Below, in pieces: positions 1 to 64,000 of a stretch of 64,000 bases of DNA. The stretch is from Bradyrhizobium sp. SK17. GTDB taxonomy: Bacteria > Pseudomonadota > Alphaproteobacteria > Rhizobiales > Xanthobacteraceae. The notes beneath the pieces were generated by a model. It searched no databases. It was not told the DNA's origin and saw only the letters and a list, made by a program, of their open reading frames with translations. Every line of letters starts with the position of its first letter. Position 1 is the first letter of the stretch. The stretch spans positions 7,269,001-7,333,000 of the forward strand of contig NZ_CP025113.1 of assembly GCF_002831585.1 (NCBI RefSeq), given 5' to 3'. The translations under genes and the position numbers were made by a program.

Positions 1-107
1 GATTTCGGAAATCGATAGGCTTTCGTCCGCGCGATCCGCCTAGTTTGCGCCGGCGCATGCGCCGACAACGCGGCGGCGCGACGCGGACAGCGGAGTTTTG
101 ACGGCAC

Positions 108-722
108 ATGAAGCATTTCCTCACCGCAGCAAGGCTGCTGGCGCTCGACCTGGCGTCGACCCTGGTCTTTCTCGTTCTGTTCTTGCTGACCCACAACACT
201 GCGCTGTCCGTCGGCCTCGGCATCGCATTCGGTGTCGCGCAGATCGGCATTCAGGTCGTGCGCGGCAAGACGATCGACACCATGGAGTGGCTGAGCCTGT
301 TCCTGGTGGTCGCCGCCGGCACCGCCACGCTGCTGACCCATGATCCACGCTTCGTGCTGTTCAAGCCGAGCGTGATCTACGCGATCATCGGCGTCGTGAT
401 GCTGCAGCCGGGCTGGCTCAACCGCTATCTTCCCGAGATCGCGCGCACCGTCGTCCCCGATGTCGCGATCATCGTCGGTTACGTCTGGGCAGGGCTGATG
501 TTCGTCTCGGCCGCCGTGAACGCCTTCGTCGCGCTGACCTGCGAGGTCACCACCTGGGCAGTCGTGATGCCGGTCTTCGGCATCGTCAGCAAGGTCGTGG
601 TGTTCCTCGGCGGCTTCGCCGCGCTGCGCCTGATGGCGAGGCGCAGGATCCGCGCCATGCCGGACGCCCAGCGCGAGGCCGTGCTCGCGCTGGAGGGGAC
701 GCCCGTGACGGCGACACCGTAG
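108..722 (+). CDS. yciB: YciB-type inner membrane protein (septation protein A family)
   Basis: Integral inner-membrane protein of 204 aa, the usual size for the YciB/intracellular septation protein A family. Family members affect envelope integrity and division, but their biochemical activity is not settled. About six hydrophobic segments are visible (roughly residues 8-28, 31-49, 61-77, 87-100, 118-142, 150-173). The family signature DPRFVLFKPSVIY lies at residues 79-91. The ATG at 108 gives the full first membrane segment. It stands alone, and the next gene on this strand starts about 280 bases later. Family assignment is fairly secure; its role in this organism is inferred. Confidence 0.8.
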   Translation: MKHFLTAARLLALDLASTLVFLVLFLLTHNTALSVGLGIAFGVAQIGIQVVRGKTIDTMEWLSLFLVVAAGTATLLTHDPRFVLFKPSVIYAIIGVVMLQPGWLNRYLPEIARTVVPDVAIIVGYVWAGLMFVSAAVNAFVALTCEVTTWAVVMPVFGIVSKVVVFLGGFAALRLMARRRIRAMPDAQREAVLALEGTPVTATP

Positions 723-1004
723 GCGCCGACATTGCCCTCGGCGTGGGGTTAACGAAGCAAACCGGCGCGCGACGAAACCATTTTGCCGTGCGCACGAAGA
801 AGCGCTGAAACCCGGCCGTCCTACTGATCGCTCCGCACCAACGCGGCTGACGAGACCCGTTCCACGCCATCGAGCACCGCGCCTTCCACAGGAGGACGCG
901 GTGCTTGAACGTTCCGGACCGCCATGACAACAAGGCAGGACCGTTCATTCGGCATTCAGCCTGACGCGGCTCAATTGCCGGTCACCCTAGCCTCCGGGGA
1001 ATCG

Positions 1005-2459
1005 ATGGTGATGCGCCGCGCCTTCCTTTTTGCGCTTTTGCTTGGTGCCGGCGTCACGATGGGGTGGCATGCAACGGCCGATGCCGCGCCACAACTGACG
1101 CAGCTCGCGCAAGCGCAACCTGCGCCGCGCCCCTCACCTGCCCCGGCGCCGGGCGCGACACCGGCGGCGCCCGCAACCGCTGCGCCGGCCGCGGCACCCC
1201 AGGCCGCAGCGCCCGAGCCGATCGGCAACGTCGCGACGTTGACGGGCACCGCCACGGTCACGCGCAACAACACCACGACCCCGCTGCAAATCCGCGACGA
1301 CATCTTTGCCAATGACGATGTCGCAACGTCGGCGACCTCCTCGCTCGGCATCACCTTCAACGACGGCACCACCTTCAACCTGCGCGCCAACGCCAGAATC
1401 ACGATCGACAATTATGTCTATGAGGATGGCGGCCAGCAGAACAGCGCGCTGTTCAACGTCGCCAAGGGAACGGCGGCGTTCGTCGCCGCCGCCGTCGCGA
1501 AGACCGGCAACATGAAGATCTCGACACCGACCGCGACGCTCGGCATCCGCGGTACGACAGGCCTTGTCGAGGTGCCGGAAGGCGCGAATGCGACCGGCAA
1601 CAATGTCGGCATCAAGCTGTATCCGGACGCGGACGGACATGTCGGGCGCATCGAGGTCAACGACCGTAGCGGCGCCTCGCTCGGCGTGCTGACGCGCGGC
1701 GCCAGCGGCTTTGCGATTCGTCCGGGCACCGGCGGCGCACGCTTTGCCGCGGTGCCGCTGACCATCTCGCCGCAACAGATGACGCGTGACCAGGGTTTCG
1801 TGCGCGCGGTGCATTCCACGCAGACGCTGGGTCGCCAGGTCGTGACCGAGCAGCGCGACTTCCGCAGAGCCAATCCCGATTTCCGCCGCGCCAATCCGGC
1901 CGCGCCGTACCCGAACCGCGGCCAGCCGGTGCAACCGAACCCGCAGCGCCAGAACGGCCTGCCGGGCCAGAACCGCAACGGTCCGCAGCAGCCGGGTCAG
2001 CAGAATCGTCCGGGCCAATTGCAGCAGCCCGGTCAGCAAAACCGTCCCGGCCAGCCGCAGCAACCCGGCACGCCGGGCCGCCAGGGCTCGCAGCAGCAGC
2101 CGGGCAACCAGCAGCAAGGCGCCGCACAGCACGCGCTGCCCGGACAACCCGGCGGCACCACGCTGCCGCACGCGCCCGGCGTCCAGACGCCGGCCCGTCA
2201 AGGCGACCTGCAACCCGGTCGCACACAACAGCCGGGCGGCGTGCGACAGCCGGGACAGCAAGCGCAACCGGGCGGGCCGCGGCAGGGCACGGCGCAGCCG
2301 GTTCCCGGCCAGATGCGTCCCGGCACGCAGCAGGCCGCACCGGGTGCGCGTCCCGTCATGCAGCGGCCCGCAGCGCAGGCACGTCCGGCCTTCCAGCAAC
2401 GGCGCGCACCGCCACCGCGCGCGGCAAAGCCGCCGCCCAAAAACAAACGTCACAATTGA
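1005..2459 (+). CDS. FecR-domain exported protein with Gln/Pro/Gly-rich tail
   Basis: Predicted secreted or periplasmic protein of about 484 aa. The frame is open from 924, but the ATG at 1005 begins a clean signal peptide (MVMRRAFLFALLLGAGV, then a small-residue cleavage region), so I prefer it. An Ala/Pro-rich linker follows. A FecR-like domain spans about residues 75-185, with the typical GITFNDGTTFNL and STPTATLGIRGTTG segments. The last ~160 residues are low complexity, built from repeated PGQ/QQPGQ units and ending in Arg/Lys-rich sequence. FecR domains often sit in envelope or polysaccharide-associated proteins; no FecI-type sigma factor or TonB receptor is next to it, so an iron-signalling role is unlikely. 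Confidence 0.75.
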   Translation: MVMRRAFLFALLLGAGVTMGWHATADAAPQLTQLAQAQPAPRPSPAPAPGATPAAPATAAPAAAPQAAAPEPIGNVATLTGTATVTRNNTTTPLQIRDDIFANDDVATSATSSLGITFNDGTTFNLRANARITIDNYVYEDGGQQNSALFNVAKGTAAFVAAAVAKTGNMKISTPTATLGIRGTTGLVEVPEGANATGNNVGIKLYPDADGHVGRIEVNDRSGASLGVLTRGASGFAIRPGTGGARFAAVPLTISPQQMTRDQGFVRAVHSTQTLGRQVVTEQRDFRRANPDFRRANPAAPYPNRGQPVQPNPQRQNGLPGQNRNGPQQPGQQNRPGQLQQPGQQNRPGQPQQPGTPGRQGSQQQPGNQQQGAAQHALPGQPGGTTLPHAPGVQTPARQGDLQPGRTQQPGGVRQPGQQAQPGGPRQGTAQPVPGQMRPGTQQAAPGARPVMQRPAAQARPAFQQRRAPPPRAAKPPPKNKRHN

Positions 2460-2475
2460 TTGGAAGCGCGCTGCG

Positions 2476-3306
2476 TCACGCAGCGCGGCGCAGCCAGTCG
2501 CGCACGCGCTCGATCAGGTTCTTGCGCGGAATCGATTGGACGGCCGGCACGACCGGTTCGGCCTCGTGCGCGGATGATGGCGTCTGTTCGGATGCAGCCG
2601 CCGCGACACGACCCGTCGCGACGGCTTCGCCGGTATCGACAGCAGCATGTTCCGCCACCATGGCAGACTGATCCGGTCCGGCATCCACTGCCGGTGTCTC
2701 CAAGACATCCGGCGTTTCAGCCGTGAGCTGCACCTCAACAGGCGAAGGCGCTTCAATGGCCGCAGGCATCTCCGCGGCAACGGGCTGCTCCGCGATCGCA
2801 GGCGCATCGGCAGCCGGCTCTTCGGCCGCGAGGCGCGCCCGGCGTCGGTCCGCGGCAGCAACGCGCAAGCGCGCGCGCCCCTCGCGCTCGGCGTGTGCCG
2901 CGGCCTGCAACGCGATCGGGCCGACATTCTCCAGGAACGCGCGTTCGTAGCCGCGCGACAGGCGCTCGAGGGCTTCATCGAGCGGCAGCCAGTCGACTTC
3001 CCTGATGTCGCTCATCAACTCGCGCACCGGCTTGCCGCCGGCATCCATGCGCCAGTAATGCACCACCTTCGAGCGCCCGCCTGAATCATAGACCAGCGTG
3101 CCGAGGAATTCGTGGACCTCGACGTCGTGGCCGGTTTCCTCCAACACCTCGCGTTCGGCGGCGGCGCGCGGCGTCTCACCATCGTCGAGCTTGCCCTTGG
3201 GCAGCACCCATTCGTTGCGCTTGCGCAGGCGCACGACGGCAAAGCGCGGCGGTGTCTCCCGCCGCAGCACAATGCCTCCCGCCGCCAGAACAGGCGTCCG
3301 CGCCAT
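2476..3306 (-). CDS. NUDIX hydrolase with long C-terminal low-complexity extension
   Basis: NUDIX hydrolase acting on a nucleoside-diphosphate-linked substrate that cannot be named from sequence. The complete Nudix box is present (GKLDDGETPRAAAEREVLEE then TG), and the catalytic fold covers about residues 1-130. The remaining ~145 residues are Ala/Glu/Pro-rich and probably disordered, ending in a basic segment. The frame is open to 3369, but the Met at 3306 (MARTPVLAAGGIVLRRE) starts directly at the first strand of the fold, so I chose it. It is convergent with the FecR gene, with only 16 bases between the stops. Confidence 0.8.
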   Translation of the reverse strand: MARTPVLAAGGIVLRRETPPRFAVVRLRKRNEWVLPKGKLDDGETPRAAAEREVLEETGHDVEVHEFLGTLVYDSGGRSKVVHYWRMDAGGKPVRELMSDIREVDWLPLDEALERLSRGYERAFLENVGPIALQAAAHAEREGRARLRVAAADRRRARLAAEEPAADAPAIAEQPVAAEMPAAIEAPSPVEVQLTAETPDVLETPAVDAGPDQSAMVAEHAAVDTGEAVATGRVAAAASEQTPSSAHEAEPVVPAVQSIPRKNLIERVRDWLRRAA

Positions 3307-3452
3307 CACGTGTCCATCAGGTTTGCGATATTGCAATCGTCTTGGACGATCGCGACGATATAAAGACACGCGACCAAAAAAGCGAGACCAGCCTGAGCTT
3401 GTTGTTTCGATGCACCTTTCTTGAGATCAACCGGCGATGACGAGACTGCGCC

Positions 3453-3881
3453 ATGCAAAACCAAACCAGTAGAACCGTCGGGGCACTCTTCATAAGCCCA
3501 GATTGCAGAGTTCTTCTCGGCCTGCGCGCGCCTTCGAAAAAGGCGTGGCCGCGCCATTGGGATACGATCGGTGGACACGTCGAGGCCGATGAGAGCCTCG
3601 AAGATGCCCTGGTTCGCGAAGCGGAGGAAGAGGTTGGGGTAACACCAACCGAGTTCAGGCTGGTCGCTACCGTCAAGGAACGATGGCCGGAAATGTATGG
3701 AGACACACTGCACCATGTTTATGCAGTTACGGGTTGGCGAGGCGGCAACCCGGTCAACGTCTGCGACGAGCACACCGAGTTGAGATGGTTCAGCATCGAC
3801 GAAATGCTTCTGCTGAAAAACATCGCTGATCCCGACTACCCCCTGATTGCCCGGCGCGCCATGACCGGCGAGGTTACCTGA
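3453..3881 (+). CDS. NUDIX hydrolase
   Basis: Compact 142-aa NUDIX hydrolase, essentially one catalytic domain. The Nudix box is GGHVEADESLEDALVREAEE followed by EVG, with all acidic residues of the GX5EX7REUXEEXGU pattern. Surrounding sequence (VGALFISPDCRVLLGLRAP; DTIGGHVEADES) resembles MutT-like pyrophosphohydrolases. It is divergent from the neighbouring NUDIX gene, with about 146 bases between the two starts. Base composition is visibly less GC-rich than its neighbours, which hints at later acquisition. The substrate is unknown. Confidence 0.8.
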   Translation: MQNQTSRTVGALFISPDCRVLLGLRAPSKKAWPRHWDTIGGHVEADESLEDALVREAEEEVGVTPTEFRLVATVKERWPEMYGDTLHHVYAVTGWRGGNPVNVCDEHTELRWFSIDEMLLLKNIADPDYPLIARRAMTGEVT

Positions 3882-3930
3882 GATCGGGCTAACGAGCTCG
3901 GTCTCAATCGCGTAGCATGACAGTGCGAAA

Positions 3931-4836
3931 TCACATCACAGGTTTTCGCAACAGCGGCTCGCCGCATTTGATCCGCGTTCCCTCTGCGACATTGTCGCAG
4001 AACTCGAAATTGCCGGGCGCGAGCACGATGATGGTCGAACCGTGCTCGAACCAGCCGAGTTCATCGCCCTTCTTCACATGTGCGTCACAGGGAAAATCAA
4101 CCGGCCCCCGCGACTGCGCATTCAGCGTGATGTCGAGGAAATGCAGCCGAAGGCTCGCGACCAGGATCGCGGCGACCGGAACCAAAGTCAGCGGCTCGCC
4201 GGTCGACAGTTTCGCGCGCAGCACCGCGCGCTCGTTCTTGCAGAATAGCCGCTCGACCCGCTTCAGCGCGATCGGATTGACGTTCCAGACGTCGCCATGG
4301 ATGAACGTCACCTTGTCGATAGCAAAATCATAGGGCGCGTGGAAGCGGTGGTACATGCTCGACGTCAGCCGCAGCGTGACGAAACGGCCGTTCCTGTGCT
4401 GCTCCACCAGCGCGGGATCGCCGAGCAGATCGAGCAGCGAATACGGCGCGCCCTTGACCTGGAACAACTGCCCATCCTCAATCCGTCCATGCGCGCCGAT
4501 GATCGCATCCGACGGGCTCGCGATGATGGCGGGATCGGCCACCGCCGGGCGCAGGCCGGGCTTCAGCTCGCGGGTAAAGCAATCGTGCAAGCTCTTGAAT
4601 TCGGTCTTCTTGGCTTCCGACAGGTCGAGGTCGGAAAACAACTTCCAGCAGGCGATCGAGGCGTCCCGCACCAGCGGGTTCTCTACCTTGGAGAACCAGC
4701 CCATGAAGCGGGTCACCGCAGCCCGTGGAATCCGGTTGGTCAGCAGGAAATTGAGGTCCTCCTGCTGGGTGAATGCCGAGATCAGGCCCTTGACTGTCAT
4801 GAATTTGTTAGGTGCCGAGGCTAGCGCTTCTGTCAT
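3931..4836 (-). CDS. Phosphatidylserine decarboxylase family protein
   Basis: Pyruvoyl-dependent decarboxylase-like protein of about 301 aa. The C-terminal FEHGSTIIVL holds the Gly-Ser-Thr self-cleavage site at which this family makes its pyruvoyl cofactor, and the central MYHRFHAPYDF carries the conserved His residues. It could decarboxylate phosphatidylserine to phosphatidylethanolamine, or act on a related substrate. The Met at 4836 (MTEALASAPNK) has an AGGGA-like site about 10 bases upstream; the next Met is at 4800. The preferred start codon overlaps the start of the divergent aminotransferase gene. A canonical psd is usually paired with pssA, which is not seen here, so this may be a paralogue. 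Confidence 0.75.
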   Translation of the reverse strand: MTEALASAPNKFMTVKGLISAFTQQEDLNFLLTNRIPRAAVTRFMGWFSKVENPLVRDASIACWKLFSDLDLSEAKKTEFKSLHDCFTRELKPGLRPAVADPAIIASPSDAIIGAHGRIEDGQLFQVKGAPYSLLDLLGDPALVEQHRNGRFVTLRLTSSMYHRFHAPYDFAIDKVTFIHGDVWNVNPIALKRVERLFCKNERAVLRAKLSTGEPLTLVPVAAILVASLRLHFLDITLNAQSRGPVDFPCDAHVKKGDELGWFEHGSTIIVLAPGNFEFCDNVAEGTRIKCGEPLLRKPVM

Positions 4837-6499
4837 GGAAACATCCCTTCCGATTCTCTCGCTGTCCGCCGCCGCACTTGCCGGCGCCGCCGCAGCCTTC
4901 CCCAAGATTCAGGCCCGCATCGCGTTGTCGCGTGCCAAGCACCGCTCGCTGACCGGACATTCCAAGATGTCCAAGATGGTCGCGCGCATGGTCCCGCACT
5001 ACGAATTCGACATCGACGAGTTCTTCTGCTCCGACGGCGCGCCGAAGCACATCGCGATGCAGCGCCAGGACGGCTTCTTTCGCCTCGCCGGCCTCTACCA
5101 GGATCGCTACCCCAAGGGCCGCGCGCTCACCGCCGAGGTGACGGAACGCATCTCCGACCTGCAATTCACCGAGAACTACCGGGTACCGTTCCAGTACAGC
5201 CGCCTGGTGCGCGAGCATCTCGGCACCTCGGCCTTCGTGGAAGCCTCGCGCGGCGTCACCGTCACCGATGTCGACGGCAATGTGTCCTACGACCTGACCG
5301 GCTCCTACGGCGTCAACATCTTTGGCAACGACTTCTACAAGGAGTGCATTGCCGAAGGTGAGAAGCGGGCGCACGCGCTGGGCCCAGTGCTCGGCCCCTA
5401 CCACCCTGTTATCGCCGATAACGTCAAGCGCCTGACCGAACTCTCCGGCCTCGACGAGGTCTCGTTCCACATGTCCGGCACCGAGGCGGTGATGCAGGCG
5501 GTGCGGCTGGCGCGCTACCACACCAAGCGCACGCATCTGGTGCGCTTCGCCGGCAGCTATCACGGCTGGTGGGGTGAGGTGCAGCCCGGCGTCGGCAATC
5601 CGGTGTCGCCGCACGAGACCTACACGCTCGCCGACCTGTCGGAGAAGACGCTGCACGTGCTGCGCACCCGCAAGGACATCGCCTGCGTGCTGGTCAATCC
5701 GTTGCAGGCGCTGCATCCGAATTCCAACGCGCCCGGCGATTCCGCGCTGGTCGATTCGTCGCGCTCGTCGAAATACGACCGCGCCGCCTACACCGAATGG
5801 CTGAAGAGGTTGCGCGAGGTCTGCACCGAGCGCGGCATCGTGCTGATCTTCGACGAGGTGTTCGTCGGCTTCCGTCTCGCCGCCGGCGGCGCCCAGGAAT
5901 ATTTCGGCGTCAAGGCCGACATGGTCACCTACGGCAAGAGCCTCGCCGGCGGCCTTCCGGTCGGCGTGGTGTGCGGCCGCAAGGACCTGATGCGCCGCTT
6001 CCGCGATGATCGTCCTGCCGACATCTGCTTCGCCCGCGGCACCTTCAACTCGCATCCCTATGTGATGACGGCGATGGACGAGTTCCTGAGCCGGCTCGCC
6101 AGCCCGAACTTCCGCTCGATCTACAACGGGCTGGATGAGACCTGGAATGGCCGCGCCAAGGCGCTCAACGACCGCCTCACGGCCGCCGGCCTGCCGGTTC
6201 GCGTCGGCAACATCTCGTCGATCTGGACCGTCTATTACACCGAGCCGTCCCGCTACAACTGGATGCTGCAATATTATCTGCGCGCCGAGGGACTGGCGCT
6301 GAGCTGGGTCGGCACCGGCCGCCTGATCTTCACCCTGAACTACACCGACGCCGACTTCGCCGAGGTCGGCGACCGCTTCGTCGCGGCCGCCGAGAAGATG
6401 AAGCGCGACGGCTGGTGGTGGCACAAGGAAGGCCTCACCAACAAGAACATCAAGCGGCAGATCCTCAAGGAGATGGTCGCTGTGAGGTTCGGACGCTGA
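4835..6499 (+). CDS. Class III PLP-dependent aminotransferase, glutamate-1-semialdehyde aminomutase-like
   Basis: PLP enzyme of about 554 aa in the class III aminotransferase fold, closest in style to glutamate-1-semialdehyde aminomutases. Visible motifs: HMSGTEAVMQAVRLAR (cofactor phosphate region), FAGSYHGWWG, LIFDEVFVGFR (Asp contacting the PLP ring nitrogen) and TYGKSLAGGLPVG with the Schiff-base lysine. It is ~120 residues longer than HemL at the N-terminus, including a hydrophobic stretch near residues 8-22 that may anchor it to the membrane. The frame is open from 4355, but that part is antisense to the decarboxylase gene, so I use the ATG at 4835. Pairing with a phosphatidylserine decarboxylase-like gene suggests an amine or lipid head-group role rather than tetrapyrrole synthesis (inference). 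Confidence 0.75.
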   Translation: METSLPILSLSAAALAGAAAAFPKIQARIALSRAKHRSLTGHSKMSKMVARMVPHYEFDIDEFFCSDGAPKHIAMQRQDGFFRLAGLYQDRYPKGRALTAEVTERISDLQFTENYRVPFQYSRLVREHLGTSAFVEASRGVTVTDVDGNVSYDLTGSYGVNIFGNDFYKECIAEGEKRAHALGPVLGPYHPVIADNVKRLTELSGLDEVSFHMSGTEAVMQAVRLARYHTKRTHLVRFAGSYHGWWGEVQPGVGNPVSPHETYTLADLSEKTLHVLRTRKDIACVLVNPLQALHPNSNAPGDSALVDSSRSSKYDRAAYTEWLKRLREVCTERGIVLIFDEVFVGFRLAAGGAQEYFGVKADMVTYGKSLAGGLPVGVVCGRKDLMRRFRDDRPADICFARGTFNSHPYVMTAMDEFLSRLASPNFRSIYNGLDETWNGRAKALNDRLTAAGLPVRVGNISSIWTVYYTEPSRYNWMLQYYLRAEGLALSWVGTGRLIFTLNYTDADFAEVGDRFVAAAEKMKRDGWWWHKEGLTNKNIKRQILKEMVAVRFGR

Positions 6500-6521
6500 G
6501 GCCTGGCGCGACTCCCGCGCT

Positions 6522-6667
6522 CCCTCGCCCCGCTCTTGCGGGGAGAGGGTTGGGGTGAGGAGCTTTTTCCACATAGTCGGTAACAGATGGATTCGCGGTG
6601 GGCCCCCTCACCCGGATTGCATCTATCGATGCAATCCGACCTCTCCCCGCAAGCGGGGCGAGGTGAA
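6522..6667. repeat. Composite palindromic intergenic repeat (CTCTCCCC family)
   Basis: Intergenic element bounded by a 12-base inverted repeat (CCTCGCCCCGCT at 6523, AGCGGGGCGAGG ending at 6663). It contains inner hairpins, including GGATTGCATC/GATGCAATCC around a short loop. A related element lies at 63566-63688. It looks like a REP/MITE-like dispersed repeat and has no coding content. Confidence 0.7.
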
Positions 6668-6730
6668 GGAAGTGCGCGGACAGAGTGATTCAACGCGAAG
6701 CCGTCTTGTTGCATGGCCCTAAGAACGGTG

Positions 6731-6753
6731 ATGCCCGGGACAAGCCCGGGCAT
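6731..6753. repeat. REP-like palindrome ATGCCCGGG-N5-CCCGGGCAT
   Basis: Perfect 9-base inverted repeat around a 5-base loop, followed by GACGC. A near-identical copy is at 59590-59612. It lies just beyond the stop of the leftward membrane-protein gene (stop at 6786), so it may also help end transcription, but no U-tract follows. Confidence 0.65.
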
Positions 6754-6785
6754 GACGCAAGTTTGAAGACGCTGGAAGCAAACGA

Positions 6786-7403
6786 TCAGGCGTGCTTGAC
6801 GTGCTTCTCGAGGCCCGGATCGATCAGCTCGCCCTTCATCAGGAACAGCGGCGCCTTGTGATAGAGCTTCAGGTCGTGGAACGGATCGGTGACGATCTTG
6901 GTCATCCAGACCAGACCCGTCTCGACGTCGCGAATGAAGAACAGGTGGACGGTGCGGAACAAGAGGCCGCCGATACCGACCACGAGCCAGATCTTGGCGA
7001 CTTGGCGGGTGAAGTCACCCATCGTGACCCACGGCTTGAACAGGCCGAACAGCGTCGGATCGAAGTAGAGCACCATCGGCGACAGCGCCCAGATCGCCAT
7101 CAGCACGACCTTGCGCTGTAGATTGTAGCCGACCTTGATGTCTTCCTTGTGCTCGTGGGTCGCCTGGTTGACGTGGTCATAACCCTTCGGCTCGAAGAAG
7201 AAGTGACCGGCCTGGCGCGAGGTCATCGAGACCAGCCAGCCGACCAGCGCCGACACGACCGGATCGAAGAACAGCATCACATAGGCGAACAGGAAGCTCA
7301 GCGCGCTGACGAAGTGCAGGCTCTGGTTGATCCGGCTGTGATGGTAGAAGCGATGGTCATCCCAGCGCTGGGTACGAAGCTCTTGCAGGAAGTTCTTGAT
7401 CAT
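6786..7403 (-). CDS. Multi-pass membrane protein, possibly Mpo1-like
   Basis: Membrane protein of about 205 aa. A conserved-looking N-terminal block (YHHSRINQSLHFVSALSFLF) and an HFFFEPKGYDHVNQATHEHKE segment contain many His residues that could bind metal. Hydrophobic segments lie near residues 28-50, 105-120 and 140-160. The spacing of H-x4-N-x3-H and the later GHFFFE is reminiscent of the Mpo1/DUF962 family (fatty-acid alpha-oxidation enzymes of membranes), but I hold that only tentatively. The Met at 7403 has a strong GGGGGA site 5-8 bases upstream. It lies downstream of, and co-directional with, the methyltransferase and glycosyltransferase genes. Confidence 0.6.
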   Translation of the reverse strand: MIKNFLQELRTQRWDDHRFYHHSRINQSLHFVSALSFLFAYVMLFFDPVVSALVGWLVSMTSRQAGHFFFEPKGYDHVNQATHEHKEDIKVGYNLQRKVVLMAIWALSPMVLYFDPTLFGLFKPWVTMGDFTRQVAKIWLVVGIGGLLFRTVHLFFIRDVETGLVWMTKIVTDPFHDLKLYHKAPLFLMKGELIDPGLEKHVKHA

Positions 7404-7458
7404 TGGTTCCCCCAACATCTTTCGGGACAGGATTTACAGGGATTCGATGTATCGCGTG

Positions 7459-7486
7459 TGACATCATCATAATGACATATGACAAT
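7459..7486 (-). promoter_or_regulatory. Cluster of TGTCAT/TGTCAC half-sites upstream of the membrane protein gene
   Basis: Read on the minus strand this stretch carries three TGTCAT-like words (TTGTCAT, ATGTCAT, ATGTCAC) about 60-85 bases before the start at 7403. PhoB half-sites have this form, but the spacing (7 and 14 bases) does not match the canonical 11-base period, so this is only a possible regulator-binding region. Confidence 0.3.
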
Positions 7487-7652
7487 GCGCAGCGACGCCT
7501 TGACGCAACCGGAGCTTGGTCTCGCCTCATCCGGCGCCGTTGCTGCGACGCGGGAGGATGAGGCCGAGGGAGTGGCCTCCGGATTGGCGATGCGCGGTGC
7601 GCTGGCTTACCCGGAGGGGATGGCGGCCACGATCGGCCGCCGCAGTGGGCGC

Positions 7653-8342
7653 TTAGGCCGCTTTGGCCACGTCCACCTTGCGGAAGCGAACCAGCGAGAA
7701 GTGACCGAGCGGCGGGATAAAGCGGCGTTCCGCGAGCTCCATGCCGTTCGCGCCGGCGAGCCATTTGGTATAGCGCGACCAGGCGAACTCGGCGGTGCGG
7801 AAGCCGAGCGGACGCACCACCGGCTGTAGCGTCTGCTCGATGAAGCGACGCACGCCGGCATCGGCGCTGACGCGGGTCAGGATGATCAATTCGCCGCCGG
7901 GCCGCACCACGCGCGCGAACTCGTCCATCGCGGCTTCCGGGTTCGGCACCGCGGACAGCACGTACTGCGCCATCACCACGTCGAACGAATTGTCGGGGAA
8001 TTCGAGCTTCTCGGCATCCATCACCGCGAGGCCCTCGACATTCTTCAGGCCCTGCTCGGCAACGCGCTTCTTGGCCTTCTCGAGCATCGCTTCGGAGATA
8101 TCGGTGCCGAAGATGCGAACGTTCTGGCCATAGAGCGGCAGCGAGATGCCGGTGCCGACGCCGACTTCGAGCACGCGGCCGCCGATCTTGTTGGTGGCCT
8201 GGATCGCGGCCTGCCGGCCCTTGCTGAACACGCCGCCAAACACGAGGTCGTAGATCGGCGCCCAGCGGTCATAGGCCTGCTCGACCGTTTCGCGGTCGAA
8301 GTCCATGGAACGGTCGGCGCCCAGCTTGATGATTTCAGCCAT
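7653..8342 (-). CDS. PmtA/PmtX-type phospholipid N-methyltransferase
   Basis: SAM-dependent methyltransferase of about 229 aa. The opening VEQAYDRWAPIYDLVFGGVF and the SAM-binding GGRVLEVGVGTGISLPLY, followed by FGTDISEAMLEKA and LEFPDNSFDVVMAQYVLS, match the Rhodobacter-type (PmtA/UbiE-like) phosphatidylethanolamine N-methyltransferases, of which bradyrhizobia carry several (PmtA, PmtX). It probably methylates phosphatidylethanolamine or its mono- or dimethyl forms on the way to phosphatidylcholine; which step cannot be told. The Met at 8342 follows a purine-rich GAGAG site; the open frame to 8501 overlaps the upstream glycosyltransferase and is not used. It starts 35 bases after that gene's stop, so the two are likely co-transcribed. 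Confidence 0.75.
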   Translation of the reverse strand: MAEIIKLGADRSMDFDRETVEQAYDRWAPIYDLVFGGVFSKGRQAAIQATNKIGGRVLEVGVGTGISLPLYGQNVRIFGTDISEAMLEKAKKRVAEQGLKNVEGLAVMDAEKLEFPDNSFDVVMAQYVLSAVPNPEAAMDEFARVVRPGGELIILTRVSADAGVRRFIEQTLQPVVRPLGFRTAEFAWSRYTKWLAGANGMELAERRFIPPLGHFSLVRFRKVDVAKAA

Positions 8343-8376
8343 AGAGAGTCTCTCGTCTTTCGTTCGATTGAGCTGT

Positions 8377-9432
8377 TTAATTCGGAACCGCACTGCGGCC
8401 GGCGACGCGGCGGGCGGGCCGCGGCGCGCGGCTCGGCTGCAACGTGGCCAGATTGCCGATGAACTGACGCGCACTGTTTTCCCAGGAACGCTCCAACGCA
8501 AAATTGCGGCAATCTGCGCGCGACATGGTCAGCGCGCGCAGACAGGCGTTGCGCAGATCGTTGTCGATCGCTCCGATCGGATGGTCTGATATGACGTCCT
8601 TCGGGCCGGTGACCGGGAACGCCGCGACCGGCGTGCCGCAGGCCAGCGCCTCGAGCTGCACGACGCCGAACGTGTCGGTCAGGCTCGGGAACACGAAGAC
8701 GTCGGCGGCGGCGAGGTGCGAGGTCAAATCCTGCCCCTTCTTCTCGCCTAGGAAAATCGCGTCGGGATATTTCTGTTCCAATGCCGCCCTTTGCGGGCCA
8801 TCGCCGACCACGACCTTGGAGCCCGGCAAATCGAGCGACAGGAAGGCGTCGAGATTCTTCTCCACCGCGACGCGGCCCATGGTCATGAAGATCGGCCGCG
8901 GCAGATCGAGCACCGCCGGCTGGTCGGGATTGAAGATCTTGGTATCGACGCCGCGGGTCCAGAAGCCGAGGCGGCGGAAGCCACGCTCGGCAAGCTCCGA
9001 CCGCAGCGAGTCGGTCGCGACCATCGTCATTGAGCCGGCGGCGTGGAAATGGCGCAGCACCGCGTAGCCGACGCTGTCCGGAATGCCGGTACGTACGGAA
9101 ACATACTCGGGAAAGCGCGTTGTGTAGGATGTGGTGAACGCGAGCTTGTTGCGCTGGCAATAGCCGCGCACCGCCCAGCCGATCGGCCCTTCGGTCGCGA
9201 TATGGATCGCCTCGGGCGCGGCGTCCTCGATCCGGCGCGCGATCTCGCGGCGGTTCGGCAGCGCCATCCGCAATCCCGGATAGGTCGGCACGCCGACCGA
9301 GCGGAAACCGTCGGGGGTGAGGAATTCGATCTCGGCGCCGAGGGTCGCGGCGCTGCGCGCAAGCGACGTCAGCGTCCGGACCACGCCGTTGACTTGCGGA
9401 TGCCAGGCATCGGTCGCAACGAGTATGCGCAT
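8377..9432 (-). CDS. GT4-family glycosyltransferase, probably lipid-linked
   Basis: Glycosyltransferase of 351 aa with the two-domain GT-B plan. The N-terminus DAWHPQVNGVVRTLTSLAR is characteristic of GT4 enzymes making glycolipids or mannosides. The C-terminal domain has MGRVAVEKNLDAFL, VVVGDGPQR and the nucleotide-sugar-binding FPSLTDTFGVVQLEALACG (E-x7-E type). Sequence style resembles diacylglycerol glycosyltransferases such as SqdX/Agt. Its partner is a phospholipid methyltransferase gene 35 bases downstream, supporting a membrane-lipid role. The donor sugar and acceptor are not determined. A Pho-box-like sequence lies about 130 bases upstream. Confidence 0.75.
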   Translation of the reverse strand: MRILVATDAWHPQVNGVVRTLTSLARSAATLGAEIEFLTPDGFRSVGVPTYPGLRMALPNRREIARRIEDAAPEAIHIATEGPIGWAVRGYCQRNKLAFTTSYTTRFPEYVSVRTGIPDSVGYAVLRHFHAAGSMTMVATDSLRSELAERGFRRLGFWTRGVDTKIFNPDQPAVLDLPRPIFMTMGRVAVEKNLDAFLSLDLPGSKVVVGDGPQRAALEQKYPDAIFLGEKKGQDLTSHLAAADVFVFPSLTDTFGVVQLEALACGTPVAAFPVTGPKDVISDHPIGAIDNDLRNACLRALTMSRADCRNFALERSWENSARQFIGNLATLQPSRAPRPARRVAGRSAVPN

Positions 9433-9560
9433 TGCAGGAGATCCAAATCGTTAATTGTCGATTCTGCTCGCACGACGTTCTGACATGGATGTTTCAAACG
9501 TATGACGTCATCGAAATGTTAGGTTGTTTTTCACGGCAAACGCCCGGTTTTTCGTGTAAG

Positions 9561-9578
9561 ATGACAACCAGATGTCAG
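9561..9578 (-). promoter_or_regulatory. Candidate Pho box (CTGACAT-N4-TTGTCAT)
   Basis: On the minus strand the sequence reads CTGACAT CTGG TTGTCAT, two 7-base direct repeats separated by 4 bases, as in PhoB-binding sites (CTGTCAT-N4-CTGTCAT). It faces the glycosyltransferase-methyltransferase pair, 129 bases before the start at 9432, and overlaps the start codon of the divergent gene at 9572. This suggests phosphate-starvation control of lipid remodelling, which is inference. Confidence 0.4.
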
Positions 9579-10954
9579 AGCAGAGCGAAAACCCCGGCAG
9601 CGCGCGCCGCAGGCTCAGACGGCGAAACTCGTCGCTCCTGGTCCTTGCGACCGGCATCTTCGTGTTCGGCGCCGCCGCAGGCACACTGTTCTACGCACTG
9701 CGTCCGGTCACGCTCACGATCGCGGTCGGCCCGACCGGCCGCGACGACGTCAAGCTCATCCAGGGTTTCGCGCAGGCGTTTGCGCGCGAGGGAAGCTCGG
9801 TGCGGCTGAAGCCGATCACGACACAGGGCGCCGCCGAAAGCATCGCGCTGTTCACCGCCAACAAGGTCGACCTCGCGGTGGTGCGCGGCGATCTCGATCT
9901 GCCGGCCAGCGCCGAGTCGGTTGCGATCCTGCGCAAGAATGTCGTGGTGCTGTGGGCGCCCACCGGCGCCAAGGGCACGCGGCGCTCGGCGAGGATCAAG
10001 AGCGTCAGCGATCTCGCCGGCCACAAGGTCGGCGTGGTCGGCAGCACCCAGGCCAACGTCACGTTGCTGCACGTGATCCTGACCGAGTCCGGCGTCAACC
10101 CCGACAAGGTCACGATCGGCCAGTTCGCACTCAACAAGATCGCCGACCTCGCGCGCGATCCCTCGCTCGATGCCTACATGACCGTCGGCCCGCTCGACAG
10201 CAAGGTGACGTCGGACGCGATCACCGCGACCGCCGCCGCACGCGGCGAACCGGTATTCCTCCCCATCGACGTCTCGGAAGCGATCGCGCAGAAGCATCCG
10301 CGCTACGAATCCGAGGAGATCGCCGGCAGCATCTTCTCGTCGTCGCCGGCGCGCCCCGAGGACAAGGTCGAGACCGTCGGCGTCAACCATCTGATCATCG
10401 CGCAGCATGCGCTGAACGAAGCAACTGTCGGCACGCTCGACCGGCAATTGTTCACGCAGCGCCTCCAGGTCGCCCGCGACATACCGGCCGCGGCCAAGAT
10501 CGAGAAGCCCGACACCGACAAGGACGCCGCGCTGCCGGCGCATCAAGGCGCGGCCGCCTATATCGACGGCACCGAGCGCACCTTCCTCGAAAAATACTCC
10601 GACTACATCTGGGGCAGCATCCTGCTGCTCTCCGGCCTCGGATCGGCCGGCGCCTGGCTGCGGCATTACCTCAAGCGCGACGAGCGCGAGCACTACATCA
10701 GCCACCGCGACGATCTGCTGACCTTGATCGCGCGGGTGCGCGGCGCCGAGACGCCGGAACAGCTCGCGGCGATGCAGGGCGATGCGGACGCGCTGCTGCG
10801 CGAGGCGCTCGATTGCTACGACGACGGCGCGATCGAGGAAGGCGACCTCTCGGTGATCGGGCTGACGCTCGAGCAATTCCATCACGCCGTCGCCGACCGC
10901 CGCGCCGCGATCAGCGGCGACCGGCCGGGTGTACCGAGGATGCGCGCCGGCTAG
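9572..10954 (+). CDS. TAXI-family TRAP-type solute-binding protein, membrane-anchored at both ends
   Basis: 460-aa protein of the TAXI family, the extracytoplasmic receptors of some TRAP transporters. An N-terminal membrane segment (residues ~22-44) is followed by the binding domain, with LTIAVGPTGRDDVKLIQGFAQ, ANKVDLAVVRGDLD and a GHKVGVVGSTQANVTLLHVI hinge. Unusually, a second membrane helix near residues 346-364 is followed by a ~95-residue charged cytoplasmic tail. No TRAP permease (DctM/DctQ) gene is near, so it may be a sensor or an orphan receptor. The start at 9572 overlaps the Pho-box-like site of the opposite strand. Confidence 0.7.
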   Translation: MSEQSENPGSARRRLRRRNSSLLVLATGIFVFGAAAGTLFYALRPVTLTIAVGPTGRDDVKLIQGFAQAFAREGSSVRLKPITTQGAAESIALFTANKVDLAVVRGDLDLPASAESVAILRKNVVVLWAPTGAKGTRRSARIKSVSDLAGHKVGVVGSTQANVTLLHVILTESGVNPDKVTIGQFALNKIADLARDPSLDAYMTVGPLDSKVTSDAITATAAARGEPVFLPIDVSEAIAQKHPRYESEEIAGSIFSSSPARPEDKVETVGVNHLIIAQHALNEATVGTLDRQLFTQRLQVARDIPAAAKIEKPDTDKDAALPAHQGAAAYIDGTERTFLEKYSDYIWGSILLLSGLGSAGAWLRHYLKRDEREHYISHRDDLLTLIARVRGAETPEQLAAMQGDADALLREALDCYDDGAIEEGDLSVIGLTLEQFHHAVADRRAAISGDRPGVPRMRAG

Positions 10955-11109
10955 AGCGGTTTCGACCGAAGAGCCCGCCGTCTCGCAGGGAGCGAAGCTC
11001 GATATCGCAGGCAAGCCGGCTTCGATTGCACCGAGAGCAATGTTTGGATTGCGTGCGGATGGACGCACCGCCATGTTGCGGTAATCGGAACGCCAGCCAC
11101 GACACCAAG

Positions 11110-11892
11110 ATGATCGCCGCCATCATGTCAGACCTGCCCGCACCATACGTGCTCGCGGTGGCATTGGCCGGCGTGTTTCTGATCGCCTTCATGAAGGGTG
11201 CATTCGGCGGCGGCTTTGCGATCGTCGGCATCCCGCTGCTTTCGCTGGCGATGGATCCGATCGCGGCGGGCGCCCTGCTCGCACCGTTGTTCGTCGTCAT
11301 GGATCTCACCGCGCTGCGGTTCTGGCGCCCCAATACGTGGTCGCGCGTCGACCTCGCAATGTTGCTGCCCGCGCTCGTGGTCGGCATCGGCCTCGGCTAT
11401 TTCGCGCTGCGCGATCTCGACCGGCATGCGGTCGAGATCGTGATGGGCGTGGTGACGCTGGTGTTCGCCGCGCTATGGTTTCTCGGCGGCGGCGAGATCA
11501 AGCAGCAATCGCGCTCGACGGTCAAGGCGATCTTCGCCGGTCTCTCCTCCGGCGTCACCACGATGGTCGCGCATTCGGGCGGGCCGCCGCTTGCGATCTA
11601 CCTGCTGCCGCTCGGCATGTCGAAGGCGCTCTATGCCGGCACCACCAGCCTGTTCTTCACGGTCGGCAATCTGCTGAAGGCGGGTCCATGGCTCGTGCTC
11701 GCCACGCCGTCGCGCAGCCTGTGGGTGCTGATGGCGCTGTGCGTGCCGGCCGTGCCGGTCGGGGTCTGGGCCGGATGGCGGCTGCACGAACGGCTCGACC
11801 AGCGCGCGCTCTACCGGCTCTGCTATGCCATTCTCGTCGTCACCGCGGCCAAGCTGCTGTGGGACGGATTGGCCGGATACGTCCACCTCTGA
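11110..11892 (+). CDS. TauE/SafE (sulfite exporter-like) permease
   Basis: Membrane protein of 260 aa with eight likely hydrophobic segments. The TauE/SafE family hallmarks are visible: an N-terminal AFMKGAFGGGFAIVGIPLL and, in the second half, GLSSGVTTMVAHSGGPPLAIYLLP, the two related repeats of the fold. Such proteins export or import sulfite, sulfonates or other organic anions; the substrate here is unknown. Starts at 11110 and 11125 (MSDLPAP) are both possible and neither has a strong ribosome site. The longer open frame back to 9952 is antisense or out-of-phase sequence over the TAXI gene. It is convergent with the acyltransferase gene. Confidence 0.8.
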   Translation: MIAAIMSDLPAPYVLAVALAGVFLIAFMKGAFGGGFAIVGIPLLSLAMDPIAAGALLAPLFVVMDLTALRFWRPNTWSRVDLAMLLPALVVGIGLGYFALRDLDRHAVEIVMGVVTLVFAALWFLGGGEIKQQSRSTVKAIFAGLSSGVTTMVAHSGGPPLAIYLLPLGMSKALYAGTTSLFFTVGNLLKAGPWLVLATPSRSLWVLMALCVPAVPVGVWAGWRLHERLDQRALYRLCYAILVVTAAKLLWDGLAGYVHL

Positions 11893-11917
11893 ACGGTGCC
11901 GGCGTTGTTGCTTCGCG

Positions 11918-13138
11918 TCAGCAGGATCGCGCGCTCCGGCTGCCGCTCACGCTGACGACGAGCGGCCCGATCCCCTCGAGCGGTGTGGCCATCGCGTCCG
12001 GCTCGAGCCGCTGGCGCGCCACGAATGAGAAATGGCGGCGCAGCTTCAGGACCGGTTTCTCGATGCAGTGCCAGGAAAACGCCGCGAACGCCGTGATCAG
12101 CACCAGCGCGACGGTGAACTGGACGGTCAGCGACGCATTCGGCAGCCACACTTTCACCACCTGCTGCATCGGAAAGCCGTACAGATAGATGCCGTAGGAA
12201 TAGTCGCCGTTCGAGAACAGCGGCAGCCGCGGCAGATTGGAGACCCCGAGGAACACGGTGATATAGACCAGCGCCGGCGCGATGACCGCATTGAGGACGG
12301 GCTGGGTCATCCATGCCGCCGGCCCGAGCAGTATGGCGCCGAGACACAGCGCACAGCAGGCGGCGAGAATGCGCCCGTCATAGGGAATGCGGTCGCGGTA
12401 GAGATAGGCCGCGATTGCGAGCAGGCAGGCGACCGGCAGTTTCGCACCGCGCCCGAGAAACAGCGCCGTGCTGAAGATCTTGTCATGCAACGTGCCCGCG
12501 ACGCCGGCAGGCAGCTGGGAAGGAACAGCGACGTGCCCCGTGAAGGTCAGCGCGAGGCCGAGCCCCACCAGCAGCACGACGCCGGACACGATCAGGCCCG
12601 GTCTGCGCAGCAGCCCCAGGGCCATGATGACCGCCATCACCGCGTAGCAGCCGTATTCGAACGGCACGGTCCACAGCGAACTGTTGACCTCCGGCGCGGG
12701 ATTGCCGCTGAACACGCCCGGCAGCGTGTAGTTCACCAGGCCGACGACGTTGGTGAAATATCTCCAGGTGCCGGCGCTGGTGAAATAGTCGGAGAGCGGC
12801 AGCGTCGTGAAGATCGGCCCGAGGATCAACGCCGACAGCACGATCTCCACCGCCAGCGCCGGAATGATCCGCAAGCCGCGGTTGATCAGAAATTCCTTAA
12901 CGCTGAGCCGCAGCCCGCTCGCGGCGATCAGAAACCCGCTCAGCGCGAAAAACATCACCAGGATCGCAAATTGAGGAAACCAGAGGATCCACGTCGGATC
13001 GGAATCGCCGCGCCCGGTGGCGACATAGGGCGTATGCCCGGCGACGACCGAAATCGCGAGTGCAACGCGGAGAAAATCGAACCCGGGACCAAAGCCCTTC
13101 TGCCGATCCAGCATGCTCCCGATCGAAGGCGCTGGCAT
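11918..13138 (-). CDS. Acyltransferase family 3 membrane protein
   Basis: Integral membrane acyltransferase of about 406 aa, with roughly ten hydrophobic segments. The N-terminal FDFLRVALAISVVAGHTPY holds the invariant His of the acyltransferase-3/OafA fold. FALSGFLIA, INRGLRIIPAL and SSLWTVPFEYGCYAVMA are further family motifs. Such enzymes acetylate or succinylate sugars in lipopolysaccharide, exopolysaccharide or Nod factors; no other polysaccharide gene is adjacent, so the substrate is open. The Met at 13138 (MPAPSIGSMLDRQKG) is preferred to the upstream alternative at 13177. Confidence 0.8.
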   Translation of the reverse strand: MPAPSIGSMLDRQKGFGPGFDFLRVALAISVVAGHTPYVATGRGDSDPTWILWFPQFAILVMFFALSGFLIAASGLRLSVKEFLINRGLRIIPALAVEIVLSALILGPIFTTLPLSDYFTSAGTWRYFTNVVGLVNYTLPGVFSGNPAPEVNSSLWTVPFEYGCYAVMAVIMALGLLRRPGLIVSGVVLLVGLGLALTFTGHVAVPSQLPAGVAGTLHDKIFSTALFLGRGAKLPVACLLAIAAYLYRDRIPYDGRILAACCALCLGAILLGPAAWMTQPVLNAVIAPALVYITVFLGVSNLPRLPLFSNGDYSYGIYLYGFPMQQVVKVWLPNASLTVQFTVALVLITAFAAFSWHCIEKPVLKLRRHFSFVARQRLEPDAMATPLEGIGPLVVSVSGSRSARSC

Positions 13139-13386
13139 GATTCCACTCCATTCCAAACCACGCCTGTCGGACAGCAAGCGCCGTGCCGAGATCGATGTCC
13201 TGATGCGGCACAGCGCTCCGGCAACCTGCCCTTAACCCTCGACGAAACACGCACGAAACAAATCCCTAACGGCACGAAACCATTTTGGCGATTTCGTGCA
13301 AACGTCCTGAAACGCCTCGCCTGTACTGGTTTGAGCCAACGACGCGCCGGAACTGGCGCGCAGGGCGCAAACAACAGGGGTCGACA

Positions 13387-14076
13387 ATGTTCAATTCCAT
13401 CAAGCTGAACGCACGTCTCGCTGCCGCCGCCTTCGGCGCGCTGGCGATCGGCACCGTCGCTTTCTCGAATTCCGCCGCGGCCGCGCCGCTGCCGATCTTC
13501 CCCTTCATCCTGACGCCGCCGACCGAGGCGGTGCAGCCGCCGGTGCAGTCGATGCCGCAGGCGCAAGAGGAAGACCGCTCGGTTGAACTGCCCGCCCGGC
13601 TCCGCCGCCAGGTCGTCGCCTATCCGACCCGCGAGGCGCCCGGCACCGTCATCATCGATACCCCGCACACCTATCTCTACCTGGTGCTCGGCAATGGCCA
13701 GGCGATGCGCTACGGCATCGGCGTCGGCCGCGACGGCTTCACCTGGTCGGGCACCCAGACCATCACCAAGAAGGCGGAGTGGCCGGATTGGACCCCGCCG
13801 CCGGAAATGATCGCCCGCCAGCCCTATCTGCCGCGCCACATGGCCGGCGGCCCCGGCAATCCGCTCGGCGCCCGCGCGATGTATCTCGGCGGCACCGTGT
13901 ACCGCATCCACGGCACCAACGCGCCGGAGACGATCGGCACCCACGTCTCCTCCGGCTGCCTGCGGCTCACCAACGAGGACGTCACCGACCTCTATTCACG
14001 GGTCAGCGTCGGTACCAAGGTGATCGTGCTGCCGATGACCGACCGCCGCGCCGACCTCGGCACGGCCGTCCGCTGA
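13387..14076 (+). CDS. L,D-transpeptidase (YkuD domain)
   Basis: Exported peptidoglycan L,D-transpeptidase of 229 aa. A signal peptide (residues ~1-34, ending near SAAAA) leads to a YkuD domain of residues ~80-215. The active-site motif is complete: HGTNAPETIGTHVSSGCLRL, with His and catalytic Cys. It would form 3-3 cross-links or attach outer-membrane proteins to peptidoglycan in the periplasm. The ATG at 13387 has an AGGGG site 6-10 bases upstream; the open frame from 13285 lies in the promoter region. It is divergent from the acyltransferase gene and followed by a strong hairpin at 14116. Confidence 0.85.
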   Translation: MFNSIKLNARLAAAAFGALAIGTVAFSNSAAAAPLPIFPFILTPPTEAVQPPVQSMPQAQEEDRSVELPARLRRQVVAYPTREAPGTVIIDTPHTYLYLVLGNGQAMRYGIGVGRDGFTWSGTQTITKKAEWPDWTPPPEMIARQPYLPRHMAGGPGNPLGARAMYLGGTVYRIHGTNAPETIGTHVSSGCLRLTNEDVTDLYSRVSVGTKVIVLPMTDRRADLGTAVR

Positions 14077-14115
14077 CAAAAACCCGACTTCCCCAAGCCT
14101 CCTCCAAGGCTCAGA

Positions 14116-14148
14116 CAACGGCTCCGGCACCCCGCCGGGGCCGTTGTC
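14116..14148. terminator. Hairpin downstream of the L,D-transpeptidase gene
   Basis: ACAACGGC and GCCGTTGT form an 8-base arm extended by CCGG/CCGG around a short loop, 40 bases after the stop at 14076. No U-tract follows, so it may be a weak terminator or an mRNA-stabilising hairpin. Confidence 0.4.
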
Positions 14149-14286
14149 GCGTTCACAATCGTTAACGTCCCCGTCAAGATCGGGGCGGCGGCGGCACTGT
14201 GCCCCCGAACCAGCTTGATCCGGCCACACTGGCGCCCTGCTCGGGGGGCCTGTACAACCCGTCAAAGTTGATTTTCATCCGGGGGA

Positions 14287-15858
14287 ATGATGCGTCTACC
14301 GATGCATCCAAGGACCATCGCGCTCGGGATCACCGTGGTGCTGGTCTCGTTCGCGATCAGCCTCAAGGCCATGGATTGGCTGGCGCCGAGCGCCACCTTG
14401 CAGAAGCCGCAGCTCGCGCAATTGCCGCCGCTGCCGACGGCGCCGCGCTCCTCGACGGTCGTGGCGCAAGTCTCGGTCGCACTGGCGGCGATCCGCGATG
14501 CCGCCGAACGCGGCGCACCGAAGACTTTTGGCGGCAAGGCCGACAATCCGGTCCAGCAAATCCTGCAAAATGCCGACATCGGCTGGACCGCGTCGCGCGG
14601 CCCGATCGCCGCCACCGGTGCGCAGGACGTGCTGACGCTGACGACCCCGATCAACGGCACGCTCAAGGTCACCGGCTCGCTGTCCGCGAAGGCGACCGGC
14701 GCGGTCACCGACGCACTCGGCAGCCTGCTCGGCGGCAATGTCGCCAAGCAGATCGGCGCCGTGAACATCAAGAACATCAACGCCAACGCCGAGATCAAGG
14801 GCAACGTCACGCTGACCGCACGGCCGAAGCTCGGCGCGTCCTGGCGGATCGAGCCGAACCTGCAGGCGCAGGTCAATCTCGGCGACACCAGCCTGTCGGC
14901 CGCCGGCGTCCGCATCAGCGTGCCGGCCCAGGTCAAGCCGGTCATCGACAAGGCCGTCGCCGACCAGATTTCCGCGGTCGAGGCGCGACTGCACAATGAC
15001 CCGCTGTTCCAGAACACAGCGCGCGCGCAATGGGCCAAGGCCTGCCGCTCGATCCCGCTGCAAGGCACCGGCGGCACCGCGTCGATGCCGCCGATGTGGC
15101 TCGAGCTGCGGCCGACCCGCGCGATCGCAGCGCAGCCGAAGGTCGACGCCTCGTCGTTGATCCTGACTATGGGAATCGAGGCTGAGACCCGGATCACCGA
15201 GACGCAGACCACCCCGACCTGCCCGTTCCCCGACAAGCTCTCGATCGTGCCGCCAATGCCGAGCCAGGTCTCGGTCGGCCTGCCGGTGGACATGTCCTTC
15301 ACCACGCTGACCCAGCTGGTCGAGGCCCAGCTCAAGGGCAAGACCTTCCCCGAGGACGGTTCCGGCCCGGTCGACGTGACCGTCAAGAGCGCGAGCATCG
15401 CCGCCTCCGGCGACCGGCTGCTGATCTCGCTGTTGGTGCACGCCAAGGAGAAGAAGAGCTTCTTCGGCTTCGGCGCCGAGGCGACCGTGCACATCTGGGG
15501 CCGGCCGCGGCTCGACGAGCAGGCGCAGACGCTGCGGCTGGCCGATGTCGAGCTGGCGGTCGAATCCGAGGCCGCGTTCGGCCTGCTCGGCGCCGCCGCA
15601 CGCGCGGCGATCCCGCACATGCAGCAGGCGCTGGCCGACCGGCTGGTGGTCGACCTGAAGCCGTTTGCCACCAATGCGCAGCGCAAGATCGCCAGCGCCA
15701 TCGCCGACCTGCAAAAGAACGAGGAAGGCATCCGCGTCGATGCCGACGTCAACAGCATCCGCCTCGCCGGCATCGCCTTCGATTCGAAGACGCTGCGGGT
15801 GATCGTGGAAACCGACGGCACCATCAAAGCCGCCGTCACCGCGCTGCCGGCGCTCTGA
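14287..15858 (+). CDS. DUF4403 family protein
   Basis: Protein of 523 aa whose layout matches DUF4403: an N-terminal membrane anchor or uncleaved signal (residues ~8-27), a ~20-residue Pro-rich linker, then a long beta-rich region with repeated VxLxTPI/VTGSL and LSxAGVRISVPAQ strands, resembling tubular lipid-binding (TULIP-like) folds. It contains RSIPL-type and PPMWLELRPTRA segments typical of the family. Function is unknown; an envelope role is likely. ATGs at 14287 and 14290 follow a GGGGG tract almost directly, so the second gives better spacing. It stands alone between the transpeptidase and LivK-like genes. Confidence 0.7.
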   Translation: MMRLPMHPRTIALGITVVLVSFAISLKAMDWLAPSATLQKPQLAQLPPLPTAPRSSTVVAQVSVALAAIRDAAERGAPKTFGGKADNPVQQILQNADIGWTASRGPIAATGAQDVLTLTTPINGTLKVTGSLSAKATGAVTDALGSLLGGNVAKQIGAVNIKNINANAEIKGNVTLTARPKLGASWRIEPNLQAQVNLGDTSLSAAGVRISVPAQVKPVIDKAVADQISAVEARLHNDPLFQNTARAQWAKACRSIPLQGTGGTASMPPMWLELRPTRAIAAQPKVDASSLILTMGIEAETRITETQTTPTCPFPDKLSIVPPMPSQVSVGLPVDMSFTTLTQLVEAQLKGKTFPEDGSGPVDVTVKSASIAASGDRLLISLLVHAKEKKSFFGFGAEATVHIWGRPRLDEQAQTLRLADVELAVESEAAFGLLGAAARAAIPHMQQALADRLVVDLKPFATNAQRKIASAIADLQKNEEGIRVDADVNSIRLAGIAFDSKTLRVIVETDGTIKAAVTALPAL

Positions 15859-16024
15859 CCGGCGGCGCCCCCCTCGCGCGCTGACGGACGGGACGAGGTC
15901 GAAGGCACTCCGCCCGGTCCCGCCCCTTCACCATGCCCAAAAAGTCGTCTTTGCGACAGCTTGCCGCACCGGATAGAAGGTGCCCCGTGGAAGCGACCCG
16001 AACGAAAAACAGGGAGAGAACACG

Positions 16025-17233
16025 ATGAAACTGCTCTTGGCCGCAGCCGCGGCCAGCCTCGCGCTTGCGGCCTCCGGCACCGCAGCCAACGCCCAGATCT
16101 CCGACGACGTCGTCAAGATCGGCGTGCTCACCGATATGTCGAGCCTCTATGCGGACGCCACCGGCAAGGGTTCGGTCGCCGCCGTCGAGATGGCGGTCGC
16201 CGATTACGGCGGCAAGGTGAAGGGCAAGCCGGTGCAGGTGGTCGCGGCCGATCACCAGAACAAGCCTGACGTCGGCGTCAGCATCGCGCGCAACTGGTAC
16301 GACAACGAGAAGGTCGATGCGATCCTCGACGTGCCGACATCCTCGGTGGCGCTGCCGATCTCGGCGCTGACGCGCGAGAAGAACAAGATCAACATCAACT
16401 CCGGCGGCGGCTCTTCCGACATCACCGGCCCGGCCTGCTCGCCCAACACGGTGCACTGGACTTACGACACCTATGCGCTGTCGAACGTCGCCGGCAAGGC
16501 GATGGTGAAGCGCGGCGAGGACACCTGGTTCTTCGTCACCGCCGATTACGCCTTCGGCATGGCGCTGCAACGCGACGCCGCCAACGTCGTCAAGGAAAGC
16601 GGCGGCAAGGTGCTCGGCGAGGTCCGGCATCCCCTGAACTCGTCGGACTTCTCGTCCTTCCTGCTACAGGCCCAGGCCTCCAAGGCCAAGGTCGTGGCGC
16701 TGGCCAATGCCGGTGGCGACACCACCAACGCCCTGAAACAGGCCTCCGAATTCGGCCTGACCCAGGGCGGGCAGAAGATGATCGCGCTGCTGATGGAAAT
16801 CACCGACACCCACGCGCTGGGCCTGAAGGCAACGCAGGGCCTGATCGTCACCGACGCCTTCTACTGGGACATGAACGACGAGACCCGCGCCTTCTCGAAG
16901 CGCTTCAACGAGAAGGTGGGCCACATGCCGACCATGATCCAGGCCGGGCTCTATTCGGCGACCATGCATTACCTCAAGGCGATCGAGGCGATCGGCAGCG
17001 ACGAAGCGCCGAAGGTGATGGAGCAGATGCGCAAGACGCCGATCAACGACTTCTTCGCCAAGAACGGCCATATCCGGATCGACGGCCGCATGGTGCACGA
17101 CATGTATCTGTTCGAGACCAAGAAGCCCGAGGAATCCAAGAACGAGTGGGATCTCTACAAGCTGATCGCCACCGTGCCCGGCGACGAGGCGTTCCGCCCG
17201 CTCGACAAGGGCGGCTGTCCACTGGTGAAGTGA
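16025..17233 (+). CDS. LivK-like ABC transporter substrate-binding protein
   Basis: Periplasmic binding protein of 402 aa, type I fold. A signal peptide (MKLLLAAAAASLALAASG, cleavage near NAQ) is followed by ISDDVVKIGVLTDMSSLYAD, the opening strand of branched-chain amino-acid/amide receptors. The middle has NSGGGSSDITGPAC and the dipeptide-like hinge FFVTADYAFGMALQRDA. No permease or ATPase gene is adjacent, as often found for expanded LivK families in rhizobia. The ATG at 16025 has GGGAGAGAA just upstream; the frame open from 15980 is leader sequence. A good terminator follows at 17282. Confidence 0.85.
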   Translation: MKLLLAAAAASLALAASGTAANAQISDDVVKIGVLTDMSSLYADATGKGSVAAVEMAVADYGGKVKGKPVQVVAADHQNKPDVGVSIARNWYDNEKVDAILDVPTSSVALPISALTREKNKININSGGGSSDITGPACSPNTVHWTYDTYALSNVAGKAMVKRGEDTWFFVTADYAFGMALQRDAANVVKESGGKVLGEVRHPLNSSDFSSFLLQAQASKAKVVALANAGGDTTNALKQASEFGLTQGGQKMIALLMEITDTHALGLKATQGLIVTDAFYWDMNDETRAFSKRFNEKVGHMPTMIQAGLYSATMHYLKAIEAIGSDEAPKVMEQMRKTPINDFFAKNGHIRIDGRMVHDMYLFETKKPEESKNEWDLYKLIATVPGDEAFRPLDKGGCPLVK

Positions 17234-17281
17234 GCTGACGCGCCGGCCGCGGTCCGTGGCCGGCTCCCGATAGGAGAACCA

Positions 17282-17310
17282 GAACGCGCCCGGCCCCGCC
17301 GGGCGCGTTC
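17282..17310 (+). terminator. Rho-independent terminator after the LivK-like gene
   Basis: Perfect 12-base stem GAACGCGCCCGG/CCGGGCGCGTTC with a 5-base loop, followed by TTCTTGTCCT. It is 50 bases after the stop at 17233. Confidence 0.75.
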
Positions 17311-17348
17311 TTCTTGTCCTCCGGCCCGTGATCGCCGCGTCGGCCGGG

Positions 17349-17501
17349 CTACTCGCCGCTCGCGCCCGGAATCATCCAGGTCGCATACGTCTGCCAGACG
17401 CCGTCGCCCAGATTGCGCTGATAGGCGATGAAATCGGCATGGTCGCCGTGCACGAGCTCGTAGCGATAGTACCTCGAGAGGTCATTGATCTGCTTGGTCA
17501 T
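17349..17501 (-). CDS. Small protein of 50 aa, unknown function
   Basis: Short open frame beginning MTKQINDLSRYYRYELVHGD and ending MIPGASGE. It has a clear GGAGAG ribosome site 7 bases before the ATG, a balanced composition rich in aromatic residues (5 Tyr, 2 Trp), and lies between two terminating genes where nothing else is coded. I do not recognise a family. The RBS and composition argue that it is real; conservation cannot be tested here. Confidence 0.5.
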   Translation of the reverse strand: MTKQINDLSRYYRYELVHGDHADFIAYQRNLGDGVWQTYATWMIPGASGE

Positions 17502-17606
17502 TGCATCTCTCCGTGGTCAGGGAAGTCTCTTTATTCGACGTAATCGAGGCGCGCCCGCGATCAATGGCATGATTGACATCATTCAATCACAGGCACGCGA
17601 GCACCT

Positions 17607-17894
17607 TTAGCGGCCGGCACGATGCGACCTGTGGCGCGGCGTACGGACGACACCGATGCCGCTCTCCTGGGCTTGCAGCGCTTGCAGCACCGCGGGCGGC
17701 TCCAGCACCAGCCGCGCCGCCGGCGTCGGCGCGCCATTGTTGAGCACGTCGCGATAGGGATACAGCGCCTGATAGGCGGCCGGCTCGGAGATCGCGGCCT
17801 GCGCCGAGGCTGCCGTGGCAACGACAGCGGACAGCGCCGCAGCCAGCGCGATGGTTTTGAACGCCGTGACGACGTGGGAAATCCTGGTAGCCAT
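17607..17894 (-). CDS. Small exported protein, unknown function
   Basis: 95-aa protein with a clear signal peptide (MATRISHVVTAFKTIALAAA, cleavage near ASAQA). The short mature part, YQALYPYRDVLNNGAPTPAA and onward, has no recognised domain and ends in an Arg/His-rich tail. The ATG at 17894 has a GGGAG site upstream; the open frame reaching 18182 runs through the palindrome-bearing intergenic region and is not used. A palindromic operator-like site lies 23 bases before the start. Confidence 0.55.
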   Translation of the reverse strand: MATRISHVVTAFKTIALAAALSAVVATAASAQAAISEPAAYQALYPYRDVLNNGAPTPAARLVLEPPAVLQALQAQESGIGVVRTPRHRSHRAGR

Positions 17895-18250
17895 GATCAC
17901 GCTCCCGCGATTTATATCGCATACGATTAATTCGTTCGCGCCTGATAAAGGCATGGCGCGGCCGCGCTTCAAGTATCCCGATTTAATCGGATGCGATTTA
18001 TTCGGGCGCGCGGCTTCAAATGTCCGTGTGATCGGTGCGATCATGCGCGGCCGGTAACGCCGACTTGTTCGTACGCTGCGCCAAGCGCGGACCGATGCGA
18101 ACCATCGAAATGCGATATCGCCCGCAACGGCTACGCCGTGCATTCGGAACCGGACAAATCGAGGCAAATTCGGACACGCCACCGTGGTTGGCAGGGTCTA
18201 ACATCCACGCCATAGTGAATGACTGGGTTGCAAGCCAATGTGGGGTCGCC
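17895..18250. promoter_or_regulatory. Divergent intergenic region with two ATCG-N4-CGAT palindromes
   Basis: This 356-base gap holds two imperfect direct repeats, at about 17917-17940 and 17987-18011, both of form TCGnATnCGATTnATTCG followed by CGCGC. Each is centred on a palindrome (ATCG CATA CGAT; AATCG GATG CGATT). They sit between the small exported protein gene and the HlyD/ABC-2 export operon and look like operators of a dimeric TetR- or MarR-type repressor, though no such gene is adjacent. No reading frame here looks coding. Confidence 0.45.
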
Positions 18251-19312
18251 ATGGACGTGTCGCCTTCCGGTAACGAGAGCCACAGCCCGCCCACACCGGC
18301 CACTGCACCACAACGGGAGACCGCGCACCCGGCCACGCGGGTGCCGGCCATCGTCGTCGGCCTCGTCGCAGCCGTCATCATTGCGCTGTCGGTCTATTAT
18401 CTGCTGCGGCCGGAGCCGCTGCTGGTGCAGGGCGAGGTCGATGCGACCCGGCTCGACATCGCGGCGCGCGTCGACGGACGGGTCAAGGACATCCCGGTCG
18501 AACGCGGCCAGAACGTGGCCTCAGGCGCCGTGCTGGTGCGCATCGACAATCCGGAGACGCTCGCAAAACAGGACCAGATGCGGGCCGCCAAGGCCGTCGC
18601 CGATGCACAGCTTGCCAATGTGCTGGTCGGAACGCGGGTCGAAACCATCGCCGCGCGCAAGGCGGAGATGGAGCGCGCGCAAGCAGCGCAGGTGCTGGCG
18701 CAGAAGACCTTCGACCGCGCCAAGACATTGACCGAGCAAGGCAACGCGCCGCAGGCCCGGCTCGACCAGACCACCGATGCGCTGCACGAGGCCGAGCGCG
18801 GGCTCGACCAGGCCAAATCGGCCTATGAGCAGGCGGTCAACGGCTACACCAAGGAAGAACGTGCGATCGCGAAGGCAAACGTCGAGAAGGCCGAAGCGGA
18901 CATTCAGAGCGTCCAGTCGGTGATCGATCAGCTCGCGGTCTACGCACCGGTCGCCGCGCAGGTCTACCAGCGCAATGTCGAGCCGGGTGAGTTCGTCTCG
19001 CCGGGCGTGCCGCTGGTGACGCTGATCAATCTGGCCGATCTGTGGATCCACTTCGATCTGCGTGAGGATCTGGTCAAGGGCCTCAAGGTCGGCGACAAAT
19101 TCGACGTCCGGATTCCGGCGCTCGACGATCGCCATGTCACGGTCGAGGTCAAGCTGATCGCGACCAAGGGCGAATATGCGAGCTGGCGGGCGACCCGCGC
19201 CACCGGCGATTTCGATCTGCGGACATTCTCGATCCGCGCCTATCCGGTTCAGCCGGTGCCCGAGCTGCGGCCGGGAATGAGCGCCTATCTCGACTGGAAG
19301 ACGCGCCAATGA
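18251..19312 (+). CDS. HlyD-family membrane fusion protein
   Basis: Periplasmic adaptor of 353 aa. A single N-terminal membrane segment (residues ~32-52) precedes the biotinyl-lipoyl half-motif (VDGRVKDIPVERGQNVASGA), a long coiled-coil hairpin (residues ~105-220, with the TKEERAIAKANVEKAEADIQ helix) and a beta-barrel region ending PELRPGMSAYLDWK. It would bridge an inner-membrane exporter to the outer membrane. The ATG at 18251 lies 5' of the membrane segment; the frame open from 18035 covers the regulatory region. Its stop overlaps the permease start by 4 bases, so they are translationally coupled. Confidence 0.85.
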   Translation: MDVSPSGNESHSPPTPATAPQRETAHPATRVPAIVVGLVAAVIIALSVYYLLRPEPLLVQGEVDATRLDIAARVDGRVKDIPVERGQNVASGAVLVRIDNPETLAKQDQMRAAKAVADAQLANVLVGTRVETIAARKAEMERAQAAQVLAQKTFDRAKTLTEQGNAPQARLDQTTDALHEAERGLDQAKSAYEQAVNGYTKEERAIAKANVEKAEADIQSVQSVIDQLAVYAPVAAQVYQRNVEPGEFVSPGVPLVTLINLADLWIHFDLREDLVKGLKVGDKFDVRIPALDDRHVTVEVKLIATKGEYASWRATRATGDFDLRTFSIRAYPVQPVPELRPGMSAYLDWKTRQ

Positions 19313-21639
19313 GGCTGGCCTCGAAGCCCGGCTTTTGGCTGGTCGCGCAGCGCGAGTGCGCGTGGCTGCTGCGCGATCGCGTCGCGCTGCTGCTGATCTT
19401 CGGCGTGCCGCTGTTCGCCTTCGTGGTGCTCACGGCCGTGTTCAGCCAACCGGTGATCCGCGGCCTCGGCGTCACCATCGTCGACGCCGACAAATCGGAT
19501 ACTTCGCGCGCGCTGACCCAGCATGTCGCGGCGTCGCCGAGCCTGCGGATCGTCGATGATTCCGGTTCGCTGTCGACCGCCGTGCAGGACATCCGCTCCG
19601 GCAAAGCGATCTCGGCGATCTTCATCCCGCCGAATTTCGAACGCGACCTGAAGGCGGATCGCCGCCCGCAGGTCGTCGGCTTCTACAACCAGCAATTCCT
19701 CACCGCGGCCGGCATCGCCTCGTCCGGCCTGAACGATGCCCTGTCGGCTGCTGCGGCCGCCGCCGCGCCCGCCAACCGCGCCGCGCCTGCCCCGGCGTCG
19801 ATGGGAACGCTCAGCGCCGAGACCATCGCACTGGTCAATCCGCAGAAGAACTACGCCCAGTTCCTGCTGCGTGCACTGCTGCCGACCATCATCCACGTGG
19901 TGATCACGCTTGCCGCCGGTTACTCCGTCGGCTCCGAATTCCGCCGCCGCGACGCGCGGGCCTGGCTCGAAAGCGCAGGCGGCGATCCGGTCGCAGCCCT
20001 CGCCGGCAAGCTGGCGCCGCTGTTCGTGATCTTCGCCCTGATCATGCTGGCACAGACGCTGGTGCTGGAGGGCGTGCTGCAAATCCCCTTCAAGGGCGAC
20101 GCGCTCCTGATGATCGCCGCGGGATCGCTGCTCATCATCGCCTATCTCTCGCTCGGCGCGCTGTTGCAGCTCTTGGTCCGCGACCTCGCGACCGGGCTCG
20201 GACTTGCCGGCCTGATCGCCTCGCCCGCCTTCGGCTATGCCGGTGTCGGCTTTCCGACCATCGGCATGAACACCTTCGCGCAGCTCTGGAGCGCGATCCT
20301 GCCGCTGCGCTGGTACATGGCGGTGCTGATGGGACAGGCCGCGCGTGGATTGCCCGCCTCGGAATCGGCGATGCCGTTCGCGGCGCTCGCGGGTCTCACG
20401 TTGCTGTTCGCCGCGCTGGCGTGGCTGCGCATGGCGAGCCTGACGCGCAGCGGCTGGTTTGTGGCGCCGCGGCCGGCCGAACCGGTCGTCGTCGAACCGG
20501 CACCGCGCGGCGTCGGCGGCGCGTTCGTTGCGGAGTGGCGGCGGGTGCTCGGAACGCGCAGTGCCTTGAGCCTGCTATTCGTCGCGCCGCTGGTCTACGG
20601 CATCTATTATCCGCAGCCCTATCTGAACCAGATCCTCCGCAAGCTCCCCATTGCCGTCGTCGACAATGATCTCAGCGATCTCTCCCGCCAGGTCGTCGAG
20701 ACGCTGGATGCCAGCGGCACGTTGAGCGTGACGGTCCGCGCCCGCACGCTTGCCGAGGCACGCACCGCGATCGATCGCGGCAATGCGTTTGCCGCCGTGC
20801 AGATCCCGCCCGGCACCGAGCGCGACGTGCTCAAGGGCCTGACCGCGCACATCCCGGTCTATGCCGACGCCACCTATCTGTTCATCTTCAGGTCCACCGC
20901 GAGCGCCGTCGCCACCGCGATCGGCACGCTGACAGCCGAGCTGGTGTCGCGCGGCGCCCGCTCCGACGGAAGCCTCGTCAAGGCAAAGCTGGCGAGCATC
21001 AGCCCGGCCAACGTGCTGCTGCAACCGATCTTCAACCCGGTGGGCGGCTATGCCAGCTACATCGTCCCGGCGGCCTTCATCCTGATCCTGCAACAGACGC
21101 TGCTGATCGGAGCGGCAATGCTGACCGGCACTGCGCTGGCGAACACCGGGAATGCCTTTGCCGGTGTGTTCGGGCGCGGCGTCGCCCATCTGACCATCTA
21201 TCTGCCGACACTGGCGCTTTATCTGATCGTGCTGCCGCGGATCTACGGTTTCTCGACGCTCGGGCATCTGCCGCAGATCTTCGCGCTGGCGACAGTATTC
21301 CTACTGGCGACGAGCTTCCTGGGACAGGCGATCGGCGCCTGGTTCACGCGGCCGGAAAACGCCACCATCCTGCTGCTGGCAACCAGTCTGCCGCAATTCT
21401 TCACCGCCGGCTTCGCGTGGCCGCGCGAGGCCATTCCAGATGCCGCCACTGCGCTCGGCCGCCTGTTCCCGGCGGACTCCGCGATCGACGGCTTGGTGCG
21501 GATCAACCAGCTCGGCGCAAGCATCTGGGAGGTCTCGCATGACTGGGCCAGGCTGTGGTGCCTGGCCGTGGGCTACTTCGTGCTCGCCGTGCTCTCCGCA
21601 CTGGTGTTCAAGAGGGGACAGCAACATGCCCAACGCTAG
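19309..21639 (+). CDS. Fused double ABC-2-type permease
   Basis: 776-aa membrane protein made of two homologous ABC-2 permease units in tandem. Each unit has one N-terminal membrane helix, a large periplasmic domain (units opening WLLRDRVALLLIFGVPLFAF and RVLGTRSALSLLFVAPLVYG), and about five C-terminal helices; the second unit begins near residue 400. YhhJ/YbhR-type drug or lipid exporters use this fold as separate subunits. It is flanked by two HlyD genes in overlapping reading frames (ATGA at the start, a 14-base overlap at the end), forming one operon. No ATPase gene is present beside it, which is unusual. Confidence 0.8.
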   Translation: MRLASKPGFWLVAQRECAWLLRDRVALLLIFGVPLFAFVVLTAVFSQPVIRGLGVTIVDADKSDTSRALTQHVAASPSLRIVDDSGSLSTAVQDIRSGKAISAIFIPPNFERDLKADRRPQVVGFYNQQFLTAAGIASSGLNDALSAAAAAAAPANRAAPAPASMGTLSAETIALVNPQKNYAQFLLRALLPTIIHVVITLAAGYSVGSEFRRRDARAWLESAGGDPVAALAGKLAPLFVIFALIMLAQTLVLEGVLQIPFKGDALLMIAAGSLLIIAYLSLGALLQLLVRDLATGLGLAGLIASPAFGYAGVGFPTIGMNTFAQLWSAILPLRWYMAVLMGQAARGLPASESAMPFAALAGLTLLFAALAWLRMASLTRSGWFVAPRPAEPVVVEPAPRGVGGAFVAEWRRVLGTRSALSLLFVAPLVYGIYYPQPYLNQILRKLPIAVVDNDLSDLSRQVVETLDASGTLSVTVRARTLAEARTAIDRGNAFAAVQIPPGTERDVLKGLTAHIPVYADATYLFIFRSTASAVATAIGTLTAELVSRGARSDGSLVKAKLASISPANVLLQPIFNPVGGYASYIVPAAFILILQQTLLIGAAMLTGTALANTGNAFAGVFGRGVAHLTIYLPTLALYLIVLPRIYGFSTLGHLPQIFALATVFLLATSFLGQAIGAWFTRPENATILLLATSLPQFFTAGFAWPREAIPDAATALGRLFPADSAIDGLVRINQLGASIWEVSHDWARLWCLAVGYFVLAVLSALVFKRGQQHAQR

Positions 21640-22597
21640 CCGCGTCGCCATTATCGCAATCCCGCTCGTGCTCGTCGCGGGCGTGCTGGTCTACGCCGAG
21701 AGCCGCGCGACGTCTGCTCCCGCTATCGTCGGTGTGGTGCGCTCCACCGAGGTCCGCATCGAGCCGGAGGTGAACGGCCAGCTGCTGTCGGTCGCGGTCG
21801 AGAAAGGCGCGCAGGTGCACGCCGGCGATGTCCTCGCCAAGCTCTCCGCCATCGAACTCACCGCGCAGGCCGACCAGGCGCGCGCCGCGCTCGCCGCTGC
21901 GGTCGCGAGCCGCAACAATGTCTATGCCGGCGTTCGCCGCGAACAGGTCGAATCCCTGAAGGCCGCGATCTCCAAGGCCAATTCGCGTCTCGACTATGTC
22001 GAGACCCAGCTCAAGCGGATCAGCACGCTGGCGGGACAGAATTTCGAGACCCAGCAGGCGCTCGACCAGGCCGAGAACGACGTTGCCGCGGCGCGAGCCG
22101 GCGTGACCGCTGCCCAAGCCAATTACGATGCCGCGGTGGCGGGACCGACCAAGGAAGAGCGCGCCATCGCCGACGCCCAGGTGCAAGCGGCCGCGGCCGC
22201 CGTCGCGGTGCTCGACCGCCGGCTCGACAAGATGGTGCTGCGCGCGCCGGTCGACGGCGTGGTCAGCGTGATCGCCGCGGAAGTGGGCGAGAACGTCCGC
22301 GCGGGCCAGCCGATCCTGACGATCGCGGCGGCGGGCCAGCAATGGCTCTCGTTCAATGTGCGCGAGGACCACCTCAACGGCCTGGCCATCGGCAAGACGG
22401 TGAATGTGGTACGCAGCACCACCGGCGACGCGACCAAGGCGCTCGTCACCGAGATGCGGCCGCTCGGGGTGTTCGCCGCCTGGCAGGCCGAGCGCGTGAT
22501 CGGCGATCACGACCGCAACACGCTGCGGCTGCGTCTCGACCCCGCCGGCGCGGGCGGCGGCCTCGAACCCGGCATGAGCGTGCGGATCGAGCATTGA
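21626..22597 (+). CDS. HlyD-family membrane fusion protein (second copy)
   Basis: 323-aa adaptor paralogous to the one at 18251. It has an N-terminal membrane helix (residues ~6-22), lipoyl half-motifs EPEVNGQLLSVAVEKGAQVH and RAPVDGVVSVIAAEVGENV, and a coiled-coil with the same GPTKEERAIADAQVQAA signature. The ATG at 21626 is preceded by AGAGGGGA and lies within the last 14 bases of the permease gene. It ends the export operon. Two adaptors for one fused permease could form a mixed hexamer or serve alternative assemblies; this is inference. Confidence 0.85.
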   Translation: MPNASRVAIIAIPLVLVAGVLVYAESRATSAPAIVGVVRSTEVRIEPEVNGQLLSVAVEKGAQVHAGDVLAKLSAIELTAQADQARAALAAAVASRNNVYAGVRREQVESLKAAISKANSRLDYVETQLKRISTLAGQNFETQQALDQAENDVAAARAGVTAAQANYDAAVAGPTKEERAIADAQVQAAAAAVAVLDRRLDKMVLRAPVDGVVSVIAAEVGENVRAGQPILTIAAAGQQWLSFNVREDHLNGLAIGKTVNVVRSTTGDATKALVTEMRPLGVFAAWQAERVIGDHDRNTLRLRLDPAGAGGGLEPGMSVRIEH

Positions 22598-22780
22598 GGC
22601 GTAGCGCCCGGCCGCAAGCGGTAACAACGCGCGTCTCAACGCTTCGCCCCTGCCCTCCCGCACCACAGTCATCCGCCTGTCAGAAGATTGAGACAAGAAG
22701 ACCACAGCGTCGGCCGCATTCGGCTCGTCCCCGCGGCATGCCAGCCCCGACGCGATATGGAAGATGGAGGCTTGGCCGTC

Positions 22781-24166
22781 ATGCAGATTCGTTCGCGACG
22801 AAACGTTCATGTTGGAGCGATGCTGCTCGGTGCGGCTGCACTGGCGGTCCTGCTGCCGTCGATGGCATTGGCACAAAGCGGTGCGGCGCCGGCCGGTGCC
22901 AAACCCTTTCTCACCGTCGATGGAAAAATGCCGCTGGTGATCGGACATCGCGGCGTGCCCGGCCTGGTGCCCGAGGAGACCGAGGCATCGTATGAATTGG
23001 CCGCCGATCTCGGAACGGACGCGCTCGAAGAGGATTTGCACCTCACCAAGGATTGTATTCTGGTCGCGCGTCACAACCCGTGGCTTGGCGACAACACCAA
23101 CGTCGCCGAAGTCGCGAAGACCAATCCGGAAGTCGCGGCCCGCAAGCGCACGGTGCGCGGCGTTCTCGTCAAGGCTCCCGCTTCGAGCGGCGGCCCGGCT
23201 GAGTATCCCATCGATCTCGTCGATCCGGCCGATGCCAAATCGGTGCTGAAGGCGTTGATCGTCGACGGCGACGACCACACCAACGACTGGTCGATCACCG
23301 ATTTCACCATGGCCGAGCTGAAGCAGTGGATCGGCGGCACCACCTATGATGCGGCGAACGAACGGCCAAAACTGTTCAACGGCAAGTTTCCGATCATCAG
23401 TTTCCAGGACATCATCGACATCGCCAAGGCCAAGAGCAAGGCGACGGGTCGGACCATCGCGGTCTATCCGGAAACCAAGAACCCGACCTGGAACAACGCC
23501 CAGGCCATCGCCAATGGCTGCGGCGCGCCGGGCAGCCATCCGCTCGAGGATGCCCTGATCAAGATCATCGGGGATAACGGCCTCAACGCGAAGGACGCGC
23601 CGATCATCGTCCAGAGCTTCGAGCCCGGCAGCCTGAAATACATGCGCAGCCATGGGTTGGAAACGCGGCAGGTCCAGCTCGTCGACGGCAACGGCGTCGA
23701 CTTCAAGACCGGCAAGGTGCTGCTCAACAACATCGCGAATTCCCGCCCGTATGACTGGACGGTTGCAGGTGACAGCCGCACCTTCGACGCGATGCTGACG
23801 CCTGCGGGCCTCGCGGAGATCAAGACCTATGCCGACGGCGTCGGTCCTTGGAAGGCCTATATCGTGCCGTACAAGATCTCGCCCTGGAAGGACGCTGGCG
23901 CCGACGGCAAGCCCTACAAGGGATCAACCGCAGAGGCTTCGACGCAGGACGCCACCAGCGTGATCGCCGACGCGCACAAGTTCGGTCTGTTCGTGCACGT
24001 CTTCACGTTCCGCAACGAGAAGAAATATCTCGCGGCCGACTATCGCGGCGACCCTGCCCTCGAATATTTGAAGTTCTTCCGCCTCGGCGTGGATGGCGTG
24101 TTCACGGACTTCACCCACACCGGCGTCGCCGCCCGCGCGGCTTACTTGCGCGAACTCGGCTGGTGA
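22781..24166 (+). CDS. GlpQ-type glycerophosphodiester phosphodiesterase, exported
   Basis: Periplasmic enzyme of about 461 aa that should hydrolyse glycerophosphodiesters to glycerol-3-phosphate and an alcohol. A signal peptide (LLGAAALAVLLPSMALAQS) precedes the GDPD barrel. LVIGHRGVPGLVPEETEASY gives the first catalytic His and Arg with a downstream Glu; DALEEDLHLTKD and VARHNPWL supply metal ligands and the second catalytic His. The length fits GlpQ of Gram-negative bacteria with its inserted segment. I prefer the ATG at 22781, though 22757 is also possible. It is monocistronic; together with the lipid block upstream it suggests phosphate or glycerol scavenging from lipids. Confidence 0.85.
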   Translation: MQIRSRRNVHVGAMLLGAAALAVLLPSMALAQSGAAPAGAKPFLTVDGKMPLVIGHRGVPGLVPEETEASYELAADLGTDALEEDLHLTKDCILVARHNPWLGDNTNVAEVAKTNPEVAARKRTVRGVLVKAPASSGGPAEYPIDLVDPADAKSVLKALIVDGDDHTNDWSITDFTMAELKQWIGGTTYDAANERPKLFNGKFPIISFQDIIDIAKAKSKATGRTIAVYPETKNPTWNNAQAIANGCGAPGSHPLEDALIKIIGDNGLNAKDAPIIVQSFEPGSLKYMRSHGLETRQVQLVDGNGVDFKTGKVLLNNIANSRPYDWTVAGDSRTFDAMLTPAGLAEIKTYADGVGPWKAYIVPYKISPWKDAGADGKPYKGSTAEASTQDATSVIADAHKFGLFVHVFTFRNEKKYLAADYRGDPALEYLKFFRLGVDGVFTDFTHTGVAARAAYLRELGW

Positions 24167-24358
24167 CACCATACGCGACCTGAACCGAACGCGGGCCGGG
24201 CCGACGATGACAGCGGCTCGGCTCGCGACTGAAAAAGAACAAAACAACCGGTATCGCGGCCGCAGCGATAGAGATGTTGCGCGAATTGACTTCATAACAG
24301 CAACAATGCGCTGATCCGCCTCGCTTAAGATGCCCCACGAAGCGAAAGGCGGTGCATC

Positions 24359-25342
24359 ATGAAGGTGCGGTCGGGTCTGCTCGAAGCGATTGGCAACATG
24401 CCCCTGATCAGGCTCCGCGGAGCATCTGACGCCACCGGTTGCGACATCTACGGCAAGGCCGAGTTTCTCAATCCCGGCGGCTCGATCAAGGATCGCGCGG
24501 CGCTCGCCATCATCGACGACGCCGAGCGACGCGGCGAGCTCCAGCCGGGCGGCGTGATCGTGGAAGGCACCGCCGGCAATGTCGGGATCGGCATTGCGCT
24601 CGTGGCCAATGTCCGCGGCTATCGCTCGGTCATCGTCATGCCGGACACCCAGAGCCAGGAGAAGCAGGACATGCTGCGGCTCTACGGCGCCGAACTTCGC
24701 CTGATGCCCGCCGTGCCCTCCTCCAACCCCGGGCACTACGCGAACTATTCCGGTCGCCTCGCCAAAGAACTCGGCGCGTTCTGGGCCAATCAGTTCGACA
24801 ACGTCGCCAACCGCGACGGACATTATCGCACGACCGGTCCCGAGATCTGGCAACAGACCGACGGCAAGGTAGATGGCTTCACCTGTGCCGTCGGCAGTGG
24901 CGGGACATTGGGCGGCATCGCCCGCGCGCTCAAGGAACGCAATCCGGACGTGAAGATCGCGCTCAGCGACCCGATGGGTGCCGCGCTCTACAACTGGTTC
25001 ACCAAAGGCGAGCTGACCGCCGAGGGCGATTCAGTCACCGAAGGAATCGGCCAAGTGCGGGTGACGAGGAATCTCGACGGCACGCCGATCGACATGGCCT
25101 ACCAGATCACCGACCAGGAGGCCTTGCCCGTGCTGTTCGACCTCATCGCACATGAGGGATTGGTGCTGGGCAGCTCCAGCGCGATCAACATCGTCGGCGC
25201 CATGCGGCTGGCGCGCGATCTCGGCCCGGGCAAGACCATCGTCACGATCCTGGCGGATGGTGGCCAGCGTTACCAGTCCAATCTGTTCAATCCGGATTTC
25301 CTGCGCAGCAAGAACCTGCCCGTGCCGCCTTGGTTGAAATGA
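24359..25342 (+). CDS. Cysteine synthase-like PLP enzyme (CysK/CBS family)
   Basis: 327-aa fold-type II PLP enzyme, the size of O-acetylserine sulfhydrylase. NPGGSIKDRAAL holds the Schiff-base lysine, VGSGGTLGG is the phosphate-binding loop, and the C-terminal GLVLGSSSAINIVGAM carries the Ser that meets the pyridine nitrogen. The substrate loop reads EGTAGNVGIG instead of the E-P-T-S-G-N-T-G of classical CysK, so it may be a paralogue with a shifted substrate (for example a cyanocysteine or sulfocysteine synthase). The ATG at 24359 follows AAAGGCGG. A terminator follows at 25373. Confidence 0.8.
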   Translation: MKVRSGLLEAIGNMPLIRLRGASDATGCDIYGKAEFLNPGGSIKDRAALAIIDDAERRGELQPGGVIVEGTAGNVGIGIALVANVRGYRSVIVMPDTQSQEKQDMLRLYGAELRLMPAVPSSNPGHYANYSGRLAKELGAFWANQFDNVANRDGHYRTTGPEIWQQTDGKVDGFTCAVGSGGTLGGIARALKERNPDVKIALSDPMGAALYNWFTKGELTAEGDSVTEGIGQVRVTRNLDGTPIDMAYQITDQEALPVLFDLIAHEGLVLGSSSAINIVGAMRLARDLGPGKTIVTILADGGQRYQSNLFNPDFLRSKNLPVPPWLK

Positions 25343-25372
25343 GGATTCGCGCGCCGTCCGCGCAGAACAAAA

Positions 25373-25397
25373 GCGCGCCCGGCAATACCGGGCGCGC
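25373..25397 (+). terminator. Rho-independent terminator after the cysteine synthase-like gene
   Basis: Perfect 10-base stem GCGCGCCCGG/CCGGGCGCGC, loop CAATA, then CTGTTTTCCTC. It lies 30 bases after the stop at 25342 and in front of a convergent gene. Confidence 0.75.
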
Positions 25398-25423
25398 CTG
25401 TTTTCCTCACGATGCGATGCGCG

Positions 25424-25945
25424 TTACTCGGTCGAATATTTGAACTCGGGCATCGCCTTCAGCTCATCCTTGGTCGCGCTGAACACGGCGTGATCCGGGT
25501 ACCAGGGATTTGGCTTCGACGCCGTAGCGGCGGGTGCCGCGCCGGTGGTGGTGGTCTTGGTCGTGCTGCCGGTATTCGACGCGCCGGCGGCGCCGGTGTA
25601 GGCGATCGGCTCGCTGACGAACTTCACCTTGTCGAGCGGCACGGCGACCAGATGCTCGCCGACGCCAAGGAAGCCGCCGACGCCGATCACGACCGCCTTG
25701 ACGGCGCCGCTCTTGTCCATCAGCAGATCGTTGATCGAGCCGACGCTCTCATTGCTGTCGTTGTAGACGCTGAGGCCGACCACCTTCGATGCGCGCCAGT
25801 TGCCTTGATAGGACGTCGGCGATGTCGTCGTCGTCGACGCCGCAGGAGCCATCTTGTCGCCCTTGTCGGTTGGCGTCTGTGCAATCGCGACAGTTGCAAG
25901 CAGGGCGGAGCCGGCCACGCCTGCGATGATGGATTTGACCAACAT
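25424..25945 (-). CDS. Exported PRC-barrel domain protein
   Basis: 173-aa protein with a signal peptide (MLVKSIIAGVAGSALLATVA, cleavage near AIAQT). A PRC-barrel follows at about residues 47-112: WRASKVVGLSVYNDSNESVG, IGVGGFLGVGEHLVAVPLDKV. It then has a Thr/Ala-rich linker and a short C-terminus. PRC-barrel proteins of this type are common stress-linked envelope proteins in bradyrhizobia; the ligand is unknown. The start at 25945 has an AGGAGAG site. An EcfG-like promoter lies 40-64 bases upstream. It is convergent with the cysteine synthase-like gene. Confidence 0.8.
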   Translation of the reverse strand: MLVKSIIAGVAGSALLATVAIAQTPTDKGDKMAPAASTTTTSPTSYQGNWRASKVVGLSVYNDSNESVGSINDLLMDKSGAVKAVVIGVGGFLGVGEHLVAVPLDKVKFVSEPIAYTGAAGASNTGSTTKTTTTGAAPAATASKPNPWYPDHAVFSATKDELKAMPEFKYSTE

Positions 25946-25984
25946 TGTTGCGCTCTCCTCAGTTCGCAAAATCGATGCTGGGAG

Positions 25985-26009
25985 AACCCGTCATCTGCGC
26001 AACCGTTCC
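25985..26009 (-). promoter_or_regulatory. EcfG-like promoter before the exported PRC-barrel gene
   Basis: On the minus strand GGAAC (26009-26005) is separated by 17 bases from GTT (25987-25985), near the general stress consensus GGAAC-N16/17-CGTT; the C of the second element is replaced by G. It lies about 40 bases before the start at 25945. Confidence 0.4.
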
Positions 26010-26275
26010 TACCGAGGCTGCGGTCAAACGCCGCCACGGCGCGGAGGAACGTCATGGCAGCGACGAGGCAAGCTTCGGTTTGCGACGGTCCGGCGCCGGG
26101 AACGTTGTGGTGCTTGACGAAGGAAGTCGCCAGCTTTCAATTGGGCTGCGGTTGAGCCTCACGACTGCGCCGGACGCGCAGTCCCCGATTTGACGATGTT
26201 TGGCTCACTAAGTCGTCCCGGCGAACCGCGCTCGCGACAGGGCTCTCGATCGAGATGAGCCGATCGACCGCGCGA
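26010..26275. other. Intergenic stretch between the two PRC-barrel genes
   Basis: Apart from the EcfG-like promoter at its left end, the ~330-base gap from 25946 to 26275 shows no convincing coding frame, repeat or terminator to me. The frames open here are only antisense extensions of the two neighbouring genes. Confidence 0.4.
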
Positions 26276-26653
26276 TCAGAAGCCGCCCCAATAGGGCGGC
26301 ACGCCATAGAAGCGATGCAGCTCGGCTTCCTGCGAGCGGTCGCCCCAATCGAAATCCTTGTCGGCACGGAACGACGGTGCGCGCTTCAGCTCATCATCCT
26401 CGATGTCGAGCTCGTAGGCCTCGAACTTGGTGTTGTAGTGCAGTCGGCCCCAGGGCAGCGGGATCAGGTTGGTTCCGATCCCGAGGAAGCCACCGAAGCT
26501 CAGCACCGCGTACGACACCCTGCCCGAAATCTTGTCAATCATCAGCCGCTCGATGTGGCCGATCATGTCGCCATTGGCCCGGCGCACCGCGGTGCCCTCG
26601 ACCCGATCGCTTGCAATGAGCTGATGCGGTCTGGTCCGGACGTCGACAGCCAT
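26276..26653 (-). CDS. PRC-barrel domain protein, cytoplasmic
   Basis: 125-aa protein without a signal peptide. The PRC-barrel covers residues ~10-85 (LIASDRVEGTAVRRANGDMI, LSFGGFLGIGTNLIPLPW), and the tail is aromatic and acidic, ending FYGVPPYWGGF. It shares the GGFLGxGxxLxxxP signature with the neighbouring PRC-barrel protein, so the two probably arose by duplication. The Met at 26653 (MAVDVRTRP) has an AGGGAGGG ribosome site; the open frame to 26749 is upstream sequence. A full EcfG-type promoter match lies 30 bases before the start, suggesting general stress control. Confidence 0.8.
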   Translation of the reverse strand: MAVDVRTRPHQLIASDRVEGTAVRRANGDMIGHIERLMIDKISGRVSYAVLSFGGFLGIGTNLIPLPWGRLHYNTKFEAYELDIEDDELKRAPSFRADKDFDWGDRSQEAELHRFYGVPPYWGGF

Positions 26654-26682
26654 CTCACCCTCCCTCGCTTGAAAAGAGAAAC

Positions 26683-26708
26683 AACGCGTTGCCGTCGAAA
26701 CCGGTTCC
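26683..26708 (-). promoter_or_regulatory. EcfG-type promoter (GGAAC-N17-CGTT)
   Basis: Minus-strand GGAAC at 26708-26704, 17 bases, then CGTT at 26686-26683. This is an exact match to the alphaproteobacterial EcfG (general stress sigma factor) consensus and is correctly placed 30 bases before the start of the PRC-barrel gene at 26653. Confidence 0.55.
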
Positions 26709-26942
26709 GGCCCCCGATAGGACAGTCGCGCTTCCCTTTTCCGGGCCATCGGACCGCTTCCGGCACCGCATCGCAGCCGGCGGAGTTCTATCCGTATTTC
26801 AACGGGCTACGCTGGATGACAGAACGATAACTTTTCTCCGCCGCGCCGACCTGTTAACTCGTTATGCCGGGCAAGATTTCAGAAATACACTGAAACAAAA
26901 ATCCTGAGCCGCTTCCCCCGAATCACGGACAAAAGAGTCGGT

Positions 26943-27680
26943 ATGACCCAGGCTGCGCCCAATATCCTAGTCGTCGAGGACGACCGCGAGACGCGGTCGC
27001 TCATCGCGAAATATCTCCGCACCAATTCCTGCCATGTCACGACCGCCTCCGACGGCCGCGAAATGGCCAAGGCCATGACCGATCACCGGGTGGATCTCCT
27101 CGTGCTCGACGTGATGCTGCCCGGCGAGGACGGTCTCAGCCTGTGCCGCAAGGTACGCGCGGAGTCGCAGACGCCGATCATCATGCTCACCGCGCGCGGC
27201 GAGGACGTCGACCGCATCCTCGGCCTCGAGATGGGCGCCGACGATTATCTGGCCAAGCCGTTCAACCCCCGCGAGCTGCTGGCACGGATCAACGCGGTGC
27301 TGCGCCGGCAGGCCGCCGCCCGCAACGCCAGCGCGATCGAGGGTGCCACCACGCTGACCTTCCTCGGCTGGCGCATCGACATCCGCCTGCGCGAGCTGCG
27401 CAACCCCGAGGGTGCGCGCGTCGCCATGACCAGCGCCGAGTTCGACCTGCTGCGCACCTTCTGCGAACGGCCCGGCCGCGTGCTGTCGCGCGACAGCCTG
27501 CTCGACCTGACGCAGGGCCGCAGCGCCGGCTCGTTCGAGCGTTCGATCGACGTGCTGGTCAGCCGCATCCGCCGCAAGATCGAGCCCGATCCGCAGGAAG
27601 CCACCATGATCAAGACCGTGCGCTCCGGCGGCTATGTGTTCACCCCGCGGGTGGAGGCGGCTGCCGCCCCGAGCAACTGA
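26943..27680 (+). CDS. OmpR-family response regulator
   Basis: 245-aa two-component response regulator. The receiver (residues ~1-120) has VVEDDRETR, the phospho-acceptor Asp56 in LLVLDVMLPGEDG, the Thr of IIMLTARG and the Lys of DDYLAKPFNPREL. The winged-helix effector (residues ~145-240) ends with SIDVLVSRIRRKIEPDP and VRSGGYVFTP. It would bind DNA as a phosphorylated dimer. Its stop lies 2 bases before the histidine kinase start, so they form an operon. The promoter region is shared with the divergent PRC-barrel gene. The signal and target genes are unknown. Confidence 0.9.
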   Translation: MTQAAPNILVVEDDRETRSLIAKYLRTNSCHVTTASDGREMAKAMTDHRVDLLVLDVMLPGEDGLSLCRKVRAESQTPIIMLTARGEDVDRILGLEMGADDYLAKPFNPRELLARINAVLRRQAAARNASAIEGATTLTFLGWRIDIRLRELRNPEGARVAMTSAEFDLLRTFCERPGRVLSRDSLLDLTQGRSAGSFERSIDVLVSRIRRKIEPDPQEATMIKTVRSGGYVFTPRVEAAAAPSN

Positions 27681-27682
27681 CG

Positions 27683-29041
27683 ATGAGACTGCTGCGCGTG
27701 CTGAGTCTGCGGGGGATCGGCGCCCAGATGGCGGCGCTGGTCGTCGTCTCGATCGTCGCGCTGCACCTGATCATCACCGCAACCTTCCTGATCCATCGCC
27801 CCGACCGGCCGGAGCCTTCGGATCGCTGGCACACCCAGCTCGCCGCCGCCGCGCAACTGCTGGGGCATGCCCCGGCGTCCGAGCGGCCGCGGCTGCAAGC
27901 CGATATTGTCAGAGCCTTCCCGCAACTGGCGATCAGCGACCTGCCGGCCAATAGCGGCGCGCTCACCGATGCCGACCCGCCCAGCCTGCACGCGCTGCGC
28001 CGGCTCGGCGCCGGCTATCACGTGTTCTCGGTGCCGCGCGAGGCGGGCAGCACGCCGCATGATGGCGAGGTCCGCCGAGTCGCCATCCGCTTGCCCGACG
28101 GCGCCATGTTCGCGGCGAACCTGATGCCGGATCAGCACATGCGGCCGTTCTGGGGCGGGCCGTGGATGATGACGGTGCTGTTCGCCGTCATCAGCGTCAC
28201 CCTGCTCGGCCTGTGGGCGGCATGGGCGCTGACCGCGCCGCTGTCGTCCTTCGTCAAGGCTGCCGAGACCTTCAGCCTGAACGGCGCCGCCGCGCCGCTG
28301 CCGGAGCGCGGTCCCGAGGAGATCCGCTCGCTGGCCAAGGCGCTGAACCGGATGCGCGAGCGCATCACCACATTGATCGACGACCGCACCAAGATGCTGG
28401 CCGCGATCAGCCACGACCTGCGCACGCCGATCACCCGGATGCGGCTGCGCGCCGAATTCATCGAGGACGAGACCCACCGCCACCGCATGCTGCGCGACCT
28501 CGACCAGATGCGCTCGATGCTGGAATCGGTGCTGTCGTTCCTGCGCAACGACCGCAAGCTCGAGGCGATGACGCTGGTCGACATCGCGAGCACGCTGCAC
28601 CTCGTCACCGACCAGTTCGTCGACATGGGGCACAAGGTCAATTACGAGGGCCCGCAGCACGCGATGGCGACGGCGCGGCCGGCCGACCTGCATCGCTGCA
28701 TCACCAACCTGGTCGACAACGCCACGCGGTTCGGCGGCGAAGTGACCGTCCGCCTCGACGTCAGGCCCGATCGCCTCGTCGTCGACATCGAGGACGACGG
28801 CCCCGGCATTTCCGACGCGCACAAGGCGACCGTGCTGGAGCCGTTCGTGCGTGGCGACCAGGCGCGCAACATGGATGAGGCCGAAGGCTTCGGCCTCGGC
28901 CTGTCGATCGCCAACGCCATCGTGCTGGCGCATGGCGGCACGCTGTCGCTGCACGACCGCAAGCCGCACGGACTGGTGGTCCGGATCGAGCTGCCGGGAC
29001 GGCAGCAGCAGTTGCAGCCGCCGCAAAAATCCGCGGCCTGA
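27683..29041 (+). CDS. Sensor histidine kinase, partner of the OmpR-type regulator
   Basis: 452-aa membrane kinase. Transmembrane helices at residues ~14-37 and ~157-180 enclose a ~120-residue periplasmic sensor. HAMP (residues ~180-232) follows, then the dimerisation H-box with phospho-accepting His244 in AAISHDLRTPITRMRL, and a catalytic domain with the N-box NLVDNATRFGG, G1 DDGPGIS and G2 GFGLGLSI. It should autophosphorylate and pass phosphate to the regulator encoded 2 bases upstream. The longer frame from 27143 is out-of-phase sequence over the regulator gene. The sensor domain gives no clue to the ligand. Confidence 0.9.
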   Translation: MRLLRVLSLRGIGAQMAALVVVSIVALHLIITATFLIHRPDRPEPSDRWHTQLAAAAQLLGHAPASERPRLQADIVRAFPQLAISDLPANSGALTDADPPSLHALRRLGAGYHVFSVPREAGSTPHDGEVRRVAIRLPDGAMFAANLMPDQHMRPFWGGPWMMTVLFAVISVTLLGLWAAWALTAPLSSFVKAAETFSLNGAAAPLPERGPEEIRSLAKALNRMRERITTLIDDRTKMLAAISHDLRTPITRMRLRAEFIEDETHRHRMLRDLDQMRSMLESVLSFLRNDRKLEAMTLVDIASTLHLVTDQFVDMGHKVNYEGPQHAMATARPADLHRCITNLVDNATRFGGEVTVRLDVRPDRLVVDIEDDGPGISDAHKATVLEPFVRGDQARNMDEAEGFGLGLSIANAIVLAHGGTLSLHDRKPHGLVVRIELPGRQQQLQPPQKSAA

Positions 29042-29062
29042 TCAGAACCAGCGATTAGGACA

Positions 29063-29233
29063 TCAGGCCGCGAGCGGCGTGAGCTGCGCGTGCTCGTAGA
29101 TCGCGATGGCTTCGAAGCGATAGTTGCAGGCGCGGCAATTCCACAGATACGAGGTGCGGCCTTCGCTGTGCTCCACCCAGTCGGGACGAGCGATCGGCTT
29201 GCCGCATTGCGCGCAGGGATTTTCGCGAGGCAT
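29063..29233 (-). CDS. Small zinc-ribbon protein
   Basis: 56-aa protein with two CxxC knuckles, CAQCGKPIARPDW and CRACNYRF, the arrangement of a zinc ribbon. It could bind nucleic acid or serve in a protein complex; no further assignment is possible. The Met at 29233 (MPRENPCAQCG) is preceded by AGGACA; the frame open to 29383 adds a basic stretch that looks non-coding. It is convergent with the histidine kinase gene, 21 bases from its stop. Confidence 0.65.
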   Translation of the reverse strand: MPRENPCAQCGKPIARPDWVEHSEGRTSYLWNCRACNYRFEAIAIYEHAQLTPLAA

Positions 29234-29587
29234 GTAGCCAGTGTCCTGTCGGACCGAATCTTGACGATTCACGGCGCATCTCCCGAATGTTGTTTTTGCG
29301 TGCTTTGGAATGGACAGACGTGCTGACTGAACACGCGCGCTCTGTCGTGCACGGAGTCTAGACCTTGATCGAGTCGTTTGCACGACAAACCGCTGTGGAT
29401 TGTGTGCGGCAAAATCGGGTCAGACATTTTGGCGCATCGATCGATTGCATCGTCCGGCACACCCGGCGGCCGGACCGTCACGGACGCAGAACCTTCGCTT
29501 ATGCGAAGGCTTTGCCACATTCCTGCCCGCTCGGCGTACCAATGAGACCGCAGAACCGACGCGCGTTGATCACCCGGGCGACCCGAC
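29234..29587. other. Intergenic stretch, no gene seen
   Basis: The 354 bases between the zinc-ribbon gene and the lytic transglycosylase gene carry no frame with coding character and no repeat shared with the rest of the window. They presumably hold the divergent promoters, which I cannot place with confidence. Confidence 0.4.
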
Positions 29588-30112
29588 ATGAAGACCGTTC
29601 AGACTCTCAGCTTCCTTGCCGCCGCCGCGTGGTTTGCATCCTGCGCCGGCGCGCAGGCGCAATCGCGCGCGCAATATGAGGCGATGGTGACGGCCGAGGC
29701 CCAGGCGAACCTGGTGCCGGAAGAGCTGGTGCATCGCGTCATCGTGCGCGAGAGCAAGTATCAGCCGCATCTGATCGGGCGCGGCGGCGCCATCGGCATG
29801 ATGCAGATCAAGCTCGCGACCGCCCGCGGGGTCGGCTACACCGGTACCGCCGAAGGCCTGCGCGACGCCGCGACCAACCTCCGGTATGGCGTCAAATACC
29901 TCGCCGGCGCCTACCGGGCCGCCCATGGCGATTTCGATCGAGCCGTGCGTTATTTCGCGGGCGGGTATTACTACGTCGCAAAGCGGCAGCGTGGGGATCG
30001 CCTCAAGGAAGCCAAGCTTGGCGGCACGGGTGCACCGCCAAAGGAACTGGCCAAGCAGGAACAGGGAACGGCCGATACCGCCGAGCCGAAGCCGGAACAG
30101 GCTGCCAAATAG
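29588..30112 (+). CDS. Lytic transglycosylase (SLT domain)
   Basis: 174-aa periplasmic enzyme that should cleave the glycan strand of peptidoglycan with 1,6-anhydro bond formation. A signal peptide (residues ~1-25, ending AQAQS) leads to a compact SLT domain. Catalytic Glu55 lies in VIVRESKYQPHLIGRGGAIG, followed by the GMMQI motif and the NLRYGVKYLAGAYRA helix. The C-terminal 40 residues are Lys/Glu/Ala-rich and probably disordered. Short stand-alone SLT proteins often serve secretion or flagellar systems, but none is nearby. Confidence 0.85.
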   Translation: MKTVQTLSFLAAAAWFASCAGAQAQSRAQYEAMVTAEAQANLVPEELVHRVIVRESKYQPHLIGRGGAIGMMQIKLATARGVGYTGTAEGLRDAATNLRYGVKYLAGAYRAAHGDFDRAVRYFAGGYYYVAKRQRGDRLKEAKLGGTGAPPKELAKQEQGTADTAEPKPEQAAK

Positions 30113-30121
30113 CTGATTGCA

Positions 30122-30227
30122 TGTCCCGGACGCGGTGCGTTGCGCCGCAGAGCCGGGATCTCCATTTCGAAGGACATGGGCCCCGGCTCGGCAGGGCACC
30201 GCCGCGCGCTGCGCTGCGTCCGGGACA
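30122..30227. repeat. Palindromic intergenic repeat (TGTCCCGGACGC family)
   Basis: Element bounded by TGTCCCGGACGC at 30122 and its exact reverse complement GCGTCCGGGACA ending at 30227, with inner GC-rich pairings (AGCCGGGATC region with CCCCGGCT). It is non-coding and sits between the lytic transglycosylase stop and the thiamine operon promoter. Confidence 0.65.
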
Positions 30228-30270
30228 CGAGCGCCCTGCGCACACCGGGGTGCAGCTTCGGGCATACACG

Positions 30271-30299
30271 TTGACACGTCAGCCCATCCGCTTACATTA
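30271..30299 (+). promoter_or_regulatory. Sigma-70-type promoter of the thiamine operon
   Basis: TTGACA at 30271-30276, a 17-base spacer, then ACATTA at 30294-30299 (TACATT with 16-base spacing is equally possible). It lies directly upstream of the TPP riboswitch, so transcription would begin near 30306. Confidence 0.55.
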
Positions 30300-30302
30300 G
30301 AG

Positions 30303-30441
30303 GCGTTCCGAGGGGTGCTCCGAAGGAGGAGCTGAGATACCGCAAGCTTGGACTTCGCCACTTTGTCATCGACGAAGTTGCGAACAGTCCGGGACCGCGG
30401 TGACCCTTTGAACCTGATCCGGGTCATGCCGGCGAAGGGAC
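30303..30441 (+). promoter_or_regulatory. TPP riboswitch (THI element)
   Basis: The two conserved thiamine pyrophosphate aptamer arms are clear. The pyrimidine-sensor arm GGGGTGCTCC...GGAGCTGAGAT (CTGAGA at 30332-30337) and the pyrophosphate-sensor arm ACCCTTTGAACCTGATC with CCGGGTCATGCCGGCGAAGG both match the consensus. It sits immediately before thiO and the thiSGEC genes, so TPP binding would repress the operon. The aptamer ends just before the ATG at 30446, which favours occlusion of the ribosome site. Confidence 0.93.
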
Positions 30442-30445
30442 AGGG

Positions 30446-31458
30446 ATGTATCAGACGTCAAGACCGCGGGGGATTCCCCCGTCTCCATCATCGGCGCAGG
30501 CATAGCCGGCGCCTGGCATGCGCTGTTGCTCGCAGAGGCCGGGCGTGCCGTAACCCTGCACGAGCGCAGTGACGCCGGGATGACGGAATCCACAAGCCAT
30601 TGGGCCGGCGGAATGCTGGCGCCGTGGTGCGAGGAGGAGGCCGCCGAGCCGGTGATCACCCGACTCGGCATCCGCTCGCTCGATCTGTGGCGGCGACATT
30701 TCCCGGAAACGCCGTTCAACGGCTCGCTGGTGGTGGCGCATCCGCGCGACCGCACCGATTTCGAGCGCTTTGCCCGACTCACCACCGGTTACCGACGGCT
30801 GGACGCCGAGGGCGTTCGCGCGCTGGAGCCGGCGCTCGAGGGCCGCTTCGGCTCTGGCCTGTTCTATCCGGACGAGGGTCATGTCGAGCCGCGCCGCGTG
30901 CTGCCGCGGCTGCATGCCGCGATCGCCAAGGCCGGCGGCGCCATCAAGTTCGGCAGCGACGCCGAGGCTGACGATCTCGACGGCCTCGTGATCGACTGCC
31001 GCGGGCTGGCTGCGCGCGACCACGAGCCGAGCCTGCGCGGCGTCAAGGGCGAGATGATCATCATCGAGACCTCAGAGGTCGAATTGCTGCGCCCGGTGCG
31101 GCTGATCCATCCGCGCTGGCCGCTCTACGTGATCCCGCGCGGCGATGGTCGCTTCATGCTGGGCGCGACCTCGATCGAGGCCGAGGACAACGGCGTCAGC
31201 GTGCGCTCGGCGCTGGAGCTGTTAGGGGCCGCCTATGTCGTGCATCCGGCGTTCGGCGAGGCCCGCATCGTCGAATTCGGTGCCGGCTTGCGGCCGGCAT
31301 TTCCGGACAATCTGCCGAAAATCAGGATCGAACAGGAACGCATCACGGTGAACGGACTCTACCGTCACGGCTTCCTGCTGGCGCCGGCGCTGGCCGAGCT
31401 GACGCTCGCCTATCTCGCGCGCGGCGAAATCGACAACGAGGTGATGCAATGCGCGTGA
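30446..31458 (+). CDS. thiO: Glycine oxidase ThiO, with apparent 5'-end frameshift
   Basis: FAD-dependent oxidase that converts glycine to the imine used to build the thiazole of thiamine. The FAD-binding start VSIIGAGIAGAWHALLLAEAG is encoded from 30481; later motifs are STSHWAGGMLAPWCE and MLGATSIEAEDNG, and the end is GLYRHGFLLAPAL. The frame holding these has no ATG, GTG or TTG between the stop at 30415 and the TTG at 30526, which lies inside the FAD motif. The ATG at 30446, well placed behind the riboswitch (GAAGGGACAGGG), runs in another frame and stops at 30503. One extra base in the GGGGG or CCCCC run at 30468-30480 would join them. It may be a sequencing error or a true 5' mutation. 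It overlaps thiS by 10 bases. Confidence 0.75.
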
Positions 31459-31646
31459 TCGTGAATGGCGAGCAGCGGGAGATCGCGGCGGCAAGTGTCG
31501 ATGCGCTGCTGGCCGAGCTCGACTACGAGGGCACGCATTTCGCGATCGCGCTCAACTACGACGTGGTGCCGAAGAGCCGCTGGGCCGAGACAGCATTGAA
31601 GGCCGGCGACGAGATCGAGATCATCACGCCGCGGCAGGGAGGATGA
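31449..31646 (+). CDS. thiS: Sulfur carrier protein ThiS
   Basis: 65-aa ubiquitin-like sulfur carrier for thiazole formation. The full beta-grasp is visible (MRVIVNGEQREIAA, HFAIALNYDVVPKSRW, GDEIEIITPRQGG), and it ends in the essential Gly-Gly that is adenylated and thiocarboxylated. Its ATG overlaps the last 10 bases of thiO, indicating translational coupling. It hands sulfur to ThiG, encoded downstream beyond an intergenic repeat. Confidence 0.93.
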   Translation: MRVIVNGEQREIAAASVDALLAELDYEGTHFAIALNYDVVPKSRWAETALKAGDEIEIITPRQGG

Positions 31647-31679
31647 TGTGATGCGTGCAGACGAGCCCCACAGTCAGCC

Positions 31680-31779
31680 GTCATCGCCCGGCTTGACCGG
31701 GCGATCCAGTACGCCGCGGCTTCTCCGTATTACGGCGCGGCCTCTGGAATACTGGATCCCCGCTTTCGCGGGGACGACG
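31680..31779. repeat. Palindromic repeat between thiS and thiG (copy 1)
   Basis: About 100 bases starting GTCATCGCCCGG and ending GCGGGGACGAC, with internal hairpins (CCCGGCTTGACCGGG; CCCCGCTTTCGCGGGG). Nearly the same sequence recurs at 33230-33349 between thiE and thiC. It is non-coding. Confidence 0.8.
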
Positions 31780-31823
31780 AGTTGTATGCGCGGCAGCGAA
31801 CAGGGCCACGAGGCATAGACACC

Positions 31824-32606
31824 ATGGTCACCTTCTACGGCAAATCCTTCCCATCCCGCCTCTTGATCGGCACGGCACTGTATCCCTCGCCGGCCATCAT
31901 GCAGGGCGCGATCCGCGCCTCCGGCGCCAGCATCGTCACGGTGTCGCTGCGCCGCGAGGCGGCCGGCGGCAAGACCGGCGATGCGTTCTGGTCGCTGATC
32001 CGCGAGCTCGGCGTCACCGTGCTGCCGAACACCGCGGGCTGCCGCAGCGTCAAGGAGGCGGTGACCACTGCGAAGCTGGCGCGCGAATTGTTCGGCACGC
32101 CCTGGATCAAGCTCGAGGTGATCGCAGACAACGACACCTTGCAGCCCGACGTGGTCGGCCTGGTCGAGGCCGCCACCATCCTGATCAAGGATGGCTTCGA
32201 GGTGTTCCCCTATTGCACCGAGGATTTCTCGGTCGCCTCGCGCCTCGTCGAGGCCGGCTGCAAGGTGGTGATGCCGTGGGCCGCGCCGATCGGAAGTGCC
32301 AAGGGCATCACCAACCGCGACTCGTTGAGGCTGCTGCGCGATCGCCTGCCGGACATCACGCTGGTGGTCGACGCCGGGCTCGGCGCGCCGTCGCATGCCG
32401 CCGAGGCGCTGGAGCTCGGCTACGACGCCGTGCTGCTCAACACCGCGGTCGCCAAGGCCGCCGATCCCATTGCAATGGCCAACGCCTTCCGCCTCGGCGT
32501 CGAGGCCGGCCGCACCGCCTATGAAGCCGGGCTGATGGAAGCCCGCGATTTCGCCTCCCCCTCCACCCCTGTCGTTGGGACCCCGTTCTGGCATGCCGTA
32601 TCCTGA
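31824..32606 (+). CDS. thiG: Thiazole synthase ThiG
   Basis: 260-aa TIM-barrel enzyme making the thiazole phosphate from deoxyxylulose 5-phosphate, dehydroglycine and ThiS-thiocarboxylate. Motifs: [51 protein letters not shown] with the Schiff-base lysine, and [10 protein letters not shown] / [20 protein letters not shown]. The length is normal. The Met at 31824 (MVTFYGKSF) is chosen over the upstream frame at 31782, which lies next to the repeat. It overlaps thiE by 14 bases. Confidence 0.92.
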
Positions 32607-33201
32607 TCCATTTTATCCCGTCGTCGACAGCGTGGCCTGGGTCGAGCGCCTGACCAGGCTCGGCGTCGGCACCATCCAGCTACGCGCCAAGGAGCTCGAT
32701 GACGCCGCGGCGCTCAAGATCGTCCGCGATGCGCTGGCGGTGACCAAGGGCACGCCGACCAAGCTCGTCGTCAACGACTACTGGCGCGCGGCGATCGTCG
32801 CCGGCGCCGAGCATCTGCATCTCGGCCAGGAGGACCTGGTCGATGCCGACCTCGCCGAGATCCGTAAAGCCAAGCTGACGCTCGGTGTCTCCACCCATGA
32901 CGACGCCGAGCTCGCGGCCGCGCTCGCCGCCAAGCCCGACTATGTCGCGCTCGGCCCGATCTTCTTCACCACGCTGAAATCGATGCGGTTCGCGCCGCAG
33001 GGGATCCCGAAGATCACCGAATGGAAGAAGCGGGTCGGCAACATCCCGCTTGTCGCGATCGGTGGCATCAAGTTCGAGCACGCCGCCGAGATCTTCGCAG
33101 CCGGCGCCGATTCAATCGCCGTCGTCAGCGACGTCACCCAGAACGCCGACCCCGACGCGCGGGTGCGGCAATGGCTCGGCCTCAACGCGGAGGCCGCGTG
33201 A
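32593..33201 (+). CDS. thiE: Thiamine phosphate synthase ThiE
   Basis: 202-aa TIM-barrel enzyme joining HMP pyrophosphate and thiazole phosphate. Family motifs: [34 protein letters not shown] with GQED (pyrophosphate and Mg sites), [25 protein letters not shown] and [20 protein letters not shown]. The start at 32593 lies within the final 14 bases of thiG, so they are translationally coupled. A second copy of the palindromic repeat separates it from thiC. Confidence 0.92.
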
Positions 33202-33229
33202 TGCAGACTCTCGTTCCACACACCCTGCC

Positions 33230-33349
33230 GTCATCGCCCGGCCTGTGCGCAATTGCGCACATGGACCGGGCGACCCAGTACGCCGCGGCTTCTCCGTATC
33301 ACACCGCGGCCTCTGGAATACTGGATCCCCGCTTTCGCGGGGATGACAG
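33230..33349. repeat. Palindromic repeat between thiE and thiC (copy 2, with nested insertion)
   Basis: Near-identical to 31680-31779 but ~20 bases longer: a TGTGCGCAATTGCGCACA palindrome is inserted into the first hairpin. It ends GCGGGGATGAC and is non-coding. Confidence 0.8.
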
Positions 33350-33392
33350 CAGTAATCACCTCTCGCGCAGCGACGCCAACGAATTGAAGTAA

Positions 33393-35303
<1,911 letters not shown>

Positions 35304-35500
35304 GGTTCTCCGGAGACGCCCGAGTCGGCCTCGGACGTCTTTCCTCGCGGAAAGTTAAGAGTGCTGCGGCGAACGACGCCGACGGCGTACGACATTGGCG
35401 GCGCTTGAGCCGCAACTAAACTAGGTCGAAGGATGATCGCTGTTTCCCTCAATCAGAACGTGTGCCATAGATCATAGCGCGCAAACTTGGGCACCTCGAT

Positions 35501-35869
35501 ATGAAATATATTGGTAAGATACGTAATCTTCCTCCAGGAAAGACCTACGGATTCATTCAAAATCAGGCGGACGGCAAAGACTATTTCTTTCACTCCTCGG
35601 AATTGAGAGGGATTTGGCATGTCTTGCGCGTTGGCGACGACGTTCAGTTCGAGTTGGGGGAGAAAGATGGAAGAGTGCAGGCAAACTGCGTGGAGGTAAT
35701 GGTCGCGAACGTCAAAGGTCGCGCTCCACGACTCGTTGGCCCCTACGCCGGACCCGATTTTGGCCTCAGCGATCAAGAGCGCGCCCGCAGCCTTAACGAG
35801 GTGGCACGCTGGAAACTCGAAGCAAAGCTAGACGACATCAGGCGTATTTTTTTGCGATCCCAGAGCTGA
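35501..35869 (+). CDS. Cold-shock-like domain protein, N-terminal part of a frameshifted fusion
   Basis: 122-aa reading frame of distinctly lower GC than its neighbours. Residues ~1-70 form a cold-shock/OB-type domain: GKIRNLPPGKTYGFIQNQ with the RNP1-like YGFI, KDYFFHSSELRG as the RNP2-like strand, and VGDDVQFELGEKDGRVQANC. A helical linker follows (LSDQERARSLNEVARWKLEA). At the T7 run (35847-35853) the frame ends after five more codons, but a shift of one base continues seamlessly into a P-loop ATPase. It should bind RNA or single-stranded DNA. It probably was, or is, the N-terminus of a ~565-aa protein. Confidence 0.65.
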   Translation: MKYIGKIRNLPPGKTYGFIQNQADGKDYFFHSSELRGIWHVLRVGDDVQFELGEKDGRVQANCVEVMVANVKGRAPRLVGPYAGPDFGLSDQERARSLNEVARWKLEAKLDDIRRIFLRSQS

Positions 35870-37196
35870 ACTTCATCGAGACAGGAGACGCATCGTACGT
35901 CATCGGAAGGAAGGGCACCGGGAAGACGGCACTAGTCCAGTACTTGTCTGACACCGCCGATGACAACAAGCATGTCTCGAAATTGACCTTTAAGAACTTC
36001 CCATTCAACGAACTCTACGCTCAAGGCAATGAGAGTTATCGTAAGCCAAATCAGTATATTACAATTTGGAAATTGATCATCTACTCGGCGGCTTGCAAGC
36101 TGATTGCGAAAAGCGAGCGCTGCGATCCTCTCATCAGAAACACGATTCTGAAGGCTTTCCCGAACCCGGACAGCGACAATCTGGGAACGATAATTGGCCA
36201 ATGGATCGCAGGAGATTTTGGCATCAGCGTTTTGGGGACAGGCATCAACATTTCGAAATGGTTCAAGGAAAAAAGAAGATAACCATCCAAGAGAAAGTTG
36301 AAAACCTCGAGCAGTTCGTCATCAAGCACATGCCTGACGAAACCTACCTGGTATTGTTTGACGAACTTGACGAAGACTACAAGGACATCTTCGAAACCTA
36401 CAACAAGAGCGAGTATCTCGATCTGCTCACAAGTCTCTTTAAAGCCGTTCAAGACATCCGATCTATCGTGACCGCCAAGGGGCACAAGTTGTATCCCGTC
36501 GTTTTTCTACGAGACGACATATATGATCTTTTGCGCGACCCTGACAAAAATAAGTGGCGCGACTTCCAGGTCGACCTTGAGTGGACCCCCGAAGGCATCA
36601 AGGGCCTCCTGTCGCACAGACTTGCCAAGGTTTTCGGCCAAACAAATGAGAACTTCGACGCTCTCTGGTATTCAATCTTCGCGAGAGAGCCTGTTAGATT
36701 CTCCGACGGCAAAAAAACTACGGGTTCATTTGACTACATAACCATGAGCACGCAGGGGCGCCCCAGGGATTACATAAACTATCTGCAAGAATGCGCTGCA
36801 CTTGAGCTTAAACGATCTAAGCGGGAGATATCGACTGAGACGATTAAGGATGCAGACAAATTATATTCCAACTACCTGAGAAAGGAGCTTATCGATGAAA
36901 TTCACGGGATCATTCCGGACATCGGCAAAGTGCTTTCCATCTTTTCTGAAACCAGAAAATGGATCCTCAGCATAAGCGAGTTTAAGAAGGCGTATGAGGA
37001 GAGAGTTCAGTCTGGAGCGATGCAAGTAAAAGACGTTGATATGGTATTAAAAACTCTCTTCTACTTCTCGATCATTGGGAACGTGGTAAGAGTAGGGGTT
37101 CACATATTTAGACATGTGCGGCCAGAGGCAGAGCTCAACTTCAAAGAAAAGATTGTAGTTCATCGCGGGCTCATGAAGTCTCTCCAAATAATCTAG
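35797..37196 (+). pseudogene. P-loop ATPase (Sll1717-like), two frameshifts relative to the upstream domain
   Basis: C-terminal ~450 residues of a P-loop NTPase spread over two frames. Frame one (35797-36282) holds Walker A GRKGTGKT at 35905-35928 after FIETGDASYVI. It runs to NISKWFKEKRR and a stop at 36280. Frame two continues as KKITIQEKVENLEQF, with Walker B YLVLFDELDEDY near 36345, the arginine-bearing VVFLRDDIYDLL and STQGRPRDYINYLQECAA, ending at 37196. The join is at A6 (36269-36274). Adding one base at each of T7 and A6 gives one 566-codon frame from 35501, an exact multiple of three. Motif style recalls the Sll1717 ATPase family (held tentatively). Low GC suggests transfer. It is either a decayed gene or one with two sequencing errors. 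Confidence 0.6.
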
Positions 37197-37266
37197 CCGA
37201 CGCGACCGTGTCGCTGAGATTGTTCAGCGGCACTATGAACCGGGCGAGTTGGTGGGTTACGCTGCG

Positions 37267-38928
<1,662 letters not shown>

Positions 38929-39127
38929 GAGTCTCGCTCCCGAAATTCTTCTTGATCTGTTGGGCTGGATTACAGACCGTTTTGCTCGATCAGGCAACCG
39001 CTCGCGGCCGGGACAACGCGACGCGTTCCATCACGAACAGCGTTGGAATTTGCGTTGAGACGCTGCATGCCGCACATTGGCCGGCGGCGGCGATGATCGC
39101 CCGGGATGAGAGCATCGAGGTGACTGC

Positions 39128-39820
39128 ATGATTTTCTGGATCGCGAGTCTCGCCGGATTGGCCGTCGCCTATCTCTTCGGCTCGACGCCGACCGGCTATC
39201 TGGCGGGCCGGCTGCTCAAGGGCATCGATATCCGCGAGCACGGCTCCAGATCCACCGGCGCGACGAATGTGCTGCGCACCCTCGGCAAATGGCCGGCACT
39301 GATCGTGCTGCTGGTCGATGTGCTGAAGGGCGTGGCGGCGATCGTCTTTGCGCGCTGGTTCTATCCCTGGCTCGCGACCTTGCCGTCGATCGCGCCACCG
39401 AGCGCGCTCGATCCACAAGCTTGGCTGCCGCAAACCTGGGTGCCTTGGACGGTTTGCCTCGCCGGCCTTGCTGTCCTGCTCGGGCATGGCCGTTCGATCT
39501 GGCTGAATTTCACCGGCGGCAAATCCGCCGCGACCGGGCTCGGCGTGTTGCTGGCGATCTCCTGGCCGGTGGGGCTCGGCGCCGCGGCGGCGTTCGGCGT
39601 CATGCTCGCCGCTTTCCGGATGGTGTCGCTCGCATCGATGTCGGCGGCGCTGACTGCGACGATCCTCGTCTGCTGCCTGGAACAACCATGGCCCTATCGG
39701 GTGCTGGTGATTGCAGGCAGCATCTACGTGATCGCGCGCCATCGCGCCAACATCCAGCGGCTACTGGCCGGCACCGAGCCGCGCCTCGGGCAAGCCAGCC
39801 CGGATGCCAAGGCGGCATAG
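39128..39820 (+). CDS. plsY: PlsY-type acylphosphate glycerol-3-phosphate acyltransferase
   Basis: 230-aa membrane acyltransferase for the first step of phospholipid synthesis, using acyl-phosphate from PlsX. The PlsY motifs are present in order: YLFGSTPTGYLAGRLLKGID, REHGSRSTGATNVLRTLGK, VLLVDVLKG and GHGRSIWLNFTGGKSAATGLG. The third usually reads GGKGVAT, so KSAAT is a variant. An extra ~20-residue loop rich in Pro follows the third helix. The ATG at 39128 is the natural start, with GAGGTGACTGC upstream. It is followed after 29 bases by a small hypothetical gene. Confidence 0.85.
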   Translation: MIFWIASLAGLAVAYLFGSTPTGYLAGRLLKGIDIREHGSRSTGATNVLRTLGKWPALIVLLVDVLKGVAAIVFARWFYPWLATLPSIAPPSALDPQAWLPQTWVPWTVCLAGLAVLLGHGRSIWLNFTGGKSAATGLGVLLAISWPVGLGAAAAFGVMLAAFRMVSLASMSAALTATILVCCLEQPWPYRVLVIAGSIYVIARHRANIQRLLAGTEPRLGQASPDAKAA

Positions 39821-39849
39821 ACGCAAGCTCCCGACGATATGAGGCGACC

Positions 39850-40248
39850 ATGACCGACAATCTCACCGGCGTCTGGGACGGCAGCTATGTTCAGCCCGGC
39901 GCCGGCATGGTCACCTTTCTGGCGACGCTGATCGACGCCGGTGGTTCGCTCGGCGGCAGCGTGACCGAACCGTGCGTGATGCCCGGCTGCCCGCACAGCA
40001 TCCACAACGCCTCGCTCGCAGGCCAGCGCTCCGGCAGCGCGGTCTCCTTCGTCAAGCGTTACGAGCCGCCCGGCTATGGCTACGACACCGTGCACTATGA
40101 AGGCACGGTCAATGCCGACGCGACGGAGATCGACGGACGCTGGAGCATCCGCGGCACGGCGTTCTCGGGCAACTTCCTGATGGTGCGTTCGAGCGGACCG
40201 GCGCAGGCGGTCACGGCTGATGAGGAGATCAAGGCACCTGTGCGCTGA
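39850..40248 (+). CDS. Conserved hypothetical protein, beta-rich
   Basis: 132-aa protein without signal peptide. It alternates short strands with glycines (LTGVWDGSYVQPGAGMVTFL, HYEGTVNADATEIDGRWSIR, AFSGNFLMVRS), suggesting a small beta-barrel or lipocalin-like fold. Three Cys lie close together around VTEPCVMPGCPHSIHN. I do not recognise a named family. It starts 29 bases after plsY and is likely co-transcribed with it. Convergent with the HD hydrolase gene. Confidence 0.6.
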   Translation: MTDNLTGVWDGSYVQPGAGMVTFLATLIDAGGSLGGSVTEPCVMPGCPHSIHNASLAGQRSGSAVSFVKRYEPPGYGYDTVHYEGTVNADATEIDGRWSIRGTAFSGNFLMVRSSGPAQAVTADEEIKAPVR

Positions 40249-40270
40249 CGCGCGACGAGATCGGTCGGTC

Positions 40271-40816
40271 TCAGCCCAGCGACGCCAACTCCCGCGCCAG
40301 GTTGTCGCGGGCACGGCCATCATAAGTCGCCGCGAAGCCGGCATCGGGGAAGATCACCGGGCGAGCCGCGAAGTGGCGGAGCACGCGGCCGCGGCCGGCG
40401 CGATAATCGGCTTCGCCGACATGGATGAACTCCTGCCGGATCGCCGCGGCATAGGCGTCGTAGCGCGCGGGCTCCGCGCCGAGAATGCTGAGGTCGATCG
40501 AGATCAGGATCGCGCCCAGGCGCTCGCCGGGCTGCACGTCGTGCGTCTTCGTCAGGCGGATCAGGCGGCCGACCTCGCGGCTGATATCGGCGCGGACATG
40601 CTGCTCGGCGAGCTGCGCGCTGAGTTCCTCATTGTCCGGCCGGGTCGCGTCGTACACGACATCGTGCCACCAGATCGCTTCCGACAGGATCTCGCGCTCG
40701 GCCGCGGACAGGCCGTCCACACGCGCGAGCGCCGCAAGACAGTCCTCGATATGCGCCAGGTTGTGATAGTGGCGGCCGGGCGCCGTATAGGCGGAGACCA
40801 ATTCATCGCGGGTCAT
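40271..40816 (-). CDS. HD-domain metal-dependent phosphohydrolase
   Basis: 181-aa HD-superfamily protein. The metal site is visible as RHYHNLAHIEDCLAAL (His), EAIWWHDVVYDATRPDNEEL (His-Asp plus DNE) and the later IRLTKTHDV / SIDLSILGA. This form (YHNLxHI...WWHDxxYD...DNE) defines a bacterial group with unknown nucleotide-like substrate. The start is ATG at 40816, and the divergent glycosylase gene begins 30 bases away, so they share a promoter region. Confidence 0.75.
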   Translation of the reverse strand: MTRDELVSAYTAPGRHYHNLAHIEDCLAALARVDGLSAAEREILSEAIWWHDVVYDATRPDNEELSAQLAEQHVRADISREVGRLIRLTKTHDVQPGERLGAILISIDLSILGAEPARYDAYAAAIRQEFIHVGEADYRAGRGRVLRHFAARPVIFPDAGFAATYDGRARDNLARELASLG

Positions 40817-40845
40817 TGCCGAGGTATAGGACGCGGACGACAGAA

Positions 40846-41421
40846 ATGGTAGCGCTCGATCGCAACAGCCTGGCGTACACCGGCCAAGTCATCAGCCCGA
40901 TCAAGATGCCCGACAGCGACAGCCACCGCCTCCCCGACCAGCTGCGCGCCGGGCTCCGCCTGGTGTTCGTCGGCACCGCGGCCAGCACGCGCTCGGCCGC
41001 GGTCGGGCATTACTACGCGCATCCCGGCAACCGGTTCTGGCGCGCGCTACACGAGGCCGGCATCACGCCGCGGCGCTACCGGCCGGATGAGTTCGCGGCC
41101 CTGCTCGACCTCGGCATCGGCTTCACCGACCTCTCGAAGACCGGCGCCGGCATGGATCATGCGATCGCGCGGCAGTCGTTCGATGTCACGGGCTTCAGGA
41201 CGAAGATCGAAATGTTTCGGCCGAACACGATCGCCTTCACCAGCAAGAAGGCGGCGAGCCTGTTTTACGACAAGCCGACCAGCGCGCTTGCGCTCGGCCG
41301 GCAGCAGAAGATGGCCGGCTTCCCGGATGTGTTCGTGTTGCCATCGCCATCGGGCGCCGCGTCCGGGCATTGGAGCTTGCAGCCGTGGCGTGAGTTGGCG
41401 CAGTGGATCGCAGAACCGTAG
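40846..41421 (+). CDS. mug: Mismatch-specific uracil/thymine-DNA glycosylase (Mug)
   Basis: 191-aa DNA glycosylase of the Mug/TDG type that excises uracil, ethenocytosine or thymine opposite guanine. The fold motifs are FVGTAASTRSAAVGHYYAHP with NRFW and, near the C-terminus, VFVLPSPSGAASGHWSLQ, the DNA-intercalation and minor-groove loop. The catalytic-site loop reads GTAAS where E. coli Mug has GINPG, a variant shared by the SMUG-like alphaproteobacterial group. The ATG at 40846 is used; MPDSDSHRL near 40909 is an alternative. Confidence 0.8.
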   Translation: MVALDRNSLAYTGQVISPIKMPDSDSHRLPDQLRAGLRLVFVGTAASTRSAAVGHYYAHPGNRFWRALHEAGITPRRYRPDEFAALLDLGIGFTDLSKTGAGMDHAIARQSFDVTGFRTKIEMFRPNTIAFTSKKAASLFYDKPTSALALGRQQKMAGFPDVFVLPSPSGAASGHWSLQPWRELAQWIAEP

Positions 41422-41503
41422 GGCGGGTTAGCCGAAGGCGTAACCCGCCATCTTCACTGGCGAATACGAGTCGGTGGATTACGCTTCGCTAATCCACCCT
41501 ACC
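41418..41503. repeat. Composite palindromic repeat (GGCGGGTTA/GGTGGATTACGC family)
   Basis: Two hairpin units, GTAGGGCGGGTTAGCC...GGCGTAACCCGCC and GGTGGATTACGCTTCGCTAA with TCCACCCTACC, bounded by GTAGGG/CCCTAC. It lies between convergent genes. It is a widespread rhizobial intergenic repeat type, judging by its form; a related copy is at 37251. Confidence 0.7.
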
Positions 41504-41509
41504 GACCAA

Positions 41510-41944
41510 CTATTCCTTCAACGTGATCGCAAGCCCGCTGAGATCGACATTGGCCATCAGCCCGACCTGCTTGCCGCTCAGCTCCAGCACCGCGCCGTTC
41601 TGGTTGGTCAGCAGGATGCCGCGCACGCCGGCGCCGAGCGCAACGCCCATGCCGGCCGCGGCGTAGACGCCGGCGATATCCTGGGCCCGGCGGATGTTGC
41701 GCACCCGCCCCTGCAGCGTCGTCTGCGAGCCGCCGAACACGAGACCGTAGTCCAGCCCGCCGGCCGTGAGGCCGTAGGTCTTGCCCTTGAAGGTCAACAC
41801 GCCCTTGCCGGCGGAGCCGCCGAAGATCCAGCCGCCCTTGAAGATCACCAGCGTCACGGCCCCCTCGTCAGCCAGCGCGGCGGACGATCCGGCGAGCAGC
41901 GTCAGCGCGAGCAGCGCGGCGCGGGCAACGAACGACAATCTCAT
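41510..41944 (-). CDS. Exported Gly-rich hypothetical protein
   Basis: 144-aa protein with a clear signal peptide (MRLSFVARAALLALTLLAGS, cleavage near ALADE). The mature part is Gly-rich with a repeated pattern (WIFGGSAGKGVLTFKGKTYG, GGLDYGLVFGGS, GVYAAAGMGVALGAGVRGIL) ending in a strand LMANVDLSGLAITLKE. I know no function. It may be related to DUF1134/EipA-like envelope proteins, but only loosely. The frame open to 42568 is antisense to the YeeE gene and not used. Confidence 0.6.
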   Translation of the reverse strand: MRLSFVARAALLALTLLAGSSAALADEGAVTLVIFKGGWIFGGSAGKGVLTFKGKTYGLTAGGLDYGLVFGGSQTTLQGRVRNIRRAQDIAGVYAAAGMGVALGAGVRGILLTNQNGAVLELSGKQVGLMANVDLSGLAITLKE

Positions 41945-42157
41945 GGGAGTTCTCCGAACGACGTGAAAGCGAGACGCGAATCGCGGCAATCCAGCCGGCG
42001 GGCGGTACGCTCGAAAGGCCAACAAGACATGCGGGATTGCGCTTGTTCCTGATGGCCCGGAGTCTATCATCGCCGGTGCAGTCGCGCGACGTCGGCTCGG
42101 GCGCGTCCGTCGTTTTAAGGGATCGCTGAGGAGTCCGCGCAACAGGGATCGGCATCG

Positions 42158-42583
42158 ATGCACAATTTCACCCCAATTTCCGGCTTCGCCGGCGGCGCAC
42201 TGATCGGGCTCGCCGCGGCACTGCTGATGCTGCTCACCGGGCGGATCGCCGGCGTCACCGGCATCGTCGGCGGCCTGCTGCGGGCCGATACCAGCGACCG
42301 GCTGTGGCGCATCGCGTTCGTCGCGGGCTTGATCGCGGCGCCGTTGATTGCGGCGCTGTTCGGCGCGCCGCTGCCGCGGCCGGCGATGAACGGGAGCCTG
42401 GTGGTGGTCGCGGTCGCGGGCCTCCTGGTCGGATTTGGCACACGGATGGGCAATGGCTGCACCTCGGGCCATGGCGTCTGCGGCTTCGCGCGGCTGTCCA
42501 CCCGTTCGATCGTCGCGACGTTCATCTTCATGACGGCGGCGATCGCGACGGTTGCGATCGCAAGACACGGGATCGGAGGCTAG
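42158..42583 (+). CDS. YeeE/YedE family sulfur transport protein, N-terminal half
   Basis: 141-aa membrane protein with four or five helices. The family signature GFGTRMGNGCTSGHGVCGFARL holds the conserved Cys residues that thiosulfate transporters of the TsuA/YeeE type use to relay substrate. It appears as the first half of a split transporter; the second half is encoded 3 bases downstream. It likely takes up a sulfur compound such as thiosulfate. The substrate is inferred. Confidence 0.8.
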   Translation: MHNFTPISGFAGGALIGLAAALLMLLTGRIAGVTGIVGGLLRADTSDRLWRIAFVAGLIAAPLIAALFGAPLPRPAMNGSLVVVAVAGLLVGFGTRMGNGCTSGHGVCGFARLSTRSIVATFIFMTAAIATVAIARHGIGG

Positions 42584-42585
42584 CG

Positions 42586-43062
42586 ATGCCGGTTCTCGCG
42601 AGCTTCGTCTGCGGCCTCATCTTCGGCGCCGGCCTTCTGATCTCGGGCATGACCGATCCGCAGAAGGTGCTCGGTTTCCTCGATCTGTTTGGTGCCTGGG
42701 ACGCGACGCTCGCCTTCGTGATGGCCGGCGCGGTCGCGGTCGCGGCATCGGGCTTTGCGATCGCGCGGCGGCGCGCCGCGCCCGCCTTCGCGGCGCGCTT
42801 CCTGTGGCCCGACCGCAACGACATCGATGCGCCGCTGGTTGGCGGCGCCGTGCTGTTCGGCATCGGCTGGGGGCTCGCCGGCATCTGCCCCGGGCCGGCG
42901 CTGGTCAATCTCGCCGGGCTCTCGCTGCCGATCGTGGTGTTCGTCGTCGCGATGATCGTCGGCATGATCGGCCAGAATCTGTTCGGCGAAAGTTTCCGGC
43001 GGCGCGGCACGCCGGCGCCGCGCATCGAAACCTCTCCTCTTCCATCTCGCGCAGACGGGTGA
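42586..43062 (+). CDS. YeeE/YedE (DUF6691-type) sulfur transport protein, C-terminal half
   Basis: 158-aa membrane protein, the partner of the preceding gene. FVCGLIFGAGLLISGMTDPQ and GWGLAGICPGPALVNLAGLS carry the second set of YeeE/YedE motifs, including a Cys. Starts 3 bases after the stop of the first half with a GGAGG site, so the two are co-translated. The C-terminal ~20 residues are Arg/Pro-rich and cytoplasmic. A RidA-family gene follows 5 bases later. Confidence 0.8.
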   Translation: MPVLASFVCGLIFGAGLLISGMTDPQKVLGFLDLFGAWDATLAFVMAGAVAVAASGFAIARRRAAPAFAARFLWPDRNDIDAPLVGGAVLFGIGWGLAGICPGPALVNLAGLSLPIVVFVVAMIVGMIGQNLFGESFRRRGTPAPRIETSPLPSRADG

Positions 43063-43066
43063 TCCA

Positions 43067-43453
43067 ATGACCGCGATCAAGCACTTTCCTCCTCCGCCCG
43101 GCGTCAAGGCGCCGCCGCTCTCGTTCGGCGCCCGCGTCGGCGATCTGCTGTTCATCTCCGGCATTCCCGGCTTCGACGCCAACCGCGAACTGCCCGACGG
43201 CTTCGAAGCGCAATTCGCCAATGTCGTCACCAATTTCAGTCGCGTGCTCGAGGAGGCCGGCGCGACGATGCGCGACCTCGTCAAGGTCAACGTGCTGCTG
43301 ACCCGCGCCTCTGACGTCGTCACGATGAACAAGCTCTATGCCGAAGCCTTCGGCCCGGCGCCCTATCCCGCGCGCACCACCTGCGTCGTGGTGGCGCTGC
43401 CCGATCCCAAGATGCTGATCGAGATCGAGGGCGTGGCGTCGCTGAAGGGATAG
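43067..43453 (+). CDS. RidA-family protein (reactive imine deaminase-like)
   Basis: 128-aa trimeric YjgF/YER057c/UK114 fold. It has LLFISGIPGFDANRELPDG, the helix NFSRVLEEAGATMRDLVKVN and the C-terminal YPARTTCVVVALPDPKMLIE containing the Arg that in RidA binds the imine carboxylate. RidA removes enamine/imine intermediates from PLP enzymes. The place in an operon with a sulfur-transport pair is notable, possibly coping with reactive amino-acid derivatives in sulfur metabolism (inference). Confidence 0.85.
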   Translation: MTAIKHFPPPPGVKAPPLSFGARVGDLLFISGIPGFDANRELPDGFEAQFANVVTNFSRVLEEAGATMRDLVKVNVLLTRASDVVTMNKLYAEAFGPAPYPARTTCVVVALPDPKMLIEIEGVASLKG

Positions 43454-43531
43454 CGCTCCCTCCGTCATCCGCATCTGTCATCGCCCGGCTTGACCGTGTG
43501 TTCGGCATCTTGAATCGCGAACCATCAACGC

Positions 43532-43655
43532 CGTCGTCCTGGCGAAAGCCAGGACCCATTACCCCAACTGCGCATTGTTGAGCGACGCTGGGGCCCTGGT
43601 CCCGTTTGCAATCAGATTCGGTGGTTATGGGTCCTGGCTTTCGCCAGGACGACGA
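43532..43655. repeat. MITE-like element with perfect 28-base inverted ends
   Basis: CGTCGTCCTGGCGAAAGCC then AGGACCCAT (43532-43559) is matched exactly by its reverse complement at 43628-43655, around a 68-base spacer. Each arm also folds on itself (GTCCTGG/CCAGGAC). Intergenic and non-coding. Confidence 0.75.
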
Positions 43656-43705
43656 TGTGGAGATAGCCGCGCCTGTATGCGTGCACTCACTGCGACGTCA
43701 GTCCC

Positions 43706-44467
43706 CTAAAACAACGACCCCTGCCCGTCGTCTTCCCGCACAGCCGCCTTGCGCGGCGCGGGCTTCTTCGCCGCGGGCACGTCCTCCGCGGCGATCTCGT
43801 CTGCGGTCATCGGCAGCAGCAATTGCGCGTCGTCATTGGCGACGGCATTGACGCGCATCGTCACCTGATGCCAGGCGAACTCGCCGACGTCAGGCCCCTT
43901 CAAGAGCGGCATCACGTCGTCGACATCGTTGGGCAGGCAGTCGAGCCAGCGCGCGAATTGCTCGGGCCGGATCGTCACCGGCACGCGGTGATGCAGTTGC
44001 GCGAGATCGGGGCTCGCCGGCGCGGTGACGATCGCGACCGTGTCCTGCTCCTCGCCGTTCGGCCCCATCCAGGTCTCGGCGAGCGCCGCGAAGGCGAGCG
44101 GATGGCCATCGCGGCGATGGATGAAGAACGGCCGCTTGCGGCCGCCGGCATCCTGCCATTCGTAATAGCCGTCGGCCGGGATCAGCGCGCGGCGCCGCTT
44201 GATCGCGTTCTTGAACGCAGGCTTCTCCCGAATTGTCTCGGAGCGCGCGTTGATCAGAAGCGAGAAGGTGCGGGGGTCCTTGACCCAGGACGGGATCAGG
44301 CCCCAGCGCATCAATTGGAAATGCCGGCCGCCATTCTGCAACAGCACCACCGGGATCTGCTGGGTCGGCGCAACATTATACCGCGGCGGAAAATTCGGCT
44401 GCTCGATATAGCCGAACATCTCGCGCAAGGCCGCCGGTGGTGAGGTAATGACAAAGCGTCCGCACAT
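43706..44467 (-). CDS. SOS response-associated peptidase (YedK/HMCES family)
   Basis: 253-aa enzyme that forms a thiazolidine cross-link with abasic sites in single-stranded DNA. The catalytic Cys2 follows the initiator Met (MCGRFVITS). PPRYNVAPTQQIPV, LINARSETIREKPAF, ADGYYEWQ with the conserved Glu, and HHRVPVTI with the His complete the active site (HRMP is the more usual form). The C-terminal ~35 residues are basic and disordered. The natural start is fixed by the need for Cys2. It is divergent from the next gene. Confidence 0.9.
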   Translation of the reverse strand: MCGRFVITSPPAALREMFGYIEQPNFPPRYNVAPTQQIPVVLLQNGGRHFQLMRWGLIPSWVKDPRTFSLLINARSETIREKPAFKNAIKRRRALIPADGYYEWQDAGGRKRPFFIHRRDGHPLAFAALAETWMGPNGEEQDTVAIVTAPASPDLAQLHHRVPVTIRPEQFARWLDCLPNDVDDVMPLLKGPDVGEFAWHQVTMRVNAVANDDAQLLLPMTADEIAAEDVPAAKKPAPRKAAVREDDGQGSLF

Positions 44468-44529
44468 ATCCCGTCCAGAATGGTATCCGTTTATTCCGCC
44501 TTAACTTCGACCGTTAAAGACTGCGACCA

Positions 44530-45030
44530 ATGACCTCAACGGCCGCCATAGCGGGCCCTTCCCCGCGACCGACGTACCCCGACGAGGCGCGGGCGGCGCT
44601 GTTGCGCGCTGCCAACATCAACCCCCGCACCGGGCTTGCGACCGACTACCTCAATCACTTCAACGAAGCCATCATGCTGCTGGAGATGGTGCCGGACATG
44701 CCGGAATGCGCCAGCGATTTCCTGGAATGGCAGCCGCTGTCCTACGCCGAGCATTTCACCGCGTCCAATTTCAAGGCGCGCGATCTCGCGATCGAGTCCT
44801 ATCAGACCGCGGATGCCGCGATCCGGGCCGAATTCGACCAGCTCACCGACAGCATGACCAGGATCCTGACCGAGGTCGGCTCCGCGATGCGGCAATTGCA
44901 GCAGGACAAGAGCCGGGTCGCGCTCGCCGAGCAGGCGATCGTGTGGGTCAAGCCGCTGGTAATGCTGACCGCCGGCGTGATCAATGGCGCCGCCGAGGCC
45001 GATGTCGACAGCATCATGGCGAGCGCCTGA
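44530..45030 (+). CDS. Hypothetical protein, helical
   Basis: 166-aa soluble protein, largely alpha-helical (AALLRAANINPRTGLATDYL, NEAIMLLEMVPDMPECASDF, MTRILTEVGSAMRQLQQDKS). I recognise no catalytic motif. The style is like that of lineage-conserved bradyrhizobial proteins of unknown function. The ATG at 44530 lies 62 bases from the divergent YedK-like start. The next gene, a NUDIX hydrolase, begins 43 bases downstream. Confidence 0.6.
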   Translation: MTSTAAIAGPSPRPTYPDEARAALLRAANINPRTGLATDYLNHFNEAIMLLEMVPDMPECASDFLEWQPLSYAEHFTASNFKARDLAIESYQTADAAIRAEFDQLTDSMTRILTEVGSAMRQLQQDKSRVALAEQAIVWVKPLVMLTAGVINGAAEADVDSIMASA

Positions 45031-45073
45031 TTTATCGGGCATGATGAAGTCCTGAAACCGGTTACGCATCGCC

Positions 45074-45493
45074 TTGACCTCTCCCGAACCTCCGATCCGC
45101 CCGCAGCTCGCCGTGTCAGGCGTGATTTTCCGCGACGGCCAAGTGCTGCTGGTGCGCCGCGCCCGCTCGCCCGGCAAGGGCTTCTATTCGCTGCCCGGCG
45201 GCCGGGTCGAGTTCGGCGAGACGCTGCACACCGCCCTGCACCGGGAGATCGACGAGGAGACCGGGCTCAGGGTCGATATCCTCGGCCTCGCCGGCTGGCG
45301 CGAGGTGCTGCCGACCGGCCCCGGCACCGGGCACTATCTGATCATGACGTTCGCGGCGCGCTGGGCCTCCCGCGAGCCCGTGCTGAACGACGAGCACGAC
45401 GATTTCAGATGGCTGGCGCCGGAGGCGATCGGCGATCTCAAGGTCACCGGCGGCCTGCACGAGGTCATTGCGGCCGCAAGGCGGCTGGTTTGA
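45074..45493 (+). CDS. NUDIX hydrolase, probable TTG start
   Basis: 139-aa NUDIX hydrolase. The Nudix box GGRVEFGETLHTALHREIDE with ETG is complete, and the fold opens RPQLAVSGVIFRDGQVLLV. The nearest in-frame start is TTG at 45074 with no strong ribosome site; a GTG at 45111 would cut into the first strand. A downstream REDG-type or sugar specificity motif is absent, so no substrate is offered. It follows the hypothetical gene in the same direction. Confidence 0.75.
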   Translation: MTSPEPPIRPQLAVSGVIFRDGQVLLVRRARSPGKGFYSLPGGRVEFGETLHTALHREIDEETGLRVDILGLAGWREVLPTGPGTGHYLIMTFAARWASREPVLNDEHDDFRWLAPEAIGDLKVTGGLHEVIAAARRLV

Positions 45494-45578
45494 GGCCGGT
45501 TTTGACGGCCGTGGCAGGGCCTGGCGCCTTGCCTCGGGCGCATTGAGGGGGCATACCACGGCCATTCCGGAACCCCTG

Positions 45579-45956
45579 ATGATCAGAGCCTTTCTCGCCG
45601 TCGTGATCCTGATATCGGCCTGCCTTACGGCGCCTGCCCGGGCGCAGGACGCGGCCGCGCCGTTCGACGGCGATTTGCAGCGGCTGGCCGAGATCCTCGG
45701 CGCCCTGCACTATCTGCGCGGCATCTGCGGCTCCAACGAGGGCGCCAAATGGCGCAACGAGATGCAGGCGCTGATCGACGCCGAGACCCCCTCCGGCGAC
45801 CGCCGCGCCCGCATGGTGGCGGGCTTCAACCGCGGCTACAACGGCTTCCAGCAGACCTACCGGACCTGCACGCCGGCGGCTTCCGTGGCGATCCGCCGCT
45901 ACATCGAGGAAGGCTCGAAAATCTCGCGCGACCTGACGGCTCGCTATGCCAACTGA
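45579..45956 (+). CDS. TIGR02301-type exported protein
   Basis: 125-aa protein with a signal peptide (MIRAFLAVVILISACLTAPA, cleavage near ARAQD). The mature part (LQRLAEILGALHYLRGICGS, GFNRGYNGFQQTYRTCTPAA, ISRDLTARYAN) matches a rhizobial family of unknown function. The two Cys could form one disulfide. The longer frame from 45468 overlaps the NUDIX gene. Its stop overlaps the next gene's start by 11 bases, indicating coupling. Confidence 0.75.
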   Translation: MIRAFLAVVILISACLTAPARAQDAAAPFDGDLQRLAEILGALHYLRGICGSNEGAKWRNEMQALIDAETPSGDRRARMVAGFNRGYNGFQQTYRTCTPAASVAIRRYIEEGSKISRDLTARYAN

Positions 45957-46602
45957 CCGCGCGATCTTCTTCGACCTCGACGGCACCCTGACCGACCCGA
46001 AGCCCGGGATCACCGGCTCGATCCAGTATGCGCTGGGCAAGCTCGGCCGGCCGGTTCCCGCGCAGGACGAATTGACCTGGTGCATCGGGCCGCCGCTGCG
46101 GGCGAGCTTTGCGATGCTGCTCGGCGGCGAGGAGCTCGCCGATCGCGCGGTCGAGCTCTACCGCGAGCGGTTCGGCGATGTCGGCCTGTTCGAGAACGCG
46201 GTCTATCCCGATATCGCCGATGTGCTGGCGGAGCTGCGCCAGCAGCCCGGCCGGATGTTCGTAGCGACCTCGAAGCCGCATGTGTTCGCGACGCGAATCA
46301 TCGCGCATTTCGGCCTCAGCGGCCATTTCGACCACGTGTTCGGCTCGGAACTCGACGGAACCCGGGTCAACAAGGCGGACCTGCTCGCCTACGCGCTGGA
46401 GCAGACCGGAGCCGATTCTGCGCAGGCCCTGATGATCGGCGACCGCAGCCACGACGTGATCGGCGCGAATCGCAACGGCATCCGCGCGATCGGCGTCACC
46501 TATGGCTATGGCACCGCCGACGAGCTGATCGAGGCCGGCGCCAGCCATCTGTGCGCCTCGCCGCGCGCGGTGCTGGACCATATCCACAGCTCATTTGGCT
46601 GA
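45946..46602 (+). CDS. HAD-superfamily hydrolase, phosphoglycolate phosphatase-like
   Basis: 218-aa HAD phosphatase. Motif I FFDLDGTLTDPKPG holds the nucleophile and acid Asp, motif II is FVATSKPH, motif III the Lys of GTRVNKADLL, and motif IV MIGDRSHDVIGA. The helical cap between motifs I and II (ITGSIQYALGKLGRPV onward) is of Gph/PpaX type. The substrate may be phosphoglycolate or another small phosphate ester. It is coupled to the exported protein gene by overlap. Confidence 0.8.
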   Translation: MPTDRAIFFDLDGTLTDPKPGITGSIQYALGKLGRPVPAQDELTWCIGPPLRASFAMLLGGEELADRAVELYRERFGDVGLFENAVYPDIADVLAELRQQPGRMFVATSKPHVFATRIIAHFGLSGHFDHVFGSELDGTRVNKADLLAYALEQTGADSAQALMIGDRSHDVIGANRNGIRAIGVTYGYGTADELIEAGASHLCASPRAVLDHIHSSFG

Positions 46603-46758
46603 TCCCGGCCGGGATATCCGGAATTCCCCTTTAAATGCCGAAGGGCGCGTTAACCTTTCCTAAAGATGTGGGCTAGGCGGCTCTCAGATGCGTGATAAGT
46701 CTCGGCGGTCTCGCAGTGGTTCGCTCCTCGGACCGCGCGCATCCATTTGCAGAGTTTC

Positions 46759-47028
46759 ATGCGCCATCCAGCGTCTTTCCCCCTTCACCAAGAAGACCCG
46801 CGTCCCGATCACGAGCAGAAGCAGGCCGCGCTGAGTTATCTGAACGAGGCGTGGGCGGAAGCGCGTCACGACGGCGTCGACGGCGACTGCCTGGCGCAGG
46901 CCAGCCTGTTCGCGGCGCTGGCCGAGCTCGTCACCACCTATGGCGAGGACGCGGTGGCGAAGTTCGCCGAGGGCCTCGCCGCGCGCGTGCGCAACGGCGA
47001 GTTCTCGCTGGTGCTGGCGAGGCAGTAA
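46759..47028 (+). CDS. Small hypothetical protein
   Basis: 89-aa soluble protein with two predicted helices (KQAALSYLNEAWAEARHDGV, QASLFAALAELVTTYGEDAV) and a short end. I recognise no family. An in-frame TTG at 46747 would add four residues. Convergent with dihydroorotase, with only 6 bases between the stops. Clear codon bias for GC at third positions supports it being real. Confidence 0.6.
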   Translation: MRHPASFPLHQEDPRPDHEQKQAALSYLNEAWAEARHDGVDGDCLAQASLFAALAELVTTYGEDAVAKFAEGLAARVRNGEFSLVLARQ

Positions 47029-47034
47029 GCTCGA

Positions 47035-48369
47035 CTACGGCTTCAGCGTCTCGAGAAACCGGACCGGCTCGCCGGTCGACGGCGTCGCAAGCTCGCCCTG
47101 CCACATCACCCGCTTGCCGCGCACGAAGGTGCCGACCGGCCAGCCCTGCACCCGTACGCCGTCATAGGGCGTCCAGCCCGCGCGCGAGGCGATCCATTTG
47201 TTGGTGATGGTCTCGCTGCGCTTGAGATCGACCACGGTGAAATCGGCGTCATAGCCCGCCGCGATGCGGCCCTTGCAGGCGATGTTGAACAGCCGTGCCG
47301 GCCCGGCGCTGGTGAGATCGACGAAGCGCTGGAGCGACAGCCGCCCCGCATTGACGTGGTCGAGCATCAGCGGCACCAGCGTCTGCACGCCGGTCATGCC
47401 CGACGGCGAGGCCGGATAGGTCTTCTGCTTCTCCTCCAGCGTATGCGGCGCATGGTCGGAGCCGAGCACGTCGATGATGCCCTGCTCGATCCCATACCAG
47501 ATGCCGGCGCGGTGATCGGCCGAGCGCACCGGGGGATTCATCTGCGCCAGCGTGCCGAGCCGCTCATAGCATTCGGGCGCGGCCATCGTCAGGTGATGCG
47601 GCGTCGCCTCGCAGGAGGCGACATCCTTGTGGTCGCGCAGATAGAGGATCTCCTCCTTGGTCGAGATGTGTAGCACATGGATGCGCTTGCCGGTCTCGCG
47701 CGCGAGATTGACCAGCCGCTCGGTCGCCATCAGCGCCGCGGTCTCGTCGCGCCACACCGGATGCGAGCGCGGGTCACCCTCGACCCGCAGCGGCTTGCGC
47801 TCGTTCAAGCGATACTCGTCCTCGGCGTGGAACGCGGCGCGGCGCCGGATCACCTGGAAAATCCGCCGCAGGCTCTCGTCGTCCTCGACCAGGAGCGCGC
47901 CGGTGGAGGAGCCGATGAACACCTTGACGCCGGCGCAACCCGGCGCCCGCTCGAACTCCGGCAGGTCCCGCACGTTCTCGCGGGTGCCGCCGATGAAGAA
48001 CGCGAAATCGCAATGCATGCGATGGTGGCCGCGCTTGATCTTGTCGGTGAACGCTTCTTCCGTGACCGTCAGCGGGCTGGTGTTCGGCATCTCGAACACG
48101 GCGGTGACGCCGCCCATCACGGCGCTGCGCGAGCCGGTCTCGAGATCTTCCTTCTGCGTCAAACCGGGCTCGCGGAAATGCACCTGGGTGTCCATCACGC
48201 CGGGCAGGATGTGCAGGCCCTTGCAGTCGATCACCTCGCCGGCGGAGGCCTGACCAAGCGAGCCGATCGCGGCGATGCGGCCGCCCGCGATACCGATATC
48301 GCGTACGCCCTCGCCGTCCTGATTGACCACGGTGCCGGATTTTAGAATGGTGTCAAAATGCTGATTCAT
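47035..48369 (-). CDS. pyrC: Dihydroorotase (class I type)
   Basis: 444-aa amidohydrolase converting carbamoyl aspartate to dihydroorotate. Metal and active-site motifs are present: VMDTQVHFREPGLTQKEDLE (HxH), the carboxylated-lysine region CAGVKVFIGSSTGAL, HVLHISTKEE, CEATPHHLTM and LGSDHAPHT with the catalytic Asp. The length fits class I enzymes. The Met at 48369 (MNQHFDTILKSG) is preferred. No other pyrimidine gene is adjacent; a dihydropyrimidinase-like paralogue cannot be fully excluded. Confidence 0.85.
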   Translation of the reverse strand: MNQHFDTILKSGTVVNQDGEGVRDIGIAGGRIAAIGSLGQASAGEVIDCKGLHILPGVMDTQVHFREPGLTQKEDLETGSRSAVMGGVTAVFEMPNTSPLTVTEEAFTDKIKRGHHRMHCDFAFFIGGTRENVRDLPEFERAPGCAGVKVFIGSSTGALLVEDDESLRRIFQVIRRRAAFHAEDEYRLNERKPLRVEGDPRSHPVWRDETAALMATERLVNLARETGKRIHVLHISTKEEILYLRDHKDVASCEATPHHLTMAAPECYERLGTLAQMNPPVRSADHRAGIWYGIEQGIIDVLGSDHAPHTLEEKQKTYPASPSGMTGVQTLVPLMLDHVNAGRLSLQRFVDLTSAGPARLFNIACKGRIAAGYDADFTVVDLKRSETITNKWIASRAGWTPYDGVRVQGWPVGTFVRGKRVMWQGELATPSTGEPVRFLETLKP

Positions 48370-48498
48370 AGGTCCTCGGCGCCCGCTTTCCACAGTCGCG
48401 CGGGCCTTGTTCGGCGCACTCTAGCGCCTTAGCTTGGCAGGGGATATCCGCGACGACAGCGATTCCCAAGGAACTTGAAAAAAGAGCCAATTTTGCGC

Positions 48499-49380
48499 AT
48501 GAAAGCAGCGTTTCTTCCAGATCGGGGCGTGATCAAGGTCTCTGGCGAGGACGCCCGCAACTTCCTCAACGGGCTCATCACGACTGATGTCGACCAGCTC
48601 AAACCGGGGCAGGCCCGGTTCGGCGCGCTGCTGACGCCGCAGGGCAAGATCATCGTCGATTTCCTGATCACCGAGGTGCCAGCTGGCCATGGCGGCGGCT
48701 TCCTGATCGACGCGCCGCGCCCGCTCGCCAAGGGGCTTGCCGACAAGCTCGGCTTCTACAAGCTGCGCGCCAAGGTCGTGGTCGAGAACCTCTCCGACAG
48801 CCTCGGCGTGCTGGCGGCCTGGGATGGCGAACCGGCCGCGACACCCGATCTCGCGTTCGCCGATCCGCGCAACGCAGCGCTGGGCTGGCGCATCCTGATC
48901 CCGGAAGACTTGAAGCAGAAGCTCGCTGAGCTGATCGGCGCCGATCTCGTCGACAGCAATGCCTACGAGGCGCATCGGATCGCGACCGGCGTGCCGCGCG
49001 GCGGGCTCGACTTCATGTATGGCGATGCCTTCCCGCACGAGACCAACATGGATCGCCTCAACGGCGTCGATTTCGACAAGGGCTGCTATGTCGGCCAGGA
49101 GGTGGTGTCGCGCATGCAGCACCGCGGCACCGCGCGCACCCGCACCGTGAAGATCATCCTCGACGGCCCCGCCCCCGAAGCCGGCGCGACGATCCTGGCC
49201 GGCGACAAGCAGGTCGGCACCATGGGCTCGACCGCTGCCGAGAAGGGTCTCGCACTGGTGCGGGTCGATCGCGTCACCGACGCGCTCGACGCCGGCCTGG
49301 CACTGACCGCGGGCGGCCTGCCGCTTCGGCTCGCCGATCCCGATGCCGTCCGCATCACACCCAAACAGACCGTCGCATGA
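48499..49380 (+). CDS. ygfZ: YgfZ/GcvT-like folate-binding protein
   Basis: 293-aa folate-dependent protein that helps assemble or repair iron-sulfur clusters. The signature FDKGCYVGQEVVSRMQ near residue 195 carries the key Cys. The rest follows the GcvT-like fold (GEDARNFLNGLITTDVDQLK, GALLTPQGKIIVDFL, GVPRGGLDF). The Met at 48499 is used. Its stop shares bases with the start of the tag gene (ATGA), and it is the first gene of a four-gene run. Confidence 0.85.
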   Translation: MKAAFLPDRGVIKVSGEDARNFLNGLITTDVDQLKPGQARFGALLTPQGKIIVDFLITEVPAGHGGGFLIDAPRPLAKGLADKLGFYKLRAKVVVENLSDSLGVLAAWDGEPAATPDLAFADPRNAALGWRILIPEDLKQKLAELIGADLVDSNAYEAHRIATGVPRGGLDFMYGDAFPHETNMDRLNGVDFDKGCYVGQEVVSRMQHRGTARTRTVKIILDGPAPEAGATILAGDKQVGTMGSTAAEKGLALVRVDRVTDALDAGLALTAGGLPLRLADPDAVRITPKQTVA

Positions 49381-50003
49381 GCCGTACCGCAAGATTGCAT
49401 CCGGACGGCAAGACGCGCTGCCCGTGGCCGGGCGAGGACGCGTTCTATGTCGCCTATCACGACAATGAATGGGGCGTGCCGGAATATGACGACCGCGCGC
49501 TCTACGAAAAGCTGATCCTCGACGGATTCCAGGCCGGCCTGTCCTGGATCACGATCCTGCGCAAGCGCGACAATTTCCGCAAAGCCTTCGACGATTTCCA
49601 GCCCGAGAAGATCGCGCGCTACACCGACAAGAAGGTGCATGCGCTGATGAACGACGCCGGCATCGTGCGCAACCGCGCCAAGATCGAAGGCTCGATCTTG
49701 AGCGCGAAGGGCTACCTGGAAATCATGGAGAAGGGCCCGGGCTTCTCGAAATTCCTGTGGGACTTCGTCGACGGCAAGCCGAAGGTCAACCAGTTCAAGA
49801 CCACCGCGAGCGTGCCGGCCTCGACGCCGGTCTCGGTCAAGGTCTCCAAGGAGCTCGGCGCACGCGGCTTCAAATTCGTCGGCCCCACCATTGTCTACGC
49901 CTTCATGCAGGCGACCGGCATGGTCAACGATCATCTCGTCACCTGCTTCTGCCACGAGAATTGCAGCGGCAAGCTCCGCACGCCGCGGCTCAAGAAGAAA
50001 TGA
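49377..50003 (+). CDS. tag: DNA-3-methyladenine glycosylase I
   Basis: 208-aa Tag glycosylase that removes 3-methyladenine from DNA. The N-terminus has RCPWPGEDAFYVAYHDNEWG with a zinc-ligand Cys and the catalytic-site Glu; LILDGFQAGLSWITILRKR and the C-terminal HLVTCFCHENC supply the helix-hairpin core and remaining zinc ligands. The ATG overlaps the upstream stop by 4 bases and its stop overlaps the next ATG the same way, so three genes are translationally coupled. Confidence 0.92.
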   Translation: MSRTARLHPDGKTRCPWPGEDAFYVAYHDNEWGVPEYDDRALYEKLILDGFQAGLSWITILRKRDNFRKAFDDFQPEKIARYTDKKVHALMNDAGIVRNRAKIEGSILSAKGYLEIMEKGPGFSKFLWDFVDGKPKVNQFKTTASVPASTPVSVKVSKELGARGFKFVGPTIVYAFMQATGMVNDHLVTCFCHENCSGKLRTPRLKKK

Positions 50004-50611
50004 CGGCGCGCAAATCGACGGAGACCACCCGCGCCTGGCAGCGGATGTTGTCGGGACGCCGGCTGGACCTGCTTGACCCGTCACCGCTCGACATCGAGAT
50101 CGTCGATATCGCGCACGGACTGGCGCGGGTCGCGCGCTGGAACGGGCAGACCTCGGGCGCGCACATCTTCTCGGTGGCGCAGCACACGCTGCTGGTCGAA
50201 GCCGTGATGCGCCAGCAGACCCCGCGCGTCGATATCAGCAATCGTCTCGCAGCATTGCTGCACGACGCGCCGGAGTACGTCATCGGCGACATGATCTCGC
50301 CGTTCAAGGCAGTGCTCGCAGGCGAATACAAGGCCGTGGAGAAGCGGCTGCTGTCGGCGATCCATATCCGCTTCGGCCTGCCTGCCGTGCTGGCCGATGA
50401 GATCACCCAGCAGATCAAGGCCGCCGATCGTGGCGCGGCCTATCTCGAGGCGACGCATCTGGCTGGATTCTCGCAAGCCGAGGCCAAGCGGCTGTTCGGC
50501 CGCGATCCGGAATTGCCCGAGGCGACCGAGCGCGACTATCTGACGCCGTGGACCGCGGCGCGGGCCGAGAAGCAGTTCCTCGAACGCTTCGCGACACTTC
50601 ACCCATCATAG
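50000..50611 (+). CDS. HD-domain hydrolase, YfbR-like
   Basis: 203-aa HD protein. RWNGQTSGAHIFSVAQHTLL gives the first His, LLHDAPEYVIGDMISPFKAV the His-Asp pair and neighbouring catalytic residues as in YfbR-type 5'-deoxynucleotidases, and IKAADRGAAYLEAT the last Asp. It is coupled to tag by a 4-base overlap. It could clear deoxynucleotide monophosphates in step with base-excision repair; that link is inference from gene order. Confidence 0.8.
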   Translation: MTARKSTETTRAWQRMLSGRRLDLLDPSPLDIEIVDIAHGLARVARWNGQTSGAHIFSVAQHTLLVEAVMRQQTPRVDISNRLAALLHDAPEYVIGDMISPFKAVLAGEYKAVEKRLLSAIHIRFGLPAVLADEITQQIKAADRGAAYLEATHLAGFSQAEAKRLFGRDPELPEATERDYLTPWTAARAEKQFLERFATLHPS

Positions 50612-50735
50612 GTCCGGCACGGAGAACCATGCCCTCGGTTGCGCCGCAAAACGAATGACGGCACCGCGCTGGGCGCCTTTGCCCGCCCGGACGCAGCCGT
50701 TATAATCGGGCGTACCCGATCGCCCAAGGACCATC

Positions 50736-51242
50736 ATGCTTCACGTCTGCTCGCTTGCCGCGCTTCCCGACACGGTTCGTGCCACTGGCGCCAGCCATGT
50801 GCTGACCGTGATGGCCAATGTCGACCAGGTGCAGCGGCCGGCCTCGGTGCTTCCGGCCAACCATCTGAAAGTATCGATGGACGACATCACCGAGCAGATG
50901 GACGGCTTCGTCGCGCCCAACGAGACCCATATCGAGCGCGTGCTGACCTTCGTGCGCAGCTGGGATCGCCGCGCGCCGATGGTGGTTCATTGCTACGCCG
51001 GCATCAGCCGCTCGACCGCAAGCGCGTTTGCCACCGTCTGTGCGCTCAATCCGCACCGCGACGAAATGGCCATCGCCCGGCTGATCCGCGATGCCTCGCC
51101 GATCGCGGCGCCCAACCGGCTGATCGTCAGCCTCGCCGACAAGGCACTGGGACGCGACGGCCGGATGCTGCGCGCACTCGATGCGATGGGCCCCGGCAGC
51201 ATGAGCGTCGAAGGCCGGCCCTTCCGCATCGATCTGGAGTAG
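50736..51242 (+). CDS. Protein tyrosine phosphatase-like protein
   Basis: 168-aa cysteine-based phosphatase. The P-loop VVHCYAGISRSTA (Cys86, Arg92) fits HCx5R. SMDDITEQMDGFVAPNE before it may supply the general acid Asp. It belongs to the broad tyrosine phosphatase family of proteobacteria (substrates could be phosphotyrosine or phosphoinositide). The ATG at 50736 has AAGGA upstream. It follows the HD gene after 124 bases in the same direction and precedes DUF2339 by 111. Confidence 0.8.
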   Translation: MLHVCSLAALPDTVRATGASHVLTVMANVDQVQRPASVLPANHLKVSMDDITEQMDGFVAPNETHIERVLTFVRSWDRRAPMVVHCYAGISRSTASAFATVCALNPHRDEMAIARLIRDASPIAAPNRLIVSLADKALGRDGRMLRALDAMGPGSMSVEGRPFRIDLE

Positions 51243-51353
51243 CACGGACATGCCACGCCCGGTGGCTTGAACTTCCAGACCCCTCAACTGCACTACTGGG
51301 TTGCGACGGGTGGCCGGCTGGCCGAAGGTCCGGCGCGCCCTGCCGGAGGCCCA

Positions 51354-54059
51354 ATGTTCGATTCGCCGTTCGACTTCCTGACGCTCGTCATCGCCATTGT
51401 CGCGATCATCTTCGCGCGCAAGGCGCTGGGCCAGATCGCAGCGCTGCAACGGCGGCTGGATGCGATCGAGGCCGCGGGGGTGGCCGCCGCGCGGACGGCC
51501 GTGCCGCCGCCGCTGGCGCCGCTTCAGCAGTTCGAGCAGACACTTCCGCCGACGCCACCGATCGCACCGCCGCCGCTGCCCGAGGTGGCTGCAAGCGCGC
51601 CGGACGCGCGGATCGAGCCGACCGCGGAAGCTCTGAGCCCTGCCCCACCGCCGTTGCCGCAACCGGCGCCTTTGCCGCAGCCAGCGCCCGGCTTCGAGGA
51701 GACGCTCGGCACCCGCTGGGTGGTGTGGATCGGCGGCCTGACGCTCGCACTCGGCGGCTTCTTCATGGTGCGCTATTCGATCGAGGCCGGCCTGCTCGGC
51801 CCCGGCGTGCGCACCATGCTCGGCGGGTTGTTCGCGCTGGCGCTGCTCGGCGCTGGTGAATGGACGCGGCGCAAGGAGAGCATCTCCAACATCGCAGCAC
51901 TGCCGATCGCGAACATTCCGGCGATCCTCACCGCGGCCGGCACCGCCGTGGCGTTCGCCACCGTCTACGCCGCCTACGCGCTGTACGACTTCCTCGCGCC
52001 GGCAACCGCCTTCATCCTGCTCGGCATGGTCGCGCTCGGCACGCTCGCGGCCGCGCTGTTGCACGGCCCTGCGCTGGCGGGGCTCGGCATCGTCGGCGCC
52101 TTCGTCACGCCGCTGCTGGTCTCATCCGACAAGCCCGACTACTGGTCGCTCTACGTCTATCTCGCGATCGTCACGGCGGCGGCGTTCGGCCTCGCGCGCA
52201 TCCGGCTGTGGCGCTGGCTTGCGGCGACCACGATCGGCTTCGCTCTGCTGTGGACCTTCCCCTGCCTGCAATGCGGGCCGGAGCTGATCGCGCCGCACGT
52301 CTTCCACGTCATCGCGGGCTTCGTGCTGGCGGCCCTGCTGGTGGTCTGCGGCTTCATGTTCGGCCCCGACGCCGATGGCGAGGAGATCGAGCCGATCTCA
52401 TCGGGCTCGCTCGCGGCCTATCTGTTCGGCGCGATGCTGATCGTGCTCAACAGCGCGCATGCCGACATCGCGATGATCGGCTTCGCGCTGCTCACAGCCG
52501 GCAGCCTTGTCGTCGCCTGGCGCGCGCCTGCGGCCACCGGCGCGATCGGCGCCGCGGCGGTGTTCGTCTTCGTCGTGTTCGGCGAGTGGGCGGTCCGCCG
52601 CAACGTCGACATGCTGGTGCTGCCGGGCGGTGCGATGCCAGGCATCGGCCCGTCGGCGACCGATGGCTCGGTCTCGCTGCATCTCGTCACCGCGGCGCTG
52701 TTCGCGGCCGCCTTCGGCATCGCCGGCTATCTCGCGCAGCTGCGTTTTGCCGCCACGAAGATCGCGGTGACCTGGGCCGCGGCGGCCGTGTTCACGCCGG
52801 TCGCGCTGCTGGTCGCGCTCTATGCACGGATCGCGCATCTCGATCGCTCGATCCCGTTCGCAATTCTCGCGGTGCTGCTCGCCGCAGCCTACGCCGCCGC
52901 GACCGAAGCACTGAGCCGCCGTGGCGAACGGCCGGAGCTGTCGCCCTCGATCGCGCTGTCGGCGACCGGTGCCCTCGCCTCACTCGCGCTTGCGCTCACC
53001 TTCGCGCTCGACAAGGGCTGGCTCACCATCGCGCTGGCGCTTGTGTCGATGGGCACGGCGTGGCTGTCGGTGCAGCGGCCGATCCCGTTCCTGCGCTGGC
53101 TCGCCGCAATTCTCGCCGCCATCGTGGTGCTGCGCATCGGCTACGAGCCGCGGATCGCGGGTGATGCCGTCGGCACCACGCCGATCTTCAACTGGCTGCT
53201 GTGGGGCTATGGCGTCCCGGCGCTGTCGTTCTGGGCCGGCAGCCATTTCCTGCGCCGCAACGCCGACGACGTGCCGCTGCGCATGGTCGAGTCGGCCGCG
53301 ATCCTGTTCACGGTGCTGCTCGCCTTCATGGAGATCCGCCACGCGGTCAATGGCGGCGACGTCTATCGCGACAGCGCCGGGCTGACCGAGGTCGCATTGC
53401 AGGTCGGCGTGACGCTTGCGATGGCGATCGGGCTGGAGCGGCTGCGCCTGCGCAGCGGCAGCATCGTCCACAATGTCGGCGCGGTGCTGCTGACCGCCTT
53501 CGCCGGGCTCGCCAGCCTGTTCGGGCTGCTGGGGCTGGAGAACCCGATGCTGTGGTCGCAGGACGTCGGCGGCAGCTTCATCAATCTGCTGCTGCTCGGC
53601 TATGCGTTGCCGGCCGTGCTGGCGTTGCTGCTGTCCTATGCGGTGGCGAGCCACCGTCCGGCAAGCTACGCCAACACCATCGCAGCCGGCGCGCTCGTGC
53701 TTGCGCTTGCCTACGTCACCTTCGAGATTCGCAGGCTCTATCACGGGCCGGTGCTGGCGCAGGGCGAGACCACCGGCGCCGAGCAGTACACCTATTCGAT
53801 CGCCTGGCTGATGTTCGGCGTCGCGCTGCTCGGCATCGGTATCGTGGTCAACTCGCAGCGCGCGCGGCTCGCATCCGCCGCAGTCATCGGGCTGACGATC
53901 CTGAAGGCATTCCTCGTCGACATGTCGACGCTCACCGGTGTCTACCGGGCGCTGTCGTTCATGTGCCTCGGCGTCGTGCTGGTGGCGATCGGCTGGCTGT
54001 ATCAGCGAATCCTGTTCCGCAGGCGCGCCGCTCCGCCGCTCCCGCAGACCGAGGTGTGA
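51354..54059 (+). CDS. DUF2339 large multi-pass membrane protein
   Basis: 901-aa integral membrane protein. A short N-terminal helix (FDFLTLVIAIVAIIFA) and a coiled segment (LGQIAALQRRLDAIEA) lead to a Pro/Ala-rich linker. About 25-28 closely packed helices follow, beginning ETLGTRWVVWIGGLTLALGG, which is the hallmark of DUF2339. No catalytic residues are evident. Such proteins may act in envelope biogenesis or transport, but none has a proven role as far as I know. The Met at 51354 is preferred to the frame opening at 51267, which lies in the promoter stretch. Confidence 0.8.
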   Translation: MFDSPFDFLTLVIAIVAIIFARKALGQIAALQRRLDAIEAAGVAAARTAVPPPLAPLQQFEQTLPPTPPIAPPPLPEVAASAPDARIEPTAEALSPAPPPLPQPAPLPQPAPGFEETLGTRWVVWIGGLTLALGGFFMVRYSIEAGLLGPGVRTMLGGLFALALLGAGEWTRRKESISNIAALPIANIPAILTAAGTAVAFATVYAAYALYDFLAPATAFILLGMVALGTLAAALLHGPALAGLGIVGAFVTPLLVSSDKPDYWSLYVYLAIVTAAAFGLARIRLWRWLAATTIGFALLWTFPCLQCGPELIAPHVFHVIAGFVLAALLVVCGFMFGPDADGEEIEPISSGSLAAYLFGAMLIVLNSAHADIAMIGFALLTAGSLVVAWRAPAATGAIGAAAVFVFVVFGEWAVRRNVDMLVLPGGAMPGIGPSATDGSVSLHLVTAALFAAAFGIAGYLAQLRFAATKIAVTWAAAAVFTPVALLVALYARIAHLDRSIPFAILAVLLAAAYAAATEALSRRGERPELSPSIALSATGALASLALALTFALDKGWLTIALALVSMGTAWLSVQRPIPFLRWLAAILAAIVVLRIGYEPRIAGDAVGTTPIFNWLLWGYGVPALSFWAGSHFLRRNADDVPLRMVESAAILFTVLLAFMEIRHAVNGGDVYRDSAGLTEVALQVGVTLAMAIGLERLRLRSGSIVHNVGAVLLTAFAGLASLFGLLGLENPMLWSQDVGGSFINLLLLGYALPAVLALLLSYAVASHRPASYANTIAAGALVLALAYVTFEIRRLYHGPVLAQGETTGAEQYTYSIAWLMFGVALLGIGIVVNSQRARLASAAVIGLTILKAFLVDMSTLTGVYRALSFMCLGVVLVAIGWLYQRILFRRRAAPPLPQTEV

Positions 54060-54086
54060 AGCTTGCAGTGCTGAACGGCGAGAGCC

Positions 54087-54320
54087 TCAGTCGACGGATT
54101 CGGCGACCAGGCGAATCCGGAACACCGGCTTTCTGCCTTCGTCGAGCAGCTCCATGTGCCACTCGCTGTTCTGCTTCATGTTGCGCGAAATGCTGCCGAG
54201 GAAATTGCCGCAGACCTTGGTCATCTCGGCCCAGGCCACGTCGCGGCTCTCAAACTCGGTCGCGTGATCGGATGCGCCGGCGTAATCGCCGTCACTGATC
54301 CGGAAAAAATATTGCGCCAT
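54087..54320 (-). CDS. DUF6894-type small protein
   Basis: 77-aa protein opening MAQYFFRISDGDYAGASDHA, the pattern (YFF..DG....D..G.EF.....A...A) of the small proteins common in bradyrhizobia. The GxEF-equivalent here is ATEFESRDVAWAEM. It ends with ELLDEGRKPVFRIRLVAES. Function unknown. The Met at 54320 starts the conserved part; upstream frame to 54392 is not conserved-looking. Convergent with the DUF2339 gene. Confidence 0.7.
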   Translation of the reverse strand: MAQYFFRISDGDYAGASDHATEFESRDVAWAEMTKVCGNFLGSISRNMKQNSEWHMELLDEGRKPVFRIRLVAESVD

Positions 54321-54459
54321 ATCACTACTCAAATCGGTGTCCCCACCATTCCGCCTCGCGGCGATGAACGCTAGGTATTGAGTAGCTATCAAGGCGTGGC
54401 GACCGCCATCCGTATGACTACGGCTTGGCGTCTATTCCCGCTGGCGCGCAGATGAGCAA

Positions 54460-55041
54460 TCAGTCGGTCGAGCGGCGCAATTCCGGGGGGCTCTCGACCT
54501 TGGCGGGCTCCGCCTTGACCGGTTCGAGCTTGGCGCTTCCGACCTGCGGTGTCTCAACCCGCGACACCACTTCGGTCTGCGAGGCATCGGCGGATCGGGT
54601 GCGCGGGTGGAGCGAACGTGGACGGGCCACCGCGCGCGCCATCAGCATCTGCTGGCCGCCCTGGTGACGGAAATCGCAATAGGCGAAGCCCATGCCGGAG
54701 ACCGAGCCCCGGAACGAGCGATCGTCCTGCTTGTCGAGATTGAAGCAGGGCTCGAACGGAATGCCCTTCAGCGAGGCGCAAACGCTGGCGCCGCGGATTT
54801 GCAGCGTATTTCCAGGCAAACGCACGTGGCGGATCGGGCCGGAGCCGGAGAACTGGATCGAACCTGCCGCGCCGAGATCATCGAGGATGCGGCCGGCACC
54901 ACGGGTGCCATCGAAACAGGTGAAGGCGAAGACCTTGCCGGCAACGAACTTGCGGGCCTCATCGGCGTTCATCATGCCTGCGAATGCCGGCACGACCATT
55001 GCTCCGGCCGTAACGGCCCCCAACACCAAACGCGCAAGCAT
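54460..55041 (-). CDS. Exported hypothetical protein
   Basis: 193-aa protein with signal peptide (MLARLVLGAVTAGAMVVPAF, cleavage near AFAGM). The mature domain (residues ~25-135) has four Cys (FTCFDG, VCASLKG, PCFNLDK, YCDFRH), likely two disulfides, and many glycines. The C-terminal 60 residues are Lys/Glu/Pro-rich and disordered. I do not recognise a named family; related exported proteins are common in this lineage. Confidence 0.65.
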   Translation of the reverse strand: MLARLVLGAVTAGAMVVPAFAGMMNADEARKFVAGKVFAFTCFDGTRGAGRILDDLGAAGSIQFSGSGPIRHVRLPGNTLQIRGASVCASLKGIPFEPCFNLDKQDDRSFRGSVSGMGFAYCDFRHQGGQQMLMARAVARPRSLHPRTRSADASQTEVVSRVETPQVGSAKLEPVKAEPAKVESPPELRRSTD

Positions 55042-55227
55042 GAGCTACTCCACTTACGAGCGCGGGCACCCGCTCCTTGTTGAGCATGACCCCCGCACCG
55101 ACGCTTCTCGACGTCTGCGCGAGGAAACCCGGCCCCCCGGGATCACGCTGCAAGTCTCTTTACCCGCTGCTTACCATACCAACAGTGGCAACATTGGAGC
55201 AGCTTGGTTGGTAAAGTCTGAACGTCC

Positions 55228-56223
55228 TCAGACTATTTTTACCACGATGCGACCGCGGACCTGGCCGCCGAGGATTTTCGCGCCATAGGGCATGACGTCG
55301 TCCAAGGCGATTTCATGAGTGATATCAGCCAGTTTTGCCTTGTCCAAATCGCTGGCGAGGCGCTTCCAGGCGGTCCTGCGCAACTCGATCGGGCACATCA
55401 CGGAATCGATACCGAGAAGGCACACACCGCGCAAAATGAAGGGCGCGACCGACGACGGCAGATCCATACCGGCCGCCAGACCGCAGGCCGCGATGGCGCC
55501 TCCGTATTTGGTCATCGACAGCAGATTGGCGAGCGTGGTGGAGCCAACGCTGTCGACGCCGCCGGCCCAGCGCTCCTTTGCAAGCGCCTTCGGGGCACCC
55601 GACAGTTCGGCGCGGTCGATCACCTCGGAGGCGCCGAGACCCTTGAGGTAGTCGGCCTCCGACATCCGCCCCGTCGAGGCGATGACGTGGTAGCCGAGCT
55701 TCGACAGCACGGCGATCGCGACCGAGCCGACGCCGCCGGCGGCGCCGGTCACCACGATCGGGCCGCTCTTGGGCGTGAGCCCGTGCTTCTCCAGCGCCAG
55801 CACCGACAGCATCGCGGTATAGCCGGCGGTACCGACCGCCATCGCATCGCGCGCTGAAATCCCGTCAGGCAGCCGCACCAGCCAGTCGCCCTTGACGCGG
55901 GCCTTCTCGGCATAGGCGCCGAGATGGGTCTCGCCCATGCCCCAGCCGTTGCAGACGACCTTGTCGCCCGCCTTCCAGTCCGGATGGCTGGAGTGCTCGA
56001 CGGTGCCGGCGAAATCGATACCGGCGATCATCGGAAACCGGCGCACCACCGGTGCCTTGCCGGTCAGCGCCAGACCGTCCTTGTAGTTCAGCGTCGACCA
56101 TTCGACGCGGACGGTGACGTCACCGTCCATCAACTCGGCTTCGTCAAACTGGGTGAGCGCGGCGGTGGTACCTTTGTCCGCCTTGTCGATCCTGATTGCC
56201 TTGAACGTTGCCACGATATGCAC
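55228..56223 (-). CDS. YhdH/AcuI-type MDR oxidoreductase (acrylyl-CoA reductase-like)
   Basis: 331-aa zinc-free medium-chain reductase. It has [20 protein letters not shown], the YhdH/YhfP opening, [13 protein letters not shown], and the NADPH Rossmann motif [20 protein letters not shown], followed by [19 protein letters not shown]. AcuI enzymes reduce acrylyl-CoA formed from 3-hydroxypropionate or DMSP. Whether this paralogue does so is inferred. The start at 56223 and the MFS gene's stop at 56260 are 36 bases apart on the same strand, so the two may be co-transcribed. Confidence 0.8.
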
Positions 56224-56259
56224 TCCCCGTAATCTTGGTTTCGGGGAGTTTTTATCTGA

Positions 56260-57504
56260 TCAGGCGGGCTGCGCAACCGGGCGCGCCACCGGCGCTTCGA
56301 CGATCGGCAGGTTGATCAGCGCCGACAGCACGCCGAACACCACCGACAGCCACCAGATCGGCGTGTAGGAACCATATTGCTCGAATACGATGCCGCCGAG
56401 CCAGACCCCGAGAAAGCCGCCGACCTGATGGCTGACGAAAGCGAAGCCATAGAGGGTGGAGAACCAGCGGGTGCCGAACATCAGCGCCACGAGCGCCGAG
56501 GTCGGAGGCACGCTCGACAGCCACAGCAGCCCCGAAACCGCACCGAACGCGATCGCCGAGAACGGCGTTACCGGGAATGTGATGAAGGCAATGGTCGCCA
56601 GCGCCCGCGAAAAGTAGATCACCGAGAGCAAATAGCGCTTCGGAAAGTAGTTTTGCAGCCAGCCGACGCTGAGCGAGCCGACGATGTTGAACAGGCCGAT
56701 CGCAGCGACCACCCAACCGCCTGTCGTCGCCGGGATGCCGCGATCGGCAAGATAGGCCGGCAAATGGATGGTGATGAAGGCGAGCTGGAAGCCGCAGGTG
56801 AAGAACCCGATCACCAGCAGCACGTAGGAGCGATGACCGAAGGCTTCGGCCAACGCCGTCCTGAATGACTGTTGATCGGCGGGCGCCGCGTCCTTCGTCG
56901 CCGCCGGCGGCGTCGCGAGCGCGAGCGACAGCGGCAGGATCAGCAGCATCAGCGCACTGAACACCACGAGCGCGGTCTGCCAGCCGAAATTGTCGATCAT
57001 GGCGACGCCGAACGGCGCAAACAGGAACTGGCCGAACGAGCCCGCGGCGGTGCCGGCGCCGAGCGCGATGCCGCGCTTTTCGGGCGGCAACAGCTTGCTG
57101 AACGCGGCCAGCACCAGATTGAACGACGAGCCCGACAGGCCGAAACCGATCAGCACGCCGGCGCTGATGTCGAGCGACAAGGACGTGGTCGAGTAGCGCA
57201 TCAGCAGCAGGCCGGCAGCGTACAGCAAGGCGCCGACGAACATCACGCGCAGCAGCCCGAAGCGGTCGGCAATGGCGCCTGCGATCGGCTGGCCGAGCCC
57301 CCACAGCAGGTTCTGCAACGCGATGGCAAGGCCGAACACGTCGCGGCCCCAGGCGAATTCGCGGCCCATCGGCTGCACGAAGAAACCGAGGCTGGAGCGC
57401 GGGCCAAAACTCAGCAGCGCGATCGCGCAGCCGCAGACGATGATGACCAGCGGCGTGCGCCAGGTGCCCGATGTAGGTCGAAGATCCCCTGTCGTAACGG
57501 CCAT
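56260..57504 (-). CDS. Major facilitator superfamily transporter
   Basis: 414-aa MFS permease with twelve predicted helices. The first half carries the LSFGPRSSLGFFVQPMGREF opening and ADRFGLLRVMFVGALLYAAG, the usual loop between helices 2 and 3. The central loop is charged (ATPPAATKDAAPADQQ). The substrate family resembles oxalate/formate or monocarboxylate exchangers, but this is weak. The ATG at 57504 follows GGGAAGGCAAC. The frame opening at 57655 in another phase is a shadow. Confidence 0.85.
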   Translation of the reverse strand: MAVTTGDLRPTSGTWRTPLVIIVCGCAIALLSFGPRSSLGFFVQPMGREFAWGRDVFGLAIALQNLLWGLGQPIAGAIADRFGLLRVMFVGALLYAAGLLLMRYSTTSLSLDISAGVLIGFGLSGSSFNLVLAAFSKLLPPEKRGIALGAGTAAGSFGQFLFAPFGVAMIDNFGWQTALVVFSALMLLILPLSLALATPPAATKDAAPADQQSFRTALAEAFGHRSYVLLVIGFFTCGFQLAFITIHLPAYLADRGIPATTGGWVVAAIGLFNIVGSLSVGWLQNYFPKRYLLSVIYFSRALATIAFITFPVTPFSAIAFGAVSGLLWLSSVPPTSALVALMFGTRWFSTLYGFAFVSHQVGGFLGVWLGGIVFEQYGSYTPIWWLSVVFGVLSALINLPIVEAPVARPVAQPA

Positions 57505-57688
57505 GTTGCCTTCCCCCGCACTGCCGCGCGGGGAACCGGCCCCGCCGAACGTTACGGGGAGTTAATGCATATGCATGAAGAGCCCAAGAGGCGCCGGAGA
57601 AAAATATTCGCCCGCAGGGCTGCCTTGCAGAATCCGAGAGGATGATGGGCGTCATTCCGGGGCATGGCGACCCCGGCTTGGGCGCTCG

Positions 57689-59182
57689 CTATCGCTTGGC
57701 GCTGGCCATCTCGGCCGAGCTCTGGGCCGCCTCGGCGAGCTGCGCCGAGATCTTGGCGGTCTCCGCCGGATTGCCCCAGCTCGGCGCGTCGCTGCCGTCG
57801 CCCCAGGCGCGCGGGCGATAGAAGGTATGGACGCCGAACTTGTACATCTTCTTCATCTCGCTGACCCAGGACGGCCGCACCCAATAGGCGTGGTAGTGGG
57901 TCGAGCGGTCGACCTCGGGCAGCCACAATTTGCCGTCGAGCATCGCCTTCGCGATCTTCCTGGCGCGGTCCCACATGTCGGGCTCGCGGACGACGTCGGG
58001 GATGTTGTCGCAGGCGAAGGTGAACTGACAGGCGTAATGACGGTTCTTGTTCTGGTAGACCACGCCGCACACCGTCTCCGGATATTTGCCGGAGAAGGCG
58101 CGGTTCAGCACCACCTGGGCGACCGCGATCTGGCCGCGCACCGCTTCGCCGCGCGCCTCGAAGTAGACCGCCTCCGCCAGGCACTTCTCCGACTTGGCGC
58201 GCGACTTCTGGTCGAACAGGCCGAGCCGTTCCGCCGGCGTCTTGGAGTGCTGGTCGTCGGCGTTGACCTCGCCCTTCGGCGCGACGCTCTCGCCCATCTC
58301 GCCGGCCTTGACCGGCCCATCCGCATCGACCGGCAGTGATGCCATCACCTTCATGTCGGGATCGGGCTGAGCGGCCGGCGTCACCACGACCGGCGCCTCG
58401 CCGGGCTGCCAGTGCTCGAGATTCTCGGGCGTGCCGAGCGACGAACCGAAGAACAGGCTGGCGGTCTGGAACGCGAACGGGTCGCGCTCATGCGTTGCAT
58501 CGACGGGCGGCGCAGCGGCAGGCTTCACGGGCGACGGCTTCAGGTCGTCGAGCGGGTTGGCCTCGAGCGACATCGAGACGTCGTATTGCTGCGGCGACGG
58601 CTTCGTATACTGCGGCAATGGCGGCGCACGCAGCGCCTCCTGCAATTCCGGATCGAGCGGCGCGCTGTCGGCAGGTGCGCTGCCACTCACCGCGGTCGCG
58701 GTCTTCATGCCCTTGACCGACGAATTGGACGTCGCGGGGTCCTCGTTCGCCGGCAGCGTGTTTGCCGGCTGCACCGGCTCGACCTGATCGGGCCGACTGA
58801 CGACGAGCCGATCGCCCTTCTTGGTGCGATCGACCTTGGGAAAATCGGAGGCCTGGTAGCGCGGCGGCGGCGTGGTGATCGGATTGCGGGTGACGGCGCC
58901 GGTGACGTCGGCGCTGGAGTCCAGCCGTGCGAGCAGGAGCTGCGGATCTTGCGGCGCCGAGGTTCCGATCGGACGGCCAAAGCTGTAGGTCGCGACCTGG
59001 ATCGAGCCGACGGCGGACGCGAACACGCGCTTCTGCCAGCGCTCGGCGACACCGGGCTGCCGGGCCAACAGCGACGCGATATCCTGGTATCCGAGCTCGG
59101 TCGGCATCAAGGAGAAGATGCAAAGACCGAGACCGAAGAGCGCAAACCGTGCGCCCTTCGGCTGGTTACGCGACACAAACAT
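57689..59182 (-). CDS. SleB-type cell wall hydrolase, membrane-anchored
   Basis: 497-aa protein with a cytoplasmic N-terminus, one membrane helix (residues ~12-32), a ~300-residue Pro/Ser-rich disordered region and a C-terminal SleB domain. CLAEAVYFEARGEAVRGQIA contains the catalytic Glu, followed by QVVLNRAFSGKYPETVCGVV and the CQFTFACDN core. Such enzymes cleave peptidoglycan. ATG at 59182 (MFVSRNQPKG) is preferred to a GTG at 59197. The stop region lies in front of the MFS gene on the same strand. Confidence 0.85.
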   Translation of the reverse strand: MFVSRNQPKGARFALFGLGLCIFSLMPTELGYQDIASLLARQPGVAERWQKRVFASAVGSIQVATYSFGRPIGTSAPQDPQLLLARLDSSADVTGAVTRNPITTPPPRYQASDFPKVDRTKKGDRLVVSRPDQVEPVQPANTLPANEDPATSNSSVKGMKTATAVSGSAPADSAPLDPELQEALRAPPLPQYTKPSPQQYDVSMSLEANPLDDLKPSPVKPAAAPPVDATHERDPFAFQTASLFFGSSLGTPENLEHWQPGEAPVVVTPAAQPDPDMKVMASLPVDADGPVKAGEMGESVAPKGEVNADDQHSKTPAERLGLFDQKSRAKSEKCLAEAVYFEARGEAVRGQIAVAQVVLNRAFSGKYPETVCGVVYQNKNRHYACQFTFACDNIPDVVREPDMWDRARKIAKAMLDGKLWLPEVDRSTHYHAYWVRPSWVSEMKKMYKFGVHTFYRPRAWGDGSDAPSWGNPAETAKISAQLAEAAQSSAEMASAKR

Positions 59183-59428
59183 CGTACGCTCACGCAACGC
59201 TTACTGAGTGCAATCGAACGCGCACCATCCGCGCAATTCGACCTTCTCCGTTGCTAATCTGTTTAGGTTGCCGCGGAGTTAATCGGCGTTGCCCGCGCGC
59301 TACACTCAAGCGATCGCAGTGGCGTCGCGCCTGGCATCGCGCGCCTTGGTAAATGCGCGGCGCATGAAAGTCGTAAACAACAGGTCAACGAGGATGGTGA
59401 ACGAAGTGTTGCGCGTGCATCTCCCCAC

Positions 59429-59514
59429 CGTCATTGCGAGGAGCGAAGCGACGAAGCAATCCATCGGTCCGCATATGCCGCTCGCTGTCATCACCCGCGA
59501 AACCGGGCGATGAC
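59429..59514. repeat. Dispersed repeat (CGTCATTGCGAGGAGCGAAG family)
   Basis: Begins CGTCATTGCGAGGAGCGAAG and ends ACCCGCGAAACCGGGCGATG, with a strong terminal hairpin (CACCCG/CGGGTG-like). This wording is typical of a repeat scattered through Bradyrhizobium and Rhodopseudomonas genomes. It is non-coding. Confidence 0.6.
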
Positions 59515-59589
59515 ATCATCGGGCGCGCGTTCGCACGACCCGTTCGTTCGCAATGACGAAGTCTTCAAGCGCAGCCGACGAAAACGAAA

Positions 59590-59612
59590 ATGCCCGGGAC
59601 CAGCCCGGGCAT
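59590..59612. repeat. REP-like palindrome ATGCCCGGG-N5-CCCGGGCAT (second copy)
   Basis: Same palindrome as 6731-6753 with one loop difference (ACCAG for ACAAG). It lies 22 bases after the ppdK stop and might serve as a terminator for it. Confidence 0.65.
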
Positions 59613-59633
59613 GTCGTCGTGTGAATGATGTGC

Positions 59634-62543
<2,910 letters not shown>

Positions 62544-62634
62544 GTCAGACAACAATCCGGAAGGAGGGGTCGAAGATGCGCGCCTTACACCATTTTGAGG
62601 GGTTCCGCGCAAGCCGCGAAACCCCGCTTTCCCG

Positions 62635-62790
62635 CTACAGGTGCAGCCAGCGCAGCAGGCCCATCCCTACCAGCCCGACGAAGATCAGGTAGATCGCGAC
62701 GATGTAGTTGAGGAGCCGCGGCATGATCAGGATCAGGACGCCTGCAATCAGAGCGACAATGTGCGGCAAATGCCCAGCGGTGATGACCAT
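62635..62790 (-). CDS. DUF3096-type small membrane protein
   Basis: 51-aa peptide with two hydrophobic helices: LPHIVALIAGVLILIMPRLL and NYIVAIYLIFVGLVGMGLLR. The pattern (H.P.IVALIAG.LIL..PRLLNY.VA.YLI..GL.GL) is that of DUF3096. It has a good GGAG ribosome site 10 bases before the ATG at 62790. Function unknown; such proteins occur widely in Proteobacteria. It lies 91 bases upstream of ppdK, in the same direction, and is divergent from the DUF1236 gene. Confidence 0.75.
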   Translation of the reverse strand: MVITAGHLPHIVALIAGVLILIMPRLLNYIVAIYLIFVGLVGMGLLRWLHL

Positions 62791-63023
62791 TGAAGTTTCT
62801 CCGGCAGTTTTTGGAAGAGCGAATCGAGCGGCAGTTTATCCGCTGGGGAGGTTCCCGCATCAAGACGTCTGTCGCCGCAACAAGTTCCCGCAGCTCACGA
62901 AAATTGCTCCAAATTGCCGCGTATGTGGCGGCGGTTTTCCGGAACGTCATCACATCGGATGCATTGGCTCGCCATGCGCATCGGCGAAAGCCGGAGCGCT
63001 TGCGTGAAAGAATGGAGCCAGCC
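62791..63023. promoter_or_regulatory. Divergent region with weak EcfG-like promoters
   Basis: On the plus strand GGAAC (62941-62945), 16 bases, then CATT (62962-62965), one mismatch from GGAAC-N16/17-CGTT, 59 bases before the DUF1236 gene. On the minus strand GGAAC near 62886 is followed after 16 bases by CGTC, facing the DUF3096 gene. Both are imperfect, so stress control is only suggested. Confidence 0.3.
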
Positions 63024-63383
63024 ATGCGAAACAGGTTACTTGCCGTTGCAGCGGTTGCTGCCGCGATCACGGTGCCGGCTGTTGCCGCACAGGCCCAGAC
63101 CGTCGGCATCGTCCGCGGTGGTCCTCCGGTCGCAGTCGAGGAGGATGGAGGGATTGCCGTCGATCAGCGTCCCGCCTTCCGCGAATACATCGTGCGCGAG
63201 CGCGTGCCGAACTACAGCGTTCCGGACCGTGTCGTGGTCGGCACCGTGCTGCCCGACGCCGGCGTGACCTATTACGACGTGCCGCAGCGGTTCGGCGCAA
63301 CGCCCTATCGCTACACCGTCGTGAACGGCGAGACCGTTCTGGTCGAGCCGCGTTCGCGACGGATCGTTCAGGTGGTCGACTAG
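63024..63383 (+). CDS. Exported DUF1236 family protein
   Basis: 119-aa protein with a signal peptide (MRNRLLAVAAVAAAITVPAV, cleavage near AQAQT). The mature part carries the DUF1236 pattern: QRPAFREYIVRERVPNYSVP followed by VVVGTVLPDAGVTYYDVPQR, then a Tyr/Val-rich end RYTVVNGETVLVEPRSRRIV. Function is unknown; family members are common in rhizobia and often stress-induced. The ATG at 63024 follows GGAG; MEPAM at 63012 is an alternative. Confidence 0.8.
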   Translation: MRNRLLAVAAVAAAITVPAVAAQAQTVGIVRGGPPVAVEEDGGIAVDQRPAFREYIVRERVPNYSVPDRVVVGTVLPDAGVTYYDVPQRFGATPYRYTVVNGETVLVEPRSRRIVQVVD

Positions 63384-63462
63384 ATCGACGTCAGCACGAT
63401 CGCCTGAACGAACAGTCCGGACGTCGCGCAAGCGGATGTGCGCGAACATCGACCGGACCAGA

Positions 63463-63496
63463 AAGCCCCGCCCGGCCTCCCCTCCGGGTGGGGCTT
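63463..63496 (+). terminator. Rho-independent terminator after the DUF1236 gene
   Basis: AAGCCCCGCCCGG (63463-63475) pairs fully, with one G-U, to CCGGGTGGGGCTT (63484-63496), loop of 8 bases, then CTCTGTTG. It lies 80 bases after the stop at 63383. Confidence 0.7.
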
Positions 63497-63565
63497 CTCT
63501 GTTGTGATGCGATGAACTCTGGCGTGTGATGACATTGAGTTGGGCTGGGTCGACAGCCGTGGTTT

Positions 63566-63688
63566 ACCTCTCCCTTGGGAGAGGTCGGCGCGTAGTGCCG
63601 GGTGAGGGGTTGCGGTCCCTCGTTGGAGTTGCGGCCCCTCACCCGATTTGCCGCGCAAATCGACCTCTCCCCGATGGGGAGAGGTGAA
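63566..63688. repeat. Composite palindromic repeat (CTCTCCCC family, second copy)
   Basis: Starts ACCTCTCCCTTGGGAGAGGT and ends ACCTCTCCCCGATGGGGAGA, bounding GGGTGAGGGG/CCCCTCACCC arms and a GATTTGCCGCGCAAATC hairpin. Related to 6522-6667. Non-coding, between convergent genes; the 360-base gap 63384-63743 otherwise holds only the terminator at 63463. Confidence 0.7.
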
Positions 63689-63743
63689 GCAAGTGCGTTG
63701 ATCGAACCGGTTCAATCCAAGCTCATCTTCCTTTGGCGCCTGC

Positions 63744-64000
63744 TTACGATCTCAGGATCGAGAGCAGCGTCGAGGTCGATTTGTAGTTCTTGATCGCGGC
63801 GTCCTGGAAATCCTGGGTCCAGTTGGCCGCCTGGCGCTCTTCCGCGCTCATCGAGGAATATTGCTTGAGGATGCCGAGCGAGAACTGGCGGGGATCGCCG
63901 GCGGACTGGCTCTGCTTCAGCGCGTCGAGCACGGCAAGGCGGGTCCGCGTGTTGAGCTCCTGCTTGGCCGCGAAGATCTCTTCGCCGGAGAACTTCTTGT
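63744..64000 (-). CDS. Partial hypothetical protein, N-terminus beyond the right edge
   Basis: The last ~85 codons of a gene that enters from the right. Reading leftwards from 63998: KKFSGEEIFAAKQELNTRTR, then LAVLDALKQSQSAGDPRQFS, with the end NYKSTSTLLSILRS and stop at 63744. It is a helical, polar, Gln/Ser-rich sequence; I do not recognise a family. An in-frame GTG at 63932 is not the true start because coding character continues to the edge. Confidence 0.6.
   Translation of the reverse strand, partial: KKFSGEEIFAAKQELNTRTRLAVLDALKQSQSAGDPRQFSLGILKQYSSMSAEERQAANWTQDFQDAAIKNYKSTSTLLSILRS

Follow-up and report, generated by a model that had tools for sequence, protein, structure and literature searches.

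What is the low-GC segment that lies directly downstream of thiC in Bradyrhizobium sp. SK17, does it hold one gene or several, and what might such a gene do at this place? The window (the whole 64,000-nt stretch of DNA that was analysed) belongs to a two-contig genome of 8.29 Mb, and the features of it that matter here are the following.

33405..35303, + strand: thiC, a 632-aa ORF whose 3' end forms the constant border of the variable site
35304..37311, no strand: variable segment between thiC and the monooxygenase, where relatives have other DNA
35501..35869, + strand: piece 1, a cold-shock domain (CSD; residues about 1-70) and linker in open frame 1 (PF00313, 40.3 bits)
35797..36282, + strand: piece 2, the start of the ATPase with a conserved Walker A motif, in open frame 3
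36045..37196, + strand: piece 3, Walker B, sensor motifs, a predicted helical lid and C-terminal winged helix (from a model of the relative P0003) and the VHRGL tail, in open frame 2 (NF047389, 197 bits)
37312..38928, - strand: conserved flavin monooxygenase (named by eye) with a 93% match in a relative, the other edge of the segment in close relatives

The first-pass annotation had read the three overlapping pieces as one frame, broken at two homopolymers, that encodes a CSD followed by a P-loop ATPase with intact Walker A and Walker B motifs, in DNA with a base composition far below that of its flanks, and we confirmed each of these points. Joined at a T run and an A run, the pieces gave a read-through of 565 aa, and the closest listed homologue (P0003) is an intact protein of 564 aa that is 90% identical over the whole length. 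The CSD exceeded the gathering cut-off of PF00313 (27 bits), while piece 3 alone, which is family-like from about 36264, scored 197.3 bits against NF047389 (P-loop ATPase, Sll1717 family; cut-off 75), a family in which the intact P0003 reached 270.9 bits. The window copy contains both Walker A (GRKGTGKT) and Walker B (FDELDED), and the GC content of the gene is 0.478 compared to about 0.65 on either side. Against the copy in a second genome (G246), protein identity was 64% in the CSD part and 87-89% in the ATPase parts, and the differences amounted to 0.54-0.61 at codon position 3 versus 0.05-0.28 at positions 1 and 2, a third-position bias which shows that the pieces encode protein and have been under purifying selection.

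The two in-frame breaks lie about 420 bp apart, each in an A/T run of at least six, and we give close to an even chance to the explanation that the window copy is a dead remnant, i.e., an acquired gene that has become a pseudogene and does nothing in this strain. In favour of this are the two breaks themselves and the 42 other window genes that aligned without interruption, over 90% or more, to an ORF in a relative (on a list chosen for being unbroken). In addition, a further genome of the order (G377) has a relative of the ATPase, lacking the CSD, that is likewise split into two open pieces (L053, 8822-9865 and 9886-10260), which indicates that broken copies recur. However, the window copy is otherwise undamaged, with intact motifs and its high identity to P0003, and all 39 genes checked among those 42 (three were left out as doubtful ORFs) lack A/T runs of six or more, so the gene comparison is silent on errors at such runs. 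Matched at 70% or more to the ORFs of three relatives, the window gave 95 intact and 4 split matches (partial matches uncounted), and at least one of these four spans two genes (7701-9459). The breaks may be sequencing errors, and the copy may be inactive in this strain. Programmed frameshifting was set aside, less firmly for the first break, because the close relatives (P0003 and the G246 copy) are read without a shift; of the two runs, the T run, read in the frame upstream of it, conforms to a slippery heptamer (ATT TTT TTG), and the A run does not (GAA AAA AGA).

A protein search yielded 1240 homologues among 7995 scored candidates, and the best 120 of the 1240 were examined together with the window read-through (121 rows). 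Using a CSD profile built from the family, we found the CSD, and with it the two-domain architecture that the first-pass annotation had proposed to look for, in 64 of the 121 rows, window included; 44 of the 57 CSD-less rows start 0-11 residues before a conserved WKLEAK. Each Walker A and B residue is common to 117-121 of the 121 rows, with the fifth residue of Walker A as the one exception (91 of 121). Strong conservation in the same rows also marks RDDI, RPRD and the C-terminal HRGL tail, and the RNP-type residues G17, F18, F29 and H31 are common to 57-61 of the 64 CSD rows. A tree of 117 ATPase cores, made by a quick method and with 39 of its 114 inner branches left open, requires the CSD label to change 9 times (7 without two rows with cut N-termini), so that the CSD looks like a recurrent, swappable N-terminus of this ATPase family. 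One relative (P0110) carries a treble-clef zinc domain at its N-terminus in place of the CSD.

The model of P0003 predicts a CSD, an ORC/Cdc6-like AAA+ core and a C-terminal winged helix. Its best structural matches include Orc1/Cdc6, TnsC and Sso1545, AAA+, STAND and CSD folds are among the matches listed by VIA-align, and the CSD fitted 4qqb at 1.0 A. When solved structures were searched by sequence, the CSD found relatives, and the ATPase part gave only one row, with an E value of 0.68. P0003 scored 19.1 bits with PF24389 (ORC-CDC6-like), below the gathering cut-off of 27, and the relative P0034 scored 29.3; the likeness of P0003 to ORC/Cdc6 is, as predicted by the model, structural only.

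The gene is rare and patchily distributed. Among 265 genomes of the genus, nine (own included) had any match at 1e-10, and a full-length ortholog was found in two of them, SK17 itself and G246, the other seven matches being 24-28% identical. The order, family-level and phylum samples, which overlap with each other and with that of the genus, gave 4 of 397 genomes at 1e-30 (best 38% apart from its own), 2 of 323 genomes with a match, and its own genome alone of 398, respectively. Sixteen plasmid records matched, one of them at a coverage of at least 80%, no match at 1e-5 was found among 50,697 records of a phage collection, and viral contigs gave one match, in a provirus. This CSD-less relative (L085, 2049-3569) lies beside an integrase-like ORF at the provirus end (neighbours named by eye), a position that phage-borne exclusion genes commonly take.

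In G246, the intact gene begins 210 bp after thiC and is followed after 38 bp by a uracil-DNA-glycosylase-like gene, which we take, by eye, to be mug. This shared position is what would be expected if an old gene of the genus had been inherited vertically at the thiC site and lost nearly everywhere else, yet thiC is 89% identical in DNA between the window and G246 and the gene 76% over 1.4 kb, with no DNA match in the CSD part, and in the spacers on either side of the gene the two species share no matching DNA beyond short repeats. A gene at the same site that is more diverged than thiC and sits between unmatched spacers makes simple descent unlikely. Moreover, a Rhodopseudomonas protein is as close to the window copy as the G246 protein is (path 0.16 versus 0.17), and just two genomes of the genus hold the ortholog, and we consider vertical inheritance quite improbable. 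Horizontal acquisition, which had been proposed from the sequence of the window, is supported by these comparisons together with the low GC. The junction between thiC and the monooxygenase, which the first-pass annotation had suggested comparing, proved variable among relatives, with other DNA in this place and the gene shared in position by G246. Two results had been named beforehand as speaking against the original reading, namely homologues of the ATPase that never carry the CSD and an orthologous locus of normal GC at the same place in all relatives, and neither was found: relatives carry the CSD, and not every one of them has the gene at this site.

No pair of inverted repeats framing the gene was found in the window; flanking inverted repeats have been described for fun in P2-like phages (PMC8987985, in the part available). 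Neither was there a copy of thiC after the gene, as thiC matches in the rest of the window were at most 29 bases long and none was outstanding beside it. A short repeat at 37242-37281 also occurs downstream of thiC in several relatives (L029, L032, L039, L044 and L048) and is probably a dispersed repeat.

The 3' end of thiC was found in 257 of the 265 genus genomes, and we compared the flanks behind it in 92 genomes, a set tilted to close relatives and closed genomes in which the reading of 29 flanks stopped at 1.5 kb. The conserved gene that comes next, defined as the first tblastn match of one of six chosen reference genes, was within reach in 64 of the 92, at a median distance of 1145 bp; it lay within 200 bp in 13 and beyond 400 bp in 50, and in two genomes it starts 8 bp after thiC. 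A 400-bp stretch with a GC of at most 0.50 was present in 38 of the 92 flanks (38 of the 78 that are at least 400 bp long), compared to 51 of 2000 length-matched stretches drawn at random from one relative. The ends of three control genes had such low-GC stretches in 0 of 18, 0 of 29 and 1 of 29 flanks versus 6 of 19 for thiC, in sets that overlap in their relatives without being the same; when the threshold was relaxed to a GC of 0.52, the count rose to 3 of 29 at one control site and to 8 of 19 at thiC. For the control site near 17230, 11 lower-identity, paralogue-like loci (L193-L203) were dropped before the count.

The ORFs carried in these flanks (at least 100 aa, GC < 0.575; 79 from 57 loci, of which 78 were scanned, the G246 CSD-ATPase being left out) differ between genomes and species. 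They matched 37 Pfam families, and the best 25 of the 37 include TIR, RelA/SpoT, CBS, AAA_15/21, GmrSD_N, Abi_C, SIR2_2, NACHT, a Swt1-like HEPN, HNH and an IrrE-like peptidase. With PADLOC, 100 families were matched among the 78 proteins versus 5 among 78 length-matched control ORFs, counts of families rather than of matching proteins that overstate the difference, since one ATPase gives 51 of the 100; the control ORFs came from one relative with no GC selection (mean GC 0.64), whereas the cargo was selected for low GC. When ten cargo proteins were run through PADLOC one by one, three had a match at 1e-5, namely the two members of a HEC-01A/HEC-01B pair and a protein like NsnA. Part of the cargo clearly does not belong to defence (SnoaL-like, beta-lactamase-fold, CobT-like). 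Overall, the thiC 3' flank in the genus carries changing, defence-like cargo. A literature search, judged by title and with subscription papers mostly outside its reach, found no paper on such a hotspot.

Several single loci stood out in the comparison. The HEC-01A/HEC-01B type candidate defence pair occurs in the thiC flank of two genomes (L119, 3113-4880; L108, 293-1982). A low-GC protein of at most 380 aa with CBS domains lies just downstream of thiC in L141, L143, L132 and L070; a C-terminal RNEVMH stretch in it appears HEPN-like by eye, and the L143 copy had no PADLOC match. The flank of G014 (L140, 4423-5499) has yet another low-GC protein, which carries a Walker A-like motif and likewise had no PADLOC match. 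In five further loci, L030, L059, L063, L065 and L068 (from G023, G152, G100, G299 and G049), part of the 3' end of thiC recurs 0.5-0.8 kb downstream of the gene, and four of the five repeats begin near thiC position 1575-1580, as if the cargo had brought its own thiC end. The sequences hint that recombination between thiC copies may be one way in for cargo, although the nearly identical break point in the four possibly reflects a single event.

Taking these results together, we consider it somewhat better than an even bet that the gene came in by horizontal transfer and encodes a Fun(Z)/Sll1717-family ATPase that acts against phages as a single-gene system, in a variant with an N-terminal CSD. 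Starting from the observed gene, its domains and family, the predicted fold, the conservation, the patchy distribution and the variable site, we infer a nucleic-acid trigger, oligomerisation and an anti-phage outcome. The CSD, together with the winged helix, would act as an added sensor that binds single-stranded RNA or DNA exposed at phage takeover, this binding would license the ORC/Cdc6-like AAA+ core to assemble in an ATP-dependent manner, and the protein, once assembled, would stop phage growth, probably by abortive infection as reported for Fun(Z). The anti-phage leaning of the first-pass annotation gained from the membership of phage P2 Fun(Z) in the same family and from the defence-like cargo at the site. 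Several results weigh against this explanation: Fun(Z) is distant and has neither the CSD nor a Walker B that reads FDELDED, Pfam recognised no effector domain in P0003, the DS-41 profile is far from matched (see below), the phage collection gave no match at 1e-5, the frame of the window copy is broken twice, seven of the ten singly scanned cargo proteins had no PADLOC match at 1e-5, and part of the cargo is clearly of a non-defence kind. An alternative explanation, which we regard as unlikely, is that the protein is an ATPase of stress or replication, akin to ORC/Cdc6 or TnsC as a factor that loads onto DNA, and is carried around for a non-defence role. It would agree with the structural matches to Orc1/Cdc6, TnsC and Sso1545, with the sub-threshold PF24389 match, and with the sensitivity to FUdR conferred by P2 Fun(Z), a hint at DNA or nucleotide metabolism. 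However, in both the window and G246 it stands as one gene between chromosomal genes, with no transposase seen by eye in the ORF lists, and Fun(Z) excludes phages according to its record note and the available part of PMC8594841. The FUdR phenotype is a lead only, suggesting by analogy that a Fun(Z)-type function may be tied to DNA synthesis or nucleotide stress.

More broadly, CSD-fused Fun(Z)-type ATPases might form a widespread single-gene immunity branch in which the CSD detects single-stranded nucleic acid, whether from the invader or from the host as it collapses, and sets off the ORC/Cdc6-like ATPase, and the thiC 3' flank might be a genus-wide Bradyrhizobium hotspot where such genes move in and out singly or in pairs, apparently with no integrase involved. 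We put this broader picture forward tentatively, at somewhat less than an even chance. It would matter since Fun(Z) stops a wide range of large coliphages by a mechanism given as unknown in the 2021 BASEL paper (PMC8594841, in the part available), and the CSD branch would offer a direct handle on it: a visible nucleic-acid-binding domain lets the part of the CSD in protection, or in its spectrum, be asked. The flank is also a defined place to seek new defence candidates in soil symbionts.

Among known systems, P2 Fun(Z) (AAD03288) is a T5-exclusion protein of the same family. It scored 209 bits in NF047389 (cut-off 75), its hhalign alignment to the family profile (444 columns, E 4.7e-17) takes in the ATPase as well as the C-terminal part, and some family members are named 'FunZ protein' by their sources (P0103, P0122). 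Its record notes that it blocks T5 growth and confers the FUdR sensitivity, and Fun/Z is described in PMC8594841, as far as accessible, as an abortive-infection system against Tevenvirinae, Vequintavirinae, Markadamsvirinae and a Felixounavirus. In contrast to the window protein, it is phage-borne, lacks a CSD, reads FIDGID instead of FDELDED at Walker B and is only about 20% identical (19% in BLASTP), suggesting that the function of the CSD-ATPase may differ. Other CSD-less NF047389 members (about 477 aa, e.g., in Pseudomonas) have the same ATPase at about 45-50% identity and differ by the absent CSD.

Other likenesses are partial. P0003 scored 34.5 bits with NF053860 (DS41_1_antiphage; cut-off 370), which we take from its name to be DS-41; the profile matches the Walker A region weakly, and P0003 is not a DS-41 member. 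DS-41 itself is a validated anti-phage system of DefensePredictor (PMC13092281, in the part available). PADLOC PDC-M28C matched only in part (E 1.1e-8, profile positions 153-274 of 480). A place in a retron, whose type V/Se72 effectors are CSD proteins, is a very remote prospect: the CSD matched PADLOC CSD_V and, weakly, retron_eff_Se72 (30 bits), but this score is below the cut-off of 82, and the sole RVT_1 match in the genome (C1:4649299) is about 2.65 Mb from the gene (C1:7304501), so this candidate was rejected. CnuB of type I CoCoNuT, a system predicted to target RNA, likewise has an N-terminal CSD on an AAA+ NTPase, in this case a McrB-like GTPase, but this is a different NTPase family, found in operons with a CnuC partner and coiled coils (PMC11090510, in the part available), whereas the CSD-ATPase is a single gene with thiC and the monooxygenase as its neighbours by eye. 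P0003 scored 12.1 bits with AAA_5 (PF07728; cut-off 22), used as a stand-in for the McrB-like GTPase. The first-pass annotation had known of no described system that combines such a CSD with such an ATPase; this was not borne out, as the combination recurs in the 64 rows mentioned above, the ATPase family is already named by NCBI and CSD-AAA+ NTPase fusions are already described in CoCoNuT (PMC11090510). A literature search, with subscription papers mostly outside its reach, found no paper on a CSD-Sll1717 fusion. Thus, the ATPase family and CSD-AAA+ fusions as such are known, while the CSD variant of the Fun(Z)/Sll1717 ATPase and the thiC-flank hotspot appear to be new as far as the literature search reached.
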